From Sinosporangium siamense (lineage in GTDB: Bacteria; Actinomycetota; Actinomycetes; Streptosporangiales; Streptosporangiaceae), in the NCBI RefSeq assembly GCF_016863435.1, contig NZ_BOOW01000031.1, positions 1-64,000 on the forward strand: a stretch of 64,000 bases of DNA. The letters run 5' to 3'. Made by a program: the position numbers and the translations under genes. The notes under the pieces are model-generated. The model was not told the origin of the DNA. It made no database searches and worked only from the letters and a program-made list of their open reading frames with translations. Position 1 is the first letter of the stretch. Every line of letters starts with the position of its first letter. Positions 1 to 64,000 of the stretch are shown in pieces.

Positions 1-60
1 TGGTTTTGTAGCGGCTTGGGTTATTGGTTGTGAGGTTTGGGGTGTTTCTGGTTTGTGGTG

Positions 61-89
61 AAGGGCCGCTCTGGTGAGTGGCCCTTTTT
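61..89 (+). terminator. Rho-independent terminator
   Basis: A 7-bp perfect stem (AAGGGCC at 61-67 with GGCCCTT at 80-86) is followed by a T run to 89. It probably ends a plus-strand transcript that begins left of the window. Confidence 0.65.
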
Positions 90-173
90 GTGTTTTCGGG
101 GGTCTGTCGATGGTTGCGGCCTGGTGTTGTTGAAGAGGGTGTCTTCGCTTTGTTGGAGGGGCGCTGATGGATG

Positions 174-213
174 AAGAGTCGCCGGTGGAGTGAGGGCTCC
201 ACTGGTGGCTCTT
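174..213 (+). terminator. Long hairpin terminator
   Basis: A 17-bp stem (174-190 with 197-213) that needs only G-T wobbles closes a six-base loop and is followed by T-rich DNA. It backs up the terminator at 61-89. Confidence 0.55.
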
Positions 214-377
214 CTTGTGTTTCTGAGCGTTTGATGAGTTGCCGGCCGGTGTCTTTGTTGTCGAGGCTTGGCTTGGTAGGTGGTTCTTTTGCTGCTGGCG
301 TGGGGGTTGGGGCTGGAGGCGTGAGACGGGCGGGTTGATGGGTTTTTGGTGCACGGGGTGCCGTTGCGGGAGCGGTT

Positions 378-405
378 GGGGGGCAGTGGGTTGGGGGGCA
401 GTGGG
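378..405 (+). repeat. G-run duplication, possible G-quadruplex
   Basis: Four G tracts (378-383, 388-390, 393-398, 403-405) are separated by loops of 2 to 4 bases, created by a 15-bp direct duplication of GGTTGGGGGGCAGTG. The geometry fits an intramolecular G-quadruplex on the plus strand. No gene overlaps it. Confidence 0.45.
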
Positions 406-1403
406 TTGGCGGTTGTCTCCAGCTGCAGCTGGGCGTCGGCGTCGGCATCGAGCTGGCGTGGGTGTGGTGACGGTCCGGCTGGCCCTTTTCTGTTTGGGGC
501 TGCCCTCGTGGGGTCGGCATGTCTGTGTTGTGGGTTCATGGTGTGCTGTGTGCTCTGAGGGATTGGTGCTATAGCTCCTTAAGTGTGCTTGTGTTTGACC
601 GTCCCTCCTTTTGTGCGTTCCAGTGTGTTCGCTTGGGTGGTCCGCATAGTGAGAGTGTGCGTTTGTTTATGTCCTGAGGGTGTGCCGCTGGTAACCGCCG
701 GGGCTAATTTTGGGGGTTGCTGCAAACCAGGTCGTGCCCGCCTGGGATGATGGTGTGGGGCTGCGGGTGGGGGAGGCCCTTCGATTTCCCCTGGGGGGCT
801 TTGATCTGGGGTTTTGAGTTGGATTTTTCTGTCGTTGTGGCGTCGTGTTCGCTTTCCTCTGCGAGGCGCTGCTCGGGGGTAAAGGCGGAAATCGCGATGT
901 GCGACTGACTTGGCATGTTCTGTTCATCTTGATCGAGTCGATCTATATCGCGGACGTCGCTCTATAGGATGAATAGTGCTCGCGGCGCGAGAGAAGCGCC
1001 ATCGGTTGTGACACGGTTGTGAGGCAGGCACGAAGCCGTGGTCGTCGCTCGGGCAGCCCGCCGTCGGCACGGTCCGGGCACGGTCCAGGCGTGGGGTGGT
1101 GACGAGCTGCTGCGACCGGCGCGCACGGCCCTCAGGGGCTTGATCAGGGTGAAGTTCAGGGCCGCGAGAGGTGAGGAGAGGCTCAAAGAGGGGAAGGGTC
1201 AAGAGGATCTGGCGAAGTACTGGATCGTTCTTGGGAGCACCTAACCCGGGGAGGGTGAGGTTAACCAGGTGAAACTAGGGCGCTAGCCGTACAAACTGGA
1301 AAGGGCACTGGGCGTGTCGCATGGCGAACTCCGAATCGTCGGTTACCGTCCAATGTGTCGGGACAAGCCGAATGCGGCGAGTTCCTGAGGAAAGGACAAG
1401 CCG

Positions 1404-1790
1404 ATGGGGGCAGTGCGCAAGGTTGCCAGTTACCTTGGTCTGGGCGACGTTGATCATTACGACGATGCCTATGACTATGAGGGCGCTGACTATGAGGAGT
1501 GGGCGCCGGCCTCTGAGCGTGCCGCCAAGCGGTGGGGTGGCGAGAGTGCGCCGAACCGGATCATGGTGATCCAGCCACGGCAGTACAACAGTGATGCTCC
1601 GTTGATTGGGCGGCATTTTCGTGATGGGCAGGCGGTGATCATGGATGTCTCAGACATGTCGACGCCTGATGCGACCCGCATGGTGGACTTTGCGGCCGGG
1701 TTGGCGTTCGGTTGTGAGGGACGCATTGATCGCATCGCGGAGAAGGTGTTCCTGATCGCGCCGGCCAGCATCGAAGTCGACTCCGTTTGA
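1404..1790 (+). CDS. SepF-family cell division protein (paralogue)
   Basis: This 128-aa protein belongs to the SepF family, which tethers FtsZ polymers to the membrane at the septum. Residues 1-15 (MGAVRKVASYLGLGD) form the family's amphipathic membrane-binding helix. An acidic, Tyr-rich linker follows (about 16-45), then the SepF core (about 51-125) with MVIQPRQYN and MVDFAAGLAFG. It is shorter than typical actinobacterial SepF because the linker is short. A good ribosome site (AGGAAAGG) lies 8 bases before the ATG. It stands alone, with no ftsZ or other division genes nearby, so it is more likely a second SepF copy than the one in the main division cluster. A terminator follows the stop. 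Confidence 0.9.
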   Translation: MGAVRKVASYLGLGDVDHYDDAYDYEGADYEEWAPASERAAKRWGGESAPNRIMVIQPRQYNSDAPLIGRHFRDGQAVIMDVSDMSTPDATRMVDFAAGLAFGCEGRIDRIAEKVFLIAPASIEVDSV

Positions 1791-1829
1791 GGCTGAGCGC
1801 CCCTTAGCCCATCCTGCTGCTCCGTGCCT

Positions 1830-1850
1830 CCGCCCGATCAGGTCGGGCGG
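1830..1850 (+). terminator. Hairpin terminator after the SepF-like gene
   Basis: An 8-bp perfect stem (CCGCCCGA at 1830-1837, TCGGGCGG at 1843-1850) with a five-base loop sits 40 bases after the SepF stop. It lies between convergent genes and could act on both. Confidence 0.55.
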
Positions 1851-1877
1851 GGTTCGCTTGTGGGGCTCCCCCAACCC

Positions 1878-3179
1878 TCAGGCGGCCCGCGGGCCTCGGC
1901 GCAGCAGGCGGTTCAGCTCCGTCAGCTCCTCGGCCGCCGTCGTCGCCCGCTGCTCAGACTCGCGGGCATATTCGTGCAACGCCCAGACCGCTCCTTGAGC
2001 CTGTTCGCGGAGTTCGGCCACTTGAGCATTGGCGTGTTCGGTGGCGGCGATCGTGTGTTTGCGCCTCATCCACAGCCTGTGGACGCCGAGGGCCAGGAAG
2101 AGCACCGCGGCGAGGGCGAGCGGCCAGGTGACGACGAGCCCGGCGACTATTGCGACGGCGGTGAGCGCCAGCAGGGCGTAGGCGAGCCAAGGGGGTCCCT
2201 GCCTAGGGATGTTCTCGGTCTTCACCTGTTGTTCCGCGGCGCGCAGGGAGTCCAGGTCCGGACCTTCCGGGCGAAGCAGCACCCGGAGCCCGAGCACAGG
2301 CAGCGTGACGGTCGAGGGCGGGGGCAGGCTGGATAGCCGTTGTTGTTCCTCGGCGACGGTACGGATGACCGGTGTCACGACATTGACGGCTATGGCGGTG
2401 AGGGTGGGGTCGGCGCCGGGGCGAAGATCGTCGAGCAGGTGGCCGACGAGGGGTGTCCCCGCGGCCTCCTTGTCTTCCCCGTTGATCAGGGCGCGGATCA
2501 CCGCCAGGGGCTCGTCGTGAGCCCACGTGGCGGGAGACTGGGCGGTCCTCTCGGTGGCCCGGCGGGTTGAGGTGATTTCCACACACCTGGCCATGAGCCG
2601 GCTGAGGCGGGCGGATGCCTGGGCGGGGATCGCGAGATCCGGGATCTCTGCCAGCTCCGGATAGTCGGCCAGCGACGGCGGCACCACCGTGGCCGGTTCG
2701 TCTGGGATGAGGGCTTGGAGCCACTGCTCCGGGGTGGCCTGGTCGGCCACGGCGACGCCGTCCAGTTTGCGGAGCACGAAGATCTTGCCGGCTGGGCCGT
2801 ACGCCCCCTTGGCCGCGGCGATCCACAGGGCGCGCTGCCCGAGTGTGACCGGAGTGTCGGCGGCGAGTGTGCCGAACGCCATGCCCAGCCAGGAGGCGTG
2901 GATGCGGTCGCCGTGGCCGGCGACGGCAAGCGCCAGGCAGAGGAAGAGGGCTGTGCGGCTTTCGTCGCTCTGAGCGGCCTTTGCGAGGTCGGGGAGTGCG
3001 TCTTCGCCGTGGAGGAGAGCGGCCAGCGCCGAGGCGGCCGGGAGGAACCAGGAGTCGGTGCTGTCACTGGCGCCGGGCGGTGGCGCGGTGACGATGCCGC
3101 CGGCGGCGAGGGTGGCCAGCAGCGCCTCAGCGTAGCGCTGTAGCTCCGTCGCGGCGTGGGGGCTCGCGGTTAGGTCCAT
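1878..3179 (-). CDS. Membrane protein of unknown function with C-terminal coiled coil
   Basis: This is a 433-aa protein I do not recognise. Residues 1 to about 325 are a soluble, Ala/Leu-rich, mostly helical region without recognisable catalytic motifs. Residues about 330-375 form two closely spaced membrane segments (a hairpin) followed by a basic WMRRKH stop. The last 55 residues are charged and predicted coiled coil, ending LLRRGPRAA. Both ends probably face the cytoplasm. I chose the ATG at 3179; the frame stays open to 3290, but the extra residues are Arg-rich and look non-coding. It is convergent with the SepF-like gene. No function can be inferred from context. Confidence 0.7.
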   Translation of the reverse strand: MDLTASPHAATELQRYAEALLATLAAGGIVTAPPPGASDSTDSWFLPAASALAALLHGEDALPDLAKAAQSDESRTALFLCLALAVAGHGDRIHASWLGMAFGTLAADTPVTLGQRALWIAAAKGAYGPAGKIFVLRKLDGVAVADQATPEQWLQALIPDEPATVVPPSLADYPELAEIPDLAIPAQASARLSRLMARCVEITSTRRATERTAQSPATWAHDEPLAVIRALINGEDKEAAGTPLVGHLLDDLRPGADPTLTAIAVNVVTPVIRTVAEEQQRLSSLPPPSTVTLPVLGLRVLLRPEGPDLDSLRAAEQQVKTENIPRQGPPWLAYALLALTAVAIVAGLVVTWPLALAAVLFLALGVHRLWMRRKHTIAATEHANAQVAELREQAQGAVWALHEYARESEQRATTAAEELTELNRLLRRGPRAA

Positions 3180-3494
3180 GCTCAAGCGGAGAACTCCCCG
3201 AAGACGTGAGGAGTGCACACCCCTACTCAAAACCCTCGCCGGTCTACTCTTCGGCCGGCACCGGGGGCGCGCACTCCAATGACCGCGCAAAGCCTAACCC
3301 GAGGAGGCACCATGTGTGAGGTAGGCACGCCCAGAGGTGGACATGTCCGGAGCGCCTCCCAGATGGCCGCGCTGAGCCCAATCAACACCCGCGGCGTACG
3401 GCACGAGCCGGGCAGTCGTTTCCCGTGGTCAAGGGGTGAGGCATAGGTGCCGGCCTGGTTCCGCCGACCTGGTTCCCTCCAGGAAGATCGGGGT
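3180..3494. other. Intergenic spacer
   Basis: About 315 bases between two minus-strand genes. I see no conserved gene, hairpin or clear promoter here. Confidence 0.5.
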
Positions 3495-3920
3495 TCACCC
3501 GAGCAGCGTGTGCAAAGCTTCCAGGCAGGCCTGCCAGCCCTTCGTGACGCCGTCGGCGGTGGTGGGGTCGGTGAGGATGTGGATGAACACCATGCGGCAT
3601 CCCCCACCCTCTCCGGGGTGAAGCTCGATCCTGAGGTGGTCGTCGTATTCCCGCTCCTTGCCCTCGATGTCGTGCTCGTCGAACGCGAACAAGCTCGGTG
3701 GGTCAAAGTCGGTGACCGTTCCCGTGAACGTGGTGCCCTCACCGTCGTCGAAGATCAGTTGGCCTCCCACCCAATGGTCCACGTGGGTGACCGTCATCGG
3801 ATACCACTTGCTGAGCTGGGCGGGTTCGGTGATAGCCGTCCAGACTCTGGCCTGGTCGTGGGCGAGGTGGCGTTCGAAGCGCAGGGCGGGGCGGCCGTTG
3901 ACGGTGACGAGGTTGCTCAT
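3495..3920 (-). CDS. SRPBCC (AHSA1-like) domain protein
   Basis: A 141-aa START/SRPBCC-fold protein of the AHSA1 type. The N-terminus (FERHLAHDQARVWTAITEPAQ) matches the family's first strand and helix, followed by the WY/WVGGQL strand region. The C-terminal helix GWQACLEALHTLLG closes the hydrophobic cavity. Such proteins bind small hydrophobic ligands; the ligand here is unknown. The start overlaps the ArsR stop by 4 bases, so the two are translationally coupled. ArsR plus AHSA1-like pairs are common, and in them the regulator often controls its own operon. The family call is firm, the role is not. Confidence 0.88.
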   Translation of the reverse strand: MSNLVTVNGRPALRFERHLAHDQARVWTAITEPAQLSKWYPMTVTHVDHWVGGQLIFDDGEGTTFTGTVTDFDPPSLFAFDEHDIEGKEREYDDHLRIELHPGEGGGCRMVFIHILTDPTTADGVTKGWQACLEALHTLLG

Positions 3921-4222
3921 GGGTTTTCCTCCAGGTGTTGTTCGAGCAGGTCGAGGTGGGTGTTCCACAGCTCGCGATAAGGCGTGAGCCAGGCGTCGAC
4001 CTCGGCGAGTGGCTCCAGCCGCAGTTCGTACCACCGGCGTTGGGCCTCGGGGCGGACCGTGACGAGTCCGGCGGCCCGGAGCACTCGGAGGTGCTTGGAG
4101 ACACCGGGTTGGCTCGTGCCGAGTTCGGTGACGAGCTCGCCGACGAGCCGGGGGCGGATCCGCAGCAGGTCGAGGATGCGACGCCGGGTGGGGTCGCTTA
4201 AGGCATCAAACGGCATGACCAC
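3917..4222 (-). CDS. ArsR-family transcriptional regulator
   Basis: A 101-aa winged-helix repressor. FDALSDPTRRRILDLL is the standard ArsR first helix, and TSQPGVSKHLRVLRAAGLV is the recognition helix-turn-helix, followed by the beta wing VRPEAQRRWYELR. The cysteine and histidine metal ligands of classic ArsR/SmtB proteins are absent, so it probably senses something other than a metal or acts through protein interaction. The translation starts MVMPF; either Met could be used. It is the first gene of a two-gene operon with the SRPBCC protein, and a near-consensus promoter lies just upstream. Confidence 0.92.
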   Translation of the reverse strand: MVMPFDALSDPTRRRILDLLRIRPRLVGELVTELGTSQPGVSKHLRVLRAAGLVTVRPEAQRRWYELRLEPLAEVDAWLTPYRELWNTHLDLLEQHLEENP

Positions 4223-4228
4223 GACACT

Positions 4229-4257
4229 AGTATGCGAGTCTGGTTATATAAACGCAA
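4229..4257 (-). promoter_or_regulatory. Sigma-70 type promoter of the ArsR operon
   Basis: On the minus strand TTGCGT (4257-4252) and CATACT (4234-4229) are spaced by exactly 17 bases and end 7 bases before the ArsR start. The transcript would be almost leaderless. The intervening DNA is AT-rich, unlike its surroundings. Confidence 0.6.
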
Positions 4258-4287
4258 GGGCATCTAGCGTGGTGAGGGACATGAAGC

Positions 4288-4401
4288 GACCCCGCATTCA
4301 GGCGGGGTCACAAGGGGAGGCAGGCGCCAGAACGACAACGGAGCCCAAGGAATGCCCTGGGCTCCGAGCCGTCACGGAAGCCGGGGCCGCCAAAGCCCCG
4401 G
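4288..4401 (-). terminator. Three consecutive hairpins after argS
   Basis: Three perfect stems lie in a row: CCGGGGC/GCCCCGG (4381-4401), GGAGCCCA/TGGGCTCC (4340-4365) and GACCCCGC/GCGGGGTC (4288-4309). They lie between the argS stop and the ArsR promoter, so they most likely end argS transcription. None has a long U tract. Confidence 0.6.
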
Positions 4402-4409
4402 AGGTGATG

Positions 4410-6134
4410 TCACATGCGCTCAGGCACCGGCACCCCAAGCAGGGTGAGGCCGGTTTCGAGCACGTTCAACGTGATCGCGCACAAGGCCAGCCGCGAGGCC
4501 AGCACGTCGGCCGGCGGCGGCGGCAAAATGATCGGGCACTGGTCGTAAAACGAAGTGAACGCCGTAGCCGTCTCAAACAGATAAGCGCACAGCCGATGCG
4601 GCTCCGCCGTAGCCGCCGTGTGCTCCACGGCCTGGCCGAAGCCGAGCAGCTGCAGGGCCAGGGCACGCTCCGCGGGCTCGCCGAGCTTGATCGGGCCCTT
4701 GGCCGTGGCGGGGTCGACGTCGGCCCGCCGGAAGACGGACTTGATCCGGGTCGTCGCATATTGCATGTAAGGCCCGGTGTTCCCCACGAAGTGGACCATG
4801 CGCTCGAGATCGAACACATACTCACTGTCGTGGCTGACCGACAAGTCGGCGTATTTGACCGCGGCCATGCCCACCGCCTGGGCGATCACCTGCTGCGTCT
4901 CCTCGTCGTAGCCGCGCTCGGCGATCGCGGTGGCGGCGCGGTCGACGGCCTCGGTGAGGAGGTCGTTGAGCTTGACCGACTCTCCGGACCTGGTGCGGAA
5001 CCGGCGGCCGTCCTTGCCCAGCATCATGCCGATCTGCACATGCTCGGCCGACACCTTGTCCGTTAGCCAGCCGGCCTCGCGGGCGGCGGCGAAGACCATC
5101 TGGAAGTGCAGGGACTGGTCGGCGCCCACGACATAGAGGATGCGGTCGGCCCCGAGGTCGCGGACGCGGTAACGGATGGCGGCCATGTCCGTCGTGGCAT
5201 AGCCGTATCCACCGTCGCTCTTGCGGATGATCAGCGGGAGGGGCTGGTCGTCGCTGCCGGTGAAGCCGGGCGGGAAGACGCAGAGGGCGCCGTCGCTGAT
5301 GCGGGCGTGGCCGGACTTCTCAAGGTCTTCGCAGGTCTGGGCGAGCATCGGGTTATACATGCTCTCGCCCGCGATGTCCTTGTCGGTGAGCGTGACGCCG
5401 AGCATCGCGTAGATCTTGTTGAAGTAGCGGATCGTGGCGTCCATGAAGACGTGCCAGAGCCGCATGGTCTCGGCGTCCTCGGCCTGCAGGGTGACGACAC
5501 GCAGCCGGGCCCGCTGCTGGAAGCCCGGATCGGTCTCGAACTTGGCGCGGGCGGCCTTGTAGAACTCGCTGCCCTCGCCGGCCTCCAGCTGGGCGATCGC
5601 GGCGGGCTCGCCGACGTCGAGCAGGTGCTCGATCAGCATGCCGAACGGTGTGCCCCAGTCGCCGAGATGGTTTTGCCGGATGACCTCGTTGCCGAGGTGC
5701 TCAAACGTGCGGGCCAGCGAGTCGCCCACGATCGTGGTGCGCAGGTGGCCGACGTGCATCTCCTTGGCGGCGTTTGGCGCCGAGTAGTCGATGACGATCC
5801 GCTGCGGCGGATTGCTGTGGCCGACTCCGGCGCGAGGGTCGGTGAGCAGCGTCTCGGCCTGCTCGGTGATCCACTCGTCGCTCAAGGTGAGGTTGATGAA
5901 GCCAGGCCCGCTCACCTCGACGGTGCCGGGGAAGTCGAGGTGGTCGACGATGGCCTGGGCGACGTCCCGCGGGGCTCGTCGCAGGCGCTTGGCCAGGCTC
6001 AGCGCGACGTTCGCCTGGAAGTCGGCGAACTGCGAGGACCGGATCAGCGGGTCTGCGTCGGCGTGCTCGGAACCCAGGGCGGAGGCCATCGCCCGCTGAA
6101 GGAGTTCGGTGAGCACAAGCTGCGGGTTGGTCAT
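4410..6134 (-). CDS. argS: Arginyl-tRNA synthetase
   Basis: A 574-aa class Ia aminoacyl-tRNA synthetase that charges tRNA-Arg in the cytosol. The order is an N-terminal Arg_tRNA_synt_N domain (1 to about 90), the catalytic Rossmann domain with HVGH at 127-130 (the HIGH signature), the GKDGRRFRTRSG segment near residue 371 that takes the place of KMSKS in many bacterial ArgS proteins, and a C-terminal DALR anticodon-binding domain ending VPVPERM. Length is normal. ArgS-specific residues such as SAPNAAKEMHVGHLR are intact. It lies upstream of the ArsR operon but is separated from it by three hairpins. Confidence 0.97.
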   Translation of the reverse strand: MTNPQLVLTELLQRAMASALGSEHADADPLIRSSQFADFQANVALSLAKRLRRAPRDVAQAIVDHLDFPGTVEVSGPGFINLTLSDEWITEQAETLLTDPRAGVGHSNPPQRIVIDYSAPNAAKEMHVGHLRTTIVGDSLARTFEHLGNEVIRQNHLGDWGTPFGMLIEHLLDVGEPAAIAQLEAGEGSEFYKAARAKFETDPGFQQRARLRVVTLQAEDAETMRLWHVFMDATIRYFNKIYAMLGVTLTDKDIAGESMYNPMLAQTCEDLEKSGHARISDGALCVFPPGFTGSDDQPLPLIIRKSDGGYGYATTDMAAIRYRVRDLGADRILYVVGADQSLHFQMVFAAAREAGWLTDKVSAEHVQIGMMLGKDGRRFRTRSGESVKLNDLLTEAVDRAATAIAERGYDEETQQVIAQAVGMAAVKYADLSVSHDSEYVFDLERMVHFVGNTGPYMQYATTRIKSVFRRADVDPATAKGPIKLGEPAERALALQLLGFGQAVEHTAATAEPHRLCAYLFETATAFTSFYDQCPIILPPPPADVLASRLALCAITLNVLETGLTLLGVPVPERM

Positions 6135-6220
6135 GCCGTCAAGGGTATCGGCTCTCCGCTCACCGCACCCGCGCGTGCCGGGCCGCCCGGAGCACCCGGT
6201 CGGCAGTATCGGCTCCCCGC

Positions 6221-8647
6221 TCAGCGCACCCGTTCAGGAGCCGCCGGCCGCGGCGGCGGAGGCGGCGGCTCGGCGGGCGGTTTCTTTCGGTGGGTGAAGG
6301 TGACGGCGAGGGTGAGCACGGCGGCGGCGAGCACCCCGAAGCCGACGGCGGTGAGATCGTTGATGGCGTTGCCCGGCTGGAGGGCGAACAGGGCGCGGGT
6401 CGGGGGCAGTGCCATCGCCAGCGCGAAGAGGCCGACCATGCTCGCGACGAGGATGACGCGCCACCAGGTCATCCGCCCGTCGGCGATGTAGGGACGGGCG
6501 ACCAGCACCAAGACCCACCAGGTGGCGACGAACAGGGTGATGACCCCCGCCGTGCGCGCGAAGGTCAGATCCGATGAACTCGACTGCGCCAGGGCGAACG
6601 ACGCGAATGTCGCGATCGCGCACGCCACTCCTGCGGGTACGGCGAGGCGCAGCACACGTGGCACAAAGCCTGTGCGTGCGCGCTCGTAGCTCGGGGCGAG
6701 GGCCAGGAAGAAGGCGGGGATGCCGATCGTCAGCGCGTTGACGAGCGTCGAGTGCCGGGGCGCGAAAGGGAAGGCGAGGCCGACGACGCCGGTCAGCAGG
6801 GACAAGACGATCGCGTAGAAGGTCTTGGTGAGGAAGAGCCCCGAGACCCGCTCGATGTTGGCGAGCACCCTGCGCCCTTCGCCGACGACGTGCGGGAGGG
6901 TGGCGAAGCTGTCGTCGAGGAGCACGACCTGGGCGACGGCCTTGGTCGCGCCGCTGCCGGAGCCCATGGCCACGCCGAGGTCGGCGTCCTTCAGGGCGAG
7001 TACGTCGTTGACGCCGTCGCCGGTCATCGCCACGGTGTGGCCGCGCGATTGCAGGGCGCCGACGAACAGGCGTTTCTGCTGCGGGGTGACACGTCCGAAG
7101 ACGGTGTGCGTTTCAAGGATCTCGGCGAGCTTGTCCTGGTCGTCCTCGGGGAGGGTGCGGGCGTCGACGGCGCGGTCGCCGCCGGGCACGTTGAGTGAGG
7201 TGGCGATGGCCGAGACGGATTCGGGGTTGTCGCCGGAGATGATCTTGAGGGTGACGTTCTGCCTGGCGAAGTAGGCGAGGGTGTCGGGGGCGTCGGGACG
7301 GATGCGCTGGCTGAGGGTGATGAGGGCGGCCGCATTGAGGGGGCCGAGGTCGTCGGGGCGGGCGAGCGCGCCGTCCCCGACATGGCAGAGCGCCAGCACA
7401 CGGAGGCCGGTGGCGGCCAGGTCGGCGGCTTTGCCGTACCCGGGAGTGCCGGGTTCGAGAAGGATGTCGGGGGCGCCGAGCACCCAGGAGCCGTGGGTCT
7501 CGAACTCGGTGCCGCTCCATTTGCGGGCGGAGGAGAAGGGCACGCTGGCCCGCGCGATCCAGCCGGGGGAGTCGGGGTAGCGCTGCCGCACCGCGAGGGC
7601 GGTCGCGTTGGGGCGGGGGTCGGCGTTGGCGAGGGCGCCGAGGGCGTCGGGCACGGGCAGGTCGTCGTCGAGGACGATGACCTCGGAGAGGTCCATGCCG
7701 CCCGCGGTGAGGGTGCCGGTTTTGTCGAGGCAGAGCACGTCGACGCGGGCCAGTCCCTCGATGGCGGGGAGCTCCTGGACGAGGCATTTGCGCTGGCCGA
7801 GGCGGACGACGCCGACGGCGAAGGCGATGCTGGTCATCAGCACGAGGCCCTCGGGGATCATCGTGACAATGCCGGCGACGGTACTGGTGAGGGCCTCGTC
7901 GAAGGTGGTGGCGCGGTTGAGCTGGCTGTAGATCAGCAGGAGACCGATGGGGATGACAAGCCAGGTGATGTACTTGATGAACTTGTTCACGCCGTCGCGC
8001 AGCTCGGAGTGCGCCAGGGCGAACTTGCTCGCCTCCTCCGCAAGCTTCGCGGCATATGCCTCTTTGCCGACCTTTGTCGCGACATAGATCCCGGTGCCTG
8101 CCACGACGAAACTGCCCGAAAGGACGGCGTCGCCGGGTTGCTTGTGCACCGAGTCGGCCTCGCCGGTCAGGAGCGACTCGTCGATCTCCAGCCCCGCCGA
8201 CGAGGTGACCTCGCCGTCGACGAGCAGGCGGTCGCCCGGTCCCAGCACGACCAGGTCGTCCAGCACGACCGTGCGCGGGGGGATCTCCAGCTCCGCTCCG
8301 TCGCGGCGGACGCGGACGGGCGCCTCGCCGACGACGGCGAGCCGGTCGAGGGTGCGCTTGGCGCGCAGCTCCTGCACGATGCCGATGGCGGAGTTGGCCA
8401 CGATGATCAGGCCGAACATGCCGTCCTGCCATTGGCCGAAGACGAGGATCAGCACCCACAACACGCCGATGACGGCGTTGAACAGTGTGAAGACGTTGGC
8501 ACGGATGATCGCCGACAACGACCGGCTGGATCTGCGGGGCAGATCGTTGACCTGCCCTAGAGAGACGCGCCTCGCCACCTCACCGGCGGTGAGTCCCGCC
8601 GTCAGCTGCCCCTGGGTTGCCACACCTACTCCCCCTGCGACCGTCAC
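6221..8647 (-). CDS. P-type cation-transporting ATPase (CtpE-like)
   Basis: An 808-aa P-type ATPase. It has the actuator loop LTGEAD (near residue 160), the transmembrane PEGL motif (about 262), the phosphorylation site DKTGTLT (Asp near 305), and the hinge MTGDGVNDVLALKDADLG (near 544). Several membrane helices flank these, with four or more in the C-terminal third. There is no N-terminal heavy-metal domain and no CPC motif, so it is not a heavy-metal pump. PEGL and overall length match mycobacterial CtpE, a calcium-uptake ATPase; the ion is inferred. The C-terminal tail is Pro-rich. It is 28 bases from plsX on the same strand. Confidence 0.93.
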   Translation of the reverse strand: MTVAGGVGVATQGQLTAGLTAGEVARRVSLGQVNDLPRRSSRSLSAIIRANVFTLFNAVIGVLWVLILVFGQWQDGMFGLIIVANSAIGIVQELRAKRTLDRLAVVGEAPVRVRRDGAELEIPPRTVVLDDLVVLGPGDRLLVDGEVTSSAGLEIDESLLTGEADSVHKQPGDAVLSGSFVVAGTGIYVATKVGKEAYAAKLAEEASKFALAHSELRDGVNKFIKYITWLVIPIGLLLIYSQLNRATTFDEALTSTVAGIVTMIPEGLVLMTSIAFAVGVVRLGQRKCLVQELPAIEGLARVDVLCLDKTGTLTAGGMDLSEVIVLDDDLPVPDALGALANADPRPNATALAVRQRYPDSPGWIARASVPFSSARKWSGTEFETHGSWVLGAPDILLEPGTPGYGKAADLAATGLRVLALCHVGDGALARPDDLGPLNAAALITLSQRIRPDAPDTLAYFARQNVTLKIISGDNPESVSAIATSLNVPGGDRAVDARTLPEDDQDKLAEILETHTVFGRVTPQQKRLFVGALQSRGHTVAMTGDGVNDVLALKDADLGVAMGSGSGATKAVAQVVLLDDSFATLPHVVGEGRRVLANIERVSGLFLTKTFYAIVLSLLTGVVGLAFPFAPRHSTLVNALTIGIPAFFLALAPSYERARTGFVPRVLRLAVPAGVACAIATFASFALAQSSSSDLTFARTAGVITLFVATWWVLVLVARPYIADGRMTWWRVILVASMVGLFALAMALPPTRALFALQPGNAINDLTAVGFGVLAAAVLTLAVTFTHRKKPPAEPPPPPPRPAAPERVR

Positions 8648-8675
8648 CGACTATTCAGCGTACGGCCGGATGAGA

Positions 8676-9719
8676 TCACCAGAGCCGGTGAGGCCGATGT
8701 GTGGCGGCGATCCGCTCGCTGATCCGGGTGACAATTCCCTGACGTACAAGGGTGGCGGCGACTTCGCACGCGGCGCTGACGCCCGCGGCCTTGGACGCGC
8801 CGTGCGCGATGACCACCGTGCCGTTGAGGCCGAGGAGTACGGCACCGCCGTATTGTTCGGGGTCGAGCCGCTTGTGGAGTTCGCGGATCCGGGAGCGCTG
8901 GAGGAAGGCGCCGAACCTGGCGGTCCTGCTGGTGGAGATCGTGTCGCGCAGCTCGCCGAAGGCGTAGCGTACGGTGCCCTCCATGGTCTTGAGCGCGATG
9001 TTGCCGGTGAAACCGTCGGCCACGATGACGTTCACCGCTCCGGTGAGCAGGTCGTGGCCTTCGATGTTGCCGGCGAAGTCGATGCCGGGGGCGGTGGAGA
9101 GCAGTTCGTTGGCGCGTTTGACGGTCTTGTTGCCCTTCTCGGCTTCGGCACCGATGTTGAGCAGGCCCACCTTCGGCCGCCGGATGTCCAGCGCGGTCTC
9201 GGCGTAGGCGACCCCGAGCTGGGCGAACTGCACCAGCATCTCGGGTTTGACCTCGGCGTTCGCGCCTGCGTCGAGCAGGACGGTCGGGTGGGGCAACGTC
9301 GGCAGCGTGACGGCGATGGCGGGCCGCGGCACGCCGGTCAGGCCGCGCAGACGCAGCCGTCCGGTGGCCACGACGCCCGCGGTCGAGCCGGCCGACACGA
9401 CGGCGGAGGCGTCGCCCCGCCGCACCAGGTGGCAGGCGACCGCGATGCTGGAGCGGGGGCGGCGCAGGCTGGCGAGTGCGCCTTCGTGCATGGCCAGGGC
9501 CTCTTCCGCGCGCACGATGGGGATCTCGGCCGCGGCGTCGTGGCGGGTGAGGGCCTCGTGGAGAAGGCGGGGCGCGCCGACGAGCACGACGGAGAGGCCC
9601 CTTTCGCGCACGGCGTGCACGGCTCCGGCGACGATCTCGTCGGGGGCGTGATCGCCACCCATGGCGTCGAGTGCGATCGGCGCCTGGCGCGAGCCGGTGC
9701 CATCCTCGTTGTCAGGCAA
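8676..9719 (-). CDS. plsX: Phosphate acyltransferase PlsX
   Basis: A 347-aa soluble enzyme that converts acyl-ACP and phosphate to acyl-phosphate, the acyl donor for PlsY in phospholipid synthesis. The N-terminal ALDAMGGDHAP signature and NIGAEAEKGN are diagnostic. The ALLG/GLNG loops and C-terminal ISERIAATHR region complete the fold. An N-terminal extension of about 15 polar residues precedes the usual start. The usual plsX neighbours rpmF, fabD and fabH are missing; instead it lies directly upstream of the CtpE-like ATPase gene. Confidence 0.95.
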   Translation of the reverse strand: MPDNEDGTGSRQAPIALDAMGGDHAPDEIVAGAVHAVRERGLSVVLVGAPRLLHEALTRHDAAAEIPIVRAEEALAMHEGALASLRRPRSSIAVACHLVRRGDASAVVSAGSTAGVVATGRLRLRGLTGVPRPAIAVTLPTLPHPTVLLDAGANAEVKPEMLVQFAQLGVAYAETALDIRRPKVGLLNIGAEAEKGNKTVKRANELLSTAPGIDFAGNIEGHDLLTGAVNVIVADGFTGNIALKTMEGTVRYAFGELRDTISTSRTARFGAFLQRSRIRELHKRLDPEQYGGAVLLGLNGTVVIAHGASKAAGVSAACEVAATLVRQGIVTRISERIAATHRPHRLW

Positions 9720-10204
9720 TCAGCCACCTCTGATGGGAAGCGAGCGTATCCATCCCGCTCCGCACCTGGGAGGGCGGTTCGGTGGACCCTGCGACCGTTG
9801 GTCGTGCGGTCCGGTCGGCGCCGGTCGCGCATCCCGGGGTGGTCAGGGTGATGGGAAATGCTCAGTCTCTCCGCATCGTAGGCAGGACGCTACCCCAGGT
9901 TGACCAGTGGGTAGCCGGAGACATGCTTCGATTCCCGCGCCGTGAGGTCAAAGGTGCGAGGGACATAGCCGGATGTCAGGTGTGAAGGCGGCTTCTGAGG
10001 GCAGGGAGCAAGGCGGCATGTGGGGGGTGACGTGAGGAAACCTCACTTAACCCGTTATTGACCAAGGTTTTGGACAAATGACCAAGGGCTGACCTGGTGC
10101 GGGAAGCGTCGGGGGAGCGGTACCGTCCGGGTATACGGGCTTTCTGCCTCACAACATCATCGAAGGGTCTATATCAGGCGAAAACCGCGAAGGGGACGTA
10201 CCTA
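9720..10204. other. Divergent intergenic region plsX / KamA
   Basis: About 485 bases separate divergent genes, so promoters for both should lie here. I see no conserved operator. AT-richer DNA near 10040-10080 is the likely promoter area of the KamA-type gene. Confidence 0.4.
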
Positions 10205-11527
10205 GTGATCCTTGATCAAAGGGGGGAGCGCCGATTTCGGGCGTACTCCACGAAGCATCTCGACGAGCTTCTTCAGCGTGCCGGCCTCGGCGATGAAGAG
10301 CGACTCCGGATCCGAGCGGTGGCGACCGTGTTGCCGTTCCGTACCAACTCCTATGTTGTGGAAGAGCTGATCGACTGGTCCCGGGTCCCCTCAGACCCGA
10401 TCTACCGGCTCGTCTTCCCCCAATCCGACATGCTGCCCGAAAGCGACGTCATACGACTCGCCACCCTTTTGCGCGACGGAGCCGCCCCGGCCGAGTTGCG
10501 TACGGCGGTGCACGAGGTGCGCATGCGACTCAACCCCCAGCCCGCAGGTCAGCTTGACCTCAACCTGCCCTACCTTGACTCGCAGCCGATGCCCGGCATG
10601 CAGCACAAATATCCCGAGACGCTGCTCTACTTCCCCAGACAAGGGCAGACGTGTCACGCCTACTGCACCTACTGCTTCCGCTGGGCGCAGTTCGTGGACG
10701 AACCCGAGCTCAAGATGGCCTCGGGCGACGTCGAGAACCTCGTGGCCTACCTCCGTGCCCACCCTGAGGTGACCAGCGTCCTGCTGACCGGTGGCGACCC
10801 GATGATCATGAGTGGGTCGGTGCTGGCACGTTATATCGAACCCCTGCTGGCACTCGACCAGCTCGAATCCATCCGGATCGGCACCAAGTCCCTGGCCTAC
10901 TGGCCACAGAGATTCCTCACCGACCCCGACGCCGACGAGACCCTGCGGTTGTTCGAACGTGTGGTGAAGAGCGGCAAGAACCTGGCGTTCATGGCGCACT
11001 TCTCGCACCCACGCGAGATGGAGACCGACCTGGTCGAACGGGCGGTGGCCGCCCTGCTCGGCACCGGCGCGGTCATCCGCACCCAGGCGCCACTGATCCG
11101 CACGATCAACGACCACCCGGACACGTGGTCGAACATGTGGCGGCACCAGGTCAGGCTGGGCATGGTGCCCTACTACATGTTCGTGGAACGTGACACCGGC
11201 CCGCAGGACTACTTCGCGGTGCCGCTCGCGCGAGCCTACGAGATCTTCCAGCGCGCCTACTCCGGCGTCTCCGGGCTGTGCCGTACGGTCCGGGGGCCCT
11301 CCATGTCCGCCACCCCCGGCAAGGTGTGCGTGGACGGCGTCGCGGAGATCGCCGGCCAGCGTGTGTTCGTCCTCCACCTCATTCAGGCCCGCGACCCCGA
11401 ACTGGTGGGGCGTCCCTTCTTCGCCCGCTTCGATCCCCAGGCCACCTGGCTCACCGATCTCCGCCCGGCATTCGCGGACCGATTCCCCTTCGATCCCGCC
11501 GCCCCGGCGAGACGAATCTCCGCCTGA
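10205..11527 (+). CDS. KamA-family radical SAM protein (lysine 2,3-aminomutase-like)
   Basis: A 440-aa radical SAM enzyme of the KamA (lysine 2,3-aminomutase) family. The iron-sulfur signature C-X3-C-X2-C is CHAYCTYC near residue 150, followed by the SAM-binding LTGGDPM loop. The C-terminal part carries GPQDYFAVPLARAYEIF and SGLCRTVRGPSMS, as in the family. Lysine or a lysyl side chain is the likely substrate type, but the reaction cannot be fixed. I place the start at the GTG at 10205, preceded by GAAGGGG, because homology begins near RFRAYSTKHLDEL; the frame is open to 10097. No kamD/E or EF-P genes are near. Confidence 0.85.
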   Translation: MILDQRGERRFRAYSTKHLDELLQRAGLGDEERLRIRAVATVLPFRTNSYVVEELIDWSRVPSDPIYRLVFPQSDMLPESDVIRLATLLRDGAAPAELRTAVHEVRMRLNPQPAGQLDLNLPYLDSQPMPGMQHKYPETLLYFPRQGQTCHAYCTYCFRWAQFVDEPELKMASGDVENLVAYLRAHPEVTSVLLTGGDPMIMSGSVLARYIEPLLALDQLESIRIGTKSLAYWPQRFLTDPDADETLRLFERVVKSGKNLAFMAHFSHPREMETDLVERAVAALLGTGAVIRTQAPLIRTINDHPDTWSNMWRHQVRLGMVPYYMFVERDTGPQDYFAVPLARAYEIFQRAYSGVSGLCRTVRGPSMSATPGKVCVDGVAEIAGQRVFVLHLIQARDPELVGRPFFARFDPQATWLTDLRPAFADRFPFDPAAPARRISA

Positions 11528-11642
11528 TTTCACCGCGTACGGCGGAGGCCGCCGAGGCGCCTCCCGCCCCTGTGGCCGCCCTGTGCCTTCCGGCCGGGGC
11601 GGCCACGTTGCGGAAGATTGGCGGAGAGACGAGGAAAAGAGG

Positions 11643-11670
11643 GACCGGCATTTCTGTGCCGGTCTTTTTT
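11643..11670 (+). terminator. Rho-independent terminator after the KamA-type gene
   Basis: A perfect 8-bp stem (GACCGGCA at 11643-11650, TGCCGGTC at 11657-11664) with a six-base loop is followed by six Ts. This is among the best intrinsic terminators in the window. Confidence 0.85.
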
Positions 11671-12149
11671 CTATGCGGCCGAGGCGGTATCGCGCGGTCG
11701 GCCGGAGGTCGCGGGCGCGGGGGAGCAAGGGCCATTCTTTGCCGTGCTGTCGTTTATTTCGCGCTGGATTGGAAGGGGGTGTGCAAGTCATCACAAATCG
11801 CCGCTGAACTGGTCGTACGTCGGGCAGGAGGTCCTTGGGCGCCGCCTCTCGCGGTGATACAAATACCCGAGCAAGTGAGCCGGAGCGCACACCCTGTGGA
11901 TGGTGCCCCACAGCGAGCGCTTTTCGTCCCTCACTGCGATTTCACCGGTCGTCCGGCGTCGGTCGGGTGGTTCACCCGGCCGCCGTCGGCATCCGGAGCG
12001 GACTCGCCGGTCGGGATGAAGAATGCTCAGTGTCGTCGCCGGTTTACGGGGGATTTGATTCACCTTTCAATGTGTCCTTCTCGCAGGCAGCCACGTCTTC
12101 CGGGATGGGTGCGGAGAAAGGGGATCACATAACAAGCCGGGAGGCATTG
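11671..12149. other. Leader region of the repeat-protein gene
   Basis: About 480 bases with no supported gene. The frame of the following gene stays open back to 11835, but those codons read Arg/Ser/Pro-rich and lack the strong bias of the true gene. The region presumably holds the promoter and a long leader. Confidence 0.45.
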
Positions 12150-14267
12150 ATGAATAGAGCGCTTCAGGTGGCGGTGGCCACGGCGGGCTTCGGTCTCGCC
12201 GCTGCCTTCGCCACGCCGGTCCAGGCGCAGGTCGCTCCGAACGAGCACGGCCCCCTTCCGGGCGAGGTAGTCGCTCCGTCGAAGGCCGTGAAGTTCCACC
12301 CCGGAAGCATGCGCGACCGGGGCATGGTCACTCACAAGCCGGGCTCTCCGTTGCCCAGCGCGGGCACGCCTGCCCAGATCGGTCACCATGGCGCGCTCCA
12401 GTCCAAGGAGTCCGTCGGCGCGGTCCAGGACCGTGGCTCGATGTGGGCTCATGAGATGTCGCAGCCGGGACGTGACGTCCTGGCTCCGGCACAGCAGCAC
12501 GGAACCATGATCCGGGACATGGCTCACGCCGAGAGCGTGGTCCGGGACATGGCTCAGGCGCCCAAGGGTGAGATCCACAAGGGTGAGGCTCACCAGGGTG
12601 AGGCCTTCCGTCCGTTCGAGGCCCACCAGGGTGAGGCCAAGCCGGCGGAGGCCCATCGGGGCGAGGCTCAGCAGTGGCAGGCCCACCGGGGTGAGGCTCA
12701 GCAGCATGAGGCTCAGCAGGGCGAGGCTCAGCAGGGCGAGGCCAGGCCGTTCGAGGCTCACGCCAAGCCGGCCGGGGCTCACCAGGGCGAGGCTCAGCAG
12801 GGCGAGGCCAGGCCGTTCGAGGCTCACGCCAAGCCGGCCGAGGCTCACAAGGGTGAGGCTCAGCAGTGGCAGGCCCACGCCAAGCCGGCCGAGGCTCACC
12901 AGGCTCAGCCGTTCGCTCACCAGGCTCAGCCGTTCGAGGCTCACCAGGGTCACGCCAAGCCGTTCCAGGCTCACCAGGGTGAGGCCAAGCCGTTCGAGGC
13001 TCACGCCAAGCCGGCGGAGGCCCACAAGGGCGAGGCTCAGCACTGGCAGCAGGCTCAGCACTGGCAGCAGGCTCAGCAGGGTGAGGCCCACAAGGGTGAG
13101 GCCCAGCGTGTTCACGCCCAGCCGGCGCAGATTCAGCAGATCAAGCAGATCCGCGTCCACCGGGCCGAGCCTGTGCACGGCCGGTTCCAGCAGGGACCGA
13201 TCCAGCAGGCCGCCGTCCGGGCGCCGCACCCGGCCAAGGACGTGCCGGCGTCGGCTCACGCCGTGGTCCGTCACCCGGGGCACCCCGGGACGATGGTCCA
13301 GGGCAAGGCCGCCGTCGAGCCCAGGCCGGCTCACGCGATGCCCATTGCGGGCATCCGTGACATGCCATCCGCGGCTCATGGCATGATCGAGGCCGCCCGT
13401 CCCGAGGTCCGCCACGCGGCCCCCGCCATGCCCCAGGGCATGCAGGAGGCCGTGAAGCCGGCGCAGCACATGGCGGGGCCCGTTCCCGCCCACGCGCCGG
13501 CCGTCAATGAGGCGTCGAAGGCGTGGGAGGCTCACGCCTCCCACGCCCGTCCCATGGCGCAGGAGCCTTCCCAGCAGGTCGCCGGGCAGCAGCCCGCGGC
13601 CGCGCAGGAGGCTTCCCGCCCGTGGGCAGCCCAGCCCGCCGCCGAGCACATTCGTCCCTGGGCTCAGGAATCGTCGAGTGTCGCTCCCAAGGCTCAGGAG
13701 GCCCACAAGAGCCTTCCTTGGGCCGAGCAGGGCAAGACCGAGCCGGTCGTCTGGGCGTGGTCGGTAGCCAAGCCGTCTGGAGTCACCGGAGCCGCGGCCG
13801 CGGCTGCGCTCCAGGACTGTATGTTCAAGGCGGTTCGGGGCATCGGTGTGGTGCTGGGCGAGATGCACCACGAGATGGACCGCATCATCCGCGCGATGGG
13901 CGCTCCGGCCGCCTCGCAGGCGACCTCGGTGAAGGCACCCGCCGCCGCTGAGGCCGCCACCGCCGCGGCCCCGGCCGTGGCGGAGGTCGCGTCCCAGGCG
14001 CAGCAGGCCGTTGAGGCGGCTCCTGCTGTGGCCGAGGCCGGTGCCAAGGCCGAGCAGGCCGCCGCCGTCGTGGCTCCGGCCGTGGCGGAGGGCGCGTCCA
14101 AGGCTCAGGAAGGCGCCGCGCCGACGGTCGAGGCCGCCAAGGGCACAGTGGCCGACAAGGCCAAGGCTGTGCAGCAGGCCGATAAGGCCAAGGCTGTGCA
14201 GGAGGCCGGCTCGATCGTCGAGTCCGCCTCGGCCAAGAAGATGGTCGAGACCGCCTCCGGCCGCTGA
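12150..14267 (+). CDS. Secreted pentapeptide-repeat (EAHxG-type) protein of unknown function
   Basis: This 705-aa exported protein matches no family I know. A signal peptide spans residues 1 to about 26 (MNRALQVAVATAGFG, then a hydrophobic run to TPVQAQ). Residues about 140-325 are five-residue repeats of the form [EQ]A[HQKR]xx (EAHQG, EAKPA, EAQQG, EARPF), rich in His, Gln and Glu. Residues 330-550 are Pro/His/Ala-rich with scattered PWA motifs. A short segment with the only Cys of the mature protein (near 556) precedes a helix (VVLGEMHHEMDRIIRAMG). The last 115 residues are Ala/Glu/Lys-rich amphipathic repeats (AVAEVASQAQQ, TVADKAKAVQQ), resembling LEA or apolipoprotein helices. GGGAGG lies 5 bases before the ATG. 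It is monocistronic and followed by two hairpins. A cell-surface or matrix role is guesswork. Confidence 0.85.
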   Translation: MNRALQVAVATAGFGLAAAFATPVQAQVAPNEHGPLPGEVVAPSKAVKFHPGSMRDRGMVTHKPGSPLPSAGTPAQIGHHGALQSKESVGAVQDRGSMWAHEMSQPGRDVLAPAQQHGTMIRDMAHAESVVRDMAQAPKGEIHKGEAHQGEAFRPFEAHQGEAKPAEAHRGEAQQWQAHRGEAQQHEAQQGEAQQGEARPFEAHAKPAGAHQGEAQQGEARPFEAHAKPAEAHKGEAQQWQAHAKPAEAHQAQPFAHQAQPFEAHQGHAKPFQAHQGEAKPFEAHAKPAEAHKGEAQHWQQAQHWQQAQQGEAHKGEAQRVHAQPAQIQQIKQIRVHRAEPVHGRFQQGPIQQAAVRAPHPAKDVPASAHAVVRHPGHPGTMVQGKAAVEPRPAHAMPIAGIRDMPSAAHGMIEAARPEVRHAAPAMPQGMQEAVKPAQHMAGPVPAHAPAVNEASKAWEAHASHARPMAQEPSQQVAGQQPAAAQEASRPWAAQPAAEHIRPWAQESSSVAPKAQEAHKSLPWAEQGKTEPVVWAWSVAKPSGVTGAAAAAALQDCMFKAVRGIGVVLGEMHHEMDRIIRAMGAPAASQATSVKAPAAAEAATAAAPAVAEVASQAQQAVEAAPAVAEAGAKAEQAAAVVAPAVAEGASKAQEGAAPTVEAAKGTVADKAKAVQQADKAKAVQEAGSIVESASAKKMVETASGR
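12723..12839 (+). repeat. 66-bp tandem duplication inside the repeat-protein gene
   Basis: A 51-base block beginning GAGGCTCAGCAGGGCGAGG occurs identically at 12723-12773 and 12789-12839, a 66-base (22-codon) period. It shows that the repeat region grows by in-frame duplication at the DNA level. Confidence 0.85.
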
Positions 14268-14291
14268 CGGTCGCGTCTAGGGCAAGCGCCC

Positions 14292-14311
14292 CGGGCGTCG
14301 CTCGACGCCCG
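14292..14311 (+). terminator. Hairpin after the repeat-protein gene
   Basis: An 8-bp stem CGGGCGTC/GACGCCCG with a GCTC loop lies 24 bases after the stop and is followed by an A-rich, not T-rich, stretch. Confidence 0.5.
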
Positions 14312-14390
14312 ACATCATAAAAACGCCGACGGGTGGATTAAGCCGACCTCCTAGCCGAGGCTGACCGAGTCCATCCCCGGCAGCACCAAG

Positions 14391-14425
14391 CCGGTGGCCC
14401 AGGGGAATCCCCCCTGGGCCACCGG
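14391..14425 (+). terminator. Strong 15-bp hairpin
   Basis: A perfect 15-bp stem (14391-14405 with 14411-14425) with a five-base loop lies between the repeat-protein gene and the minus-strand genes to its right. It has no clear T run and may act in both directions as a transcription barrier. Confidence 0.6.
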
Positions 14426-14719
14426 TCGTTTGGGTCCGGACTGAGTCTCTTGCAGCTGGTCCTCACCGGTGAGACGGGCCGCGCTCCGGGATCACCGGGG
14501 CGCTCCGTACGGTGCCCCCAGCCGATCGTGCGTGAATCCCGAACCGCGGATGGCGTGCCGGGTCGTGTGGGGGCCTTGCCTCTGCCGTCAACGGGCGGTC
14601 CGATGGGTGTCATGGGCTGCCGATTGTGATCCCCGTGGTGGCCGGGGGCCGTGCCTCCCGGGACCTGGGCCCCGCCACCCGCCCCCGGTCGCGGGGGCAG
14701 GGCCCGGTGCGTGGGGCGG
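14426..14719. other. Intergenic, nothing recognised
   Basis: GC-rich DNA downstream of the strong hairpin. Open frames on both strands lack family resemblance and typical codon bias. Confidence 0.4.
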
Positions 14720-14881
14720 TTACGCGCCCGGGACCCTCACCCATGTGCGCCTGGCGATCTGGACCTGCAGGCGGGCCATCTGGCGGTGCAGCTCGACGAG
14801 TTGTTCGACCAGTTGGGCGCGGGGAAGGTCGGCCGGATCCTCATCGGCCAGGTGATCGATCGCGGAAGACAGGCCTATCAT
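14720..14881 (-). CDS. Small 53-aa helical ORF behind a LexA-like box
   Basis: A 53-codon reading frame, MIGLSSAIDH to WVRVPGA. Its middle (DLPRAQLVEQLVELHRQ followed by MARLQVQIARR) is an amphipathic helix that resembles the start of DUF222/13E12-type HNH proteins, but no DUF222 body or HNH motif follows. A purine-rich ribosome site (AGGGGGG) is 4 bases before the ATG. A near-perfect LexA box lies 37 bases upstream. It is either a genuine small SOS-responsive protein or the 5' stub of a lost DUF222 gene. The coding call rests on start context and helix pattern only. Confidence 0.45.
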   Translation of the reverse strand: MIGLSSAIDHLADEDPADLPRAQLVEQLVELHRQMARLQVQIARRTWVRVPGA

Positions 14882-14917
14882 CGTGCCCCCCTATGGCAGT
14901 GACCCAATGACATCGGA

Positions 14918-14933
14918 TCGAATATACGTTCGA
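14918..14933 (-). promoter_or_regulatory. LexA (SOS) box-like operator
   Basis: TCGAATATACGTTCGA matches the actinobacterial SOS box TCGAAC-N4-GTTCGA at 11 of 12 defined positions. It overlaps a minus-strand TATATT that could be the -10 element of the 53-aa ORF. Confidence 0.55.
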
Positions 14934-15007
14934 AATCCTATCCGAATCCGAGCCGCACTGTCAGGCGATTACCCCGTGCCTCCCCGCCGCTCCGCGCCCG
15001 CCGGGAT

Positions 15008-15583
15008 TCAGAGTTCGTAAACCGGTGCGATGTAGCCCCTGGCCAGCGTGTTGGCCGTGATGTTGAAGCCCACGACCGCCGGTGGCGCGTCGCTGTCGAC
15101 GCCGAGTGTGTCGGCCGCGAGGGCGTGCACCGTGAACAGGTAGCGGTGCGGGGAACCCGGCGGAGGGGCGGCTCCGCCGTACTCTTTCCTGCTGTAGTCG
15201 TTGCGCGCGTGGATCGCGCCCGGCGGCAGGCCCTTGAAGTCGCCGCCGCCCGCGCCGGCGGGCAGCTCGGTGATCTCCGGCGGCAGATCGAACAGGACCC
15301 AGTGCCAGAAACCGCTGCCCGTGGGAGCGTCGGGGTCGAAGCACGTGACGGCGTAGCTCCGGGTGCCGGCGGGGGCGCCGCTCCAGCGCAGGTGGGGGGA
15401 GATGTTCTGCCCCGTCATGCCCCAGTCGTTGAAGACGTGCTTGTCCGCGAGGCGCTCGCCGTCTCGGATGTCGTCGCTCTCGACGGTGAGGACGGGCACT
15501 TCGGGCAGGTAGTCGTAGGGGATAGGTGGTTGCTTGGGCACCGCTGGCCTCCCGGCGGACGTTGATCGATGGTCGTGAACCAT
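15008..15583 (-). CDS. YbhB/YbcL-type PEBP (Raf kinase inhibitor-like) protein
   Basis: A 191-aa phosphatidylethanolamine-binding-protein family member of the bacterial YbhB/YbcL type. The ligand pocket motifs are visible: CFDPDAPTGSGFWHWVLFDLP (the DPDAP and WHW signatures) and YGGAAPPPGSPHRYLFTVHAL (the G-x-x-P-P-x-G-x-H-R-Y motif). No signal peptide is seen, so it is probably cytosolic. The frame extends to a TTG at 15610; I prefer the ATG at 15583. It is on the same strand as the exporter genes. Its physiological role is unknown for most bacterial members. Confidence 0.92.
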   Translation of the reverse strand: MVHDHRSTSAGRPAVPKQPPIPYDYLPEVPVLTVESDDIRDGERLADKHVFNDWGMTGQNISPHLRWSGAPAGTRSYAVTCFDPDAPTGSGFWHWVLFDLPPEITELPAGAGGGDFKGLPPGAIHARNDYSRKEYGGAAPPPGSPHRYLFTVHALAADTLGVDSDAPPAVVGFNITANTLARGYIAPVYEL

Positions 15584-15637
15584 CTTGGTCGTCCGCCGGT
15601 CGGCGTACAAACGTGTGTACGGCGGGGCGCGGGCGGC

Positions 15638-16486
15638 TCAGCCCTTGTTGTAGGCCGCGAGCACCGTCTCGGGATCGCCGTCCATCCGGATTTTGCCCTT
15701 GTGCAGCCAGATGACCCGGTTGCAGGTGTCCTCGATCACGTCGAGGTTGTGGGCGACGAGGAAGACCGTGCCGGCCTCGGCGCGCATCTGCTTGATGCGC
15801 TCCTGGCTCTTGCGCTTGAACTCACGGTCACCGGTGGCGAGTGCCTCGTCGATGAGGAGGACGTCGTGGGTCTTGGCGGAGGCGATGGCGAACCGCAACC
15901 GGGCTCCCATGCCCGACGAGTAGGTCGACATAGGGAACTGCACGAACTCCCCAATGCCGGAGAAGTCGACGATGTCGTCGAACTTGTCTTTGACCTGCGT
16001 GGGGTTCATGCCCATGGCGTAGCAGCCGAGCACGATGTTGCGCTCGCCGGTCAGTTCGCGCATGAGGGCGGCGTTGACGCCGAGCAGGGACGGCTGGCCG
16101 TCGGTGTAGACCGCGCCCTTGTGCGGGGGGAGCAGCCCGGCGATGGCCCGCAGGAGCGTCGACTTGCCGGAGCCGTTGCGCCCTACGATGCCGATCGCGT
16201 CGCCGTGGTAGGCGACGAAGGACACGCCCTTGACGGCGTGCACCTCCTTCATCTGCGGGCGCCCCTGTCTACGGACCAGACGCAGCAGGGCGCTGGCCGC
16301 GTTGCCCTTCTCGTGGTCGGTGGTGGCACCGTAGACGCGGTAGATGATGTGCAGGTCGTCGACGATGACGGTGGGGGTGCCTTTGGGCTCGGGCGCCGGT
16401 GCCGGTGCCGGTGCCGGTGCCGGAGGGGGCTTCGGGGCCTGCTGGGATTCCTCCACCGGGAACAGCTCCTTGGTCAACTCAGCCAC
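15638..16486 (-). CDS. ABC transporter ATPase for polysaccharide/teichoic acid export (TagH/Wzt type)
   Basis: A 282-aa ATP-binding subunit. It has Walker A GRNGSGKST (near 102), the signature YSSGMGARLRFA (near 186; the SGM form is typical of the Wzt/TagH subfamily) and Walker B VLLIDEALATGD (near 205), with H-loop VAHN. Before the ATPase domain is a flexible linker of alternating Pro-Ala (PAPAPAPAPAPEP, about residues 22-34). It has no C-terminal carbohydrate-binding domain, unlike the longer Wzt proteins. It overlaps the permease gene by 8 bases, so they form one transporter that exports a lipid-linked polymer. No glycosyltransferases are near, so the cargo is unknown. Confidence 0.93.
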   Translation of the reverse strand: MAELTKELFPVEESQQAPKPPPAPAPAPAPAPEPKGTPTVIVDDLHIIYRVYGATTDHEKGNAASALLRLVRRQGRPQMKEVHAVKGVSFVAYHGDAIGIVGRNGSGKSTLLRAIAGLLPPHKGAVYTDGQPSLLGVNAALMRELTGERNIVLGCYAMGMNPTQVKDKFDDIVDFSGIGEFVQFPMSTYSSGMGARLRFAIASAKTHDVLLIDEALATGDREFKRKSQERIKQMRAEAGTVFLVAHNLDVIEDTCNRVIWLHKGKIRMDGDPETVLAAYNKG

Positions 16487-17414
16487 GCCCGTACCTCTCT
16501 TCGGCCCGCCAGAAGTACCAGAAACCGAAGAACAGCGCGAACACCGCCCAGAATACGCAGACGATCCAGATTCCCGGACGGGGGGGATGCGACTGGATCA
16601 GGATGTCGCGCATGAACTCGATGTAGGCCGCCGCGGGGTTGAAGTACATGACGTCGGCGATCCACTGGGGGAAGTTGGCGCTCTCGACGACCTTGTCCTG
16701 AATGGAGAAGAACACGCCTGACGTATAGAGCCAGGTGCGCATGATGAACGGCAGGAGCTGATTGAGGTCTCGCGCCGTGGCGCCGACACGGGCGAGCACG
16801 AGGCTCGCGCCCACGTTGAAACAGCTTTGGAGGATCAGTGCGACCGGGATGAGCAGCCAGTAGACCGTGACCGGCTCCTGGGTGATCAACACCAGCCCGA
16901 CCAGGATGCCCATGGAGATCAGGAGCTGCTGGAGCTCCTGGATTGTGTACGCCAAAGGCAAGGCGGCCCGGGGAAAGTGCAAAGCCCTGATCAGCGACAG
17001 GTTGCCCGAGATCGACTTCGCCCCACCCGTCACCGAGCGCTGGGTATAGGTGAAGACGAACATCCCCGTGATCAGGAAGGCCGCGTAGTTCGTGATGTCG
17101 TTGCTGGCGCCCAGGATGAGGCCGAACATCAACCAATAGATCAGGGCGTTGAGCAGCGGCGTGAGAATCTGCCAGAGCTGCCCAAGCATCGAGTTGCTGT
17201 ATTTGGAGACGTTGCGCGAGGTGGCGTACGTCTTGATGAAGTGCCGTCGTTCCCACAGTTGGCGCAGGTAGACGGGCAGACTAGGGCGTGCGATGGCACG
17301 CCGAAGCCCGTAACGCTGGGCGAGCTTGGCCAGTGGCTCCTTGCCCCGCGGAGGGGTGCCGCCATTCCGGCCGCCCGCCTGGGCGTCCGCGATGGCGGAT
17401 TCCGGCTGGCTCAT
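16479..17414 (-). CDS. ABC transporter permease for polysaccharide/teichoic acid export (TagG/Wzm type)
   Basis: A 311-aa ABC-2 type permease. After a polar N-terminus of about 80 residues it carries six membrane segments, with the family motif LGQLWQILTPLLNALIYWL before the first helix and FNPAAAYIEFMRD in the C-terminal half. It pairs with the ATPase encoded immediately downstream (8-base overlap). The pair resembles TagGH/RfbDE exporters of wall or surface polymers. Confidence 0.93.
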   Translation of the reverse strand: MSQPESAIADAQAGGRNGGTPPRGKEPLAKLAQRYGLRRAIARPSLPVYLRQLWERRHFIKTYATSRNVSKYSNSMLGQLWQILTPLLNALIYWLMFGLILGASNDITNYAAFLITGMFVFTYTQRSVTGGAKSISGNLSLIRALHFPRAALPLAYTIQELQQLLISMGILVGLVLITQEPVTVYWLLIPVALILQSCFNVGASLVLARVGATARDLNQLLPFIMRTWLYTSGVFFSIQDKVVESANFPQWIADVMYFNPAAAYIEFMRDILIQSHPPRPGIWIVCVFWAVFALFFGFWYFWRAEERYGRG

Positions 17415-18042
17415 GGCATGGACTCTATTGGATATGCGTAGGCGGGATAGCTGGACGGTGGTGCACGCGGCTGTCGCCGCACAGGGTTGGACGTGATCTC
17501 TAGGGGAAGAGGTTCCAGGGGATTTGTTACGAATTGCTCCTGGTCTGCGTGGCCCTGTGCGACCAGGCCCTCTTCACTTCCCGTGCTCCGCCCGCAGGTG
17601 GCGGTGGCGTGCCGGCCGGCCTGCTCGATCGGCCGCACGGCCCAGGGTGCTCGGGAGGACGAAGAAAGCTCGGCGGGTCAACGGTAGCCCAGGACATGGG
17701 CTGATGCGGGCATTGGCGCAAGCAGTCACCCCGGAGGTGAATTTTGCCTCGTCCGCTCTGGAGGGTTTGTCGCCCTGCGGGGACTTTGCGTTGTTATGGG
17801 CCTCTTTCACCGAGCGAGCTGTTATGGCGTGTGACGCCCGACACACGCACGTGTGACCGAACTGCAACGCGGCAGAGACTCGCTGGTGAGAAGTAGTGAG
17901 GGATGGTAGCGATCGACTGGCAGGGCGTCAGCCGGTTTGACCAGGTCAGCCAACCCGGGGAAGACACCTCCCCAGGAGTTCCGCGTCGCCCACGGCGCGG
18001 TTCAGCGCGGGCGCCCACCTGTAGAGGGAGGAACTACTAACA
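17415..18042. other. Divergent intergenic region exporter / peptide transporter
   Basis: About 630 bases with no supported gene. It must hold the promoters of both divergent operons. GGGAGGAAC just before 18043 is the ribosome site of the binding-protein gene. I see no clear operator. Confidence 0.45.
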
Positions 18043-19677
18043 ATGCGTGTTACTAAGGGCGTACAGCTAGTCGCCGGTACCGCGCTGCTCGCCCTCGCGG
18101 TTGCCGCGTGTGGTGGCAGTGCGGGAACACCCCAGCAAGGGGCCACCGGAAGCGGTGAACAGCCGGTCCGCATGGAGCTCGGTGAGCCGCAGAAGTTGTT
18201 CTACCCTGGGGACACCACTGAGACCGAGGGTTCTGAGGTCCTTAACGCGGTCTTCGCTCCACTCGTTAAATATGACGATGCCAAGAAGGCCGTTGAAGAG
18301 GTGGCCCAGTCGATCACCACCACCGACAACAAGGTGTGGACGATCAAGCTGAAGCCAGGGTACACCTGGCACAACGGTGAACCTCTCATCGCCCAGAACT
18401 ACGTCGACGCCTGGAACTACGCCGCCAATCAGGAGAACAAGCAGAGCGCGAGCTACTTCTTCGGCCGCGTCGACGGCTACAAGGACGTCTCACCCGGCGA
18501 GGGCAAGACCCCGACCAGCAAGACCATGAAGGGTCTCAAGGTCGTGGACGACTCCACCTTCGAGGTCACCCTCGCCGCGCCGTTCTCGCAGTTCAAGACC
18601 ATGCTCGGCTACACCTCGTTCTACCCGCTGCCGAAGGCCGCGTTCGACGCCTCGGGCAAGGTGACCGACGCATATGCCGCCAAGCCGATCGGCCAGGGGC
18701 AGTTCCAGTTCGACAAGCCGTACGCCAAGGGCACCGACCAGACGATCGACCTGACGCGCTACGACAAGTACATCGGAGCCAAGCCCTCCTTCAGCAAGCT
18801 CCAGTTCAAGCTCTACACCCAGTCCGAGGTGGCCTACAACGACCTGCGGGCCAACAACCTCGACATCCAGGACCAGCTCCCGGCCACCGCCATCGCGACC
18901 GCCAAGACCGACCTCGGCGACCGCTACATCGACCAGCCGGACGCGGGCATCGGGTACATCAGCTTCCCGCTGAAGTACAACAAGGACTACGAGAACGTCA
19001 AGATCCGCGAGGCCATCTCGATGGCGATCGACCGCAAGACGATCGCCGACACGGTCTTCTCGGGCACCCGTGTCCCCGCGGACGACTTCATCAACCCGGC
19101 CATCGCCGGCTACCGCCAGGGCGCCTGCGCCGTCTGCACCTACGACCCGACCAAGGCCAAGGAGCTTTACACCGCGGCCAACGGACCGAAGAAGCTGGAG
19201 ATCGGCTACAACAACGACGGCGGCCACAAGGAGTGGATCGAGGCCGTCGCGATCAACCTGAGGTCCAGCCTCGGCATCGAGGTCACGGTGAAGCCGTTCG
19301 AGAAGTTCGCCGCCATTCTCGACGACCTCGCCGCGAAGAAGTACGGCGGCATGTTCCGCATGGGATGGGCGATCGACTATCCGTCGGCGGAGAACTATCT
19401 CGCCCCGATTTTCTCGACCGGCGCCATCGAGACGGGTTCGAACTACTCGGGTTACTCCAACCCCGAGTTCGACGAGCTCATCGCGAAGGGCGACAGCGCG
19501 AAGACCGAGGAGGAGAGCCTCAAGTTCTACCAGCAGGCAAGCGACATCCTGATCAAGGACCTCCCCTACATCCCCGTCTACTTCTACCGGGTCAACGCCG
19601 GCTACTCCACCAGCGTGAAGGGCGTCAAGATCGACCTGCAGAACCACGTGGTGTGGGAGTCGGTACAGAAGTCCTAA
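18043..19677 (+). CDS. Peptide ABC transporter substrate-binding lipoprotein (SBP family 5)
   Basis: A 544-aa extracytoplasmic solute-binding protein of family 5 (OppA/DppA). The N-terminal signal ends in a lipobox (AVAAC), so the mature protein is anchored by its N-terminal Cys. GDTTETEGSEVLNAVFAPLV and the LKPGYTWHNGEP segment are typical of the family, as is YNNDGGHKEWIEAVAINL. It opens a five-gene operon encoding a complete importer: binding protein, two permeases and two ATPases. The substrate is probably an oligopeptide, judged only from family. A 224-base gap before the first permease gene may allow more binding protein than membrane parts to be made. Confidence 0.95.
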   Translation: MRVTKGVQLVAGTALLALAVAACGGSAGTPQQGATGSGEQPVRMELGEPQKLFYPGDTTETEGSEVLNAVFAPLVKYDDAKKAVEEVAQSITTTDNKVWTIKLKPGYTWHNGEPLIAQNYVDAWNYAANQENKQSASYFFGRVDGYKDVSPGEGKTPTSKTMKGLKVVDDSTFEVTLAAPFSQFKTMLGYTSFYPLPKAAFDASGKVTDAYAAKPIGQGQFQFDKPYAKGTDQTIDLTRYDKYIGAKPSFSKLQFKLYTQSEVAYNDLRANNLDIQDQLPATAIATAKTDLGDRYIDQPDAGIGYISFPLKYNKDYENVKIREAISMAIDRKTIADTVFSGTRVPADDFINPAIAGYRQGACAVCTYDPTKAKELYTAANGPKKLEIGYNNDGGHKEWIEAVAINLRSSLGIEVTVKPFEKFAAILDDLAAKKYGGMFRMGWAIDYPSAENYLAPIFSTGAIETGSNYSGYSNPEFDELIAKGDSAKTEEESLKFYQQASDILIKDLPYIPVYFYRVNAGYSTSVKGVKIDLQNHVVWESVQKS

Positions 19678-19900
19678 CCGGTGCGCGGTGGGCAGCGATA
19701 TGAGTATTTTTCATCTCTATGAGTGCCCCCGGTGGTAGGAAAGTGCCTGATCGGGCATATCCCTGTCACCGATTGAGGATGCGGAATGGGATGAAAATTA
19801 GCTGCCTGCCCTGATGGACCCGCATTTGGGGGCAGTCGCTCGGCACCGCACACATCTCTGGTGCGAGAGACTGCCCTCAAGGCATGTACGGGAGGCTTGA

Positions 19901-20842
19901 ATGGGCCGTTATGTCATAAGGCGCCTGTTGCAGGCGATACCAGTCGCTCTGGGCGCCACCTTGTTGATCTTCGCATTAGTCTTCGCTCTCCCCGGCGACC
20001 CCATCACGGCGCTGGCGGGAGAGAAGAGGATGGACCCCGCGGTCGCTGACGCCTTGCGGGAGCAATATCACCTGAACGACCCGCTGCTCCTTCAGTATTG
20101 GTACTACATCACGGGTCTGCTCCAAGGCGACCTCGGCACCACCTTCTCCAGGGTGCCGGTGTCCCAGCTTCTGGTGGGCAAGTTCCAGGTCACCATCAAC
20201 CTCGCCTTCACCGCTCTCATCCTCGAAGGCGTCATCGGCATCGGCCTCGGCCTGTGGGCCGCGCTGCGCAAGGGCAAGGCCACCGACACCGCGATCCTCG
20301 CCGTCACCCTGCTGCTCATCTCGGTGCCTGTGCTGGTGACCGGGTTCGTCCTCCAGCTTGTCCTCGGTGTCCAGCTCAAAAAGTCCCTGGGGATCGACTT
20401 CTTCCCCGTGGCAGGCGCCTTCGAAGGCTGGCGGAGCTACTTGCTGCCCGGTTTCGTGCTCGCCGGCACCTCGATCGCCTATCTCACCCGGCTGACACGG
20501 ACCAGCCTGGTCGAGACGTTGCGCGCGGACTACATCCGCACCGCGACCGCCAAGGGCCTGACCCGGCGAAGGGTGATCGGCAGGCACGCGCTGCGCAACG
20601 CGCTGATCCCGCTGGTGACCTATCTCGGCGCCGACCTCGGCACCCTGATGGGAGGCGCCATCATCACCGAAAGCATCTTCAACCTAAACGGCATCGGCCA
20701 GCAGCTCGCCCAGTCGGTCTATCTACGCGAGGGGCCCGTTGTCGTCGGCATCGTGACGTTTCTCGTGATGGTCTACATCGTGGCCAACCTGATCGTCGAC
20801 CTGTTGTACGCCGTCCTCGACCCGAGGATCCGCTATGAGTGA
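19901..20842 (+). CDS. Peptide ABC transporter permease (OppB/DppB type)
   Basis: A 313-aa BPD_transp_1 permease with the DppB/OppB N-terminal helix (MGRYVIRRLLQAIPVALGA) and about six membrane segments. The cytoplasmic EAA loop is TARTASA-like in position (YIRTATAKGLTRRRVIGRHALRNA shortened here), where it docks the ATPases. The C-terminus DPRIRYE is typical of the family. GGAGG lies just before the ATG. Its last codons overlap the next permease gene by 8 bases. Confidence 0.95.
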   Translation: MGRYVIRRLLQAIPVALGATLLIFALVFALPGDPITALAGEKRMDPAVADALREQYHLNDPLLLQYWYYITGLLQGDLGTTFSRVPVSQLLVGKFQVTINLAFTALILEGVIGIGLGLWAALRKGKATDTAILAVTLLLISVPVLVTGFVLQLVLGVQLKKSLGIDFFPVAGAFEGWRSYLLPGFVLAGTSIAYLTRLTRTSLVETLRADYIRTATAKGLTRRRVIGRHALRNALIPLVTYLGADLGTLMGGAIITESIFNLNGIGQQLAQSVYLREGPVVVGIVTFLVMVYIVANLIVDLLYAVLDPRIRYE

Positions 20843-21791
20843 GAGCACACCGATGGCGCCGGGGACCTCCGACACCCTGCTGAACCCCGCCCCGCCGCTG
20901 CCCCCATCGCCGGGAAGCCGGCCGGGGAAAGCCGAAAAACCCGCGAGCCTGTGGAGCGACGCGTGGCACGACCTGCGCCGCCGCCCGCTGTTCATCGGGT
21001 CCAGCATCATGATCGTTATCCTGGTCGTGATGGCGATCTTCCCATCCCTGTTCTCGTCGGTCGACCCCACCCAGGCCACCACCTGCCAGCTGGCCACGGC
21101 GCGGCAACCGCCGAGCGCCATGCACTGGTTCGGCAAGGACAATCTCGGCTGCGACACCTTCGCCCGCACGATCTACGGTGCCCGCGTGTCGATCGTCGTC
21201 GGAATCACCGCCACGATCGTGACCGCGCTGGTCGGCGGCCTGCTCGGCCTGATCGCCGGCTTCGCCGGAGGGGGCACCGACACCCTGCTGTCCCGGGTGA
21301 CGGAGATCTTCTTCGCCATCCCCGCCATCCTCGGCGCCCTGCTCATCCTCTCGGTGTTCGATACGGGCAACATGTGGACGGTCACCCTGGCGCTCTCCGT
21401 GCTCGCCTGGCCGATGATCTTCCGGATCATGCGGGCCGCGGTCATCACGACCAAGAGTCAGGACTACGTCGTGGCGGCCCGGGCACTGGGCGCGGGCAAA
21501 TCGCGCATCATGTTCCGCCACATCCTGCCCAACGCGGTGACACCGGTGATCGTCATCTCGATGATCAACCTGGGGATGTTCATCTCGGCCGAGGCGGCGT
21601 TGTCCTTCCTCGGGGTGGGCATCCGGTCGCCCGAAATCTCCTGGGGTGTCATGATCGCCGACGCGCGCCCGAGGTTCCTTGAGGCGCCCAGCCCGCTGCT
21701 GTTCCCCGCCGCGTTCCTCAGCATCACCGTCCTGGCGTTCATCATGCTCGGCGACGCCGTACGCGACGCCCTCGACCCCAAACTGCGTTAG
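20835..21791 (+). CDS. Peptide ABC transporter permease (OppC/DppC type)
   Basis: A 318-aa second permease. An N-terminal cytoplasmic tail of about 40 Pro-rich residues is followed by the OppC_N helix, then the BPD_transp_1 domain. The EAA loop is VVAARALGAGKSRIMFRHI, and the end DALDPKLR is the usual DppC terminus. It overlaps the DppB-type gene by 8 bases and is followed after 11 bases by the first ATPase gene with AGGAGG as ribosome site. Confidence 0.95.
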   Translation: MSESTPMAPGTSDTLLNPAPPLPPSPGSRPGKAEKPASLWSDAWHDLRRRPLFIGSSIMIVILVVMAIFPSLFSSVDPTQATTCQLATARQPPSAMHWFGKDNLGCDTFARTIYGARVSIVVGITATIVTALVGGLLGLIAGFAGGGTDTLLSRVTEIFFAIPAILGALLILSVFDTGNMWTVTLALSVLAWPMIFRIMRAAVITTKSQDYVVAARALGAGKSRIMFRHILPNAVTPVIVISMINLGMFISAEAALSFLGVGIRSPEISWGVMIADARPRFLEAPSPLLFPAAFLSITVLAFIMLGDAVRDALDPKLR

Positions 21792-21802
21792 GAGGGATTC
21801 CC

Positions 21803-22840
21803 GTGAAGAAGACCGCGGCCGATGTATTGCCCACCGAGGGAGGGCTGGGCAATGAGCCGCTGCTCGCAGTCGACGATCTGCACGTGGAGTTCACCACGCG
21901 GCAGGGAGTGGTCAAGGCGGTCAACGGCGTCAGCTATGACCTGCGGGCGGGTGAGACGCTGGCGGTCCTCGGCGAGTCCGGGTCCGGCAAGTCGGTGACC
22001 GCCCAGGCCATCATGGGCATCCTGGACATGCCTCCGGCGCGCATCCCGAAGGGGGCTATCCGCTTCCGGGGCACCGATCTCCTCAAACTGTCGGAGGAGG
22101 CGCGGGCGCAGATCCGCGGCCAGCGCGTCGCCATGATCTTCCAGGACGCGCTGTCCGCGCTGAACCCCGTGTTCACCGTCGGATGGCAGATCGGCGAGAT
22201 GTTCCGCGTCCACCGCGGCATGTCACGCAAGGACGCACAGAAACGCGCCGTCGAGCTCATGGACCGGGTGCGCATCCCCGCCGCCCGGCAGCGTGTGCAC
22301 GACTTCCCCCACCAGTTTTCCGGGGGCATGCGCCAGCGCATCATGATCGCCATGTCGATCGCGCTGGACCCCGAGGTGCTGATCGCCGACGAGCCCACCA
22401 CCGCGCTCGACGTGACCGTGCAGGCCCAGATCATGGAACTGCTCGCCGAGCTGCAGCGTGAAAGCAATATGGGCCTCATCCTGATCACGCACGACCTCGG
22501 CGTCGTGGCCGACGTGGCCGACAAGATCGCGGTCATGTACGGCGGGCGCATCGTGGAGAACGCCCAGGTCCACGATGTTTACCGGGCTCCCGCCCACCCC
22601 TACTCCAAGGGGCTGCTGGAGTCGATTCCCCGGGTGGACCTCAAGGGTCACGAGCTCTACGCCATCAAGGGCCTGCCGCCCAACCTCCTGGACATGCCGC
22701 CCGGCTGCGCGTTCAACCCGAGGTGCCCCTACCGGCAGGACAACTGCGTGTCCTCGGAGCCGCCGCTCTACGAGATCAACTCGACCCGCAGCAGCGCCTG
22801 CCACTACTGGAGGGAGGTCCTCGATGGCAGCCACGGATAA
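21803..22840 (+). CDS. Peptide ABC transporter ATPase (OppD/DppD type)
   Basis: A 345-aa ATPase starting at GTG. Walker A is GESGSGKS (near 58), the signature FSGGMRQR, and Walker B VLIADEPTTALDV. The C-terminal oligopeptide-transporter extension has the Cys-rich signature (GCAFNPRCPYRQDNC), which in OppD/OppF proteins can hold an iron-sulfur cluster. It ends 17 bases inside the next ATPase gene. Together the two ATPases power the importer. Confidence 0.95.
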   Translation: MKKTAADVLPTEGGLGNEPLLAVDDLHVEFTTRQGVVKAVNGVSYDLRAGETLAVLGESGSGKSVTAQAIMGILDMPPARIPKGAIRFRGTDLLKLSEEARAQIRGQRVAMIFQDALSALNPVFTVGWQIGEMFRVHRGMSRKDAQKRAVELMDRVRIPAARQRVHDFPHQFSGGMRQRIMIAMSIALDPEVLIADEPTTALDVTVQAQIMELLAELQRESNMGLILITHDLGVVADVADKIAVMYGGRIVENAQVHDVYRAPAHPYSKGLLESIPRVDLKGHELYAIKGLPPNLLDMPPGCAFNPRCPYRQDNCVSSEPPLYEINSTRSSACHYWREVLDGSHG

Positions 22841-23843
22841 CCCCCCGGTCCTCGAAGTGCGCGACCTCGTCAAGCACTTCCCGCTGACCCAGGGACTGCT
22901 GGTCAAACGCCAGATCGGATCCATCAAGGCCGTCGACGGCGTCTCCTTCGACCTGCGCCGCGGGGAGACGCTCGGCATCGTGGGCGAGTCGGGCTGCGGC
23001 AAGTCCACCCTGGCCAAGCTGCTCATGGCGCTGGAACGCCCCACCTCGGGCTCTGTCAAGATCAACGGCCGGGACATGGCGGCGGCCAAGGGGCGCGAGC
23101 TCAAGGCCATGCGGCGCAACGTCCAGATGGTGATGCAGGACCCCTACACCTCGCTCAACCCGAGGATGACGGTCGGCGACATCATCGGCGAACCATTCGA
23201 GATCCACTCGGACGTCGCCCCCAAGGGCATGCGCCGCCGCAAGGTGAAGGACCTGCTGGAGGTCGTGGGCCTCAACCCCGACCACATCAACCGCTATCCC
23301 CACCAGTTCTCCGGAGGCCAGCGCCAGCGCATCGGCATCGCCCGCGGCCTCGCGCTCAACCCGGAGATCATCATCTGTGACGAGCCGGTCTCGGCACTCG
23401 ACGTGTCGATCCAGGCACAGGTGATCAACCTCTTGGAGCGGTTGCAGAACGAGTTCAACCTCGCCTACATCTTCATCGCCCACGACCTGTCGGTGGTGCG
23501 CCACATCTCCGACCGCGTCGCGGTGATGTATCTCGGGAAGATCGTGGAACTCGGCGGCGACGTCGAGATCTACGACCGCCCGGCCCACCCCTACACCCAG
23601 GCCCTGCTGTCGGCGGTGCCTGTGCCGAACCCCGACGGCAGGGAGGGACGCGAACGCATCATCCTGCAGGGTGACCCGCCTTCACCCGCCAACCCGCCAT
23701 CGGGGTGCAGGTTCCGCACCCGGTGCTGGAAGGCGACACCCGTCTGCACCGACCGGGAGCCCCTGCTGGAGATCCGCTCGAAGACCGACCACCTGAGCGC
23801 CTGCCACCACGCCGAGAGCCACGACGTGGTCCACGCGCAATAA
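22824..23843 (+). CDS. Peptide ABC transporter ATPase (OppF/DppF type)
   Basis: A 339-aa ATPase, last gene of the operon. Walker A GESGCGKST, signature FSGGQRQRIGIARGL, Walker B IICDEPVSALDVS, and the C-terminal oligo_HPY region with Cys motif (GCRFRTRCWKATPVC). The frame is open far upstream, but the ATG at 22824 has a good GGGAGG site and gives the family start (LEVRDLVKHFPL). A strong terminator follows 36 bases after the stop. Confidence 0.95.
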   Translation: MAATDNPPVLEVRDLVKHFPLTQGLLVKRQIGSIKAVDGVSFDLRRGETLGIVGESGCGKSTLAKLLMALERPTSGSVKINGRDMAAAKGRELKAMRRNVQMVMQDPYTSLNPRMTVGDIIGEPFEIHSDVAPKGMRRRKVKDLLEVVGLNPDHINRYPHQFSGGQRQRIGIARGLALNPEIIICDEPVSALDVSIQAQVINLLERLQNEFNLAYIFIAHDLSVVRHISDRVAVMYLGKIVELGGDVEIYDRPAHPYTQALLSAVPVPNPDGREGRERIILQGDPPSPANPPSGCRFRTRCWKATPVCTDREPLLEIRSKTDHLSACHHAESHDVVHAQ

Positions 23844-23878
23844 CGCCCGGTACGGCATAAGCCACATCGTGGCCAAGC

Positions 23879-23915
23879 GAAGCCCCCAGCCGATTCCTGT
23901 GCGGCTGGGGGCTTC
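23879..23915 (+). terminator. Terminator of the peptide transporter operon
   Basis: A perfect 14-bp stem (23879-23892 with 23902-23915) with a nine-base loop. The T run is weak, but stem strength and location are convincing. Confidence 0.8.
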
Positions 23916-23920
23916 ACCCT

Positions 23921-23965
23921 TGTCAGGCGGCCTGCTGTCAGGCGGCCTGCTGTCAGGCGGCCTGC
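23921..23965. repeat. Three perfect tandem copies of a 15-bp repeat
   Basis: TGTCAGGCGGCCTGC occurs three times without mismatch at 23921, 23936 and 23951. Each copy is itself a near palindrome (CAGGC/GCCTG). It lies just after the operon terminator, between convergent genes. Confidence 0.9.
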
Positions 23966-24097
23966 GGATGATCGGCGGGCCGGCACCTGAGCTCGGCGGT
24001 TTCGTGGACGTGCGGTGACTTGTAGACCGCTGAGTTCGGCGGTTTGCCAACGACCTGCAGGTGTGTCTTCCTTGTCGGCTTCGTCCGGCCGTCCGGG

Positions 24098-24379
24098 TCA
24101 GCGCGCGGGGAGATGCGGCTGGGTGTAGAGCAGATCGGGCACGGTGCCCGGGAGCTCCTGGTTGGGCAGCAGGAGCAGGTCGTCGACGACCTTGCCCGCG
24201 GGGCCGCCGAGCCGTTCCGCGGGGCCCGCGGAGGTGTTCGTGGCGTTGGCGCCGAGTCCTTCCGAGACGGCGCCGACGGTGTTCCCCACCGGGTCGGGAG
24301 CCTTGGCGGCGGACACGGCGGCGGGACCGAGCAGGACGAGACCGGCGATGGCCGCGCCGGCGATGCTGCGTCGGATCAT
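24098..24379 (-). CDS. Small secreted protein of unknown function
   Basis: A 93-aa exported protein. The signal peptide MIRRSIAGAAIAGLVLLG to VSAA gives a mature chain of about 68 residues, without Cys, ending LLYTQPHLPAR. A good AGGAGA site lies 8 bases before the ATG. The signal peptide is nearly the same as that of the secreted protein encoded at 24717-25055, so the two arose by duplication of at least the 5' part. The mature parts differ. It has no chaplin or rodlin signature. Function unknown. Confidence 0.75.
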   Translation of the reverse strand: MIRRSIAGAAIAGLVLLGPAAVSAAKAPDPVGNTVGAVSEGLGANATNTSAGPAERLGGPAGKVVDDLLLLPNQELPGTVPDLLYTQPHLPAR

Positions 24380-24525
24380 GGAGTTCTCCTGAGGCTGAGG
24401 GGTCGGAATCAGCACACATCCAGCGATGCACACCGTATCCGAATAACTACATTTAGTGATCTGACACCATGGTGAGGCCGGGAACCATAGAGGTTTCCCT
24501 GAAAAAGAGCTGTCGGCAAAAGGCC

Positions 24526-24560
24526 GAAGCCCTCCGCCGTCCGGATCGGCGAAGGGCTTC
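24526..24560 (-). terminator. Hairpin between the two small secreted protein genes
   Basis: A 13-bp stem with one mismatch (24526-24538 with 24548-24560). On the minus strand it is followed by GGCCTTTTG and further on CTCTTTTTC, so it probably ends the transcript of the 24717-25055 gene. Confidence 0.55.
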
Positions 24561-24716
24561 GTGACGTGTCGGCACACGTGGTTCGATGCAGTGGTCCGGC
24601 GCACGTGGCTCGGCGCACGCGATGGGCCAGATCGCGGACGCCCGCCCCGCCGGCACCCGATGGTGGGGCCGCCCCGGGCGCGGTGGTGGCGCGCGGACCA
24701 GTCAGAGGGGCGGTCG

Positions 24717-25055
24717 TCAGCCGGCGGACGGCACGACGCTGGTCACGCCGCTGACGGCGGCGGTGGAGCCCTGGGCCGCCTTGAGCTTCGCGATGAGGTC
24801 GTTCAGCGGGATGCTCTGGCCGCCCGTGAGCAGCGCGAGGACGGCCTTCTCGATGGCGAGAACCGGCTTGCAGAGGGCCTCGGTGACCTTGTGCGGGCCG
24901 AGGCACTGGGCCTCGCCGCTGCCCACCAGGCCGCCGAGGAGGTCGAGGCCCGAGACGGGAACGGGCGTGTGCTTGACGGCGGCCGAGGCGGTGGCGGCGG
25001 GGCCGAGAACGGCGAGGCCGACGATGGCGGTGCCCACGAGAATACGACGGATCAT
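24717..25055 (-). CDS. Small secreted protein with a cysteine pair
   Basis: A 112-aa exported protein. The signal peptide MIRRILVGTAIVGLAVLG to ASAA is followed by a mature chain of about 86 residues with exactly two Cys, 13 residues apart, probably a disulfide. The region between is helical (LAIEKAVLALL, LNDLIAKLKAAQG). GGGGAAA precedes the ATG. It is a partial paralogue of the 24098-24379 gene. No known domain is recognised. Confidence 0.75.
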   Translation of the reverse strand: MIRRILVGTAIVGLAVLGPAATASAAVKHTPVPVSGLDLLGGLVGSGEAQCLGPHKVTEALCKPVLAIEKAVLALLTGGQSIPLNDLIAKLKAAQGSTAAVSGVTSVVPSAG

Positions 25056-25434
25056 GGTGTTTCCCCCGATGGAATCTCGGCTCGATCGCGCACCCGTTGA
25101 TGCGCTCCGTGGCCGAGTGGCTACGCATTGTCGTCAAGAAGTATGCCGTGGGATTCGCGCCTGACCACGCCGAGAAGGCGTCATCCAAAACATGTGGTGG
25201 CGATAATGGCTGACCCGTGACCAAAGGCTCTCCGGCTTGCCGTTCTCCCGACTGTCACGCGGCCGATCAGCCGTGTTCCATTGTGGTTTTCAAGGTCCCG
25301 CCCAGGCTCCGCTCGGCCCGTCGACGTGGCTTCGCCGTACGGCGGGGCCTGGTGCGTGGAGATATGAGCGGTTGGCGGTGATCGATGGCGTATGGGGAGG
25401 TAAGGCATTTTCCGGGAGTGTCTCTGCGGGGCGG
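25056..25434. other. Intergenic spacer
   Basis: About 380 bases between minus-strand genes; promoter DNA for the secreted-protein gene is expected. A GCCGTACGGC palindrome lies at 25334-25343. Nothing else is seen. Confidence 0.4.
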
Positions 25435-26595
25435 TCATGCGGCCGGGCGGTTCGGCAGAGGTTGTTCGGCGAGGTGGGACGCCAGGCGGAGGGCGAGGCC
25501 GGCGTCGGCGATACCGGCAGGTGGGGACGGGCCCGGTGGTCGCCGGGTGGCCGATCCTTCGATGGCCTCGCGCACCTGGGCGGGGGAGAGCGCGGGGAAC
25601 TCCGCCGTGATGAGCGCGGCGATGCCCGCGACGAGCGCCGCCGCCGAACTCGTGCCGTCGCCGACCGTGTAGGAGTCGCCGCCCGCCGCGGCCAGGATGC
25701 GGGTGCCGGGTGCCATCACCGACACGTAGTCCTGGCCGTTGGAGAACGGCGCCACGCGCAGTTGCTCGTCGACGGCGCCGACCGCGATCACACCGGGGTA
25801 GGCGGCCGGGTAGTGGCGCCGGTTGCCGTTCGCGCCGTCGTTGCCGGAGGAGGCCACGAGCACGGCGCCGCGCGCGATGGCGTAACGCACGGCTGCCGCC
25901 TCGCTGGGCGATCCCTCCGCCGAGCGGTGGCCCCCGCCGAGCGACATGCTGATGACCCTCGCGCCGAGGTCCGCGGCGTGGCGAATGCCGTCGGCGAGCG
26001 CGTTCCTGCCCTCCGCAGGGGGCGCCGCGGGGGTGCGGGGGGCCTCCCGGTGAGGTGCGCCGCTCTCCTCGGTCACCTTGATGGACAGGATCGTCGCCTC
26101 GGGGGCGACGCCCAGCACTCCCGGTAAGCGGCCTGTGCCCCGGCCGCGCCCGGCGATGAGGCTGGCCATGGCGCTGCCGTGTTTCCCCCAGCGGCCGGGT
26201 GCGAATGCCGCGCCGGTGAGATCGGGGCCGGTGAGGTAGGTGCCGGCGAGATCGCGGCCGGTGAGGTTCGGACCGGTGAGGTCGGGGCCGGGCACGACGG
26301 CTCCGGCGAGGTCGGGGTGGGCAGGGTCGGCTCCGGTGTCGAGCACGGCGACGGTGACGCCCGCCCCCCGGCTCCACTGCCACGCCTGCGACACGCGCAG
26401 GGCGGTGAGGGACCATTGGGCGGGGCGCGGGTTGCCGTCCCCGCGAAGGGGTTCCGTGCCGCCGATCGCGGCGACGGCCAGGCAGACCGGCAGGAGGACG
26501 ACCGCCGCCCAGGGGAAACGGTTGTCGTGGCGGGTGGAACGGCGGGCACGATGCGTGCCGTGCCGCCTCATGCGTGGTGGACGCGGGTGGATCAC
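25435..26595 (-). CDS. S8 (subtilisin-like) serine protease with pentapeptide insert
   Basis: A 386-aa secreted or membrane-anchored subtilase. After a basic start, a hydrophobic segment (WAAVVLLPVCLAVAAIGG) directs export. The catalytic triad is visible: Asp in VAVLDTGAD, His in GKHGSAMASLIAG, Ser in DGTSSAAALVAG, with oxyanion Asn in ASSGNDG. Between Asp and His lies an extra run of five-residue units (PDLTG, PNLTG, RDLAG, TYLTG, PDLTG, then AAF), the A(D/N)Lxx pattern of pentapeptide-repeat proteins. No C-terminal membrane helix is present, unlike mycosins, and no ESX genes are near. The start could be GTG 26595 or ATG 26571. Confidence 0.9.
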   Translation of the reverse strand: MIHPRPPRMRRHGTHRARRSTRHDNRFPWAAVVLLPVCLAVAAIGGTEPLRGDGNPRPAQWSLTALRVSQAWQWSRGAGVTVAVLDTGADPAHPDLAGAVVPGPDLTGPNLTGRDLAGTYLTGPDLTGAAFAPGRWGKHGSAMASLIAGRGRGTGRLPGVLGVAPEATILSIKVTEESGAPHREAPRTPAAPPAEGRNALADGIRHAADLGARVISMSLGGGHRSAEGSPSEAAAVRYAIARGAVLVASSGNDGANGNRRHYPAAYPGVIAVGAVDEQLRVAPFSNGQDYVSVMAPGTRILAAAGGDSYTVGDGTSSAAALVAGIAALITAEFPALSPAQVREAIEGSATRRPPGPSPPAGIADAGLALRLASHLAEQPLPNRPAA

Positions 26596-27086
26596 AGGTG
26601 GCCTCGGTAGGTGGTTCGCCGCGGCCAGGCGGGCGAAGGGATGACAGGAGAGGGTCGGGGGGGCGAACCGTGCGCATGCGCCATGGGCACGAACCGCCTG
26701 TGCGAGGCGGTGTGCGAGGACCTATGGGCGACCTGGGGGCCACCTAAGGGCGAGCGATCTATGGGCATGGACGACCGGTGTGTGCACAACATCTGTCATC
26801 GGACGGTGTTCGGCCGTTTACACGGAGACACCCCCGACGTCCCACATTGTGACATGCACCTGTTCGACGATTCCGACCCTTCAGTAAACAAATAGATACG
26901 TACAGTAACGAGGCTTATGTCCGCCAAGGGAACTGTGAGGTTGTTTATCCCTGAGGGGGGCATGGAGTGAGAGGCGTGACGCAGGTCTCGACATCCGCCG
27001 TGAACACCCGCAATCCGCCTACTACGATGACCACGGGCCGTTCGCGCGCGTCGCACCTCGCCGCGCGCCGGACCGAGGAGGAGACC
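26596..27086. other. Divergent intergenic region protease / DUF3263
   Basis: About 490 bases without a supported gene. An AT-rich section around 26880-26915 is the best promoter candidate for the DUF3263 gene. The frame of that gene is open back to 26967. Confidence 0.4.
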
Positions 27087-27431
27087 ATGGACACCGCGCC
27101 GCCCCCCGAAGGCGACAAGTCCCGGGACGACGACCCCGCCGGCGAGGCGGAGACCACGGGTGCGGTGCCCACCGGTGACGAGCTGAGCGACCGGGACCGC
27201 GAGATCCTCGCCTTCGAGCGCCAATGGTGGCGTTACGCCGGGGCCAAGGAGCAGGCCATCAGGGAGGCGTTCGGCTTCTCCACCACGCGCTACTACCAGC
27301 TCCTCGGCGAACTCATCGAGCGCCCCGAAGCCATCGCACACGACCCGATGCTGGTCAAGCGGCTGCGCAGACTCCGCGCCACCCGGCAACGCGAACGCGC
27401 CGCCCGCCGCTTCGGCCCCCGCCCCTCCTGA
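27087..27431 (+). CDS. DUF3263 domain protein
   Basis: A 114-aa protein with a disordered acidic N-terminus (1 to about 33) and the DUF3263 domain: LSDRDREILAFERQWWRYAG, then KEQAIREAFGFSTTRYYQLL and PMLVKRLRRLRATRQRERA. The family is restricted to Actinobacteria; its helical layout with the TTRYYQ helix resembles a DNA-binding fold, and a regulatory role is inferred, not known. The ATG at 27087 has GAGGAGG upstream. Confidence 0.88.
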   Translation: MDTAPPPEGDKSRDDDPAGEAETTGAVPTGDELSDRDREILAFERQWWRYAGAKEQAIREAFGFSTTRYYQLLGELIERPEAIAHDPMLVKRLRRLRATRQRERAARRFGPRPS

Positions 27432-27595
27432 CGCCCCACGCGCGCCGCCTGCCGTTCCGGCTCGCGCTCCTCCTGACGCCTCCTGCTGCGGGCCCACATG
27501 GCGGACGGCGGACACCCCCCGCGGGCTGTGCTGCTTATGCCCACTTGTCTGGCATGTGGGATGAGGTGTCCGGAATCGGGGTACGGCTCGCCAAC

Positions 27596-28444
27596 ATGAG
27601 CATGCCGCTGCCCCAACCGACCACCGAGGCCGGAGCCGCCGGGCTCGCCGCGATCCTCACCGCCCCCGAGGCGGCGGTGATCGGGCTTGACTTCGACGGC
27701 ACCCTGTCGCCCATCGTGGCCGATCCCGCCGCGGCCCGCATCCACCCCGACGCGCCCGCGGTGCTCGTCGCGCTGGGCCGCCTGGTCCGCGCCGTCGTGA
27801 TCGTGACCGGCCGCCCCGTCGCCTCGGCCATCGAGTACGGCACAGCACCCGGCGGCCTCGGCCTGTCGGACGTGCCCGGCCTGGTGGTGCTCGGGCAGTA
27901 CGGGGTGGAGCGCTGGGAGAACCACGCGGTGACCGCCCCTCCTCCGCCGCAGGGTGTCGCGCTCGTCAGGCAGGCGCTGCCGGCTCTCGTCGCCGCGTTC
28001 GGGGACCGGGCCTGGGTGAAGGGCGTGTGGATCGAGGACAAGGGGCGGGCTCTCGCCGTACACACGCGGAGGTCGGCCGATCCGCAGGAGGCGCTGGCGG
28101 CGCTGCGCGAGCCGCTGGCGGAGCTCGCGGAGGAACACGGGCTCGCGGTCGAGCCGGGGCGGATGGTGATCGAGCTGCGGTCGCCGGGGGTGGACAAGGG
28201 GGACGCGCTGCTGGGGTTCCTGGCGGAACGGTCGGCGAAGTCGGTGATGTTCGCCGGGGATGACCTGGGAGATCTGCCCGCGTTCGCGGCGGTGCGTGCA
28301 AGTGGGTTGCCGGGGCTTGCGGTGTGTAGTGGTTCGGCCGAGGTCGGGGTGCTGGCGGAGCGGGCCGATCTGGTCGTCGACGGGCCCGCCGGGGTGGTCA
28401 AGTTGCTCGCGGCGCTGGTGTCGACGATCAGCAGGCATCCCTAG
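27596..28444 (+). CDS. otsB: Trehalose-6-phosphate phosphatase
   Basis: A 282-aa HAD-superfamily phosphatase that removes phosphate from trehalose 6-phosphate, the second step of trehalose synthesis. HAD motif I is GLDFDGTLSPI, motif II VIVTGRPV, motif III Lys in PGVDKGDALL, and motif IV FAGDDLGDLPAF. Its partner otsA lies 0.7 kb away on the other strand, with a secreted unknown gene between. The frame is open to 27224; I chose the ATG at 27596 (MSMPLP), though 27554 is possible. Confidence 0.95.
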   Translation: MSMPLPQPTTEAGAAGLAAILTAPEAAVIGLDFDGTLSPIVADPAAARIHPDAPAVLVALGRLVRAVVIVTGRPVASAIEYGTAPGGLGLSDVPGLVVLGQYGVERWENHAVTAPPPPQGVALVRQALPALVAAFGDRAWVKGVWIEDKGRALAVHTRRSADPQEALAALREPLAELAEEHGLAVEPGRMVIELRSPGVDKGDALLGFLAERSAKSVMFAGDDLGDLPAFAAVRASGLPGLAVCSGSAEVGVLAERADLVVDGPAGVVKLLAALVSTISRHP

Positions 28445-28576
28445 GATGCGAAACACGCGAATCCTGGCGTTAGCCCTGCAATCGGGAGACTCCACTGCTC
28501 AGCTGGGGTGATTGATCATGATTTGCCCAGCGAACGCCAAGCAAACTGCAAGCCGATCTGGATAACGTCGGCGCTC

Positions 28577-29161
28577 ATGTGGAAGAAGGCAATTGTTCTC
28601 GCGGCCGCCGCCTGCGCCGCACTGGTGACCGTCCCCGCTCCCGCCACGGCAACCGCCGCCCTCGGTGAGAGCACCAAACCCCTCCGTCTGCGCGCCGGCC
28701 TCACCCTGAAGGTGCCGGCTACCTGGAAGACCGTGACGAAGGGGGACTGGACACGGGTGATCACCGGGAAGTGCGCGCAGCCTCAAGGGGGATATTTCAC
28801 CGCCGAGTGCAAGAGCTTCTGGGTGCTGGGTCCCAAGGTCATCAAGTTCGGCGACCTCGGGACCAAGCCGTACGACGCCGAGCAGCCGTTCTACCCCAGC
28901 AGCGATGTGAGCACCTGCCCGCAAAACCGGAAATATGTCCAGGTACACGGCAAGGCGACCGCGATCGGCTACCGCAAGGTCGGCGACCGCAAGGCGCACT
29001 ACCGCTCGTGGCCCGGTCGCTGCGTGGTCGACGCGACCGGCGAGCACAAGTTCTTCTTCACCCAGCGTGAGTGGTTCCTCCCGCGGTCGGGGGTTTTGAT
29101 CGTGGACCAGTGGCGGACCCCCGGCCTCGCCGCCGTCCTGGGTTCGGCGACCTGGGGATGA
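28577..29161 (+). CDS. Secreted protein of unknown function
   Basis: A 194-aa exported protein. The signal peptide starts MWKKAIVLAAAACAALVTV and ends near ATATA. The mature chain has four Cys (ITGKC, TAEC, VSTC, WPGRC), likely two disulfides, and many aromatic residues in a probable beta-sandwich. The frame also has an ATG at 28508, but the signal peptide fixes the start at 28577. It lies between otsB and otsA and is convergent with otsA (13-base gap). No family is recognised. Confidence 0.75.
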   Translation: MWKKAIVLAAAACAALVTVPAPATATAALGESTKPLRLRAGLTLKVPATWKTVTKGDWTRVITGKCAQPQGGYFTAECKSFWVLGPKVIKFGDLGTKPYDAEQPFYPSSDVSTCPQNRKYVQVHGKATAIGYRKVGDRKAHYRSWPGRCVVDATGEHKFFFTQREWFLPRSGVLIVDQWRTPGLAAVLGSATWG

Positions 29162-29174
29162 GCGGGGCCCCCGG

Positions 29175-30629
29175 TCAGCCGGACAGGGCGGTGAGCTGGT
29201 CGGCGAACCACTTTCTCGGCGGCAGCGCCGTCGCCGCCGCCGAGAGCCGGACGGCCCTGGCCATGCGCTCGGCCTCCGGCATCACCAGGGCCGCGTGCAG
29301 CGCGTCGGCGGTGCCCGACACGTCGTAAGGGTTGACGAGCAGTGCGTCGCCGCCGAGTTCGGCGGCGGCGCCCGCCTCCCGCGACAACACCAGCGCGGCG
29401 CGGGGCGACAGGATCGGCCCTTCCTTCGCGACGAGGTTCATCCCATCGCGGATGGGGTTGACCAGCAACACGTCAGCGATGCGGTAGGCCGCCAGTGAAC
29501 GCGCGTAATCGTCGTCGACGTTGAGCACCAGCGGATCCCAGTCGTCGGTGCCGAACTCGTCCTCGATCTCCTTGGCGTAGCGTTGCACGGCGGCGGTGTA
29601 TTCGCGGTATTCGGGTAGGTCGTGCCGGGACGGATAGGCGAAGGCGAGATGCACGACCCGCCCATGCCACTCCGGGTGCCCGGCCAGGAACTCCCGGTAG
29701 GCCATGAGGCCCCGCACGATGTTCTTGGACAGCTCCGTGCGGTCGATGCGCACGATCACCTGCCGGTCGCCCGTCTGCGCCCGCAGGGCGGCCACGTGGG
29801 ACTCCACATCGGGTTCCGACGCCCGCACCCACAACTCGTGCCCGTCCACGCCGAGCGGGTGCACCCCGACGCGGGTGGTGCGGCCGTCGTGGGTCACCGT
29901 ACGGCAGGCGCGGTCGACCTTGGCCCCGAGCTGGGACTCGCAGCAGTCCATGAACGCCGAGGCCCAGCGTTCGGCAAGGAAACCCGCATGGTCGGCGCCG
30001 AGTACACCCGACAGCACCTCGGCCCCGATGTCGCCCGGCAGCAGCGAGAAGTAGTCCGGCGGGGCCCACGGCGTGTGCGAGAAATGGGAGACGCGCAGGT
30101 CGGGGCGGGTGGCGCGCAACATCCCCGGGACCAGAGTGAGGTGGTAGTCCTGCACCATCACCCTCGCACCGGGGGCGGCCTCCTCGGCGAGCGCGGCGGC
30201 GAACGTCTCGTTGTAGGCCCGGTAGGACTCCCACTCGCGGCGGAAAAGCCCGTCGAACCGCGGTGAGTTGGGTGTGTTGTAGAGCAGGTGGTGGACGAAC
30301 CAGAGGGTCGAGTTGGCGATCGCGTTGTAGGCCCGGTGGAAGGTCGCCGGCGGGATGTCCAGCATGCGGAGCGGGCCCGTCTCATATCCGCTGCGGTCGA
30401 CCCGGCCGCCCGGCGACAGCCGTACGGCACGCCGGTCGCCGTCGGAGAGGGCCGAGCAGATCCACAACATGCCCGGCGGCGCGTCGGCCCCGGCGGCGAC
30501 GTTGGACAGGCCCGAGACCAGCCCGCCGCCGCCCCTGCGGACGATGAGCTCGCCGTCCTCGGCCAGGGTGAAGGTGACCGGGCCGCGGTTGGAGGCCAGG
30601 AGCACGGTGTTCTGCTCGTGGGGCGTCAT
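29175..30629 (-). CDS. otsA: Trehalose-6-phosphate synthase
   Basis: A 484-aa GT20 retaining glycosyltransferase that joins glucose from a nucleotide sugar to glucose 6-phosphate. Recognisable features are LASNRGPV at the N-terminus, the GGGGLVSGL phosphate loop, WFVHHLLYN, VQDYHLTLVPGMLR, the IDRTELSKNIVRGLMAY donor-site motif (Arg and Lys), and LLVNPIRDGMNLVAKEG. Many family members have VDR(L/F)DYxKG; IDRTELSKN is the actinobacterial variant. The frame extends to 30779, but homology begins at the ATG at 30629. It works with OtsB encoded nearby. Confidence 0.95.
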   Translation of the reverse strand: MTPHEQNTVLLASNRGPVTFTLAEDGELIVRRGGGGLVSGLSNVAAGADAPPGMLWICSALSDGDRRAVRLSPGGRVDRSGYETGPLRMLDIPPATFHRAYNAIANSTLWFVHHLLYNTPNSPRFDGLFRREWESYRAYNETFAAALAEEAAPGARVMVQDYHLTLVPGMLRATRPDLRVSHFSHTPWAPPDYFSLLPGDIGAEVLSGVLGADHAGFLAERWASAFMDCCESQLGAKVDRACRTVTHDGRTTRVGVHPLGVDGHELWVRASEPDVESHVAALRAQTGDRQVIVRIDRTELSKNIVRGLMAYREFLAGHPEWHGRVVHLAFAYPSRHDLPEYREYTAAVQRYAKEIEDEFGTDDWDPLVLNVDDDYARSLAAYRIADVLLVNPIRDGMNLVAKEGPILSPRAALVLSREAGAAAELGGDALLVNPYDVSGTADALHAALVMPEAERMARAVRLSAAATALPPRKWFADQLTALSG

Positions 30630-30889
30630 CTCGTACGACTGTATGTAACCGGAGGTCGCGCAGGTGTGCGGGGGGTCGGGAGGCGGTGGATCCGCCCCCT
30701 CGTGAGGCCCGTCGCAGGGGAGAAAGCCCTTACCTGAAGGGTTGTTCACGTAAACCCGCCTCTCCCGCAGGCTTGCCAATAGGTTAATCAGAGTTGACCC
30801 TCGACCTTAGGATGGCGAACAGTCCCGGCTGAGGCGACGGACTCGCGCGCCTCCGACGGACTGACACTGTTGATCCGACGGGACTGGCT

Positions 30890-31453
30890 ATGGCGCTGGA
30901 CGACACGACCGAGGAGCTGGCTCGCGCGGCGGCCACGGGCGATCATCGTGCCCTCGGCGAGCTGCTCAAGCAGATCGAGCCGCACGTGATGCGCCACTGC
31001 ATGCGCATCCTGCCCTACCAGCAGGACGCCGAGGAGGCATGCCAGGACACCCTGTTCGCCGTGGCCCGCCACATCTCGCGGTTCGAGGGCAGGGCGAGGT
31101 TCAGCACATGGCTGCACATCGTCACCGCCAACTGCGCGCGCACGACCTATCGCACGCTCAAACGCCGCGCGGCCGAACAGGCGGACGAGGAGCTCCCGAC
31201 CCAGCGGCCCGACCCGCGCCGGGTCAGCGTGATCGCGGGGTCCAGGCTCGACCTGCTCGACGCGATGGAGGCATTGGAGTCCGACAAGCCCGATCTGCTG
31301 CAGGCGCTGGTGTTGCGCGACATCTGCCAACTCGAATACGCGGAGGTCGCCGAGCAGCTCAACATCCCTTTGGGCACCGCTAAGTCGCGCATCCACCAGG
31401 CCCGCAAGTTCGTCCAGGCGGCGCTGGGATCGGACTACGGCATCTCGCGGTGA
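30890..31453 (+). CDS. ECF-type RNA polymerase sigma factor
   Basis: A 187-aa sigma-70 family protein of the extracytoplasmic-function class. Region 2 spans about residues 15-85 (YQQDAEEACQDTLFAVARHI, then RFSTWLHIVTANCARTTYR). Region 4 spans about 130-180 (LRDICQLEYAEVAEQLNIPLGTAKSRIHQARK cut into its helix-turn-helix). No anti-sigma factor gene is adjacent: the next gene is thrC behind a riboswitch. Signal and targets are therefore unknown. Confidence 0.93.
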   Translation: MALDDTTEELARAAATGDHRALGELLKQIEPHVMRHCMRILPYQQDAEEACQDTLFAVARHISRFEGRARFSTWLHIVTANCARTTYRTLKRRAAEQADEELPTQRPDPRRVSVIAGSRLDLLDAMEALESDKPDLLQALVLRDICQLEYAEVAEQLNIPLGTAKSRIHQARKFVQAALGSDYGISR

Positions 31454-31553
31454 GGACGACTTCGTCTCACAGCGTGGGACATGTGTCCAGTCTCGCCCAA
31501 GAGCGTTGTAGAGTCGTATCGGCCTGCTTGCCGGGTTCACAATTCCATATTTG

Positions 31554-31692
31554 CTCATCCAGAGGGGTGGAGGGACCGGCCCTGCGAAGCCCCGGCAACC
31601 CTCCCGGTTAAGATCTCGCGCCGATCGCGGGGCCCACCGGGACAGGTGCCAAGTCCGGCCCGCGACCAAGGTGGTCGCCGGGCGAAGATGAG
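31554..31692 (+). ncRNA. SAM-I riboswitch upstream of thrC
   Basis: The P1 helix pairs CTCATC (31554-31559) with GATGAG (31687-31692). Between them are the class hallmarks: CAGAGGGGTGGAGGGA, then GAAGCCCCGGCAACC, then GGTGCCAAGTCCGGCC and CGAAGATGAGG. The 3' strand of P1 directly precedes the thrC ribosome site (GGGAAAGG), so binding of S-adenosylmethionine probably blocks translation initiation; I see no terminator hairpin. Confidence 0.93.
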
Positions 31693-31708
31693 GGAAAGGC
31701 CTCGCTTC

Positions 31709-32977
31709 ATGGCGCTCGCAACCACAAAGACCCCCGCCGCTCTCGACTTCGGTCCCGCCGCCGCGCTCTCCTGTCGCGAGTGCGGCGCTCGTTATGATCT
31801 CGGCCCGAACTTTGCCTGTCTGGAGTGTTTCGGCCCCCTGGAGATCGCCTACGAGTTCGGCAGGGTGACCCGCGAGCAGATCGCCGCCGGGCCCTCGAAC
31901 ATCTGGCGTTACCGCGCGCTCCTGCCCGTTCCCGTCGACGTCGGGAGCAAGCCCAACCTCGCGCCGGGGTGGACCAAGCTCGTCAAGGCCGGCAACCTCG
32001 CCCGCGAGCTCGGCCTGCGCTCCCTGCACGTCAAGGACGACTCGGGCAACCCCACCCACTCCTTCAAGGACCGCGTGGTGGCCATCGCCCTGGAGGCGGC
32101 GCGCAACTTCGGCTTCCACACCCTGTCGTGCTCCTCCACCGGCAACCTCGCCGGAGCCGTCACCGCCGCCGCCGCCCGCGCCGGGCTCGACGCCTGCGTG
32201 TTCATCCCCGCGGACCTCGAAGAGGCCAAGATCGTGATGGCCTCGATCTACGGCGGCAAGCTGGTCGGCATCGAGGGCACCTACGACGACGTCAACCGGT
32301 TCTGCTCGGAGCTCATCGGCGACCCGCTCGGCGACAAGTGGGGATTCACCAACGTCAACCTCCGGCCCTACTACGCCGAAGGCTCCAAGACCCTCGCCTA
32401 CGAGATCGCCGAGCAGCTCGGCTGGCGCCTCCCCGAGCAGATCGTCATCCCGGTGGCCTCCGGCTCCCAGCTCACCAAGGTCGACAAGGGGTTCCGTGAG
32501 CTCGTGAAGCTCGGCCTGGTCGAGGACACCCCGGTTAGGATCTTCGGCGCCCAGGCGACCGGATGCTCGCCCGTCTCGGCGGCCTACAAGGCCGGCCACG
32601 ACATCGTCCAGCCGGTCAAGCCCGACACCATCGCCAAATCCCTCGCCATCGGCAACCCCGCCGACGGGCCCTACGTGCTCGACATCGCCCGCCGCACCGG
32701 TGGAGCCGTGGCGGACGTCGACGACGCCCAGGTGGTCGATGCCATCCGCCTGCTCGCCCGCACCGAGGGCATCTTCGCCGAGACCGCGGGCGGCGTGACC
32801 GTCGGCGTGCTGCGCAAACTGATCGCGGAAGGCACGCTCGACCCCGAAGCCGAGACCGTCGTGATCAATACCGGCGACGGACTCAAGACACTCGACGCCG
32901 TGGCCGCCCACGCCCGCCCCACCGCGGTGATCCGGCCCTCCCTTGAGGCGTTCCGTACGGCTGTCGCCGACGCCTGA
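31709..32977 (+). CDS. thrC: Threonine synthase
   Basis: A 422-aa PLP enzyme that converts O-phosphohomoserine to threonine. It has an N-terminal zinc-ribbon (Cys22, 25, 37, 40), as in the archaeal/plant-type class, then the PLP-lysine motif NPTHSFKDR (Lys near 120), SSTGNLAGAV for phosphate binding, and VIPVASGSQLTK. The ATG at 31709 has GGGAAAGG upstream, 17 bases after the riboswitch; MRERPRF at 31688 would put the start inside the riboswitch. It probably shares a transcript with the ThiS-like gene downstream. SAM control fits because threonine and methionine branch from homoserine. Confidence 0.95.
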   Translation: MALATTKTPAALDFGPAAALSCRECGARYDLGPNFACLECFGPLEIAYEFGRVTREQIAAGPSNIWRYRALLPVPVDVGSKPNLAPGWTKLVKAGNLARELGLRSLHVKDDSGNPTHSFKDRVVAIALEAARNFGFHTLSCSSTGNLAGAVTAAAARAGLDACVFIPADLEEAKIVMASIYGGKLVGIEGTYDDVNRFCSELIGDPLGDKWGFTNVNLRPYYAEGSKTLAYEIAEQLGWRLPEQIVIPVASGSQLTKVDKGFRELVKLGLVEDTPVRIFGAQATGCSPVSAAYKAGHDIVQPVKPDTIAKSLAIGNPADGPYVLDIARRTGGAVADVDDAQVVDAIRLLARTEGIFAETAGGVTVGVLRKLIAEGTLDPEAETVVINTGDGLKTLDAVAAHARPTAVIRPSLEAFRTAVADA

Positions 32978-33024
32978 CCCCCTCGGCCCCCCGTGACCAT
33001 TCGAGCAACGAAAGCGAGCGCAAG

Positions 33025-33303
33025 ATGAGCGTTTCCGTGCGCATCCCCACGATCCTTCGCACTTACACCGGCGGCGCGGCCGAAGTCGCGGGTGAGGGCG
33101 CCACCCTCCGTGACGTCCTCGCCAAGCTGGACGCCGACTACCCCGGCATCGGCGCGCGGATCCTCGACGAGTCCGGCAAGATCCGTCGTTTCGTCAACGT
33201 CTACGTCGGTGACGAGGACGTGCGTTTCGCCGACGGACTCGACACCGCCACGCCGGACGGCGTCCAGGTCTCCGTCATCCCCGCCGTCGCCGGCGGGTGC
33301 TAG
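33025..33303 (+). CDS. ThiS/MoaD/CysO-like ubiquitin-fold protein ending in GGC
   Basis: A 92-aa beta-grasp sulfur carrier. SVSVRIPTILRTYTGG and RFVNVYVGDEDVRF closely match mycobacterial CysO, which carries sulfide as a C-terminal thiocarboxylate for cysteine synthesis. The C-terminus is PAVAGGC instead of ending in Gly-Gly, so a terminal Cys follows the diglycine. It would have to be removed before thiocarboxylate formation, or it mimics the CysO-cysteine adduct. It lies 47 bases after thrC and is probably cotranscribed; no cysM or Mec-type protease gene is in the window. A strong terminator follows. Confidence 0.92.
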   Translation: MSVSVRIPTILRTYTGGAAEVAGEGATLRDVLAKLDADYPGIGARILDESGKIRRFVNVYVGDEDVRFADGLDTATPDGVQVSVIPAVAGGC

Positions 33304-33383
33304 CGCTTCGGCGTTCGACAGGAGTTCTCATACGACCGCGACCGCGGGCCGCCGGGTGCGTCCCGTGTTGTCGCGGTGCCATT

Positions 33384-33423
33384 GAGGCCGAGGGCTTGTA
33401 TGCCCCTCGGCCTCTTGTGTTTT
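33384..33423 (+). terminator. Terminator of thrC-ThiS transcript
   Basis: A perfect 11-bp stem (GAGGCCGAGGG at 33384-33394 with 33404-33414) is followed by TTGTGTTTT. Confidence 0.85.
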
Positions 33424-34641
33424 ACCGGCACATGCGGCCCTTGAGGGGTGTTGGGCTGGTTCGTCCGGAGGCTTTGGAGTTCCGGGTGTTCTCCGGTGGG
33501 TGGAGGCCACTGCTCTCCACGGCTCTGGGGAAGGCGTGCCGTTGACCGGTCCAGGGGTGGGCACGTGTCGTGGCCGGGGGCCGTTCGCGGGTGCTTCTGC
33601 GGGCTCCCCGGAGGCCGCGTGGCGAGGCGTGCCCCGGGCCTGGGGATTCGCAGGGGGTTCGAGGGCGGGAGTCGCGATGCCGTGGCGCGCGGGCCTCGCG
33701 CGGCGGCTGGGGTGGCGGTGGGTTCTCGGAGGGGCGGCGCGGCCTGGCCGGGGCGCCGGATGGGGGCCGGGGGGCGGTGACGAGGTGCCTGGGAACCGTA
33801 TGCGGCAAGAAGTGGCTGAAACACTCGCCTTTGGCAACTCGCGGGATCCGCGCTGTTCCTGTCCGAGCATGATGAGGATGCTGGGGAAGACCGCAATTTC
33901 TGCGCCCTTCTTCCCCATCCCGGCGCTTCTCTTTCTGCTTCTACCACTTCCAGGGAACTGTTCCCGGCGAATGATGAGTACTTTCTCATCTGTTCACCTG
34001 CTGGTCGGCAGCCGGTTGCTTGAGTCGTATCTGCTGTTGGCGTGTCATGACACCCGATGTTGGTTGGTAAGCAATAACGTTCGATCTCCAAAGTTCCTCG
34101 CCCGTGCCTTTGCAAGTGCTTATGCCCGTGCTTATGCCCATGCAACTGCGAGTGCGAATGCAGGTGCAGCTGCAGGTGCGAATGCAGGTGCAACACAACT
34201 TCCGAGGGCTCCTCACACTCATCTCCATGGCCGTAACCACCCTGTGGAGCAAGGCGCGGGGAGCGGTTCCCCCTCGTAGAGCCGCGCGTTCGGCCGCCGG
34301 GACGCCGGCCGAGCCGGCGTTTGCGCGCCCGGCCGCGCCGTGAGGCGCCGGGTGTGGGGCAGGGTCGAGTAGTCGCAGCTCAAGGGCCTTGGGTGGCTCC
34401 GCGGCATGGCGCACCGGGCTGTTCCGCCAATGTGAGGGAACGTTCCAAGAGGGGCCTATAAGCGTTCACGGAGCGGGTGTTTGTGCCGTCCTGGGGATGT
34501 CGCGGCCACGTCGTTTTCGGCGGCGGCAGTGGTTTACATCACATGCTACATAATGCAGTTTTTGACTAACTAATCTGCTCAGAACAATTCTTCGATCGTG
34601 CTATCGGCGAACGAGAAGAACTAGTTTGTCGATTGACTCTG
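33424..34641. other. Long gene-poor region
   Basis: About 1.2 kb without a convincing gene. Open frames on both strands are Arg/Gly/Pro-rich and inconsistent. It holds a 90-base hexamer array (34105-34194) and, from 34540, unusually AT-rich DNA that probably contains upstream promoter elements of the cold-shock gene. Confidence 0.5.
34105..34194. repeat. Fifteen-copy degenerate hexamer array (nTGCnn)
   Basis: Fifteen successive hexamers all keep TGC at positions 2-4 (GTGCCT, TTGCAA, GTGCTT, ATGCCC and so on to GTGCAA). The period is exact for 90 bases while the other positions vary. It would encode simple dipeptide repeats in any frame, but no frame has start and stop signals that look genuine. 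Confidence 0.85.
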
Positions 34642-34669
34642 TTGCCCCAAGGCTTCGCACAGGTATGGT
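34642..34669 (+). promoter_or_regulatory. Candidate promoter of the cold-shock gene
   Basis: TTGCCC (34642-34647) and TATGGT (34664-34669) are 16 bases apart. The transcript would have a leader of about 105 bases, a length usual for csp mRNAs. Confidence 0.4.
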
Positions 34670-34779
34670 CGAGGACGATCGACGTAGCGGGGCCCGCTTC
34701 AACGGGCTTAGGCAACGAAGGTCAAGGGCCATGCAAGAGGAATGGGTGTGGTCCACAGCCCAGTAAGAGGAGTCGGAAA

Positions 34780-34980
34780 GTGGCGCAGGGCACCGTCAAG
34801 TGGTTCAACGCGGACAAGGGCTACGGCTTCATCGCGGTCGACGGTGGTAAGGATGTGTTCGTCCATTACTCGGCGATCTTGATGGATGGCTACCGAGCTC
34901 TAGAGCAGGGTCAGCGGGTCGAGTTCGAGATCACCCAGGGCCAGAAAGGCCCGCAGGCTGAGTCCGTGCGAACAGTCTGA
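34780..34980 (+). CDS. Cold-shock protein (CspA family)
   Basis: A 66-aa single cold-shock domain that binds single-stranded RNA or DNA. It starts at GTG ([20 protein letters not shown]), with RNP1 KGYGFI and RNP2 DVFVHYSAI intact. AAGAGGAGT is the ribosome site. The frame is open to 34633 but the family start is clear. It is monocistronic with its own terminator. Confidence 0.96.
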
Positions 34981-35081
34981 CGTTGCACTAGTCCTGTCAG
35001 GTCGTCGGCAGGGTCCGGCGGATCACATGGCAACGCAGTCCATGAGGATCCGGTGGGCACCTCGTTGACTCGAACCCCACT

Positions 35082-35112
35082 GGGCCCGACTCCTCCAGAG
35101 TCGGGCCCTTTT
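35082..35112 (+). terminator. Terminator of the cold-shock gene
   Basis: A perfect 11-bp stem (GGGCCCGACTC at 35082-35092, GAGTCGGGCCC at 35098-35108) with a five-base loop is followed by TTTT. Confidence 0.88.
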
Positions 35113-35757
35113 AGTGTCTTGGGAACTCATCCCGTTGGTCGGCGGCCGATATGCGGACCCGTGCCTGACCAGGTCGGAGTCTGGTGCCGGACCGGGAGCT
35201 CCCCGCTCGGTGCTCCGGCGATCCAGGCGGGGAACGGCGGCGGCTCGCCCGGTTGAGGAAGACGGCTTGGTGCCTCGAGGGGCTGTGCCGTTGGACTGCG
35301 GCCGATCCGTGATCCCGCTCATCGGCCGCGTCCGACCAGGTCAGGGCCTGGCACCGGACCGGCGGCTCAAGGTGTTGCCGGGCTGCGACCTGCTCAACGT
35401 CGCCTTTCCCTTCGGACCGGGTGGGTAGGCGGCTCAAGGCGTTGCCGGTATGCCGGCCGGCATTTTCGGGTCCCTGGCCAGACGACACGGGCCCGGCATC
35501 TCGTGCTCAGCCGCTCCTCGCTCGGTGTCCCCCGGCGGCACTGGTAGGGAGGAACGGGCGGCGGTTAGGACCTTGGGGGGCCTCTGAGGGCCTCTGGGGG
35601 GTTGGGGAGGGTGATGGTGGGGTGCGGCTTTGCTGGGGATTCCGAACTTCTGGGAGGTAATCGGTGGTTATAGGGCTCTGACGTGGCCGTTGAGGGGGTC
35701 TCTCCGCTGGAGATGGGATTCCTTGCAGCGGTTTGAGCCTGGTCAGACGGGATGGCG
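35113..35757. other. Intergenic region with degenerate repeats
   Basis: About 645 bases with no supported gene. Similar blocks recur: GACCAGGTC...CTGG...CCGGACCGG near 35167 and again near 35334, and GGCGGCTCAAGG at about 35362 and 35429. These look like decayed duplications. The groEL promoter must lie towards the right end. Confidence 0.5.
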
Positions 35758-35784
35758 CTTGCACTCGGGAGGTGAGAGTGCTAA
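35758..35784 (+). promoter_or_regulatory. CIRCE operator 1 (HrcA site)
   Basis: CTTGCACTC-N9-GAGTGCTAA matches the CIRCE consensus TTAGCACTC-N9-GAGTGCTAA at 16 of 18 positions. HrcA represses chaperonin genes through this element until heat shock. Confidence 0.92.
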
Positions 35785-37575
<1,791 letters not shown>

Positions 37576-37596
37576 GTCCGTCTTCTCAGCCTCTAG

Positions 37597-37630
37597 AAGG
37601 GGTGGCCCCAGGCACCGGGGTCACCCTTTC
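37597..37630 (+). terminator. Terminator of groEL
   Basis: A stem of 12 or 13 bp with one bulge (37597-37609 with 37617-37628) begins 21 bases after the stop and ends in TTTC. Confidence 0.65.
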
Positions 37631-37639
37631 TCGCCTTTC

Positions 37640-37934
37640 CGGCCCCTCCCGGCGTGGGTATTCCCGGCCGTCCCCAGCGTGAGCTTTCCGGTCCTCCCCG
37701 GCGCGAGCATCCCCGGTCGTTCCTGGCGCGAGCATTTCCGGCCGTCTCCGGCGTGGGCGTCCAGGCCTTCCTCGGCGTGGGCTTTCCCGGCCGTCTCCGG
37801 CGTGGGCTTTCCCGGCACTCCCCGACTTGAGCCTTCCCGGCCGTCTCCGGCGTGGGCTTTCCCGGCACTCCCCGGCGTGAGCATCCCCCGGCCCTCCTCA
37901 GCGTGAGCTTTCCCGGCCGTCTCCGGAGTGGGCT
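37640..37934. repeat. Tandem array of about 12 degenerate 25-bp repeats
   Basis: The unit approximates CGGCCGTCTCCGGCGTGGGC followed by TTTCC and repeats every 24 to 26 bases. Some copies are identical (near 37788 and 37838), others differ at several positions. It starts right after the groEL terminator. No reading frame across it looks genuine. Confidence 0.85.
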
Positions 37935-38074
37935 GGGGCGCGGGCTTTCTGTTCTGGCATGGCTTATCGCCGGCTTCTGGAGGGGGCGCGGGGGCTGGGC
38001 CACCCCTTCTCGCGTTTGCGGCCCGTCCCGGTGTGGGGTTGGGGCGGGTCTTCTTCTGGTGCGGCTTTCCGTCT

Positions 38075-38200
38075 GCGCATCGGCCGTGGACCGACGGGTA
38101 GGACGGGCCGTTGCTGGCCGAGCGGCCGGTGGGCGGGCTTGCGCACCGGCCGCGGATCAACGGGTAGGACGGGCCCCTGCTTGCCGAGCGGGCGGGGAGT
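38075..38200. repeat. Imperfect 66-bp direct duplication
   Basis: Two copies of about 60 bases (38075-38134 and 38141-38200) share CGACGGGTAGGACGGGCC-like cores, with about four fifths identity by eye. They lie between the 25-bp array and the HelD-family gene, which is convergent with groEL. Confidence 0.7.
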
Positions 38201-38330
38201 GGGCCGATGGTCTGAGGGACTGTCGCCGGCACGTTGCGTCCCCGGGCAGTTGGGTCGGCTCAGGCCGCGGGGAGGGGAAGGGTGCCAAAAATGTGGAGGC
38301 CGGCAGGGCGCTCCCCGGCCATTCGTGCGG

Positions 38331-40397
38331 CTAGTCGGTCAGGGCTTCGGGGAGTGGGGTGGTGTGGAGGACGGTGAGGGTGGTCACGGCGCGGGTGAGG
38401 GCGACGTAGAGGCGGGCCAGGCCGCGTTCCTCGGCGGTGGCGATGGCGGCGGGTTCGACGACGATGACGTGGTCGTATTCGAGGCCCTTGGCGAGGGTGG
38501 CGGGAACCAGGGCCAGGCGGTGGTCGGCGTCGCCGTCGGGGGTGAGGACCGCGTGGGCGTGGCCGGCGGCGGTGAGGGTGGCGGACAGGGCCGGGAGGGC
38601 GTCGTCGGCGGCGATGAGGCCGATGGAGCCCTCGCGGGCCAGGGCGGCGGCCACGGCCTCGGTGAGGGCCTCGTCCGTCGCGGCGGGGCGCAGGGTGAGG
38701 GAGCCGGCTCCGGGGCGCAGGGAGCGCGGAGGGGCGAGGCCTGGCGCGATCGAGGGGAGGAGCCGCGCGGCGTAGTCGAGGACCTCGCGGGGCACGCGGA
38801 AGCCGAGGGTCAGCTCCGTGACGGCGCCGCCGTCGATGCCGAGGTGGAGCAGCACGTCGTCCCAGGAGGTGGCGGACCACGGGGTGGTGCCCTGGGCGAG
38901 GTCGCCGAGCACGGTGGCCGAGCCGTTGCGGCAGCGGCGTCCGAGGGCGCGGAGCTGCATGGGGGAGAGGTCTTGGGCTTCGTCCACGATGAGGTGGCCG
39001 ATGGAGGGGGAGCGGTCGATGAGGTCGGCGAGTTCGTCGAGCAGGGCCGCGTCGGCGGCGCTCCAGCGGGCCGACTTCCACGATCGCGGTGCTTTGCGCC
39101 AGAGGAGCAGCTCGTGCTCTTCGGGGGTGAAGGCACCCCGGTTGGCGGCGCTCAGGAAGTCGCCGTCGCTGAGAAGCCGGAAGAGCACCTGTTCTGGCAC
39201 GAGCTTCGGCCACACCTGCTCGACGAGCTTCTTGACCGGCTGTGAGCGCGCGACGGACTCCTGCACCCGGTCGTCGGGGGACTCGCCGCGGCGTTCCATG
39301 CTGACGAGCACGGCGTGGGCCAGCCTCTGGGCCAGCGCCGTGCGCCCCGGGCCGTAACGGGTGGTGCCACGCAGCCCGGCCACGATCTCGCGGACCTCGT
39401 AGTCGGCCACGCGGTGCCGGTGCGACCCCTTGCTGATCAGCAGGCCCTCGTCGGGTTTGCTCACGTGCGCCCAGATGGCCCGCCGCAGAACGTCGATCAT
39501 GCGGGGGTCGCCTTTGAGCGCGGCGACGGCGGGGTCCTCGGGGGTGGCGTGCCCGCCGAGCAGGCCGGTGACGGTGGTCTGGTCGACCTTGACCTCGCCG
39601 AGCGCGGGCAGCACGGAGGAGATGTAGGCGAGGAAGGCCCGGTTGGGGCCGACGATCGTCACACCGGCGCGGGTCAGCCGGTCGCGGTGGGTGAACAGGA
39701 GGTAGGCGGCGCGGTGGAGGCCGACCGCGGTCTTGCCGGTGCCGGGCGCACCCTGCACGCAGACGGTCTGCGCGAGGTCGGATCGCACGATGTCGTCCTG
39801 GTCGGGCTGGATCGTGGCGACGATGTCGCGCATGGGGCCGGTGCGGGGGCGCTCGATCTCTTCGGTCAGGATTCTGGACTGGCCGAGGGGACTGTCGCCG
39901 GTGAGAGGCTCGTCCTCGTAGGCGGTGAGTTCGCCGCCTTGATAGCCGAATCTCCGCCGCATCGCGACACCCATGGGGTTGGCCGGCCCGGCCTGGTAGA
40001 AGGCGCGGGACACTGGTGCCCGCCAGTCGACGACGAGCGGCTTGCTCGCCTGGTCGTGCACATGCCGGCGGCCCACGTGGAGGGTCGGGGGCAGGTCGTC
40101 GTCGGCGTCTCGGTTGAGGCGGCCGAAGAAGAGCGGCGTGTCGGGGTGGTCGGCGAGGGCGGCGATGCGCTGGTCGAGCAGGCCGCGCAGCGTCTGCTGC
40201 GACACCCAGTCGGCGGCGGCGTCCTCCGACAGCCCTTCGGCGTGCTCACGCATGGCGCGCAGCGCCACCCGGGAGGCTGTGAGGTGGGCGCGCTCGGCGG
40301 CGAGCACGGGGTCGGGGGAGTCCCGGGAGAGGGAATCGGTCTCGGATGGAGGTGGTGGGATTTCGGTTATGTCAGGGGCGAGTTGACTGTCGGGCAC
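38331..40397 (-). CDS. HelD/HelR-family RNA polymerase-associated ATPase (UvrD-like helicase)
   Basis: A 688-aa superfamily-1 helicase-like ATPase. A coiled-coil N-terminal arm (about 30-110) is followed by DWRAPVSRAFYQAGPANPMGV, Walker A GAPGTGKTA (near 215), Walker B LIVDEAQDLSP (near 470), and C-terminal LAKGLEYDHVIVVEP and LYVALTRAV motifs. These features are those of HelD, which removes stalled RNA polymerase from DNA; the HelR branch gives rifamycin resistance. I cannot assign HelD or HelR with certainty. The start is a GTG at 40397 with AAGGAG 7 bases before it. No rifamycin-associated element was seen upstream. Confidence 0.92.
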   Translation of the reverse strand: MPDSQLAPDITEIPPPPSETDSLSRDSPDPVLAAERAHLTASRVALRAMREHAEGLSEDAAADWVSQQTLRGLLDQRIAALADHPDTPLFFGRLNRDADDDLPPTLHVGRRHVHDQASKPLVVDWRAPVSRAFYQAGPANPMGVAMRRRFGYQGGELTAYEDEPLTGDSPLGQSRILTEEIERPRTGPMRDIVATIQPDQDDIVRSDLAQTVCVQGAPGTGKTAVGLHRAAYLLFTHRDRLTRAGVTIVGPNRAFLAYISSVLPALGEVKVDQTTVTGLLGGHATPEDPAVAALKGDPRMIDVLRRAIWAHVSKPDEGLLISKGSHRHRVADYEVREIVAGLRGTTRYGPGRTALAQRLAHAVLVSMERRGESPDDRVQESVARSQPVKKLVEQVWPKLVPEQVLFRLLSDGDFLSAANRGAFTPEEHELLLWRKAPRSWKSARWSAADAALLDELADLIDRSPSIGHLIVDEAQDLSPMQLRALGRRCRNGSATVLGDLAQGTTPWSATSWDDVLLHLGIDGGAVTELTLGFRVPREVLDYAARLLPSIAPGLAPPRSLRPGAGSLTLRPAATDEALTEAVAAALAREGSIGLIAADDALPALSATLTAAGHAHAVLTPDGDADHRLALVPATLAKGLEYDHVIVVEPAAIATAEERGLARLYVALTRAVTTLTVLHTTPLPEALTD

Positions 40398-40520
40398 GCG
40401 ACATCTCCTTGGCGCGGTGTTGGAGTGAGGGGAAACTCGCCAGACTACTCGTTCGAACGCGAAGACCTCCACCCATTTATGGTTCGCGCATGTCGACTGA
40501 GAATTGGCGCGATGGGGTAG

Positions 40521-40865
40521 GTGATCCACGTGACCCGCGCCCATATGGGGCTTTCCCCCGCTATACCGACAGTAGCCAGTCTGTTGCTCGCGGCTCTATG
40601 GGCCTTGTCAGTGTTTGCCGGTTGGGGGTTTGCCGCGTTCTGTGAGAGCGGGGATCTTGTGGCGGAGTGTGAGCGGCGACTGGGCTTTGCCGTGACCCTC
40701 TCGGGCGTGTTCGCCGTGGTAGCGGCGGTGTGTACGGCGGGAGCCTGGCTGGCCTTCGCCATACACCGAAACCTCTCGCGTTTCAATATCGGGATGGGAG
40801 TGGCGATTGCCGCATGGGTGGTCGCCGAGGGTGTGCTCTTCATAGGAGGAATGCTCGTTCGGTAG
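40521..40865 (+). CDS. Small three-helix membrane protein
   Basis: A 114-aa protein with three hydrophobic segments (about 15-38, 56-80 and 90-112), a Cys in each of the loops and helices (AFCESG, ECERR, AVCTAG), and a short cytoplasmic tail. It starts at GTG 40521 (or GTG 40530). It is divergent from the HelD-family gene with a gap of 123 bases. No family is recognised, but hydrophobic pattern and codon use support coding. Confidence 0.65.
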   Translation: MIHVTRAHMGLSPAIPTVASLLLAALWALSVFAGWGFAAFCESGDLVAECERRLGFAVTLSGVFAVVAAVCTAGAWLAFAIHRNLSRFNIGMGVAIAAWVVAEGVLFIGGMLVR

Positions 40866-41557
40866 CCATTCCCACACTAAGCGTGATTGTGTTCCGCCTC
40901 TCGCCAAGATTCGCGGAAAAAGCCGGGCAAGTCTGGTGAATTCAGCAGATCATGGGGTATGCCGGAAGCTGGTCATCAGACCAGGCGAGGGGGTGGTTCT
41001 CTTGTCCAAGATCCGTGGTATTTCCTGGACCTAGGTCGTGAGTACTTTTCATCCTCTGTTACGAGCCGTTGTCGGCGAGGGCTCCCATGGGTTCACTGGC
41101 ATGAGGGTTCAGCCGACCGTTCCAGCGGGTCGGGCAAGGGATGGAAAGTCTGCGTTCGCCCGGAGGTGTGCCCCGATGGCACACCGGCGGGCGGACACTG
41201 TTGTTGGCGGACATTGGGTTCGTGGCCATTGGTTTCATGGGCGCCGCGGTTTCATGGGCGCCGCGCCAGCGGACACCGTGTTCGCGAGGCGGTCCGCAGG
41301 CCGGGTCCGCGCCGACGAGGTCATGCCGCCATGCCCTCGGGTGCGACGCCCCGCCGGGAGGGAGCGCCGTGGCGCAGCGTGCGGTGCGCGCCGCCGTCGG
41401 CATGCCCGCGACGAGGCCGTAACGCCATCCCCCGCCATGTCCACGGCTTCCAGCGTCATGCGCCCGCTTCGCCGTACCGAACATCGCGCCCGCCTGAAGC
41501 CGCACCTCGAAGCCCGTAAAACCGCGCCGTGAAAACGACCCGGCGATTCCAGCCTAC
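40866..41557. other. Intergenic region with a short perfect duplication
   Basis: About 690 bases without a supported gene. GGTTTCATGGGCGCCGC is perfectly duplicated in tandem at 41231-41247 and 41248-41264. Open frames on both strands are rich in Arg and lack family resemblance. Confidence 0.5.
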
Positions 41558-43204
41558 TCAAGCATCGTCGAGCACGTCGTCCGCGTCGACGATCTGATAG
41601 GCATATCCCTGTTCGGCGAGGAATCGTTGCCGGTGAGCGGCGAAATCCTGGTCGACCGTGTCCCTGCTGACCACCGAATAGAAGCGCGCCCCACCTCCGT
41701 CGGCCTTGGGACGGAGCACACGCCCGAGCCGCTGCGCCTCCTCCTGCCGTGACCCGAAGGTGCCGGACACCTGGATGGCCACCGACGCCTCCGGCAGGTC
41801 GATCGAGAAGTTCGCCACTTTGGAGACCACCAGGACCCGGATCTCCTTGTCGCGGAACGCCTGGAACAGCCGCTCACGCTCGCGCACCCGCGTCTCGCCC
41901 TTGATGACCGGGGCGGAGAGGTGCTCGGCGAGCTCGTCCAGCTGGTCGATGTATTGCCCGATGACCAGCACCTGGTCGTCGACGTGCCGCTTGACCAGGG
42001 CCTCGGTGATGCGCAGCTTCGACGGTGTCGTGGCGCAGAACCGGTAGCGCTCCTCGGCCTCGGCCATCGCGTAGGACAGCCGCTCGGCGTCGCTCAGCGT
42101 GACCCGGACCTCGACGCAGTCGGCGGGGGCGATCCACCCCTGGTTCTCCATCTCCTTCCACGGCGCGTCATAACGCTTGGGGCCGATCAGGGAGAACACG
42201 TCGCCCTCCCGCCCGTCCTCGCGGACGAGGGTCGCGGTCAGCCCGATGCGCCGCCGCGCCTGGAGGTCGGCGGTCATGCGGAAGATCGGCGCCGGCAGCA
42301 GGTGCACCTCGTCGTAGACGACGAGACCCCAGTCGCGCGCGTCGAACAGCTCAAGGTGGCGGTAGACGCCCTGCCTGCGCGTGGTCATCACCTGGTAGGT
42401 GGCGATGGTGACCGGGCGGATCTCCTTTTTGGTCCCGGTGTATTCGCCGATCTCGTCCTCGGTCAGCGTGGTGCGGCGCAGCAGCTCCTGCTTCCACTGG
42501 TGGGCCGAGACGGTGTTGGTGACCAGGATGAGCGTGGTGGCCGAGGCCCGCGCCATCGCGGCGGCGCCGACGATCGTCTTGCCCGCGCCGCAGGGGAGGA
42601 CCACGACGCCCGAGCCGCCGTGCCAGAAGGAGTCGGCGGCGTCGCGCTGGTATGCCCGCAGCGCCCAGCCGTCCTCCACCAGGCCGATGTCGTGCCGCTC
42701 GCCGTCGACGTAGCCCGCGAGGTCCTCGGCGGGCCACCCCAGCTTGAGCAGCGCCTGCTTGAGGGTGCCCCGCTCGCTCGGGTGCACGCGGACGGTGTCG
42801 TCGCCGATGCGCTCGCCCAGCAACGGCTGGATCTTCTTGGACCGCAGCACCTCCTCAAGCACGGCCCGGTCGGTGCTGCTCAGCACAAGATCGTGCACGG
42901 GGTGCTTCTCCAGGCGCAGCCGCCCGAAGCGCGACATGGTCTCGGCCACGTCGACCAGGAGCGCGTGGGGCACCGGGTAGCGGCTGTGGGTGATCAGCGC
43001 GTCCACGACCTGCTCGGCGTCGTGACCGGCCGCCCTCGCGTTCCACAGGGCGAGGGGGGTCACCCGGTAGGTGTGGACGTGCTCGGGCGCGCGCTCCAGC
43101 TCGGCGAAGGGCGCGATCGCCTTGCGGCAGGCGTCGGCACCCGGGTGGCCGACCTCGAGGAGCAGGGTCTTGTCCGATTGGACGATGAGTGGGCCATCAT
43201 TCAC
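41558..43204 (-). CDS. DNA repair helicase XPB (ERCC3 family)
   Basis: A 548-aa superfamily-2 helicase homologous to eukaryotic XPB. An N-terminal damage-recognition-like domain (1 to about 150) precedes Walker A LPCGAGKTIVG (near 203), the Q/RED region, the DEVH box VYDEVHLLPAP (near 294) and C-terminal motifs V and VI (VSKVANFSIDLPEA, QRLGRVLRP). Bacterial XPB is widespread in Actinobacteria. It lies in a minus-strand cluster with a DUF4190 protein and a Helicase_C_3 protein. In archaea XPB works with a nuclease (Bax1); no Bax1 is here. Confidence 0.95.
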   Translation of the reverse strand: MNDGPLIVQSDKTLLLEVGHPGADACRKAIAPFAELERAPEHVHTYRVTPLALWNARAAGHDAEQVVDALITHSRYPVPHALLVDVAETMSRFGRLRLEKHPVHDLVLSSTDRAVLEEVLRSKKIQPLLGERIGDDTVRVHPSERGTLKQALLKLGWPAEDLAGYVDGERHDIGLVEDGWALRAYQRDAADSFWHGGSGVVVLPCGAGKTIVGAAAMARASATTLILVTNTVSAHQWKQELLRRTTLTEDEIGEYTGTKKEIRPVTIATYQVMTTRRQGVYRHLELFDARDWGLVVYDEVHLLPAPIFRMTADLQARRRIGLTATLVREDGREGDVFSLIGPKRYDAPWKEMENQGWIAPADCVEVRVTLSDAERLSYAMAEAEERYRFCATTPSKLRITEALVKRHVDDQVLVIGQYIDQLDELAEHLSAPVIKGETRVRERERLFQAFRDKEIRVLVVSKVANFSIDLPEASVAIQVSGTFGSRQEEAQRLGRVLRPKADGGGARFYSVVSRDTVDQDFAAHRQRFLAEQGYAYQIVDADDVLDDA

Positions 43205-43385
43205 AGTGCGGACTCCAGACGTGGGCGGCTATCGCATATCAAACACCCGCGGTGCCCGAATGAGTCCCGGATCCGGAAAGCGCGCCCCCGCGGGCGTGGC
43301 CGCCCAGGATACCTGTGAGCTGTGCGAATCGCCGCCGTGCTACCGGACTGCCGCCGAGTACGGCTGTCGCGGGCGGCCGGCCGCC

Positions 43386-44057
43386 TCAGTCGAGATAGCC
43401 GCCCAGGCCGAAGAAGACGAGCATGCCGGCGCCGAGGACGAGGAGCCCGGCGTTCACGCCGAGGGCGATCCACGCGCCCCGCAGCAGCTTGCGGGCGCCC
43501 TGCGGGTCCTGGTCGGCCTTGGACAAGCCGATGATCGACAGGATCGTGCCGATGATCCCGCCGATGCTGACATAGCAGGTGGGCAGCGCCACGACGCTGA
43601 GCACCAGCGCCACGATGGCCTGGGTCTTGGGGCTGTCGGGGTGCGGGTTGCCGGGGCCGTAGTGCTGGTGGGGGGCGCCGTATCCCGCGCCGTATCCGGG
43701 TTGTCCGTAGTCGACCGGGCCGTATCCAGGCTGAGCGCCGTAATCGGGGCCGTAACCCGGCTGGGCGTAGTCCGTGGAGGCGTATCCCGGCTGGCCGTAG
43801 TCGGGGCCGTATCCCGGCTGGCCGTAGGACTGGCCGTAGTCCTGGGGAGGCGGGTAGCCCGGGTCCGATCCGTACGGGGCGCCGGAGGGGTAGGGGTTGG
43901 AGTCCGGTCCCTGTCCGTAATGGGGCGGCGGCGCGGAGTGCGGCCCCGAGCCGTATTGCCGGGTGGACGGCTGCTCGTAGGGGTTGCTGTGCGGGCCCAC
44001 GTTGTAGGGGTCCTGCCAGGGATCCCCAGGCCCTTCAGGGGTGTAACCGCTGCTCAC
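43386..44057 (-). CDS. DUF4190 membrane protein with YGQPGY-repeat N-terminus
   Basis: A 223-aa protein. Residues 1 to about 145 are disordered and built of Tyr-Gly-Gln-Pro units (YGQPGYGPDYGQPGY), like low-complexity regions that phase separate. Residues about 148-220 hold the DUF4190 module: two membrane helices around GGIIGTILSIIGLSKADQDP, and C-terminal FFGLGGYLD. Pro/Tyr/Gln-rich tails joined to DUF4190 are common in Actinobacteria; function unknown. It lies between the two helicase-related genes. Confidence 0.88.
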   Translation of the reverse strand: MSSGYTPEGPGDPWQDPYNVGPHSNPYEQPSTRQYGSGPHSAPPPHYGQGPDSNPYPSGAPYGSDPGYPPPQDYGQSYGQPGYGPDYGQPGYASTDYAQPGYGPDYGAQPGYGPVDYGQPGYGAGYGAPHQHYGPGNPHPDSPKTQAIVALVLSVVALPTCYVSIGGIIGTILSIIGLSKADQDPQGARKLLRGAWIALGVNAGLLVLGAGMLVFFGLGGYLD

Positions 44058-44132
44058 GTGGCTCGTCTCATTAGGTAAAGCGGGAATCGATTTGTTAAAA
44101 CAATAGTCAACAGCAGCGGATCATGCGTCCTG

Positions 44133-46646
44133 TCAGTCACTTATGTCCGTGACGCCAGTGATGCGGTGAAGCTGGAATCGATGCACCGCCGCACGCGTCT
44201 CGTCGTAGGCGGTGAGATAGCCCGCCTCCATCCGCGCCGGCTCCAGGATGCGGCTCGTCGCGTTGCCCTGCGAGTCCAGATAGCCGATCCACACCCGGGT
44301 CCCCCGCTTGATCGCCTCCTGGAGCGCCGAGATCGTGGCCGTCGACGGGGTGCGCGGCACCTGCCCCATCGGCGCGGCGGTCGGCCGCCGCCTGGCCAGA
44401 TGCGCCGCGTCCCCCGCCCGGATGGCGCGGATCGCCGCCGTGACCGCCTCGGCGGGCAGGCCGGCGAAGGAGGAGGTGACCTTGGCCGGCGGCGCGGCCT
44501 CCGCGCGGCGGGCCTCCAAGTGCGTGATCATCACATCGCCCTCGGCCGACTCGGCCACCGGCGCATATCCCATCGCCCGCAACGAGTCGACCAGCGCCGT
44601 GCTCCCGGTGCGGGAGGCGATCACCGTGGGGGCGAGCCGCCGCAGTCGCAGCGGAATGGACCGCCTGTCGGCCATCACCTGGTCGAGCAGCGCGGAGTCG
44701 TCACACCTGATGTAGGCCGAGGCGGTGCCGACCCTCATGCGCCCGTGCCGCCGCGCGGCGTCGGTGACGAGGTAGGACAGCGGCTGGGGGACCGGCGTGG
44801 CCGAGTGGCGCTCCAGCATGGACAGCAGGTCGTCGGCGCTCTGCCCCGCGTCGAGCGCCCGCCGGATCGACTGCTCGCCGAACCTGTAGACCGTCGCGCC
44901 CCCGGTCGACTCGACCTCCGCGGCGAGCGCCAGGAAGCGGTTCAGCTCCGCGGTGAGCGGGCCCGGCGCGACCGCCGTCAGGTCGGCCTGGAGCAGCACA
45001 TGGTCGACCGGCTCCGGGAGCAGGGGGCCGAGCAGGTCGGCGGCCGATCTGTTGCCGATCGCGCCGTTGGGTCTGCTCTGAGGCCGCGCCTTGGACCCGG
45101 ACGACAACGCCGCGCCGTGCGCGGACAGGGCGCCGAGCCCGGTGACGCCGAGTAGTTCGGCCTCCCGGAGGGTGAACTCCACAAGCTGATCGCGATAGGG
45201 CCCGCGTCTGCGGGGCTGCTCCCAGGCCAGGCGGTCGAGCACGGCGGCGAGATCGGGCGCGAGCCCCCGTTCCGCGCTCGCCAGCACGCCGAGCGTCGCC
45301 GCGCGCACCTCGGGGGCGGCCGACCGGCGGAGGTCCGGGTGGAGGGCGTTGAGGAGGCGGTCGCGTTCGTCACGATCGCCCACGATGCCGGGCACGCGGT
45401 CGGTCGAGAGCCATGCTCCGGCGAGGATGGCCCACCTGTCCTCAGTGCATTTCACCCGCCACACGTCATATCCCGACGTGGGCAGCCACTCGCCGTCCAC
45501 CCCGCCGCTCGCCGCGATCAGTCCCGCCGCGAAGGCCACCTCGGTCACGAGCGCCGCCGCCTGCTCTGGCACGTCGAGCAGTTGCGCGGTGCGCTTCAGG
45601 TCGCGTACGGCGAGGCCACCCGTGCGCAGCACCCCCGGCGGGTCGAACCCCCAGCGCTCGCACAGCTCCTCCACCGCGCGCACGAAGGTGAACGCCTGTC
45701 CCGCCGCCGTCCTGTCGGACAGGCCGGAATCGCGGGAGGTGCCCCGCAGCGGCGGCGGCTCGGGGGACAGGTCGCGGTGCAGGCGTCCGCCGCGCAGGAA
45801 GAGCCCGACCTCCCTCGGCAGCGCCACACTCTCGTCACCCGTGGCCGCGAGCAGCCCGCGGGCGAGCAGTTCCTCGATGGGCGACTTCGCCGTGGAGGTA
45901 CGGACTTCGCGTCTGGCGTTGGGCACCCGCCCGCTGGCCGGCCCCCAGGCGAGTTCGCCGAGCGCGGCCCGCGCCTGCGGCGACACCTCGGCGACCAGGC
46001 GCTCGACGACGGCGATGTCGTCGAGCAGATCGGCGAGTCTCTCCCTGGCCGCCGCCGAGTCGGCGAACGGCCCGGGGGCGGCGGGATCGAGGCCGATATC
46101 GGCGATGAGCAGCTCAAGCCGGTCCTGCGGGCTGTGGCGGAACGCATCGAACACGGGCGGCCCGAGCCCGGCGGGCCCCTCCAGCACCTCACGCACCCCG
46201 GGGGCCACGGAAAGGGCCTCGCACGGGCCATAGACGAGTGCGAGCATCCGCAGTCGCTCCACGGTCGCCGACACCGGGGCGGCCAGCATCGCGCGTGCGC
46301 TCTTGACCTTGCCGGCGGTGCGGCCGCCCTTGCCCGGGCCCTTGCCCGGGAGGGCCCCGGCGTCCTCGCCTGGGCCGGGCACGGCACGGGCGAGCAGCTC
46401 GACAAGGTCGGTGACCGACATGGCGGCGGGCTGCACGGCCAGCGTCTCCACCACCGCCAGGGAAAAGCGATCAAGCCGGTCGAGCACGCGGCCGACGGCC
46501 GAGGGACTCGTGGCCCGCGAGGCCAGCCCGGCCAGGTGGGCGGGGACGGGCGTCACCAGTTCGGGACGCGCTGAAGCCAGAGCGCACAACTGCTCGTCGT
46601 CGCGCTCTCGCAACCATTCAATGAACTCGCCGCTCATCGGTTCCAT
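44133..46646 (-). CDS. Helicase-associated (Helicase_C_3, XPB/Ssl2-like) protein
   Basis: An 837-aa protein of the actinobacterial helicase-associated family (PF13625-like), encoded near xpb. It lacks Walker A and DEAD-box motifs, so it is not an active helicase. The N-terminus (FIEWLRERDDEQLCALASARPELV) is the family start; the middle has several winged-helix-like regions (LDRFSLAVVETLAV); the C-terminal part has LLQADLTAVAPGPL and VTDISD, the latter similar to WYL-type ends (IGYLDSQGNATSRILEPARME). Starts at ATG 46646 or 46637. It probably partners XPB; this is inference from conserved gene proximity. Confidence 0.88.
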   Translation of the reverse strand: MEPMSGEFIEWLRERDDEQLCALASARPELVTPVPAHLAGLASRATSPSAVGRVLDRLDRFSLAVVETLAVQPAAMSVTDLVELLARAVPGPGEDAGALPGKGPGKGGRTAGKVKSARAMLAAPVSATVERLRMLALVYGPCEALSVAPGVREVLEGPAGLGPPVFDAFRHSPQDRLELLIADIGLDPAAPGPFADSAAARERLADLLDDIAVVERLVAEVSPQARAALGELAWGPASGRVPNARREVRTSTAKSPIEELLARGLLAATGDESVALPREVGLFLRGGRLHRDLSPEPPPLRGTSRDSGLSDRTAAGQAFTFVRAVEELCERWGFDPPGVLRTGGLAVRDLKRTAQLLDVPEQAAALVTEVAFAAGLIAASGGVDGEWLPTSGYDVWRVKCTEDRWAILAGAWLSTDRVPGIVGDRDERDRLLNALHPDLRRSAAPEVRAATLGVLASAERGLAPDLAAVLDRLAWEQPRRRGPYRDQLVEFTLREAELLGVTGLGALSAHGAALSSGSKARPQSRPNGAIGNRSAADLLGPLLPEPVDHVLLQADLTAVAPGPLTAELNRFLALAAEVESTGGATVYRFGEQSIRRALDAGQSADDLLSMLERHSATPVPQPLSYLVTDAARRHGRMRVGTASAYIRCDDSALLDQVMADRRSIPLRLRRLAPTVIASRTGSTALVDSLRAMGYAPVAESAEGDVMITHLEARRAEAAPPAKVTSSFAGLPAEAVTAAIRAIRAGDAAHLARRRPTAAPMGQVPRTPSTATISALQEAIKRGTRVWIGYLDSQGNATSRILEPARMEAGYLTAYDETRAAVHRFQLHRITGVTDISD

Positions 46647-46970
46647 CGTAGGAGGTACGGCAGGCCGGGGAAGTGGGATCAAACACTTGAAGAGCGCTGG
46701 ACCCGACCAACAGGACATCGGGGGCGTAGCAGGGCGTGTCCGGGGGTGTCGGGCGGGCGGGGTGCCTCACAGGGGTCATCTCTCGATCGTTGGGATCGCT
46801 ATAGGGGGAAACTGGATCGCAAATACGTGTGTAGGCCACTTATTGTGGAGATGGCCGGTGCCGTTGGCCTCGATCCCCAATTTGCGGTCGATTCCACGGT
46901 CGCTTGACGCCTTGGGTGGGCATAACCTACATCCATTCACTTTCACGACAGTCTGAACGAGGTCACCCCT
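46647..46970. other. Divergent intergenic region
   Basis: About 324 bases between the Helicase_C_3 gene and the CspB-type gene. A TTGACG at 46904 is a possible -35 element for the latter, but no matching -10 at good spacing is clear. Confidence 0.4.
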
Positions 46971-47369
46971 GTGCCGAGTGGCAAGGTCAAGTGGTACGAC
47001 GCCGACAAGGGTTTCGGCTTCCTCACCCGCGACGACGGCGGTGAGGTCTTCGTGCATTCCTCCGCACTCCCCAGCGGGGTTGACTCCCTCAAGCCTGGCC
47101 AGAAGGTCGAATTCGGAGTAGCCGAGGGCCGTAGGGGACAACAGGCACTTTCCGTGCGAGTCCTCGAACAACCCCCAACTCTGGCTAAGTCTCCAAGGGC
47201 CAAGGGGAAGCGTAAGAAGCCCGACGAGATGGTCGTCATCGTTGAGGACCTGATCAAGCTGTTGGACGCCGTCTCCACGTCCTACCAAAAGGGCAAGCAC
47301 CCCGACGCCACCCACGCCCGCAAGGTCGCCACGGTGCTGCGCGCGGTGGCCGACGACCTGGAAGGCTGA
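46971..47369 (+). CDS. Cold-shock protein with C-terminal extension (CspB type)
   Basis: A 132-aa protein starting at GTG. Residues 1-67 are a cold-shock domain (GKVKWYDADKGFGFL and EVFVHSSAL). A basic linker (SPRAKGKRKKPDE) joins a helical C-terminal domain of about 55 residues (VVIVEDLIKLLDAVSTSY) that normal Csp proteins lack. The same layout occurs in mycobacterial CspB (Rv0871), as I recall. The extension may mediate dimerisation or protein contact. Confidence 0.94.
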   Translation: MPSGKVKWYDADKGFGFLTRDDGGEVFVHSSALPSGVDSLKPGQKVEFGVAEGRRGQQALSVRVLEQPPTLAKSPRAKGKRKKPDEMVVIVEDLIKLLDAVSTSYQKGKHPDATHARKVATVLRAVADDLEG

Positions 47370-47385
47370 CCCCGCGTCACCGCCG

Positions 47386-47417
47386 GTCCCGGCTTCGCCG
47401 TACGGCTAAGCCGGGAC
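47386..47417. terminator. Bidirectional hairpin between CspB-type and MFS genes
   Basis: A perfect 10-bp stem (GTCCCGGCTT at 47386-47395 with AAGCCGGGAC at 47408-47417) whose loop contains the palindrome GCCGTACGGC. It lies between convergent genes. Confidence 0.65.
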
Positions 47418-47461
47418 ACGTGCCTTTGTCCCCCGAAACCGTCCTCCGGAGCCCGGCCGGC

Positions 47462-49036
47462 TCAGCCGAAGGGGTTGGTGAGCGGTTTGGTGCGCTCGAC
47501 CGTGGCCTGGTTGTCGACGTCGTCGGCGTGGGCGGGCGGGTGGGCGGTGCGCGCCGGGGGCCGGAACGGCGCGAGGCGTTTGCGCCTGGCGATCAGCAGC
47601 CACCCGAGCATGACCCCCATGACGGCGCAGGTGAACATGAGCCCGGCCGGCCCCGTCGAGAACAGCGACATGAGCAGGCCGGCCACGCCGCCCAGCACCC
47701 AGGCGAGCTGGAGCAGCGCCTCCACGACGCCGAAGGTGGACGATCGCACCTCCTCGCCGATCTCCTGCTGGACGACCGCGTCGAGCGCCAGCTTGCCGAG
47801 CTCCTGGGCGAAGGCCGCGACGAGGGCGATCGCCACCGCCGCCCACAATCCGAAGAAATATGCCGTCACGGCGGCAGCCGCGGTGCTCAGACCCAGGGTG
47901 ACGAGCACGGTGACCTGTGGCGAGCGACCGCGCACCAGGGAGGCCGCGGCGGCGCCCAGCAGGCCGCCGGCGCCCGCCGCGCCGGCGAGCAGCGCGATGA
48001 CGGCCTCGGGCCGCATTCCCGGCAGATGCCTTTCCTGCACCAGGAAAAGCAGATAAAAAAGCATAAATCCCGAGAAAATGCGGATTGCGGCGTTGGCGCG
48101 CATTGCCTCGGTCACGGCGGGCCCGAGGGCGAGCAGGTCGCGCACCGCCCGCCTGCGGGGCACACGCTCGGCCGCCCGCGCCTCCTCCGCGTCGCCGAGG
48201 TCCTCGTCGTAGAGATCGGGCGAGTCGAGGTGCCGCGGCAGCCGTACGGCCTGCACCCCGAGGGCCAGGAACAGCACCATCGCGATCCGCAGCACCCACT
48301 CCGCGCCGAGCCAGGCGGTCAGCCCCGCCCCGACCGGCAGTGCGACGCCAGCCGAGACCAGCGAGAACAGCGCGACCCTGGCGTTGGCGGTGACCAGGGT
48401 GATGTCCGCGGGCAGCACACTCGGCATGATCGCGGCACGCGACACGTTGTACGCCTTGGACAGCACAAGCACACCGAGCGCCGCCGGGAACAACGTGATC
48501 AGGTCCCCCGCGGGCACCGCGGCCGCCATGGCGAAACAGAGCAGGCCCCGGGCGAACAGGGTGCCCGCCATCACATAGCGCCGTCCCGAACGAAACCGGT
48601 CGAGCACCGGCCCGACAAACGGCGCCACCACCGCGAACGGCACCATCGTGATCAACAGGTAGAGCGCGACCTGGCCGCGCGCCTCGTCCACCGGCAGCCC
48701 GAAGAACAGGGTGCCGGCCAGCGCCACGGTGATCAACGCGTCGCCGGCGCTGTGCGCGGCGGTCAGCTCGATCAGGCGGCCGAGCCCGGTGCGTCCCGCG
48801 CCGTTGGCGTGGGTGAGCCGCCGTGTCGCCCGGCCGACCTTCTTGGTCGCCCCCGCGGCCCCCTTGCCCACCGCGCGGGAGGTGTGGGCCGCACCACGCC
48901 CCGCGCGCACGCTCGCGTGCCCCGCCCGGGAAGCCCCCCGGCCGAGACCACGGGCGATCTTCCCGATCGTCTCCCCCGCCCTCCGCCACGCTGTCACTTC
49001 TTTATTCTCATACGTGTCGATCCGTGGCGTGTTCAC
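47462..49036 (-). CDS. MFS transporter with basic N-terminal extension
   Basis: A 524-aa major facilitator transporter with about 12 membrane helices from residue 85 to 495. The first 75 residues are an unusual, soluble, Gly/Ala/Arg/Lys-rich segment (GKIARGLGRGASRAGHASV, GATKKVGRATRRL) that reads like an amphipathic repeat. Motif A-like VGPVLDRFRSGRRYVM follows the second helix. Substrate unknown. It is convergent with the CspB-type gene and divergent from the DUF3027 gene. Similar MFS genes lie at the same place in mycobacteria (Rv0876c, from memory). Confidence 0.88.
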   Translation of the reverse strand: MNTPRIDTYENKEVTAWRRAGETIGKIARGLGRGASRAGHASVRAGRGAAHTSRAVGKGAAGATKKVGRATRRLTHANGAGRTGLGRLIELTAAHSAGDALITVALAGTLFFGLPVDEARGQVALYLLITMVPFAVVAPFVGPVLDRFRSGRRYVMAGTLFARGLLCFAMAAAVPAGDLITLFPAALGVLVLSKAYNVSRAAIMPSVLPADITLVTANARVALFSLVSAGVALPVGAGLTAWLGAEWVLRIAMVLFLALGVQAVRLPRHLDSPDLYDEDLGDAEEARAAERVPRRRAVRDLLALGPAVTEAMRANAAIRIFSGFMLFYLLFLVQERHLPGMRPEAVIALLAGAAGAGGLLGAAAASLVRGRSPQVTVLVTLGLSTAAAAVTAYFFGLWAAVAIALVAAFAQELGKLALDAVVQQEIGEEVRSSTFGVVEALLQLAWVLGGVAGLLMSLFSTGPAGLMFTCAVMGVMLGWLLIARRKRLAPFRPPARTAHPPAHADDVDNQATVERTKPLTNPFG

Positions 49037-49180
49037 ACCCCGCTGTGCCCCTGTGACCGGCTGCTACTTTCGGGGCTGAAGTGGCCTGTGAGGCGCGCCA
49101 CGACCCTCGTTGCGAAGGTCCGTCGCGGCTTTGGTGCGATGCGGGGTACTGGCCGCTGTGGGGATGGGTGAGAATGAAGT

Positions 49181-49999
49181 GTGAGCCGTACTCGATCCCG
49201 CACCCCAGCACTCGACAAGGCATGCGTCGACGCCGTTGAGTTGGCCCGCGCGGCGGCGGAGGAGATCGCGCGGCCCGGCGAGGTGGGCGACCACCTGGGC
49301 CACCAGAGCGAGGGCGACCGGGTCGTCACGCATTACTTCGCCTGCCTCGACCGCGCCTACCGCGGCTGGCGCTGGGCGGTGACGGTGGCGCGGGCGTCGC
49401 GGGCCCGCCACGTGACGGTCAGCGAGACGGTGCTGCTGCCGGGGGCCGGGGCGCTCATGCCGCCGGCGTGGGTGCCGTGGAGCGAGCGGCTCCGTCCCGG
49501 CGACCTCGGCGTGGGCGACCTGCTGCCGACCTCGGCCGACGACGACCGGCTCGTGCCGGGCTTCACCGAGACCGACGACGACACCGATCACCAGATGTTC
49601 TTCGAATACGGCTTGGGCCGGGCCAGGGTGTTGTCCGCCCTCGGCCGCGACCAGGCCGTCCGGCGGTGGCACTCGGGCGAGTCCGGCCCGCACTCGCCGC
49701 TGGCCCACGCCGCCCCGGCGCAGTGCTCGACCTGCGGCTTCTACTGGCCGCTCGCGGGTGCGCTGCGCATCGGGTTCGGGGTGTGCGCCAACGAATACGC
49801 CCCCGACGACGGCCGCGTGGTGGCGGCCGACCACGGGTGCGGCGCGCACTCGGAGGCCGCGGTCGTGCCCCCGGCGGTCGAGCAGCCTCCGCCGATTCTT
49901 GACGATCTCGGTTACGACCTGATGGAGGCCGACGAGGAGGCCGCCGATCTGGCCGGATCGGTCGAAGAGGATGTGTCCGAGCCTTTCGGCCACTCTTGA
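49181..49999 (+). CDS. DUF3027 domain protein
   Basis: A 272-aa cytosolic protein of the actinobacterial DUF3027 family, starting at GTG. Family blocks are VGDHLGHQSEGDRVVTHYFA, RGWRWAVTVARA, VLLPGAGALMPPAWVPW and the zinc-type motif AQCSTCGFYWPL with a later GVCANE and HGCGAH. The four Cys and nearby His suggest a structural metal site. Function is unknown. Location next to the MFS gene and CspB is conserved as I recall it. Confidence 0.93.
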   Translation: MSRTRSRTPALDKACVDAVELARAAAEEIARPGEVGDHLGHQSEGDRVVTHYFACLDRAYRGWRWAVTVARASRARHVTVSETVLLPGAGALMPPAWVPWSERLRPGDLGVGDLLPTSADDDRLVPGFTETDDDTDHQMFFEYGLGRARVLSALGRDQAVRRWHSGESGPHSPLAHAAPAQCSTCGFYWPLAGALRIGFGVCANEYAPDDGRVVAADHGCGAHSEAAVVPPAVEQPPPILDDLGYDLMEADEEAADLAGSVEEDVSEPFGHS

Positions 50000-50052
50000 T
50001 CGCGATCTGCCGACGCACCGCCTTCTTTTTTGGCATCCTTCCCCTCGTGAAT

Positions 50053-50079
50053 GAGGGGATCCCGGAGCGGGATCCCCTC
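50053..50079 (+). terminator. Hairpin after the DUF3027 gene
   Basis: A perfect 11-bp stem GAGGGGATCCC (50053-50063) with GGGATCCCCTC (50069-50079). CCCCTC at 50041-50046 can pair instead with 50053-50058, so two hairpins exclude each other. No T run follows. Confidence 0.5.
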
Positions 50080-50223
50080 GCGATCGGTCGTGCCCGCGTG
50101 CGGTTCCGCGCGGCTGGGCAGGGATTCTTCAGAGGTCTCCGCCGCACGGCCGGCAAGGTACGATCGACCGAGCCCCGCACCGCACAAGTGTTCGAAGTGT
50201 GACTTGCGACGGTGTTGGCTCGG

Positions 50224-50321
50224 AACAGTGCTGGCTTGCAAACAGTGCTCGCTTGCAACAGTGCTCGCTGCAAACAGTGCTCGCTGCAAACAGTGCTTGC
50301 TGCAAACAGTGCTGGCTTGAA
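50224..50321. repeat. Six-copy 16-bp array upstream of the Sacsin-like ATPase gene
   Basis: AACAGTGCTCGCTGCA-type units begin at 50224, 50241, 50257, 50273, 50289 and 50305, so spacing is 17 then 16, 16, 16, 16. All copies keep AACAGTGCT; the rest varies between TGGCTTGCA, CGCTTGC and CGCTGCA. It ends about 78 bases before the start of the ATPase gene, in its promoter or leader. Confidence 0.9.
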
Positions 50322-50398
50322 ACAAACGTTTGGGTGCGGCCGCTTGCCGCGTTTCCTCCCCCGCCTAACCCGCGGGTCTTGACGCTTCGGGAGTCCGG

Positions 50399-53300
50399 AT
50401 GACCGATATCTCTGGCGCTGATCCCGCTAGCAGTGCCGATTCGAACAGCGCCGCCTTGAGCAGTGCCGATTCGAACAGCGGCGCCGCGAGCGGTGCCACC
50501 ACCGGCGACGACGCGTTCGGCACCGCGCGGATGCGCGCCGCGGTCCTCGACGCCTGGGTGGCGTCGCCGGCCAGGTTCCGCGAAGACGCCAACGCCGAGG
50601 AGGACTTCGCGCTCGGCGGTTACCGCGACCGGCTGATCGTGGAGCTCGCGCAAAACGCCGCCGACGCCGCCCTGCGGGCCGGGGTGCCAGGCCGCCTGCG
50701 CCTCGTGCTCAAGGACGGCGTGCTGACCGCTGCCAACACCGGCGCCCCCCTCGACGCCCCCGGCGTCGAAGGGCTCGCGACCCTCCGCGTCTCCGCCAAA
50801 CGCGACGAGAAGGGCGCGGCCGGCCGCTTCGGCGTCGGCTTCGCCGCCGTGGTGTCGGTCTGCGACGCGCCGCTCATCGCCTCCCGTGCCACCGGCGCGG
50901 TGCGCTGGTCGCGCGAGGAGACCACCGCGCTCGTGTCCGGCCTGCCCGCGCTCGCCGCTGCCCTCCGCGAGCGCGCCGGCCACGTGCCCATGCTGCGCCT
51001 GCCGTTCGCCGCCCCGCCCGTGGAGATCCCCGAGGGCTTCGACACGATCGTCCGGCTGCCGCTGCGCGACAAGACCGCCGAGGAGAGCGTCCGGCGCATG
51101 CTGGACGAGACCGACGCCGCCCTGCCGCTCGGCATGCCGTCGCTCGGCGTGATCGAGATCGAGATCGACGGCGCCGTCCGCACGGTCACCGCCGACAACT
51201 GGAAGGTCGTGTCGGCCTCAGGCGAGTTCACCCCCGAGCAGGTGGCCGAGCTGTTCGCCGACCGGCCCACCGAGGAGCGGGCCCGCCCGCACTGGCTCGT
51301 GCGCTGGGCCGTGCCCGTCGCCGGCAACGGCGAGCCCCGGCCGCTGCCCGCGGGCGTGCCGCCCGTCGTGCACGCGCCCACCCCGAGCGACGAGCCGCTC
51401 GACCTGCCCGTGCTGCTGATCGCGACCCTCCCCATGGCGACCGACCGCAGGCACGCCGCGACCGGCCCCCTGCGGGCCTTCCTCGTCGAGCGCGCCGCCG
51501 AGGCCTACCTTGAGCTGCTCACCGAGCTGCCCCGCACCCCCGCCCTGCTGAGCCTCGTGCCCGGCCTCATGGGCAAGGCCGAGCTCGACGCCGAGATCCG
51601 CCGCGCCATCCTGCGCAGGTTGCCCGACACGCCGTTGCTGCCCGCCCTGTCGGCCCCCGCCGAGCCCACCGAGGCCGCCCCCGCGGGACCCGACGCCTTC
51701 GAGCTGCTCAACGCGCCGGAAAAGGCCGTGCGCCGCGAGGAGACCGACGGCTGGTGGCGGCCCTTCGACGGCGCGGTGGCCGGCCGCCGCGCCGCCTCCG
51801 TCGCCGGCTCCGCCGAGCTGCTCGACCTCGTCGCCCCCGTCGTGCCCGGCCTCCTGCCCGCCGACTGGCCGACCCGCCACCCCGCGCTCACCACCCTCGG
51901 CGTCAAGAGGGTCGAGCTCGCCGAGGTCATCGAGATGTTGTCCGGCGACGCGGTCGAAAGCCGCGACCCCGCCTGGTGGCGCTCCCTCTACGACGTGTTG
52001 CCGGCCGACGACCCCGAGGCCATCGGCGCGCTGCCCGTGCCGCTGGCCGACGGACGTCTCGTGCGCGGCCCCCGCGGCACCCTGGTGATGAAGGAGGGTT
52101 CCGCACTCGACCCGGCCGTGCTCGCCCCCCTCGGGCTGCGCGTCGTCCACCCAGGCGCCGCCCACCCGCTGCTGCTGCGCCTCGGCGCCGCCGAGGCCAC
52201 CCCGCGCACCGTCCTCGACGACCCGCTCACCCGCGCCGCGGTGTCGGAGTCCCTTGAGAGCGGCGACGCCGATCCCGTCGCGCAGGCCGTGCTCGCCCTC
52301 GTCGACGCCGCCGGACTCACCGCCGGTGAGGCCCCCTGGCTCGGCGATCTCGCCCTGCGCAGCACCGCCGGCGACCTTTACCCCGCCGCCGAGCTACTCC
52401 TCGCCGGCGGCACCCTCGCCGGGCTCGTCGAGGAGGACACCCCGTTCGGCGTGGCCGCCCCCGACCTCGTCGAGCGTTACGGCCCGCGTGTGCTCGCCGC
52501 CGCCGGTGTGCTCGACGGCTTCGCCGTCGCCAACGACACCGACGTGCTGCTCGACCCCGACGAGTGCGACCACGGGCTCGACCGGGAGGAGGAGTGGCTC
52601 GAAGCAGTGCTCGACACGCTGCCCGACCTGTCCGTGCCGCCCGTCGCGCCCGAGTTCAGCGCCATCCGCGATCTCGAATACGTCGCCGACTGGCCCACCG
52701 CCCTCACCCTCCTCACCCGCCCCCCGCTGCGCGCCGCCCTCCACCCGCTGCGCCTCGTCGCCGGCGGCGAGACCGTCGAGGTGCCCTCCTACACCGCGTG
52801 GTGGCTCAGCACCCACCCCGTGCTCGGCGGGCGCACTCCCACCGGCCTGCGTGTCCCCGGCGGCGACCCCCTCCTCTTCGGGTTGTACGGCGAAGCCCCC
52901 GCAGGCCTCGACCCCGCCGCCCTGGCCCTGATCGGCGTGCGCACCACGCTGGCCGACCTGCTCGCCCAGCGCGGCGGCCCCGAAGAGCTGCTCGACCTCA
53001 TGGGCGACCCCGACCTGGAGGTCGACCGCGCCCAGCTCCGCTCCCTGTGGATGGCGCTCGCCGGCGTCGACCCCTCCAGGGTCGAGCCCCCCGGCTCCGT
53101 GCGCGCCGTCCTGCACGGCGAGATCGTCGTCGCCGACGCCGAGACCGGCGACCCAGGCCCCGTCGTGGTGGAGGCCCCCGACCTGCTTCCCCACGTGGCG
53201 GACCGCCCCCTCATCCTGTCGCCCTTCGACCTCGCCGAAGCCCTGTCCGAGCTCCTCGACCTGCCCCTCGCCGGCGAGGTCGTCACCGGCGAGGTCACCT

Positions 53301-53584
53301 CTACCGGCACCCGCCGCGACGTGCCCCCCGCCGTCCGCTCCCTGCTCCCCACCGCCCCCGCGACCTACATGGCGCACGACCCCCTCCTCGTCGACGGCGC
53401 CCCCGCCACGTGGCGCTTCTACGACGGCACCGTGCACTGCTCCGACATCGACGGCCTGGCCCGCGGCCTGGCCTGGGCCTGCGGCCAGTGGGGCGACCGC
53501 CTGGCCGTGGCCGCCCTCCTCCGCGACCCCGACGCCGTCCCCCTCCTCCTGGCCGAAGCCGACCTCGACAGCCTGAACGCCTAA
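50399..53584 (+). CDS. Sacsin N-terminal (Hsp90-like) GHKL ATPase domain protein
   Basis: A 1061-aa protein with an N-terminal GHKL ATPase fold like that of Sacsin and Hsp90. Residues about 70-190 hold the ATP-binding motifs: IVELAQNAADAALRAG (N box with Glu and Asn), an AANTGAPLDAPGVEGLATL loop, and GRFGVGFAAVVSV (G2 box). No other domain is recognised in the remaining 850 residues, which are Leu/Pro/Asp-rich and probably helical repeats. The first 45 residues are disordered and contain two copies of a ten-residue unit (SSADSNSxAx) encoded by a perfect-looking 30-base duplication. A chaperone-like role is inferred from the fold. A 16-bp array lies just upstream. Confidence 0.85.
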   Translation: MTDISGADPASSADSNSAALSSADSNSGAASGATTGDDAFGTARMRAAVLDAWVASPARFREDANAEEDFALGGYRDRLIVELAQNAADAALRAGVPGRLRLVLKDGVLTAANTGAPLDAPGVEGLATLRVSAKRDEKGAAGRFGVGFAAVVSVCDAPLIASRATGAVRWSREETTALVSGLPALAAALRERAGHVPMLRLPFAAPPVEIPEGFDTIVRLPLRDKTAEESVRRMLDETDAALPLGMPSLGVIEIEIDGAVRTVTADNWKVVSASGEFTPEQVAELFADRPTEERARPHWLVRWAVPVAGNGEPRPLPAGVPPVVHAPTPSDEPLDLPVLLIATLPMATDRRHAATGPLRAFLVERAAEAYLELLTELPRTPALLSLVPGLMGKAELDAEIRRAILRRLPDTPLLPALSAPAEPTEAAPAGPDAFELLNAPEKAVRREETDGWWRPFDGAVAGRRAASVAGSAELLDLVAPVVPGLLPADWPTRHPALTTLGVKRVELAEVIEMLSGDAVESRDPAWWRSLYDVLPADDPEAIGALPVPLADGRLVRGPRGTLVMKEGSALDPAVLAPLGLRVVHPGAAHPLLLRLGAAEATPRTVLDDPLTRAAVSESLESGDADPVAQAVLALVDAAGLTAGEAPWLGDLALRSTAGDLYPAAELLLAGGTLAGLVEEDTPFGVAAPDLVERYGPRVLAAAGVLDGFAVANDTDVLLDPDECDHGLDREEEWLEAVLDTLPDLSVPPVAPEFSAIRDLEYVADWPTALTLLTRPPLRAALHPLRLVAGGETVEVPSYTAWWLSTHPVLGGRTPTGLRVPGGDPLLFGLYGEAPAGLDPAALALIGVRTTLADLLAQRGGPEELLDLMGDPDLEVDRAQLRSLWMALAGVDPSRVEPPGSVRAVLHGEIVVADAETGDPGPVVVEAPDLLPHVADRPLILSPFDLAEALSELLDLPLAGEVVTGEVTSTGTRRDVPPAVRSLLPTAPATYMAHDPLLVDGAPATWRFYDGTVHCSDIDGLARGLAWACGQWGDRLAVAALLRDPDAVPLLLAEADLDSLNA
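50429..50488 (+). repeat. 30-bp tandem duplication in the 5' end of the ATPase gene
   Basis: AGCAGTGCCGATTCGAACAG begins both at 50429 and 50459; the two 30-base copies differ only near their 3' ends. It encodes SSADSNSAAL and SSADSNSGAA. Confidence 0.85.
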
Positions 53585-53621
53585 CCCCGACCCAGCCGCA
53601 CGAGCGGGGGTCGGCTTCGCT

Positions 53622-53659
53622 CCGCGCCCGGGGGCGCGGGCATTCCCACCGTCGGTGGG
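53622..53659 (+). terminator. Double hairpin after the Sacsin-like ATPase gene
   Basis: Two adjacent stems, CCGCGCCC/GGGCGCGG (53622-53639) and CCCACC/GGTGGG (53645-53659), follow the stop after 37 bases. Confidence 0.5.
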
Positions 53660-53745
53660 TTCCCCCGCCTCGGGATGGCCCGGGCTGTTCCGTGCCCCTG
53701 CCGTGGCGACTCTCCTGGCGGCAGCCGATCTTGGCAGCTCATGCC

Positions 53746-54258
53746 CCTGCCGCTCGCCTCAGGGCGGCCAGGCGCCGATCAAAGCCGGCCACCCTGGAGC
53801 GCGTCATGGCGCACGGCCCGCCGGCCGCTTCCGTCAGGGTGGTCACCGAGCCGGCGCGACGCGTGGCGGTGGTCACGGCGACGGCGGCGGACCCGTCAGA
53901 CGTCGACGGGCCACCACGGCTGCCGTCGCCGGCCTGCGAGCCGCGCCGCCGGCCGCCGCTTCCGAGCTCATCGGCTTGTTCCCGCTCGGCCTCGGCGAGC
54001 CCGTCACCGTCACCGTGGCTCTTGTCAGCGAAGAGCCGGTGGCAGGGGCCACGCTCGACCTGCTGCCCGGCGGCCGGTTCGCCAGTGCCACCCACGTCGG
54101 CCCCTACGACCAGATCGGGCTGATCGCGTATGCACTGCTGTCCTGGTGCGCCGAGCGGCACTATCCCGCCTGCGGCCCGATCCGCGAGGTGTAGGTGTCC
54201 GACCCGGCGACCACCCCACCCGATCGCCTGATCACCCACCTGATGATTCCCCTGGAGA
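53746..54258 (+). pseudogene. Decayed GyrI-like effector domain (MerR-type C-terminus)
   Basis: Reading across frames recovers a GyrI-like small-molecule-binding domain as found at the C-terminus of MerR regulators. ARLRAARRRSK and SVRVVTEPARRVAVVTATA are in the frame of 53806; after DVDG (near 53911) the homology continues in another frame as AAVAGLRAA, IGLFPLGLGEPVTVTVALV, PGGRFASATHVGPYDQIGL and CGPIREV. A TAG at 54192-54194 stands where Tyr is expected; after it VSDPATTPPDRLITHLMIPLE finishes the domain. So there is one frameshift, one nonsense codon and no DNA-binding domain. Confidence 0.75.
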
Positions 54259-54261
54259 ACA

Positions 54262-54529
54262 ATGACGCCGCAGTTGATCCACTGCGACTCCGTCACCTGC
54301 CTCAACGTCACCGGTCTCGGCGAGCCAGGCGGCAGCGAGCACGTCTCGGCCATCGGCGCCCTATATGCCGTGGCCTCCGCCATGGGCGGGGCCGACGGAG
54401 GGCCGTTGGTGGGTGGAGGACTCTCGGCCTCCGCTGGAGAAGCCGCGCGATCAGTGGCGGTGGCATCTGCTGCTGCCTCTGCCCGGGTCCCGGCCGCCAT
54501 ATGAGCGGGAGGCCGGGCGTCCCGCTTCG
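54262..54529 (+). pseudogene. Decayed stand-alone GyrI-like protein
   Basis: The frame from ATG 54262 begins MTPQLIHCDSVTCLNVTGLG with EPGG and IGALYAVASAM, the usual start of stand-alone GyrI-like domain proteins. Near 54395 the homology jumps by one base to WWVEDSRPPLEKPRDQWRW and HLLLPLPG, then stops matching at PPYE. So it is frameshifted and lacks its last two thirds. It begins a few bases after the previous pseudogene, so the two were probably once coupled. Confidence 0.7.
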
Positions 54530-54535
54530 GCTCGG

Positions 54536-54766
54536 CTAGCGCGGCCCGGCTTGGCGGCGGCGGTCTCGACGGTGGATGTACCACAGGCCGAAGAGGCCGC
54601 CGACGATGCCGGCGACGCAGGTCCACACCCACCAGTCCTGTTCCAGGTCGGGCTGGAACACCAGGAGAACCACGAGCGCGATCGCCCACAGGCCCATGCC
54701 CGCCAGGATGGCGGCCTTGTCGTTGGTCTTGAGCGGCTCGGGGTCGGGCCTGCGGGGCTGTCTCAC
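54536..54766 (-). CDS. DUF2530 membrane protein
   Basis: A 76-aa protein starting at GTG (RQPRRPDPEPLKTND). Two membrane helices (about 19-37 and 46-62) surround FQPDLEQDWWVWTC, the DUF2530 signature, and the tail YIHRRDRRRQAGPR is cytoplasmic. Family function is unknown. It is divergent from the MarR gene, a pairing also found in mycobacteria as I recall. The frame is open to 54874 but the family start is near 54766. Confidence 0.85.
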   Translation of the reverse strand: MRQPRRPDPEPLKTNDKAAILAGMGLWAIALVVLLVFQPDLEQDWWVWTCVAGIVGGLFGLWYIHRRDRRRQAGPR

Positions 54767-55121
54767 GCCGTCCACACTACTTCGCGGGTTGACCTCGGCG
54801 GCGACGTCCGGGCAGGTCGCCGCGGATAGGGGGCGGGGGTGTCCAGTGGTGGTCGCAGGCGGTGGGGACGCCATGGCGGCCCCGGGTGGGCGTGCGCCCG
54901 GGGTGATCGCGAGGCTCCCGCCGTACGGGCGAGGCGCGGGCTGCCGTGCCGCCGGGCGTGGCCCGGGTGCGGAAGAGGCGGCGGGGAGCAGGTGCCTGGG
55001 TAGGTGCCCGGGGGAGACACCGGGGGTGCGGGTGCCTGGATAGGCTCTGGCATCTGCCGTGAAAAGGGGCGATTGGTGGGAATGCCATGGAGCCGTATAT
55101 AGTTAGCAAAGGTAATGAGAC
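54767..55121. other. Divergent intergenic region DUF2530 / MarR
   Basis: About 355 bases. The right end holds the MarR-type inverted repeat that overlaps the MarR start codon. Nothing else is recognised. Confidence 0.45.
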
Positions 55122-55129
55122 ATGCTAAC
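55102..55129. promoter_or_regulatory. Probable MarR operator
   Basis: An inverted repeat GTTAGCA (55102-55108) and TGCTAAC (55123-55129) spans the start codon of the MarR gene. A tighter pseudo-palindrome TTAGC-AAA-GGTAA lies within. Binding would block initiation of the MarR transcript: autoregulation. Confidence 0.6.
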
Positions 55130-55583
55130 GAACCCTCCCAAGATGAGCCCGGCCGCGAATCTGCGAAGCGACGCCGGGTTGGCTTCCGCGCTACGCGTGA
55201 CGTTGGCGCGACTGAACAGAAGACTGCGAAGACAGGCGGCGAAGCACTCGCTGACAGCCACACAGCTCGCGACGCTCGCCGCAGTGGAACGGCATTCCGC
55301 GATAACCCCCGGCGAATTGGCCGAGCAAGAGAAGGTGCAGCCACCCTCGATCACAAGGGTGATCGCCGCACTGGACGAGCGCGGCCTGATCGCCCGATCC
55401 CCCCATCCGACCGACCGGCGGCAAGTGACCGTGAGCGTGACCGAGGCCGGGCTGGCGCTGTTGAAGGAGGAGCGCCGCCGCAAGGAAGCCTGGCTGGCAC
55501 AACGGTTGAAGGAACTGACTCCCGAGGAGAAGACCGTGTTGCGGCAGGCGGCGCAGATCCTGGAGAAGCTCAGCAAGATCTAG
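55122..55583 (+). CDS. MarR-family transcriptional regulator
   Basis: A 153-aa winged-helix regulator. The N-terminal dimerisation helices include ALRVTLARLNRRLRRQ; the DNA-binding part is TATQLATLAAVERHSAITPGE cut at helix 2, with PPSITRVIAALDERGLI as recognition helix and PTDRRQVTVSVTEAG as the wing. It starts at ATG 55122 inside its own probable operator and is followed by an MFS efflux gene on the same strand, the likely regulated target. Confidence 0.94.
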   Translation: MLTNPPKMSPAANLRSDAGLASALRVTLARLNRRLRRQAAKHSLTATQLATLAAVERHSAITPGELAEQEKVQPPSITRVIAALDERGLIARSPHPTDRRQVTVSVTEAGLALLKEERRRKEAWLAQRLKELTPEEKTVLRQAAQILEKLSKI

Positions 55584-55750
55584 CGGACCCAGAAGAACGC
55601 CGCGCGGCCGTGCCGAAGGCGCGGCCGCGGATTCGTCCTGCCGGCGAACGCCCCGATGTGGGGCGCGCCGGATGTGTCGAAGGTGTCGGACGTCGGCCTG
55701 GAACGGGAGCGCGGGCCGGATTCGACGGTGGCACGACTGTATTGAGAGAT

Positions 55751-57220
55751 ATGAGTGGGGCCACGGTGCTCGCCGGCGACCGCGTCATGCTGGAAGGGCC
55801 GGCGATGCCCACCACGGGCCTCGCCTTATGCGACGACCCCGCGCCGCCGCGCGGAGAAACCATCCCCGGCCCCCGTGTCCCGGACACCAAGGGCGATGCC
55901 GGCGCGCAAGCCGCGGTCAAGGTCGCGGAGCTGGAGGAGCAGGCCGATGCCGTACCCGTGAAGGGTGGCATGTTCCGCTCCCTCCGGAACCACAACTATC
56001 GCCTGTTCGCCAGTGGTGGCGTGGTCTCCAACGTCGGCACCTGGATGCAGCGCACCGCGCAGGACTGGCTGGTGCTGGACCTGACGAACGGCAGTGCCGT
56101 GGCGCTTGGGGTGGCGACGGCGTTGCAGTTCATGCCGCAGTTGTTCTTCGGCCTGTGGGGCGGTGTGCTGGCGGACCGCTATGCGAAGCGGCCGGTGATG
56201 ATCATCGCTCAGACGATCATGGGGCTGCTCGCGCTGACGCTGGGCCTGCTCACAGTGACCGGCACGGCGGAGATCTGGCACGTATACGCGATGGCGTTCG
56301 CGCTCGGTGTGGTCGCCTGTGTGGAGGTGCCCACGCGGCAGTCCTTCATCGTGGAGATGGTCGGCAAGCCCGACCTGACCAACGCGATCGCCCTCAACAG
56401 TTCGATCTTCAACCTGGCCCGTGTGGTCGGGCCGGCCCTGGCCGGTCTGCTGATCTACGCGCTGGGCGGCACCGGGCCGATCTTCCTGCTCAACGCGGTG
56501 TCGTTCGCGGCGGTGATCTCGGGGCTGCTGCTGATGCGCAAGGCGGAGCTGAATCCGTCCGAGCGGGTGCCGAGGGCCAAGGGGCAGCTGCGGGAAGGCC
56601 TGCGCTATGTGCTGGACCGGCCCGAACTGCTGATGCCGGTGTTGCTGATCGCCTTCGTGTCGATGTACGCGCAGAGTTTCGGCATGACGATAGCGCTTAT
56701 GGCCCGCGAGGTCTTCCAGGCCGGGGCGTCGTCGTTCGGTGTGGCCTCCAGCGCGTTCGCGGTCGGGGCGCTCGCGGGGGCGCTGCTGGCGGCGCGCCGG
56801 GTGAGACCCACCAAGAAGCTGATCATCGGCGGTGCGGTGATCTTCTCGGTGCTGCAAATGGCGTCGGCGCTCGCCCCCTGGTACCCGCTCTACCTGGCGA
56901 TGCTGGTGCCGGCCGGCATGGCGCTGATCACCGTGAACACCGCGGCCAACGCCGCCGTGCAACTCGCCACGTCGGCGGAGATGCGCGGCCGGGTAATGGG
57001 CATCTACGTGCTCGTGTTCACCGGCGGTGTGCCGGTGGGGGCGGCCGTGCTGGGCTGGCTGGCGGAGTTCGGCGGGCCGCGCGCGGGTGTGATGATTGCG
57101 GGAGCGCTCTGCCTGGTCGGTGTCGGCCTTGCGACGACGCTCACCAAGGTGATCACACGCAGGAGGAAGTCACGTGCGGCTGTTCACGGCGTTGCTCCCG
57201 CCCCCGGCGGTGCTCGGTGA
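55751..57220 (+). CDS. MFS transporter (MFS_3, drug/siderophore efflux type)
   Basis: A 489-aa transporter with 12 membrane helices. NYRLFASGGVVSNVGTWMQR is the typical MFS_3 start, with motif A GVLADRYAKRPVM and LNSSIFNLARVVGPALAGL. Either ATG 55751 (giving a 73-residue soluble, acidic N-terminus) or ATG 55970 (MFRSLRN, the usual family start) could be used; I give the longer form with reserve. Its position after a MarR gene suggests efflux induced by a toxic ligand. The last 47 bases overlap the ThpR gene. Confidence 0.9.
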   Translation: MSGATVLAGDRVMLEGPAMPTTGLALCDDPAPPRGETIPGPRVPDTKGDAGAQAAVKVAELEEQADAVPVKGGMFRSLRNHNYRLFASGGVVSNVGTWMQRTAQDWLVLDLTNGSAVALGVATALQFMPQLFFGLWGGVLADRYAKRPVMIIAQTIMGLLALTLGLLTVTGTAEIWHVYAMAFALGVVACVEVPTRQSFIVEMVGKPDLTNAIALNSSIFNLARVVGPALAGLLIYALGGTGPIFLLNAVSFAAVISGLLLMRKAELNPSERVPRAKGQLREGLRYVLDRPELLMPVLLIAFVSMYAQSFGMTIALMAREVFQAGASSFGVASSAFAVGALAGALLAARRVRPTKKLIIGGAVIFSVLQMASALAPWYPLYLAMLVPAGMALITVNTAANAAVQLATSAEMRGRVMGIYVLVFTGGVPVGAAVLGWLAEFGGPRAGVMIAGALCLVGVGLATTLTKVITRRRKSRAAVHGVAPAPGGAR

Positions 57221-57746
57221 GGTCGAGCGCGCGCTAGAGCCGCATCGCGACGCCTGGCCGGGCCTGCGCTGGGTGGACCCGGCGACCTGGCACCTCACCC
57301 TGACGTTCATGGGTGAGGTGCCGGCCGATGTGCAGCACGATCTGGAGGTACGGCTGGCGCGGGCGGCTTCGCGCCGTCCGCCGATGACGTTGTCCTTCGC
57401 CGGGGCGGGGGCCTTCCCGTCCCGGAAGCGGGCGCGGGTGCTCTGGATAGGGGTGTGCGGGCCGAAGCCGGTGCTCAGCCGTCTGGCCGACTCCTCGCAG
57501 GCCGCCGCGCGGCGGGCGGGGGCGGCCCACGGCGAGGCCAGGCCGTTCCACCCGCATCTCACGGTGGCCCGGACCCGGACACGAACCGGGGGAGACGACG
57601 TGAGGGAGCTGGTCGAGGCGCTGGCGGAGTTCGAGGGGACCGAGTGGCGGGCTGAGGAGATCCACCTCATGCGCAGCCATCTCGGGCCCCGCGTGCGATA
57701 TGAGTCACTGAGGTCGTGGCCGCTACATGGCCGAAACACCCTCTAA
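57174..57746 (+). CDS. thpR: RNA 2',3'-cyclic phosphodiesterase
   Basis: A 190-aa LigT/2H phosphoesterase that opens 2',3'-cyclic phosphates on RNA. Both HxTx motifs are present: WHLTLTF (near residue 39) and HPHLTVAR (near 125). It starts at GTG with a perfect AGGAGG 7 bases upstream, inside the end of the MFS gene, so translation is coupled. Confidence 0.95.
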   Translation: MRLFTALLPPPAVLGEVERALEPHRDAWPGLRWVDPATWHLTLTFMGEVPADVQHDLEVRLARAASRRPPMTLSFAGAGAFPSRKRARVLWIGVCGPKPVLSRLADSSQAAARRAGAAHGEARPFHPHLTVARTRTRTGGDDVRELVEALAEFEGTEWRAEEIHLMRSHLGPRVRYESLRSWPLHGRNTL

Positions 57747-57766
57747 TCGGGGCTAGGCTCCAGAAC

Positions 57767-57850
57767 GTGGAACGTCCTCGTCGCTGGATTGTGCCCCTTG
57801 TCCTCGGGCTGCTGGTGCTGATCGTGGTGGTCGGTGCCGCTCTGAGCTGA
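57767..57850 (+). CDS. 27-aa single-helix membrane peptide
   Basis: A 28-codon frame from GTG (VERPRRWIVPLVLGLLVLIV then VVGAALS). It has three Arg then a 17-residue hydrophobic stretch, the form of a small single-pass membrane protein with N-terminus in. It begins 20 bases after thpR and ends 10 bases before the convergent aldo/keto reductase gene. No strong ribosome site is visible. Confidence 0.45.
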   Translation: MERPRRWIVPLVLGLLVLIVVVGAALS

Positions 57851-57860
57851 TCTCGGGCAC

Positions 57861-58829
57861 CTACCAGGCGTAAGACTCAGGAGCGGTCTGGTAGCCGGGG
57901 AAGATCTCGTTGATGCGCATCAACGCCTTGTCGTCCAGCTTGATCTCCAGCGCCTTGAGCGCGCCGTCCAGCTGTGCCATGGTGCGGGGGCCGATGATCG
58001 GCGCGGTGACGGCCGGCTGGTGGAGCAGCCAGGCGAGGCTGACGTCGGCGGTGTCCTGCCCGAACTCATCGCAGAACTTCTCATACCGCTCGATCTTGTC
58101 GCGGTGCTTCTCCAGCTGCTCCAGGGCGAACCCCGACGCCGAGCGACCCTTGTCGATCTTGCGGAGGATGCCGCCGAGCACGCCGCCCGCGAGCGGGCTC
58201 CACGGAATCAGGCCCAGGCCGTAGTGCTCGCAGGCGGGCACGACCTCTAGCTCGGCGGCGCGAACGATCAGGTTGTAGTGGGATTGTTCGGACACCAGGC
58301 CGAACGAGCCCCGCCTGCGTGCCGCCTCCTGGGCCTGCGCGATGTGCCAGCCGGCGAAGTTGGACGACCCGACGTAGACGATCTTGCCCTGCTGGCGCAG
58401 GACATCCATGGCCTCCCAGAACTCCTCGAAAGGGGTGTTCCTATCGATGTGGTGCGCCTGGTAGATGTCGATGTAGTCGGTCTGCAGCCGCTTCAGCGAG
58501 GCATCGCAGGCACGCCGGATGTTGAGCGCGGACAGCAGGTTGTCGTTGGGCCAGTCGCCCATGGATCCGTAGAGTTTGGTGGCGATGACCGTCTTCTCAC
58601 GCCGGCCGCCGCCTTTGGCGAACCAGCGGCCGATGATCTGCTCGGTGATCCCCTCTCCCTTTTGCCGCCCATAGACGTTGGCGGTGTCAAAGAAGTTGAT
58701 GCCCACCTCAAGGGCCCGATCCATGATGGCGTGGGAGTCCTCCTCGGAGGTCTCCGGGCCGAAGTTCATGGTCCCGAGGCAGAGTCGGCTGACCGATAGT
58801 CCGCTGCGTCCCAGGTTCGCGTAATCCAT
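57861..58829 (-). CDS. Aldo/keto reductase
   Basis: A 322-aa NADPH-dependent oxidoreductase with the TIM-barrel AKR fold. The catalytic tetrad is visible: Asp and Tyr in FFDTANVYGR, Lys in VIATKLYGS, His in IYQAHHIDR. The YVGSSNFAGWHI and LIPWSPLAGG motifs bind cofactor and substrate; RTMAQLDGAL is in the cofactor clamp. Substrate unknown. The frame is open to 58898; ATG 58829 (MDYANLGRSGL) is the family start. Confidence 0.95.
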   Translation of the reverse strand: MDYANLGRSGLSVSRLCLGTMNFGPETSEEDSHAIMDRALEVGINFFDTANVYGRQKGEGITEQIIGRWFAKGGGRREKTVIATKLYGSMGDWPNDNLLSALNIRRACDASLKRLQTDYIDIYQAHHIDRNTPFEEFWEAMDVLRQQGKIVYVGSSNFAGWHIAQAQEAARRRGSFGLVSEQSHYNLIVRAAELEVVPACEHYGLGLIPWSPLAGGVLGGILRKIDKGRSASGFALEQLEKHRDKIERYEKFCDEFGQDTADVSLAWLLHQPAVTAPIIGPRTMAQLDGALKALEIKLDDKALMRINEIFPGYQTAPESYAW

Positions 58830-58980
58830 GGGTTTCAGGGTAGATACCTGGAGTGCGCTCCTGTCGAGCCCCACGCCGTTGCGGAGTGGCAAGATCAAAT
58901 GCTGGAATGGTCGTCCGCTCTCCAGCGAAGTGATCCTTCCCCTGACGTCACGTTAGCGGTCCACAGGGCATGATGGCCAC

Positions 58981-60045
58981 ATGGGGACTCGATCGCGCAT
59001 CCGAAAACCGCTGGTCACCGGGGCCGCGCTGGCCGCGGTGCTCGCCACTTGGGCGGCGCCGGCCTGGGGTGCGGCGGCCCTTGAGCCGGAGGACGAGGAG
59101 GGGCTCGCCTTCAAGATCGCCGACTCGCGGATCGGCGAATCGAGCGGCCTCGCGGTGTCCCTCACCCACGACAACGTGATCTACACCCACAACGACAGCG
59201 ACGACGGCCCCGTGTTCTACGCCCTCGGCGCCGACGGCCGCACCCGGGCGAGGTTCACCCTCAGCGGCGCGGCGGCCCGCGACTGGGAGGGCATGGCCGC
59301 CTCGGTCGACAAGAGCACCGGGCGGGGGGTGCTCTGGTTCGGCGACGTGGGCGACAACTTCAACGGCGCCTGGCCCGACATCTCCATCTACAAGGTCAAC
59401 GAGCCCACGTCGATGCGCGGGGGCGCTCTGCCCGCCGTGCGCTACCGGTTCCGCTACGAGGACGGGGGGCGCAACGCCGAGGGCATCATGGTCAACCCGC
59501 GCACCGGCAGGCTATACGTCGTCAGCAAGGAGTTCGGCGGCTCCATCTACGAGGCGCCGCGCCGCCTGCGCACCGACCGCGTCAACGTGCTCCGCCGCGT
59601 CGGCTCGGCGCCCGTCATGGCGACGGACGCGGCCTACGCGCCTGACGGGTCGAGCTTTGTCATCCGCACCTATCTGTCCGCCTCGCTCTATCGGGCGCCC
59701 GACGAGCTGATCTCCCGCTTGGACATGCCCGCGGTCAAACAGGCCGAGAGCATCACCTACACCCGCGACGGCACCGCCGTACTCACCGGCACCGAGGGGG
59801 CCAAGAGCCCCGTCTACCGCGTGCCCCTGCCGCGGGAGGCCCTGCCCACCCCGACGCCCACACCTAAGCCAGCCGCAGAAGGCGAGAAGAAGCCCGCCAA
59901 GGGGCCCGCCGACGTGTCGGCGGCGGGGGCTGAGGACAAGGACGCGGAGGCGGGCGGTGTTCCTGTGGGCACGATCGCCCTGTGGCTGGTCGTCGCGGTC
60001 GGAGCCACGGCGGTCATCGCCTTCATCGCCCGCCGCGCGCACTAG
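58981..60045 (+). CDS. Secreted, C-terminally anchored beta-propeller-like protein
   Basis: A 354-aa exported protein. A signal peptide ends near AWGAAA (about 32); the body (35-280) has repeated strands with motifs such as ESSGLAVS, YTHNDSDDG, DWEGMA, GDVGDN and YVVSKEFGG, typical of propeller proteins. A Pro/Lys/Ala-rich linker (about 285-325; PTPTPTPKP) leads to a C-terminal membrane helix ending FIARRAH. So the body faces outward on a stalk. The exact family is uncertain; the DNDGN-like motifs resemble secreted phytase-like propellers. Confidence 0.82.
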   Translation: MGTRSRIRKPLVTGAALAAVLATWAAPAWGAAALEPEDEEGLAFKIADSRIGESSGLAVSLTHDNVIYTHNDSDDGPVFYALGADGRTRARFTLSGAAARDWEGMAASVDKSTGRGVLWFGDVGDNFNGAWPDISIYKVNEPTSMRGGALPAVRYRFRYEDGGRNAEGIMVNPRTGRLYVVSKEFGGSIYEAPRRLRTDRVNVLRRVGSAPVMATDAAYAPDGSSFVIRTYLSASLYRAPDELISRLDMPAVKQAESITYTRDGTAVLTGTEGAKSPVYRVPLPREALPTPTPTPKPAAEGEKKPAKGPADVSAAGAEDKDAEAGGVPVGTIALWLVVAVGATAVIAFIARRAH

Positions 60046-60047
60046 AC

Positions 60048-60125
60048 GCGGGCACCGGAGCCGGGTGCTGGAGGCGGGTGCTAAAGGCGGGCACTGGAGT
60101 CGGGTGCTAGAGGTGGGCGCTGTGG
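60048..60125. repeat. Six tandem copies of a 13-bp repeat
   Basis: Units like GCGGGTGCTGGAG begin at 60048, 60061, 60074, 60087, 60100 and 60113 with one to four differences. The array starts two bases after the stop of the anchored secreted protein. Confidence 0.85.
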
Positions 60126-60319
60126 ACGCTGCCGTGAGGTGATCGGGATTCCACCAACAGTTGATCTTTAGATGACCTTTCGTCCCGACGTACTGGACGG
60201 CCATATCGAGGGGATTTCCGGTTGTGGCGGCCCTTTGCGTGGAACACACCGGGGTAAGAAGATCGGTAAGTTGGCAGGCGACCCTTCCTAGATGCGGTTA
60301 GTAGCGCTAATTTTCCGGC

Positions 60320-61012
60320 ATGCGGCTGTTGGTGCATGGAGCGTCTGTTTTCGTGGGCCCACATGCCGTGGCCAAGTTCTCCACCGACGGCAACGGACCA
60401 GCGCAACTCCCTCATGATCACGATAAAGATCGCCCAGCTCCGACATCCATAGAACCCGCCGGTGAAGTGCATGTTCGCACCTGCGGGCCGCCGGGGAATG
60501 CGGTGGTGATTGTCCACCCGGGGGGCGTGCTCGGTCCCGGACAGCCTACGCTCAATGCACCGAACGAGGGGTTCAAGGCCGGAGTAAGCCAAGCCTGGCC
60601 TATGGTGAAAGGCGGTGTTGGATTGGTTGATATGCGTGATCTGGCGACCGCTCCGTCAAGGTGCGTGGAGCAGGAGAGAGGACCCCGCGGGTTCATGCCG
60701 GGCGGACGTTTTCTCCCGTTCCCCGGCTTCCCCGACGACGAGGTCACCGGGCTCACCCGCCGCCGGCGTCGGCCCCCTGGCGTGCTCCCGCACGCTGTCG
60801 TCTCCCCGCTCCATCTGCTTAAACGGATCACCGCCATCGAAACCCCACTGACAACGGACGCGGCCGGCCTCACGGTCACGCCGACCTCCGTCCACATCCG
60901 TACGCCGCGCGCCGAGCGCCAGGCCGCCCGCCGGAGAGGTGCCGCCACCGTGACCACGCCGCGCCGCCACACGCAGGGAAGACGCCTATACGCGCCGGGA
61001 GCGGCGCGATGA
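60320..61012 (+). pseudogene. Truncated NAD-dependent epimerase/dehydratase remnant
   Basis: The 230-aa frame reads as an extended short-chain dehydrogenase with a large internal loss. It starts MRLLVHGASVFVGPHAVAKF, where the Rossmann motif GASGFVG has lost a Gly. It then jumps after a short junk stretch to the C-terminal half: VVIVHPGGVLGPGQPTL, ANEGFKAG, GGVGLVDMRDLA, GGRFLPF and LKRITAIETPL. About 110-130 residues, including the catalytic Tyr-x3-Lys, are absent, and homology ends near 60920. Although the frame is open, the protein cannot be a working enzyme. Its end overlaps the lhgO start by 4 bases. Confidence 0.7.
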
Positions 61013-62217
61013 CCGGGGAGCGGATCGGCGTCGTCGGCGCGGGCATCCTCGGCCTCGCGATCGCCAGGGAGTTCGCCCGTGTCCACGGCGCCGAGGTGAC
61101 GGTGCTGGACAAGGAGGACCGCGTCGCGGCCCACCAGACCGGCCGCAACAGCGGTGTCGTGCACGCCGGGATCTACTACACCCCGGGTTCGCTCAAGGCC
61201 AGGTTGTGCCGTGAGGGCATGGCGATGTTGAAGGCCTACTGCGCCGAGCACGCTCTGCCGTACGACGAGGTGGGCAAACTGGTCGTCGCCGTTGACTCGA
61301 CCGAGCGCGCGGGGCTGCGGCGGGTCGCGGAGCGGGCGCGGGCCAACGGCGTGCCGGGCATCGCGGTGCTCGACGGGCTCGGGCTGCGGGAGATCGAGCC
61401 GCACGCGATCGGGGTGGGAGCGGTGCATTCGCCGCACACCGCGATCACCGATTTCGCGGCGGTCGCCCGCCGCGTCGCCGCCGACGTCGAGGACAACGGG
61501 GGTTCGGTACGGCTGTCGCATCCGGTGCGCGCGATCCGGGAGGGTTCGCGTGGTGTGCGGGTGCGGGCGGGTGACGCGGAGTTCACTTTCGACAGGCTTG
61601 TCGTGTGCGCGGGGCTGGGCACGGACTCGGTGGCGCGCATGACCGGACGCGCGGGTGACGTGCGTATTGTGCCCTTCAGGGGGGAATTTCATAGACTGCT
61701 GGGATCTGCGCGTGATCTCGTAAATGGGTTGATCTACCCGGTTCCAGATCCCCGTTACCCATTCCTCGGAGTGCATCTCACCCGTAGGGTGGACGGCGAG
61801 GTGCTGGTCGGGCCCAACGCGGTCATGGCGCTCGCCTACGAAGGCTACTCCTGGGGGCGCGTCGTCCCCTCGGAGTTGCGGGACATCCTGGCCTGGGAGG
61901 GCACCCGGCGCATGGCGGTCAAACATTGGCGTACCGGGCTATCCGAGGTTTACGGCTCCCTGGCTAAAAGGGCGTTCCTCGCCGGCGCGCAGCGGTTTGT
62001 GCCCGCGCTCTCCAAAGACGACCTCGCCCCGGCAGACGGCGGCGTGCGTGCCCAGGCCGTCGCCAGAGACGGCGGGCTTCTCGATGACTTCTCCATTGAT
62101 GTGCACGGTGACGTGGTTCTCGTGCGCAACGCGCCGTCCCCTGCGGCGACGTCCAGTCTGGCGATCGCCCGGCATGTGGCGTCCGTCGTCTTGTCGAAGG
62201 GCCACGGCACCAATTGA
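61009..62217 (+). CDS. lhgO: L-2-hydroxyglutarate oxidase
   Basis: A 402-aa FAD-dependent oxidase of the DAO family that oxidises L-2-hydroxyglutarate to 2-oxoglutarate. It has the dinucleotide motif GVVGAGILGLAIARE (6-20), the QTGRNSGVVHAGIYY signature of LhgO, RIVPFRGEF and YPVPDPRYPFLGVHLTRR. Length fits. It is 38 bases upstream of the response-regulator gene on the same strand; the pairing seems accidental, since the function is metabolite repair. Confidence 0.93.
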   Translation: MTGERIGVVGAGILGLAIAREFARVHGAEVTVLDKEDRVAAHQTGRNSGVVHAGIYYTPGSLKARLCREGMAMLKAYCAEHALPYDEVGKLVVAVDSTERAGLRRVAERARANGVPGIAVLDGLGLREIEPHAIGVGAVHSPHTAITDFAAVARRVAADVEDNGGSVRLSHPVRAIREGSRGVRVRAGDAEFTFDRLVVCAGLGTDSVARMTGRAGDVRIVPFRGEFHRLLGSARDLVNGLIYPVPDPRYPFLGVHLTRRVDGEVLVGPNAVMALAYEGYSWGRVVPSELRDILAWEGTRRMAVKHWRTGLSEVYGSLAKRAFLAGAQRFVPALSKDDLAPADGGVRAQAVARDGGLLDDFSIDVHGDVVLVRNAPSPAATSSLAIARHVASVVLSKGHGTN

Positions 62218-62255
62218 CCACCGGAATTCTCCCAGTAGGGGGTGAAGATAGGGAC

Positions 62256-62960
62256 GTGACCGACTCTCCGGAGGCACGACTCCTCATCGTCGAGGATGAG
62301 CCCAACATCCTCGAGTTATTGGCCGCGAGCCTCAGATTCGCGGGATTTGACGTTAAAACTGCCGGCACCGGGTTGGAAGCCGTCTCTGCCGTACAACGTC
62401 ACCGGCCCGACCTTGTTGTGCTGGACGTGATGTTGCCGGACATGGATGGGTTCGATGTTGTTCGCAGATTGAGGGGTGGCGGGACACACACGCCCGTGGT
62501 CTTCCTGACCGCGAGAGACGGCACCGAAGACAAGATCCGCGGCCTGACACTGGGCGGCGACGACTATGTGACCAAGCCTTTCAGCCTCGAAGAGGTGATC
62601 GCCCGCATCCGGGCGGTGTTGCGGCGCACCGCGGGTGGCCCCTTCACCCCGCCGCCCCGGCTGACGTTCGCCGACATCGAACTCGACGAGGAGAGTCACG
62701 AGGCGTGGAGAGGAGGAAGGGCCGTCTCGCTCTCGCCAACCGAGTTCAAGCTATTGCGTTATTTCATGGCCAACGCGGGACGTGTGTTGTCGAAGGCTCA
62801 GATCCTCGACCACGTATGGGATTACGACTTCCGAGGTGATGCGGGGATCGTGGAGTCCTACGTCTCCGTGCTCCGCCGCAAGATCGACAACCGTGAGCCC
62901 CGGCTTATCCACACCCTGCGCGGTGTCGGCTACGTACTGCGGTTGCCGCCGGGGTCGTGA
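62256..62960 (+). CDS. OmpR-family response regulator
   Basis: A 234-aa two-component regulator. The receiver domain (1-120) has acidic residues Glu13/Asp14, phosphoacceptor Asp57 in VVLDVMLPD, and Lys in YVTKPF near 107. The winged-helix effector domain (about 140-232) includes LSPTEFKLLRYFMANAGRVL and VSVLRRKI and the end RGVGYVLRL. The GTG at 62256 is the likely start; a TTG at 62214 is in frame. It is coupled to the sensor kinase by TGATG overlap. Confidence 0.95.
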   Translation: MTDSPEARLLIVEDEPNILELLAASLRFAGFDVKTAGTGLEAVSAVQRHRPDLVVLDVMLPDMDGFDVVRRLRGGGTHTPVVFLTARDGTEDKIRGLTLGGDDYVTKPFSLEEVIARIRAVLRRTAGGPFTPPPRLTFADIELDEESHEAWRGGRAVSLSPTEFKLLRYFMANAGRVLSKAQILDHVWDYDFRGDAGIVESYVSVLRRKIDNREPRLIHTLRGVGYVLRLPPGS

Positions 62961-64000
62961 TGCCCACCCGGCTCAGGCGGCTCTCGGTCCGCACACCCCT
63001 CAGGATCAAGCTGATCGCCGCCGTGCTGGCCCTGATGGTGACCGGCCTCGCCGCCGTCGGCCTGGGCAGTGTGTCGCTGCTGGACGAGCACCTGATCGAC
63101 CGGGTGGACACCCGCATCGACGAGGTGGAGAACCGGGTCCTCTGGCGTGTGATCCGCTATCCCAAGAACGACCCCAGCCGTGTCTGGATGCCGCACGACG
63201 CGATCGTGCGCGTCACCGACGCCGACGGCAGGACCACGTTCTCCTCGAAGGGCGGGGACGTCTCGGGGCTGCCCGAGCCCAACCTTCAGGGCGTGCCGTA
63301 CCACGAACCCCAGACGGTCGACTCCATCACAGGCGAGGACCAGTGGCGGGTGAAACTGCAACCGTCCGACGGCGGGGCGGTCATCATGGTGGCCCTGACG
63401 ATGGCGGATGTCAGCCAGACCACCGGCACCCTCGCGGGTTTCGTCCTGCTCGGCGGCGTCGCGGTGCTGGTGACGCTCGCCTCCGTCGGCATCGTGATCG
63501 TACGGCGGAGCCTGCGCCCGCTGTCCGAGATCGAGCGCACGGCGGAGGCCATCGCGGCCGGCGATCTCAGCCGCCGGGTGCCGTTGGGGGAGGGCGACAC
63601 CGAGGTGGGCCGCCTCGCCCGCGCCATCAACGGCATGTTGTCGCAGATCGAGGCGGCCTTCCTGGCACGCTCGAACTCCGAGTCCGCGGCCAAGCGCTCC
63701 GAGGAGCGGATGCGTCAGTTCGTGGCCGACGCCTCCCACGAACTGCGCACCCCGCTCACCTCGATCAGAGGATTCGCGGAGTACTACCGGCAGAACTCCA
63801 GCGCCGACGTGGGCGAGCTGATGTATCGCGTCGAGACGCAGGCCGCGCGTATGGGCCTGCTCGTCGACGACCTGCTTCTGCTCGCCCGCCTCGACCAGCA
63901 GCGCCCGCTGGAGACCCACCCGGTGGACCTGCTCGCCATCGCGGCCGACTCCATGCACGACGCCCGCCTGCTCGCGCCGGAGCGCGAGGTGTCCCTGGAG
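62960..64000 (+). CDS. Sensor histidine kinase (partial at window end)
   Basis: The first 347 residues of an OmpR-partner kinase. A first membrane helix (about 16-38), an extracellular sensor of about 110 residues, a second helix (about 155-177), a HAMP domain (RRSLRPLSEIERTAEAIAAG, to about 230), then HisKA with DASHELRTPLTSI (phospho-His near 262). The catalytic ATPase domain lies outside the window. The start overlaps the regulator stop by 1 base. Signal unknown. Confidence 0.93.
   Translation, partial: MPTRLRRLSVRTPLRIKLIAAVLALMVTGLAAVGLGSVSLLDEHLIDRVDTRIDEVENRVLWRVIRYPKNDPSRVWMPHDAIVRVTDADGRTTFSSKGGDVSGLPEPNLQGVPYHEPQTVDSITGEDQWRVKLQPSDGGAVIMVALTMADVSQTTGTLAGFVLLGGVAVLVTLASVGIVIVRRSLRPLSEIERTAEAIAAGDLSRRVPLGEGDTEVGRLARAINGMLSQIEAAFLARSNSESAAKRSEERMRQFVADASHELRTPLTSIRGFAEYYRQNSSADVGELMYRVETQAARMGLLVDDLLLLARLDQQRPLETHPVDLLAIAADSMHDARLLAPEREVSLE

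Follow-up and report, generated by a model that had tools for sequence, protein, structure and literature searches.

A fixed genomic slot, upstream box, and signal peptide with differing secreted proteins in Streptosporangiaceae, including a repeat-rich protein of Sinosporangium siamense

Results

Gene X and its product

The window, i.e., the whole stretch of 64,000 nt of Sinosporangium siamense DNA that was analyzed, contains a gene, here called gene X, which lies between a radical-SAM gene and a PEBP/YbhB-like gene on the opposite strand (Table 1). The initial annotation had described its product as a signal peptide, a pentapeptide tract, a Pro/His-rich middle, and a helical tail, and this layout of the open reading frame was confirmed.

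Table 1. Features at the gene X locus (positions in the window)
Feature	Position	Strand	Basis or remark
Radical-SAM (lysine-2,3-aminomutase-like) gene, upstream slot anchor	10097..11527	+	Pfam Radical_SAM E=4.6e-5, below cut-off
Hairpin + T6, terminator of the upstream gene	11643..11670	+	Read from sequence; stem also reported on - strand
Conserved box GGTGATACAAATAC (consensus RGTGATASAAMTNC), 297 bp 5′ of start codon	11853..11866	+	
Conserved leader, probable 5′-UTR	11853..12149	+	S. album similarity
Gene X, secreted protein, 705 aa	12150..14267	+	ORF list and ortholog L003:8420-10858
Signal peptide MNRALQVAVATAGFGLAAAFATPVQAQ, residues 1-27, Sec-type	12150..12230	+	S. album identity 25/27; family consensus
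Mature N-terminal segment with (V)RDMAHA mini-repeats, kept within genus	12231..12560	+	
Pentapeptide tract [EQ]A[HQKR]xx, His/Gln-rich, residues about 138-330	12561..13139	+	
In-frame tandem duplication of 66 bp, 2.5 copies	12708..12875	+	TRF and offset matching
Pro/His/Ala-rich middle, predicted disordered	13140..13736	+	AlphaFold2
C-terminal block EPVVWAWSVAKPSGV...MHHEMDRIIRAMG, amphipathic helix, kept within genus	13737..13916	+	
Ala/Val/Lys/Glu amphipathic helical tail	13917..14264	+	Hydrophobic moment; low-confidence helix prediction
Strong hairpin with weak T-run, probable terminator downstream of X	14391..14425	+	Read from sequence
PEBP/YbhB-like gene, downstream slot anchor	15008..15610	-	Pfam PBP E=1.8e-37; recurring neighbour in other genera

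The tract motif [EQ]A[HQKR] was found 34 times, compared with 8.7 ± 2.8 times in 2000 shuffles (maximum 18). The spacing was five residues in 19 cases, and the register was broken by steps of 6, 7, and 12 residues. The tract is real, but the previously given number of about 37 five-residue units was slightly high. The in-frame duplication was verified, as 92 of 100 bases agreed at an offset of 66 and TRF reported a period of 66 at 93%, and this supports the view that the tract is evolving by repeat gain. The amphipathic character of the Ala/Lys/Glu tail was also borne out, its hydrophobic moment being equalled by only 1 of 500 shuffles. The AlphaFold2 models were of low confidence (pLDDT 36 and 43, the former being the mean for the whole gene X protein); the middle was nearly devoid of secondary structure, and the tail helices were predicted with low confidence. 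The sortase motif L[PA]xTG is absent from both Sinosporangium proteins.

The gene had been described as self-contained and framed by strong terminators. The hairpin with T6 upstream is convincing, but the downstream hairpin, though strong, shows a weak T-run, and the terminator scan did not report it.

The codon choice of gene X resembles that of EF-Tu and ribosomal genes: CAA was used in 0 of 76 cases, AAA in 0 of 36, and GAA in 2 of 57, while GGT and CGT were raised. This hints at high expression. However, the CAI was only slightly raised (0.633 compared with an expected 0.574), and because it barely exceeds expectation, high abundance is not established.

The ortholog in Sinosporangium album

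In Sinosporangium album (contig NZ_FNCN01000016), the one other Sinosporangium genome compared, gene X is found at the same place. The syntenic ortholog (P0002) has 812 aa and retains the signal peptide, the N-terminal segment, the C-terminal block (21 of 53 aligned residues identical), and the style of the tail. Codons 1-27 of the two genes differ at one first, one second, and five third positions. For residues 1-140, 131 codons could be aligned, of which 53 were identical, 27 synonymous, and 51 non-synonymous, so that the same residue is encoded in 80 of 131 cases. Judged from these substitution patterns, the gene X frame is coding.

The repeat regions of the two proteins did not correspond. 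The S. album protein contains unrelated units, HVAKPEHIVRAEQ-type 12-13-mers within super-repeats of 38/75 residues. Because the repeats of the ortholog are entirely different, the pentapeptide is a recent, species-level feature, and on this comparison the EAHxG chemistry is the least conserved feature of gene X and not its defining one.

A slot with a replaceable secreted protein

Protein searches with the gene X product in 60 relatives yielded S. album as the sole match. Because these searches gave nothing outside the genus, the locus was located by synteny. The order plsX(-), radical-SAM(+), X(+), PEBP(-) is present in the window, in S. album, and in other genera, and relatives of the radical-SAM gene occur in 46 of 61 family genomes. 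The DNA downstream of this anchor was read in 40 other family genomes, and in 9 of them the slot encodes another secreted protein, 150-320 aa long, whose signal peptide is nearly constant. Together with the loci found by the box search described below, a secreted X gene occupies the slot in at least 15 soil-bacterial genera of the Streptosporangiaceae (g1, g4, g5, g15, g22, g27, g33, g34, g59, g65, g72, g79, g80, g82, and g86), and 59 X proteins were collected; both numbers are our own tally. Gene X is thus self-contained, as described, yet it does not stand alone: it belongs to a positional family with representatives in many genera. Among the papers searched, none describes the locus.

The signal peptides of the 59 proteins follow the consensus M[KN]R..KAAV...G.AA...PAQA. 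That of gene X, MNRALQVAVATAGFGLAAAFATPVQA, fits with substitutions at positions 4-7 and with PVQA (V for A), and reached 58.6% over 29 aa in comparison with the locus L015. The mature parts could be aligned within clades only, with no alignment between clades, and residues 27-705 of gene X align with S. album alone among the slot members. Because the clades generally have no mature part in common, the positional orthology of gene X rests on position, box, and signal peptide. Conservation across the slot covers these three features and the ribosome-binding region.

The pentapeptide tract is absent from X of the other genera. There, some proteins are rich in Gly, Ala, and Leu and show helix-type periodicity, and the others are rich in Ala, Val, Thr, and Asn and show strand-type alternation; the mature parts are low in Cys across clades. 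Almost every X protein is periodically amphipathic, in one type or the other. In comparison with composition-matched shuffles, helix-type amphipathicity exceeded a z of 2 in 39 of 59 proteins and strand-type amphipathicity in 26 of 59, counts in which some proteins appear in both types and relatives are not independent. The Sinosporangium pair is helix-type, with z values of 4.2 and 3.5.

The large genus g86 (L101, L099, and others) lacks the radical-SAM gene, and plsX lies directly upstream of X; PEBP follows downstream where the locus extends that far. X is independent of its radical-SAM neighbour because the g86 loci keep X and plsX without it. One of the 59 proteins is encoded off-slot: L139:628-2400 (G124:C56) is a box-led gene for a secreted, Gly-rich protein of 554 aa. 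In the G124 genome the usual slot holds X as well, and L139 is a possible paralog or regulon member.

The upstream box and the leader

The exact box pattern GGTGATASAAATNC has a single match in the whole 8.86-Mb genome. All 9 anchored X loci and both Sinosporangium loci have the box (R)GTGRTASAAMTNC, and none of the 31 anchored loci that lack X has it, the pattern having been derived from those same anchored loci. An independent test was the search of 299 family genomes with RGTGATASAAMTNC, which gave matches in 102 genomes and 24 of 68 genera. By our own count from the table, these are about 113 places, compared with about 45 for the reversed pattern. Where the surroundings were read, most matches precede the same kind of gene, an ORF with a signal peptide, by 103-149 bp, and the neighbourhood is the same. 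The 14-nt box probably serves gene X alone, as a promoter or as the target of a regulator. One candidate is an extended -10-like element (TGATAGAAAT), another a regulator site; the loci showed no shared -35 element. At L120 and L145, a box-like AGTGATA[GC]AACTAC precedes the gene of another secreted protein (MRS..RAT...GGGCLAEGQ) by 77-90 bp, which may be a chance match. The unrelated locus L122:2950-3000 contains an inverted repeat, GGTGATACAA...TTGTATCACC, that resembles an operator or hairpin.

The region 11830-11930 is 89% identical to S. album, which is above the value for the coding sequence as a whole. It includes a hairpin (11884-11921) followed by T4 (through 11924), and by eye its pairs change together in S. 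album. Hairpin and T4 are a possible Sinosporangium-specific attenuator. The short leader blocks TGTGGTGCCC and CCGG..GGGGGATT.GATTC are found again, in unchanged order, in genus g4, and an alignment of the Sinosporangium and g4 leaders gave no convincing common structure. Past the box, 3 of 57 local alignments with leaders of other genera beat 40 shuffles, and the likeness outside the box is suggestive only. In clades outside Sinosporangium, one leader hairpin contains a pair that covaries, being UA in 8 sequences and CG in 6. The leader matched no Rfam family. A weak leader match in a distant genome (L007) sits inside a monooxygenase gene and was rejected.

Discussion

A candidate coat protein and its alternatives

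The stronger finding is the slot and not the repeat: by sequence comparison, one address, one box, and one signal peptide are kept, and the mature protein is rewritten between clades. This combination of a fixed export and expression module with a replaced mature part suggests a fast-evolving cell-surface coat protein. With a predicted Sec-type signal peptide, X is taken to be secreted; its location at the surface or in the extracellular matrix, and its self-association or polymer binding, we infer. For gene X, a secreted, largely disordered, amphipathic, and repeat-rich protein, the leading explanation, to which we give about half of our confidence, is that it coats the hyphal or the spore/sporangial surface. 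Among the roles proposed in the initial annotation, the surface polymer or coat fits best.

We propose that exported X would be retained at the wall or within the extracellular matrix, where its amphipathic segments would self-associate or bind envelope polymers. Selection would target the bulk physical character of the protein and not its exact sequence, and therefore slippage and unequal recombination would be free to rewrite the repeats. In Sinosporangium, the His/Gln-rich tract may render assembly sensitive to pH or metal ions. A wider and more tentative proposal, which we regard as possible though rather doubtful, is that X represents an undescribed exoskeletal class of the Streptosporangiaceae, with conserved locus, box, and signal peptide, in which an amphipathic coat protein was exchanged again and again, at times with a change between helix-type and strand-type repeats, and function would be kept without homology of sequence or fold.

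The His content of the Sinosporangium pair (6.9% and 8.8%), which peaks in the repeat tract, would also suit a secreted metal-binding protein that traps Zn, Cu, or Ni extracellularly or within the wall. However, the other 57 slot members contain at most 2.7% His, and because only the Sinosporangium pair is His-rich, metal binding is unlikely as the ancestral role. In addition, the His residues are interspersed with Gln, Glu, and Pro without HxH or HHH clusters, and no neighbour is a clear metal-uptake or metal-regulator gene (a P-type ATPase gene lies at 6221-8647). We consider this explanation unlikely.

A mature part that turns over quickly while the module for its export and expression stays constant could be expected for an adhesin or matrix protein that is diversified by biotic interaction with phage, predators, or hosts, its repeats serving as decoys or binding sites. 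Yet there is no recognised folded binding domain. Pfam gave nothing besides GETHR at E<=1 for the gene X protein, i.e., no LEA, ChpA-C, or A(D/N)Lxx model, and sequence searches of NCBIfam, PHROGs, PADLOC, and PDB gave no match. An adhesin thus seems quite unlikely.

A desiccation-protective, LEA-like extracellular protein is very unlikely. The Ala/Lys/Glu amphipathic tail and the predicted disorder would be in agreement with it, but the LEA likeness formerly seen in the tail was not supported, as there is no Pfam LEA match and the 11-residue periodicity (0.22) is not above those of 7 or 9 residues (0.26). Furthermore, many proteins of the slot are of the strand type or are hydrophobic and rich in Gly and Leu.

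That the protein matches no family was formally wrong, because GETHR (PF05671) reached 32.1 bits at a curated cut-off of 22.4 (E=7.4e-8). GETHR has been recorded in numerous proteins of apicomplexans as a domain whose function is unknown (PMC2575384), and its model is a low-complexity one of 25 positions that shares with gene X a five-residue unit containing G-E. In contrast to a family trait, the match tracks the local pentapeptide only: the ortholog P0002 does not match, and a whole-genome search with the model gave nothing at E<=0.01. For these reasons the likeness is superficial, in our reading a convergence of a short low-complexity model, and true membership with a shared function is highly improbable and largely refuted. 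A spurious ORF in a GC-rich repeat region is rejected on present evidence. An ORF of 603 aa does overlap on the reverse strand, but the substitutions are biased towards third positions, and the signal peptide, the leader, the ribosome-binding site, and the synteny are conserved.

Should X be a coat protein, the slot would be a natural replacement series, in which expression signal, export signal, and address are fixed and the structural protein is swapped. It could then be asked which properties (amphipathic period, Ala, charge, His) an actinomycete surface layer needs. The 14-nt box offers a handle for genes that are missed by homology searches.

Comparison with known systems

The A(D/N)Lxx pentapeptide repeat forms the MfpA/Qnr-type beta-helix. 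The gene X tract shares its period of five, but it has no central L/F and no such Pfam match and is predicted to be disordered, so that it is distinct from this class, as had been noted.

Chaplins (PF03777) and other amphipathic exoskeletal proteins have been reviewed (PMC4255298). Like X, chaplins are secreted, amphipathic, and found in mycelial actinomycetes, and strand-type X proteins have alternating hydrophobic residues; unlike them, X has no ChpA-C match. X was considered as a chaplin substitute and rejected, because X-bearing genomes also contain chaplins. A frame of the S. siamense genome itself (G000:C30:329637-330098; about 713 aa) carries several ChpA-C domains, and many relatives have similar frames, 600-800 aa long, with multiple chaplin domains.

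SspA of Actinoplanes missouriensis is a disordered spore-wall/surface protein that is required for robust sporangia (PMC13293333). As described there, SspA is, like X, a secreted protein of a sporangial actinomycete with a mature part predicted to be disordered and without known domains; in contrast to X, which has no sortase motif, it is sortase-anchored and has been reported from Micromonosporaceae only. Likened by description, SspA is the nearest characterised analogue of X, by analogy and not by membership.
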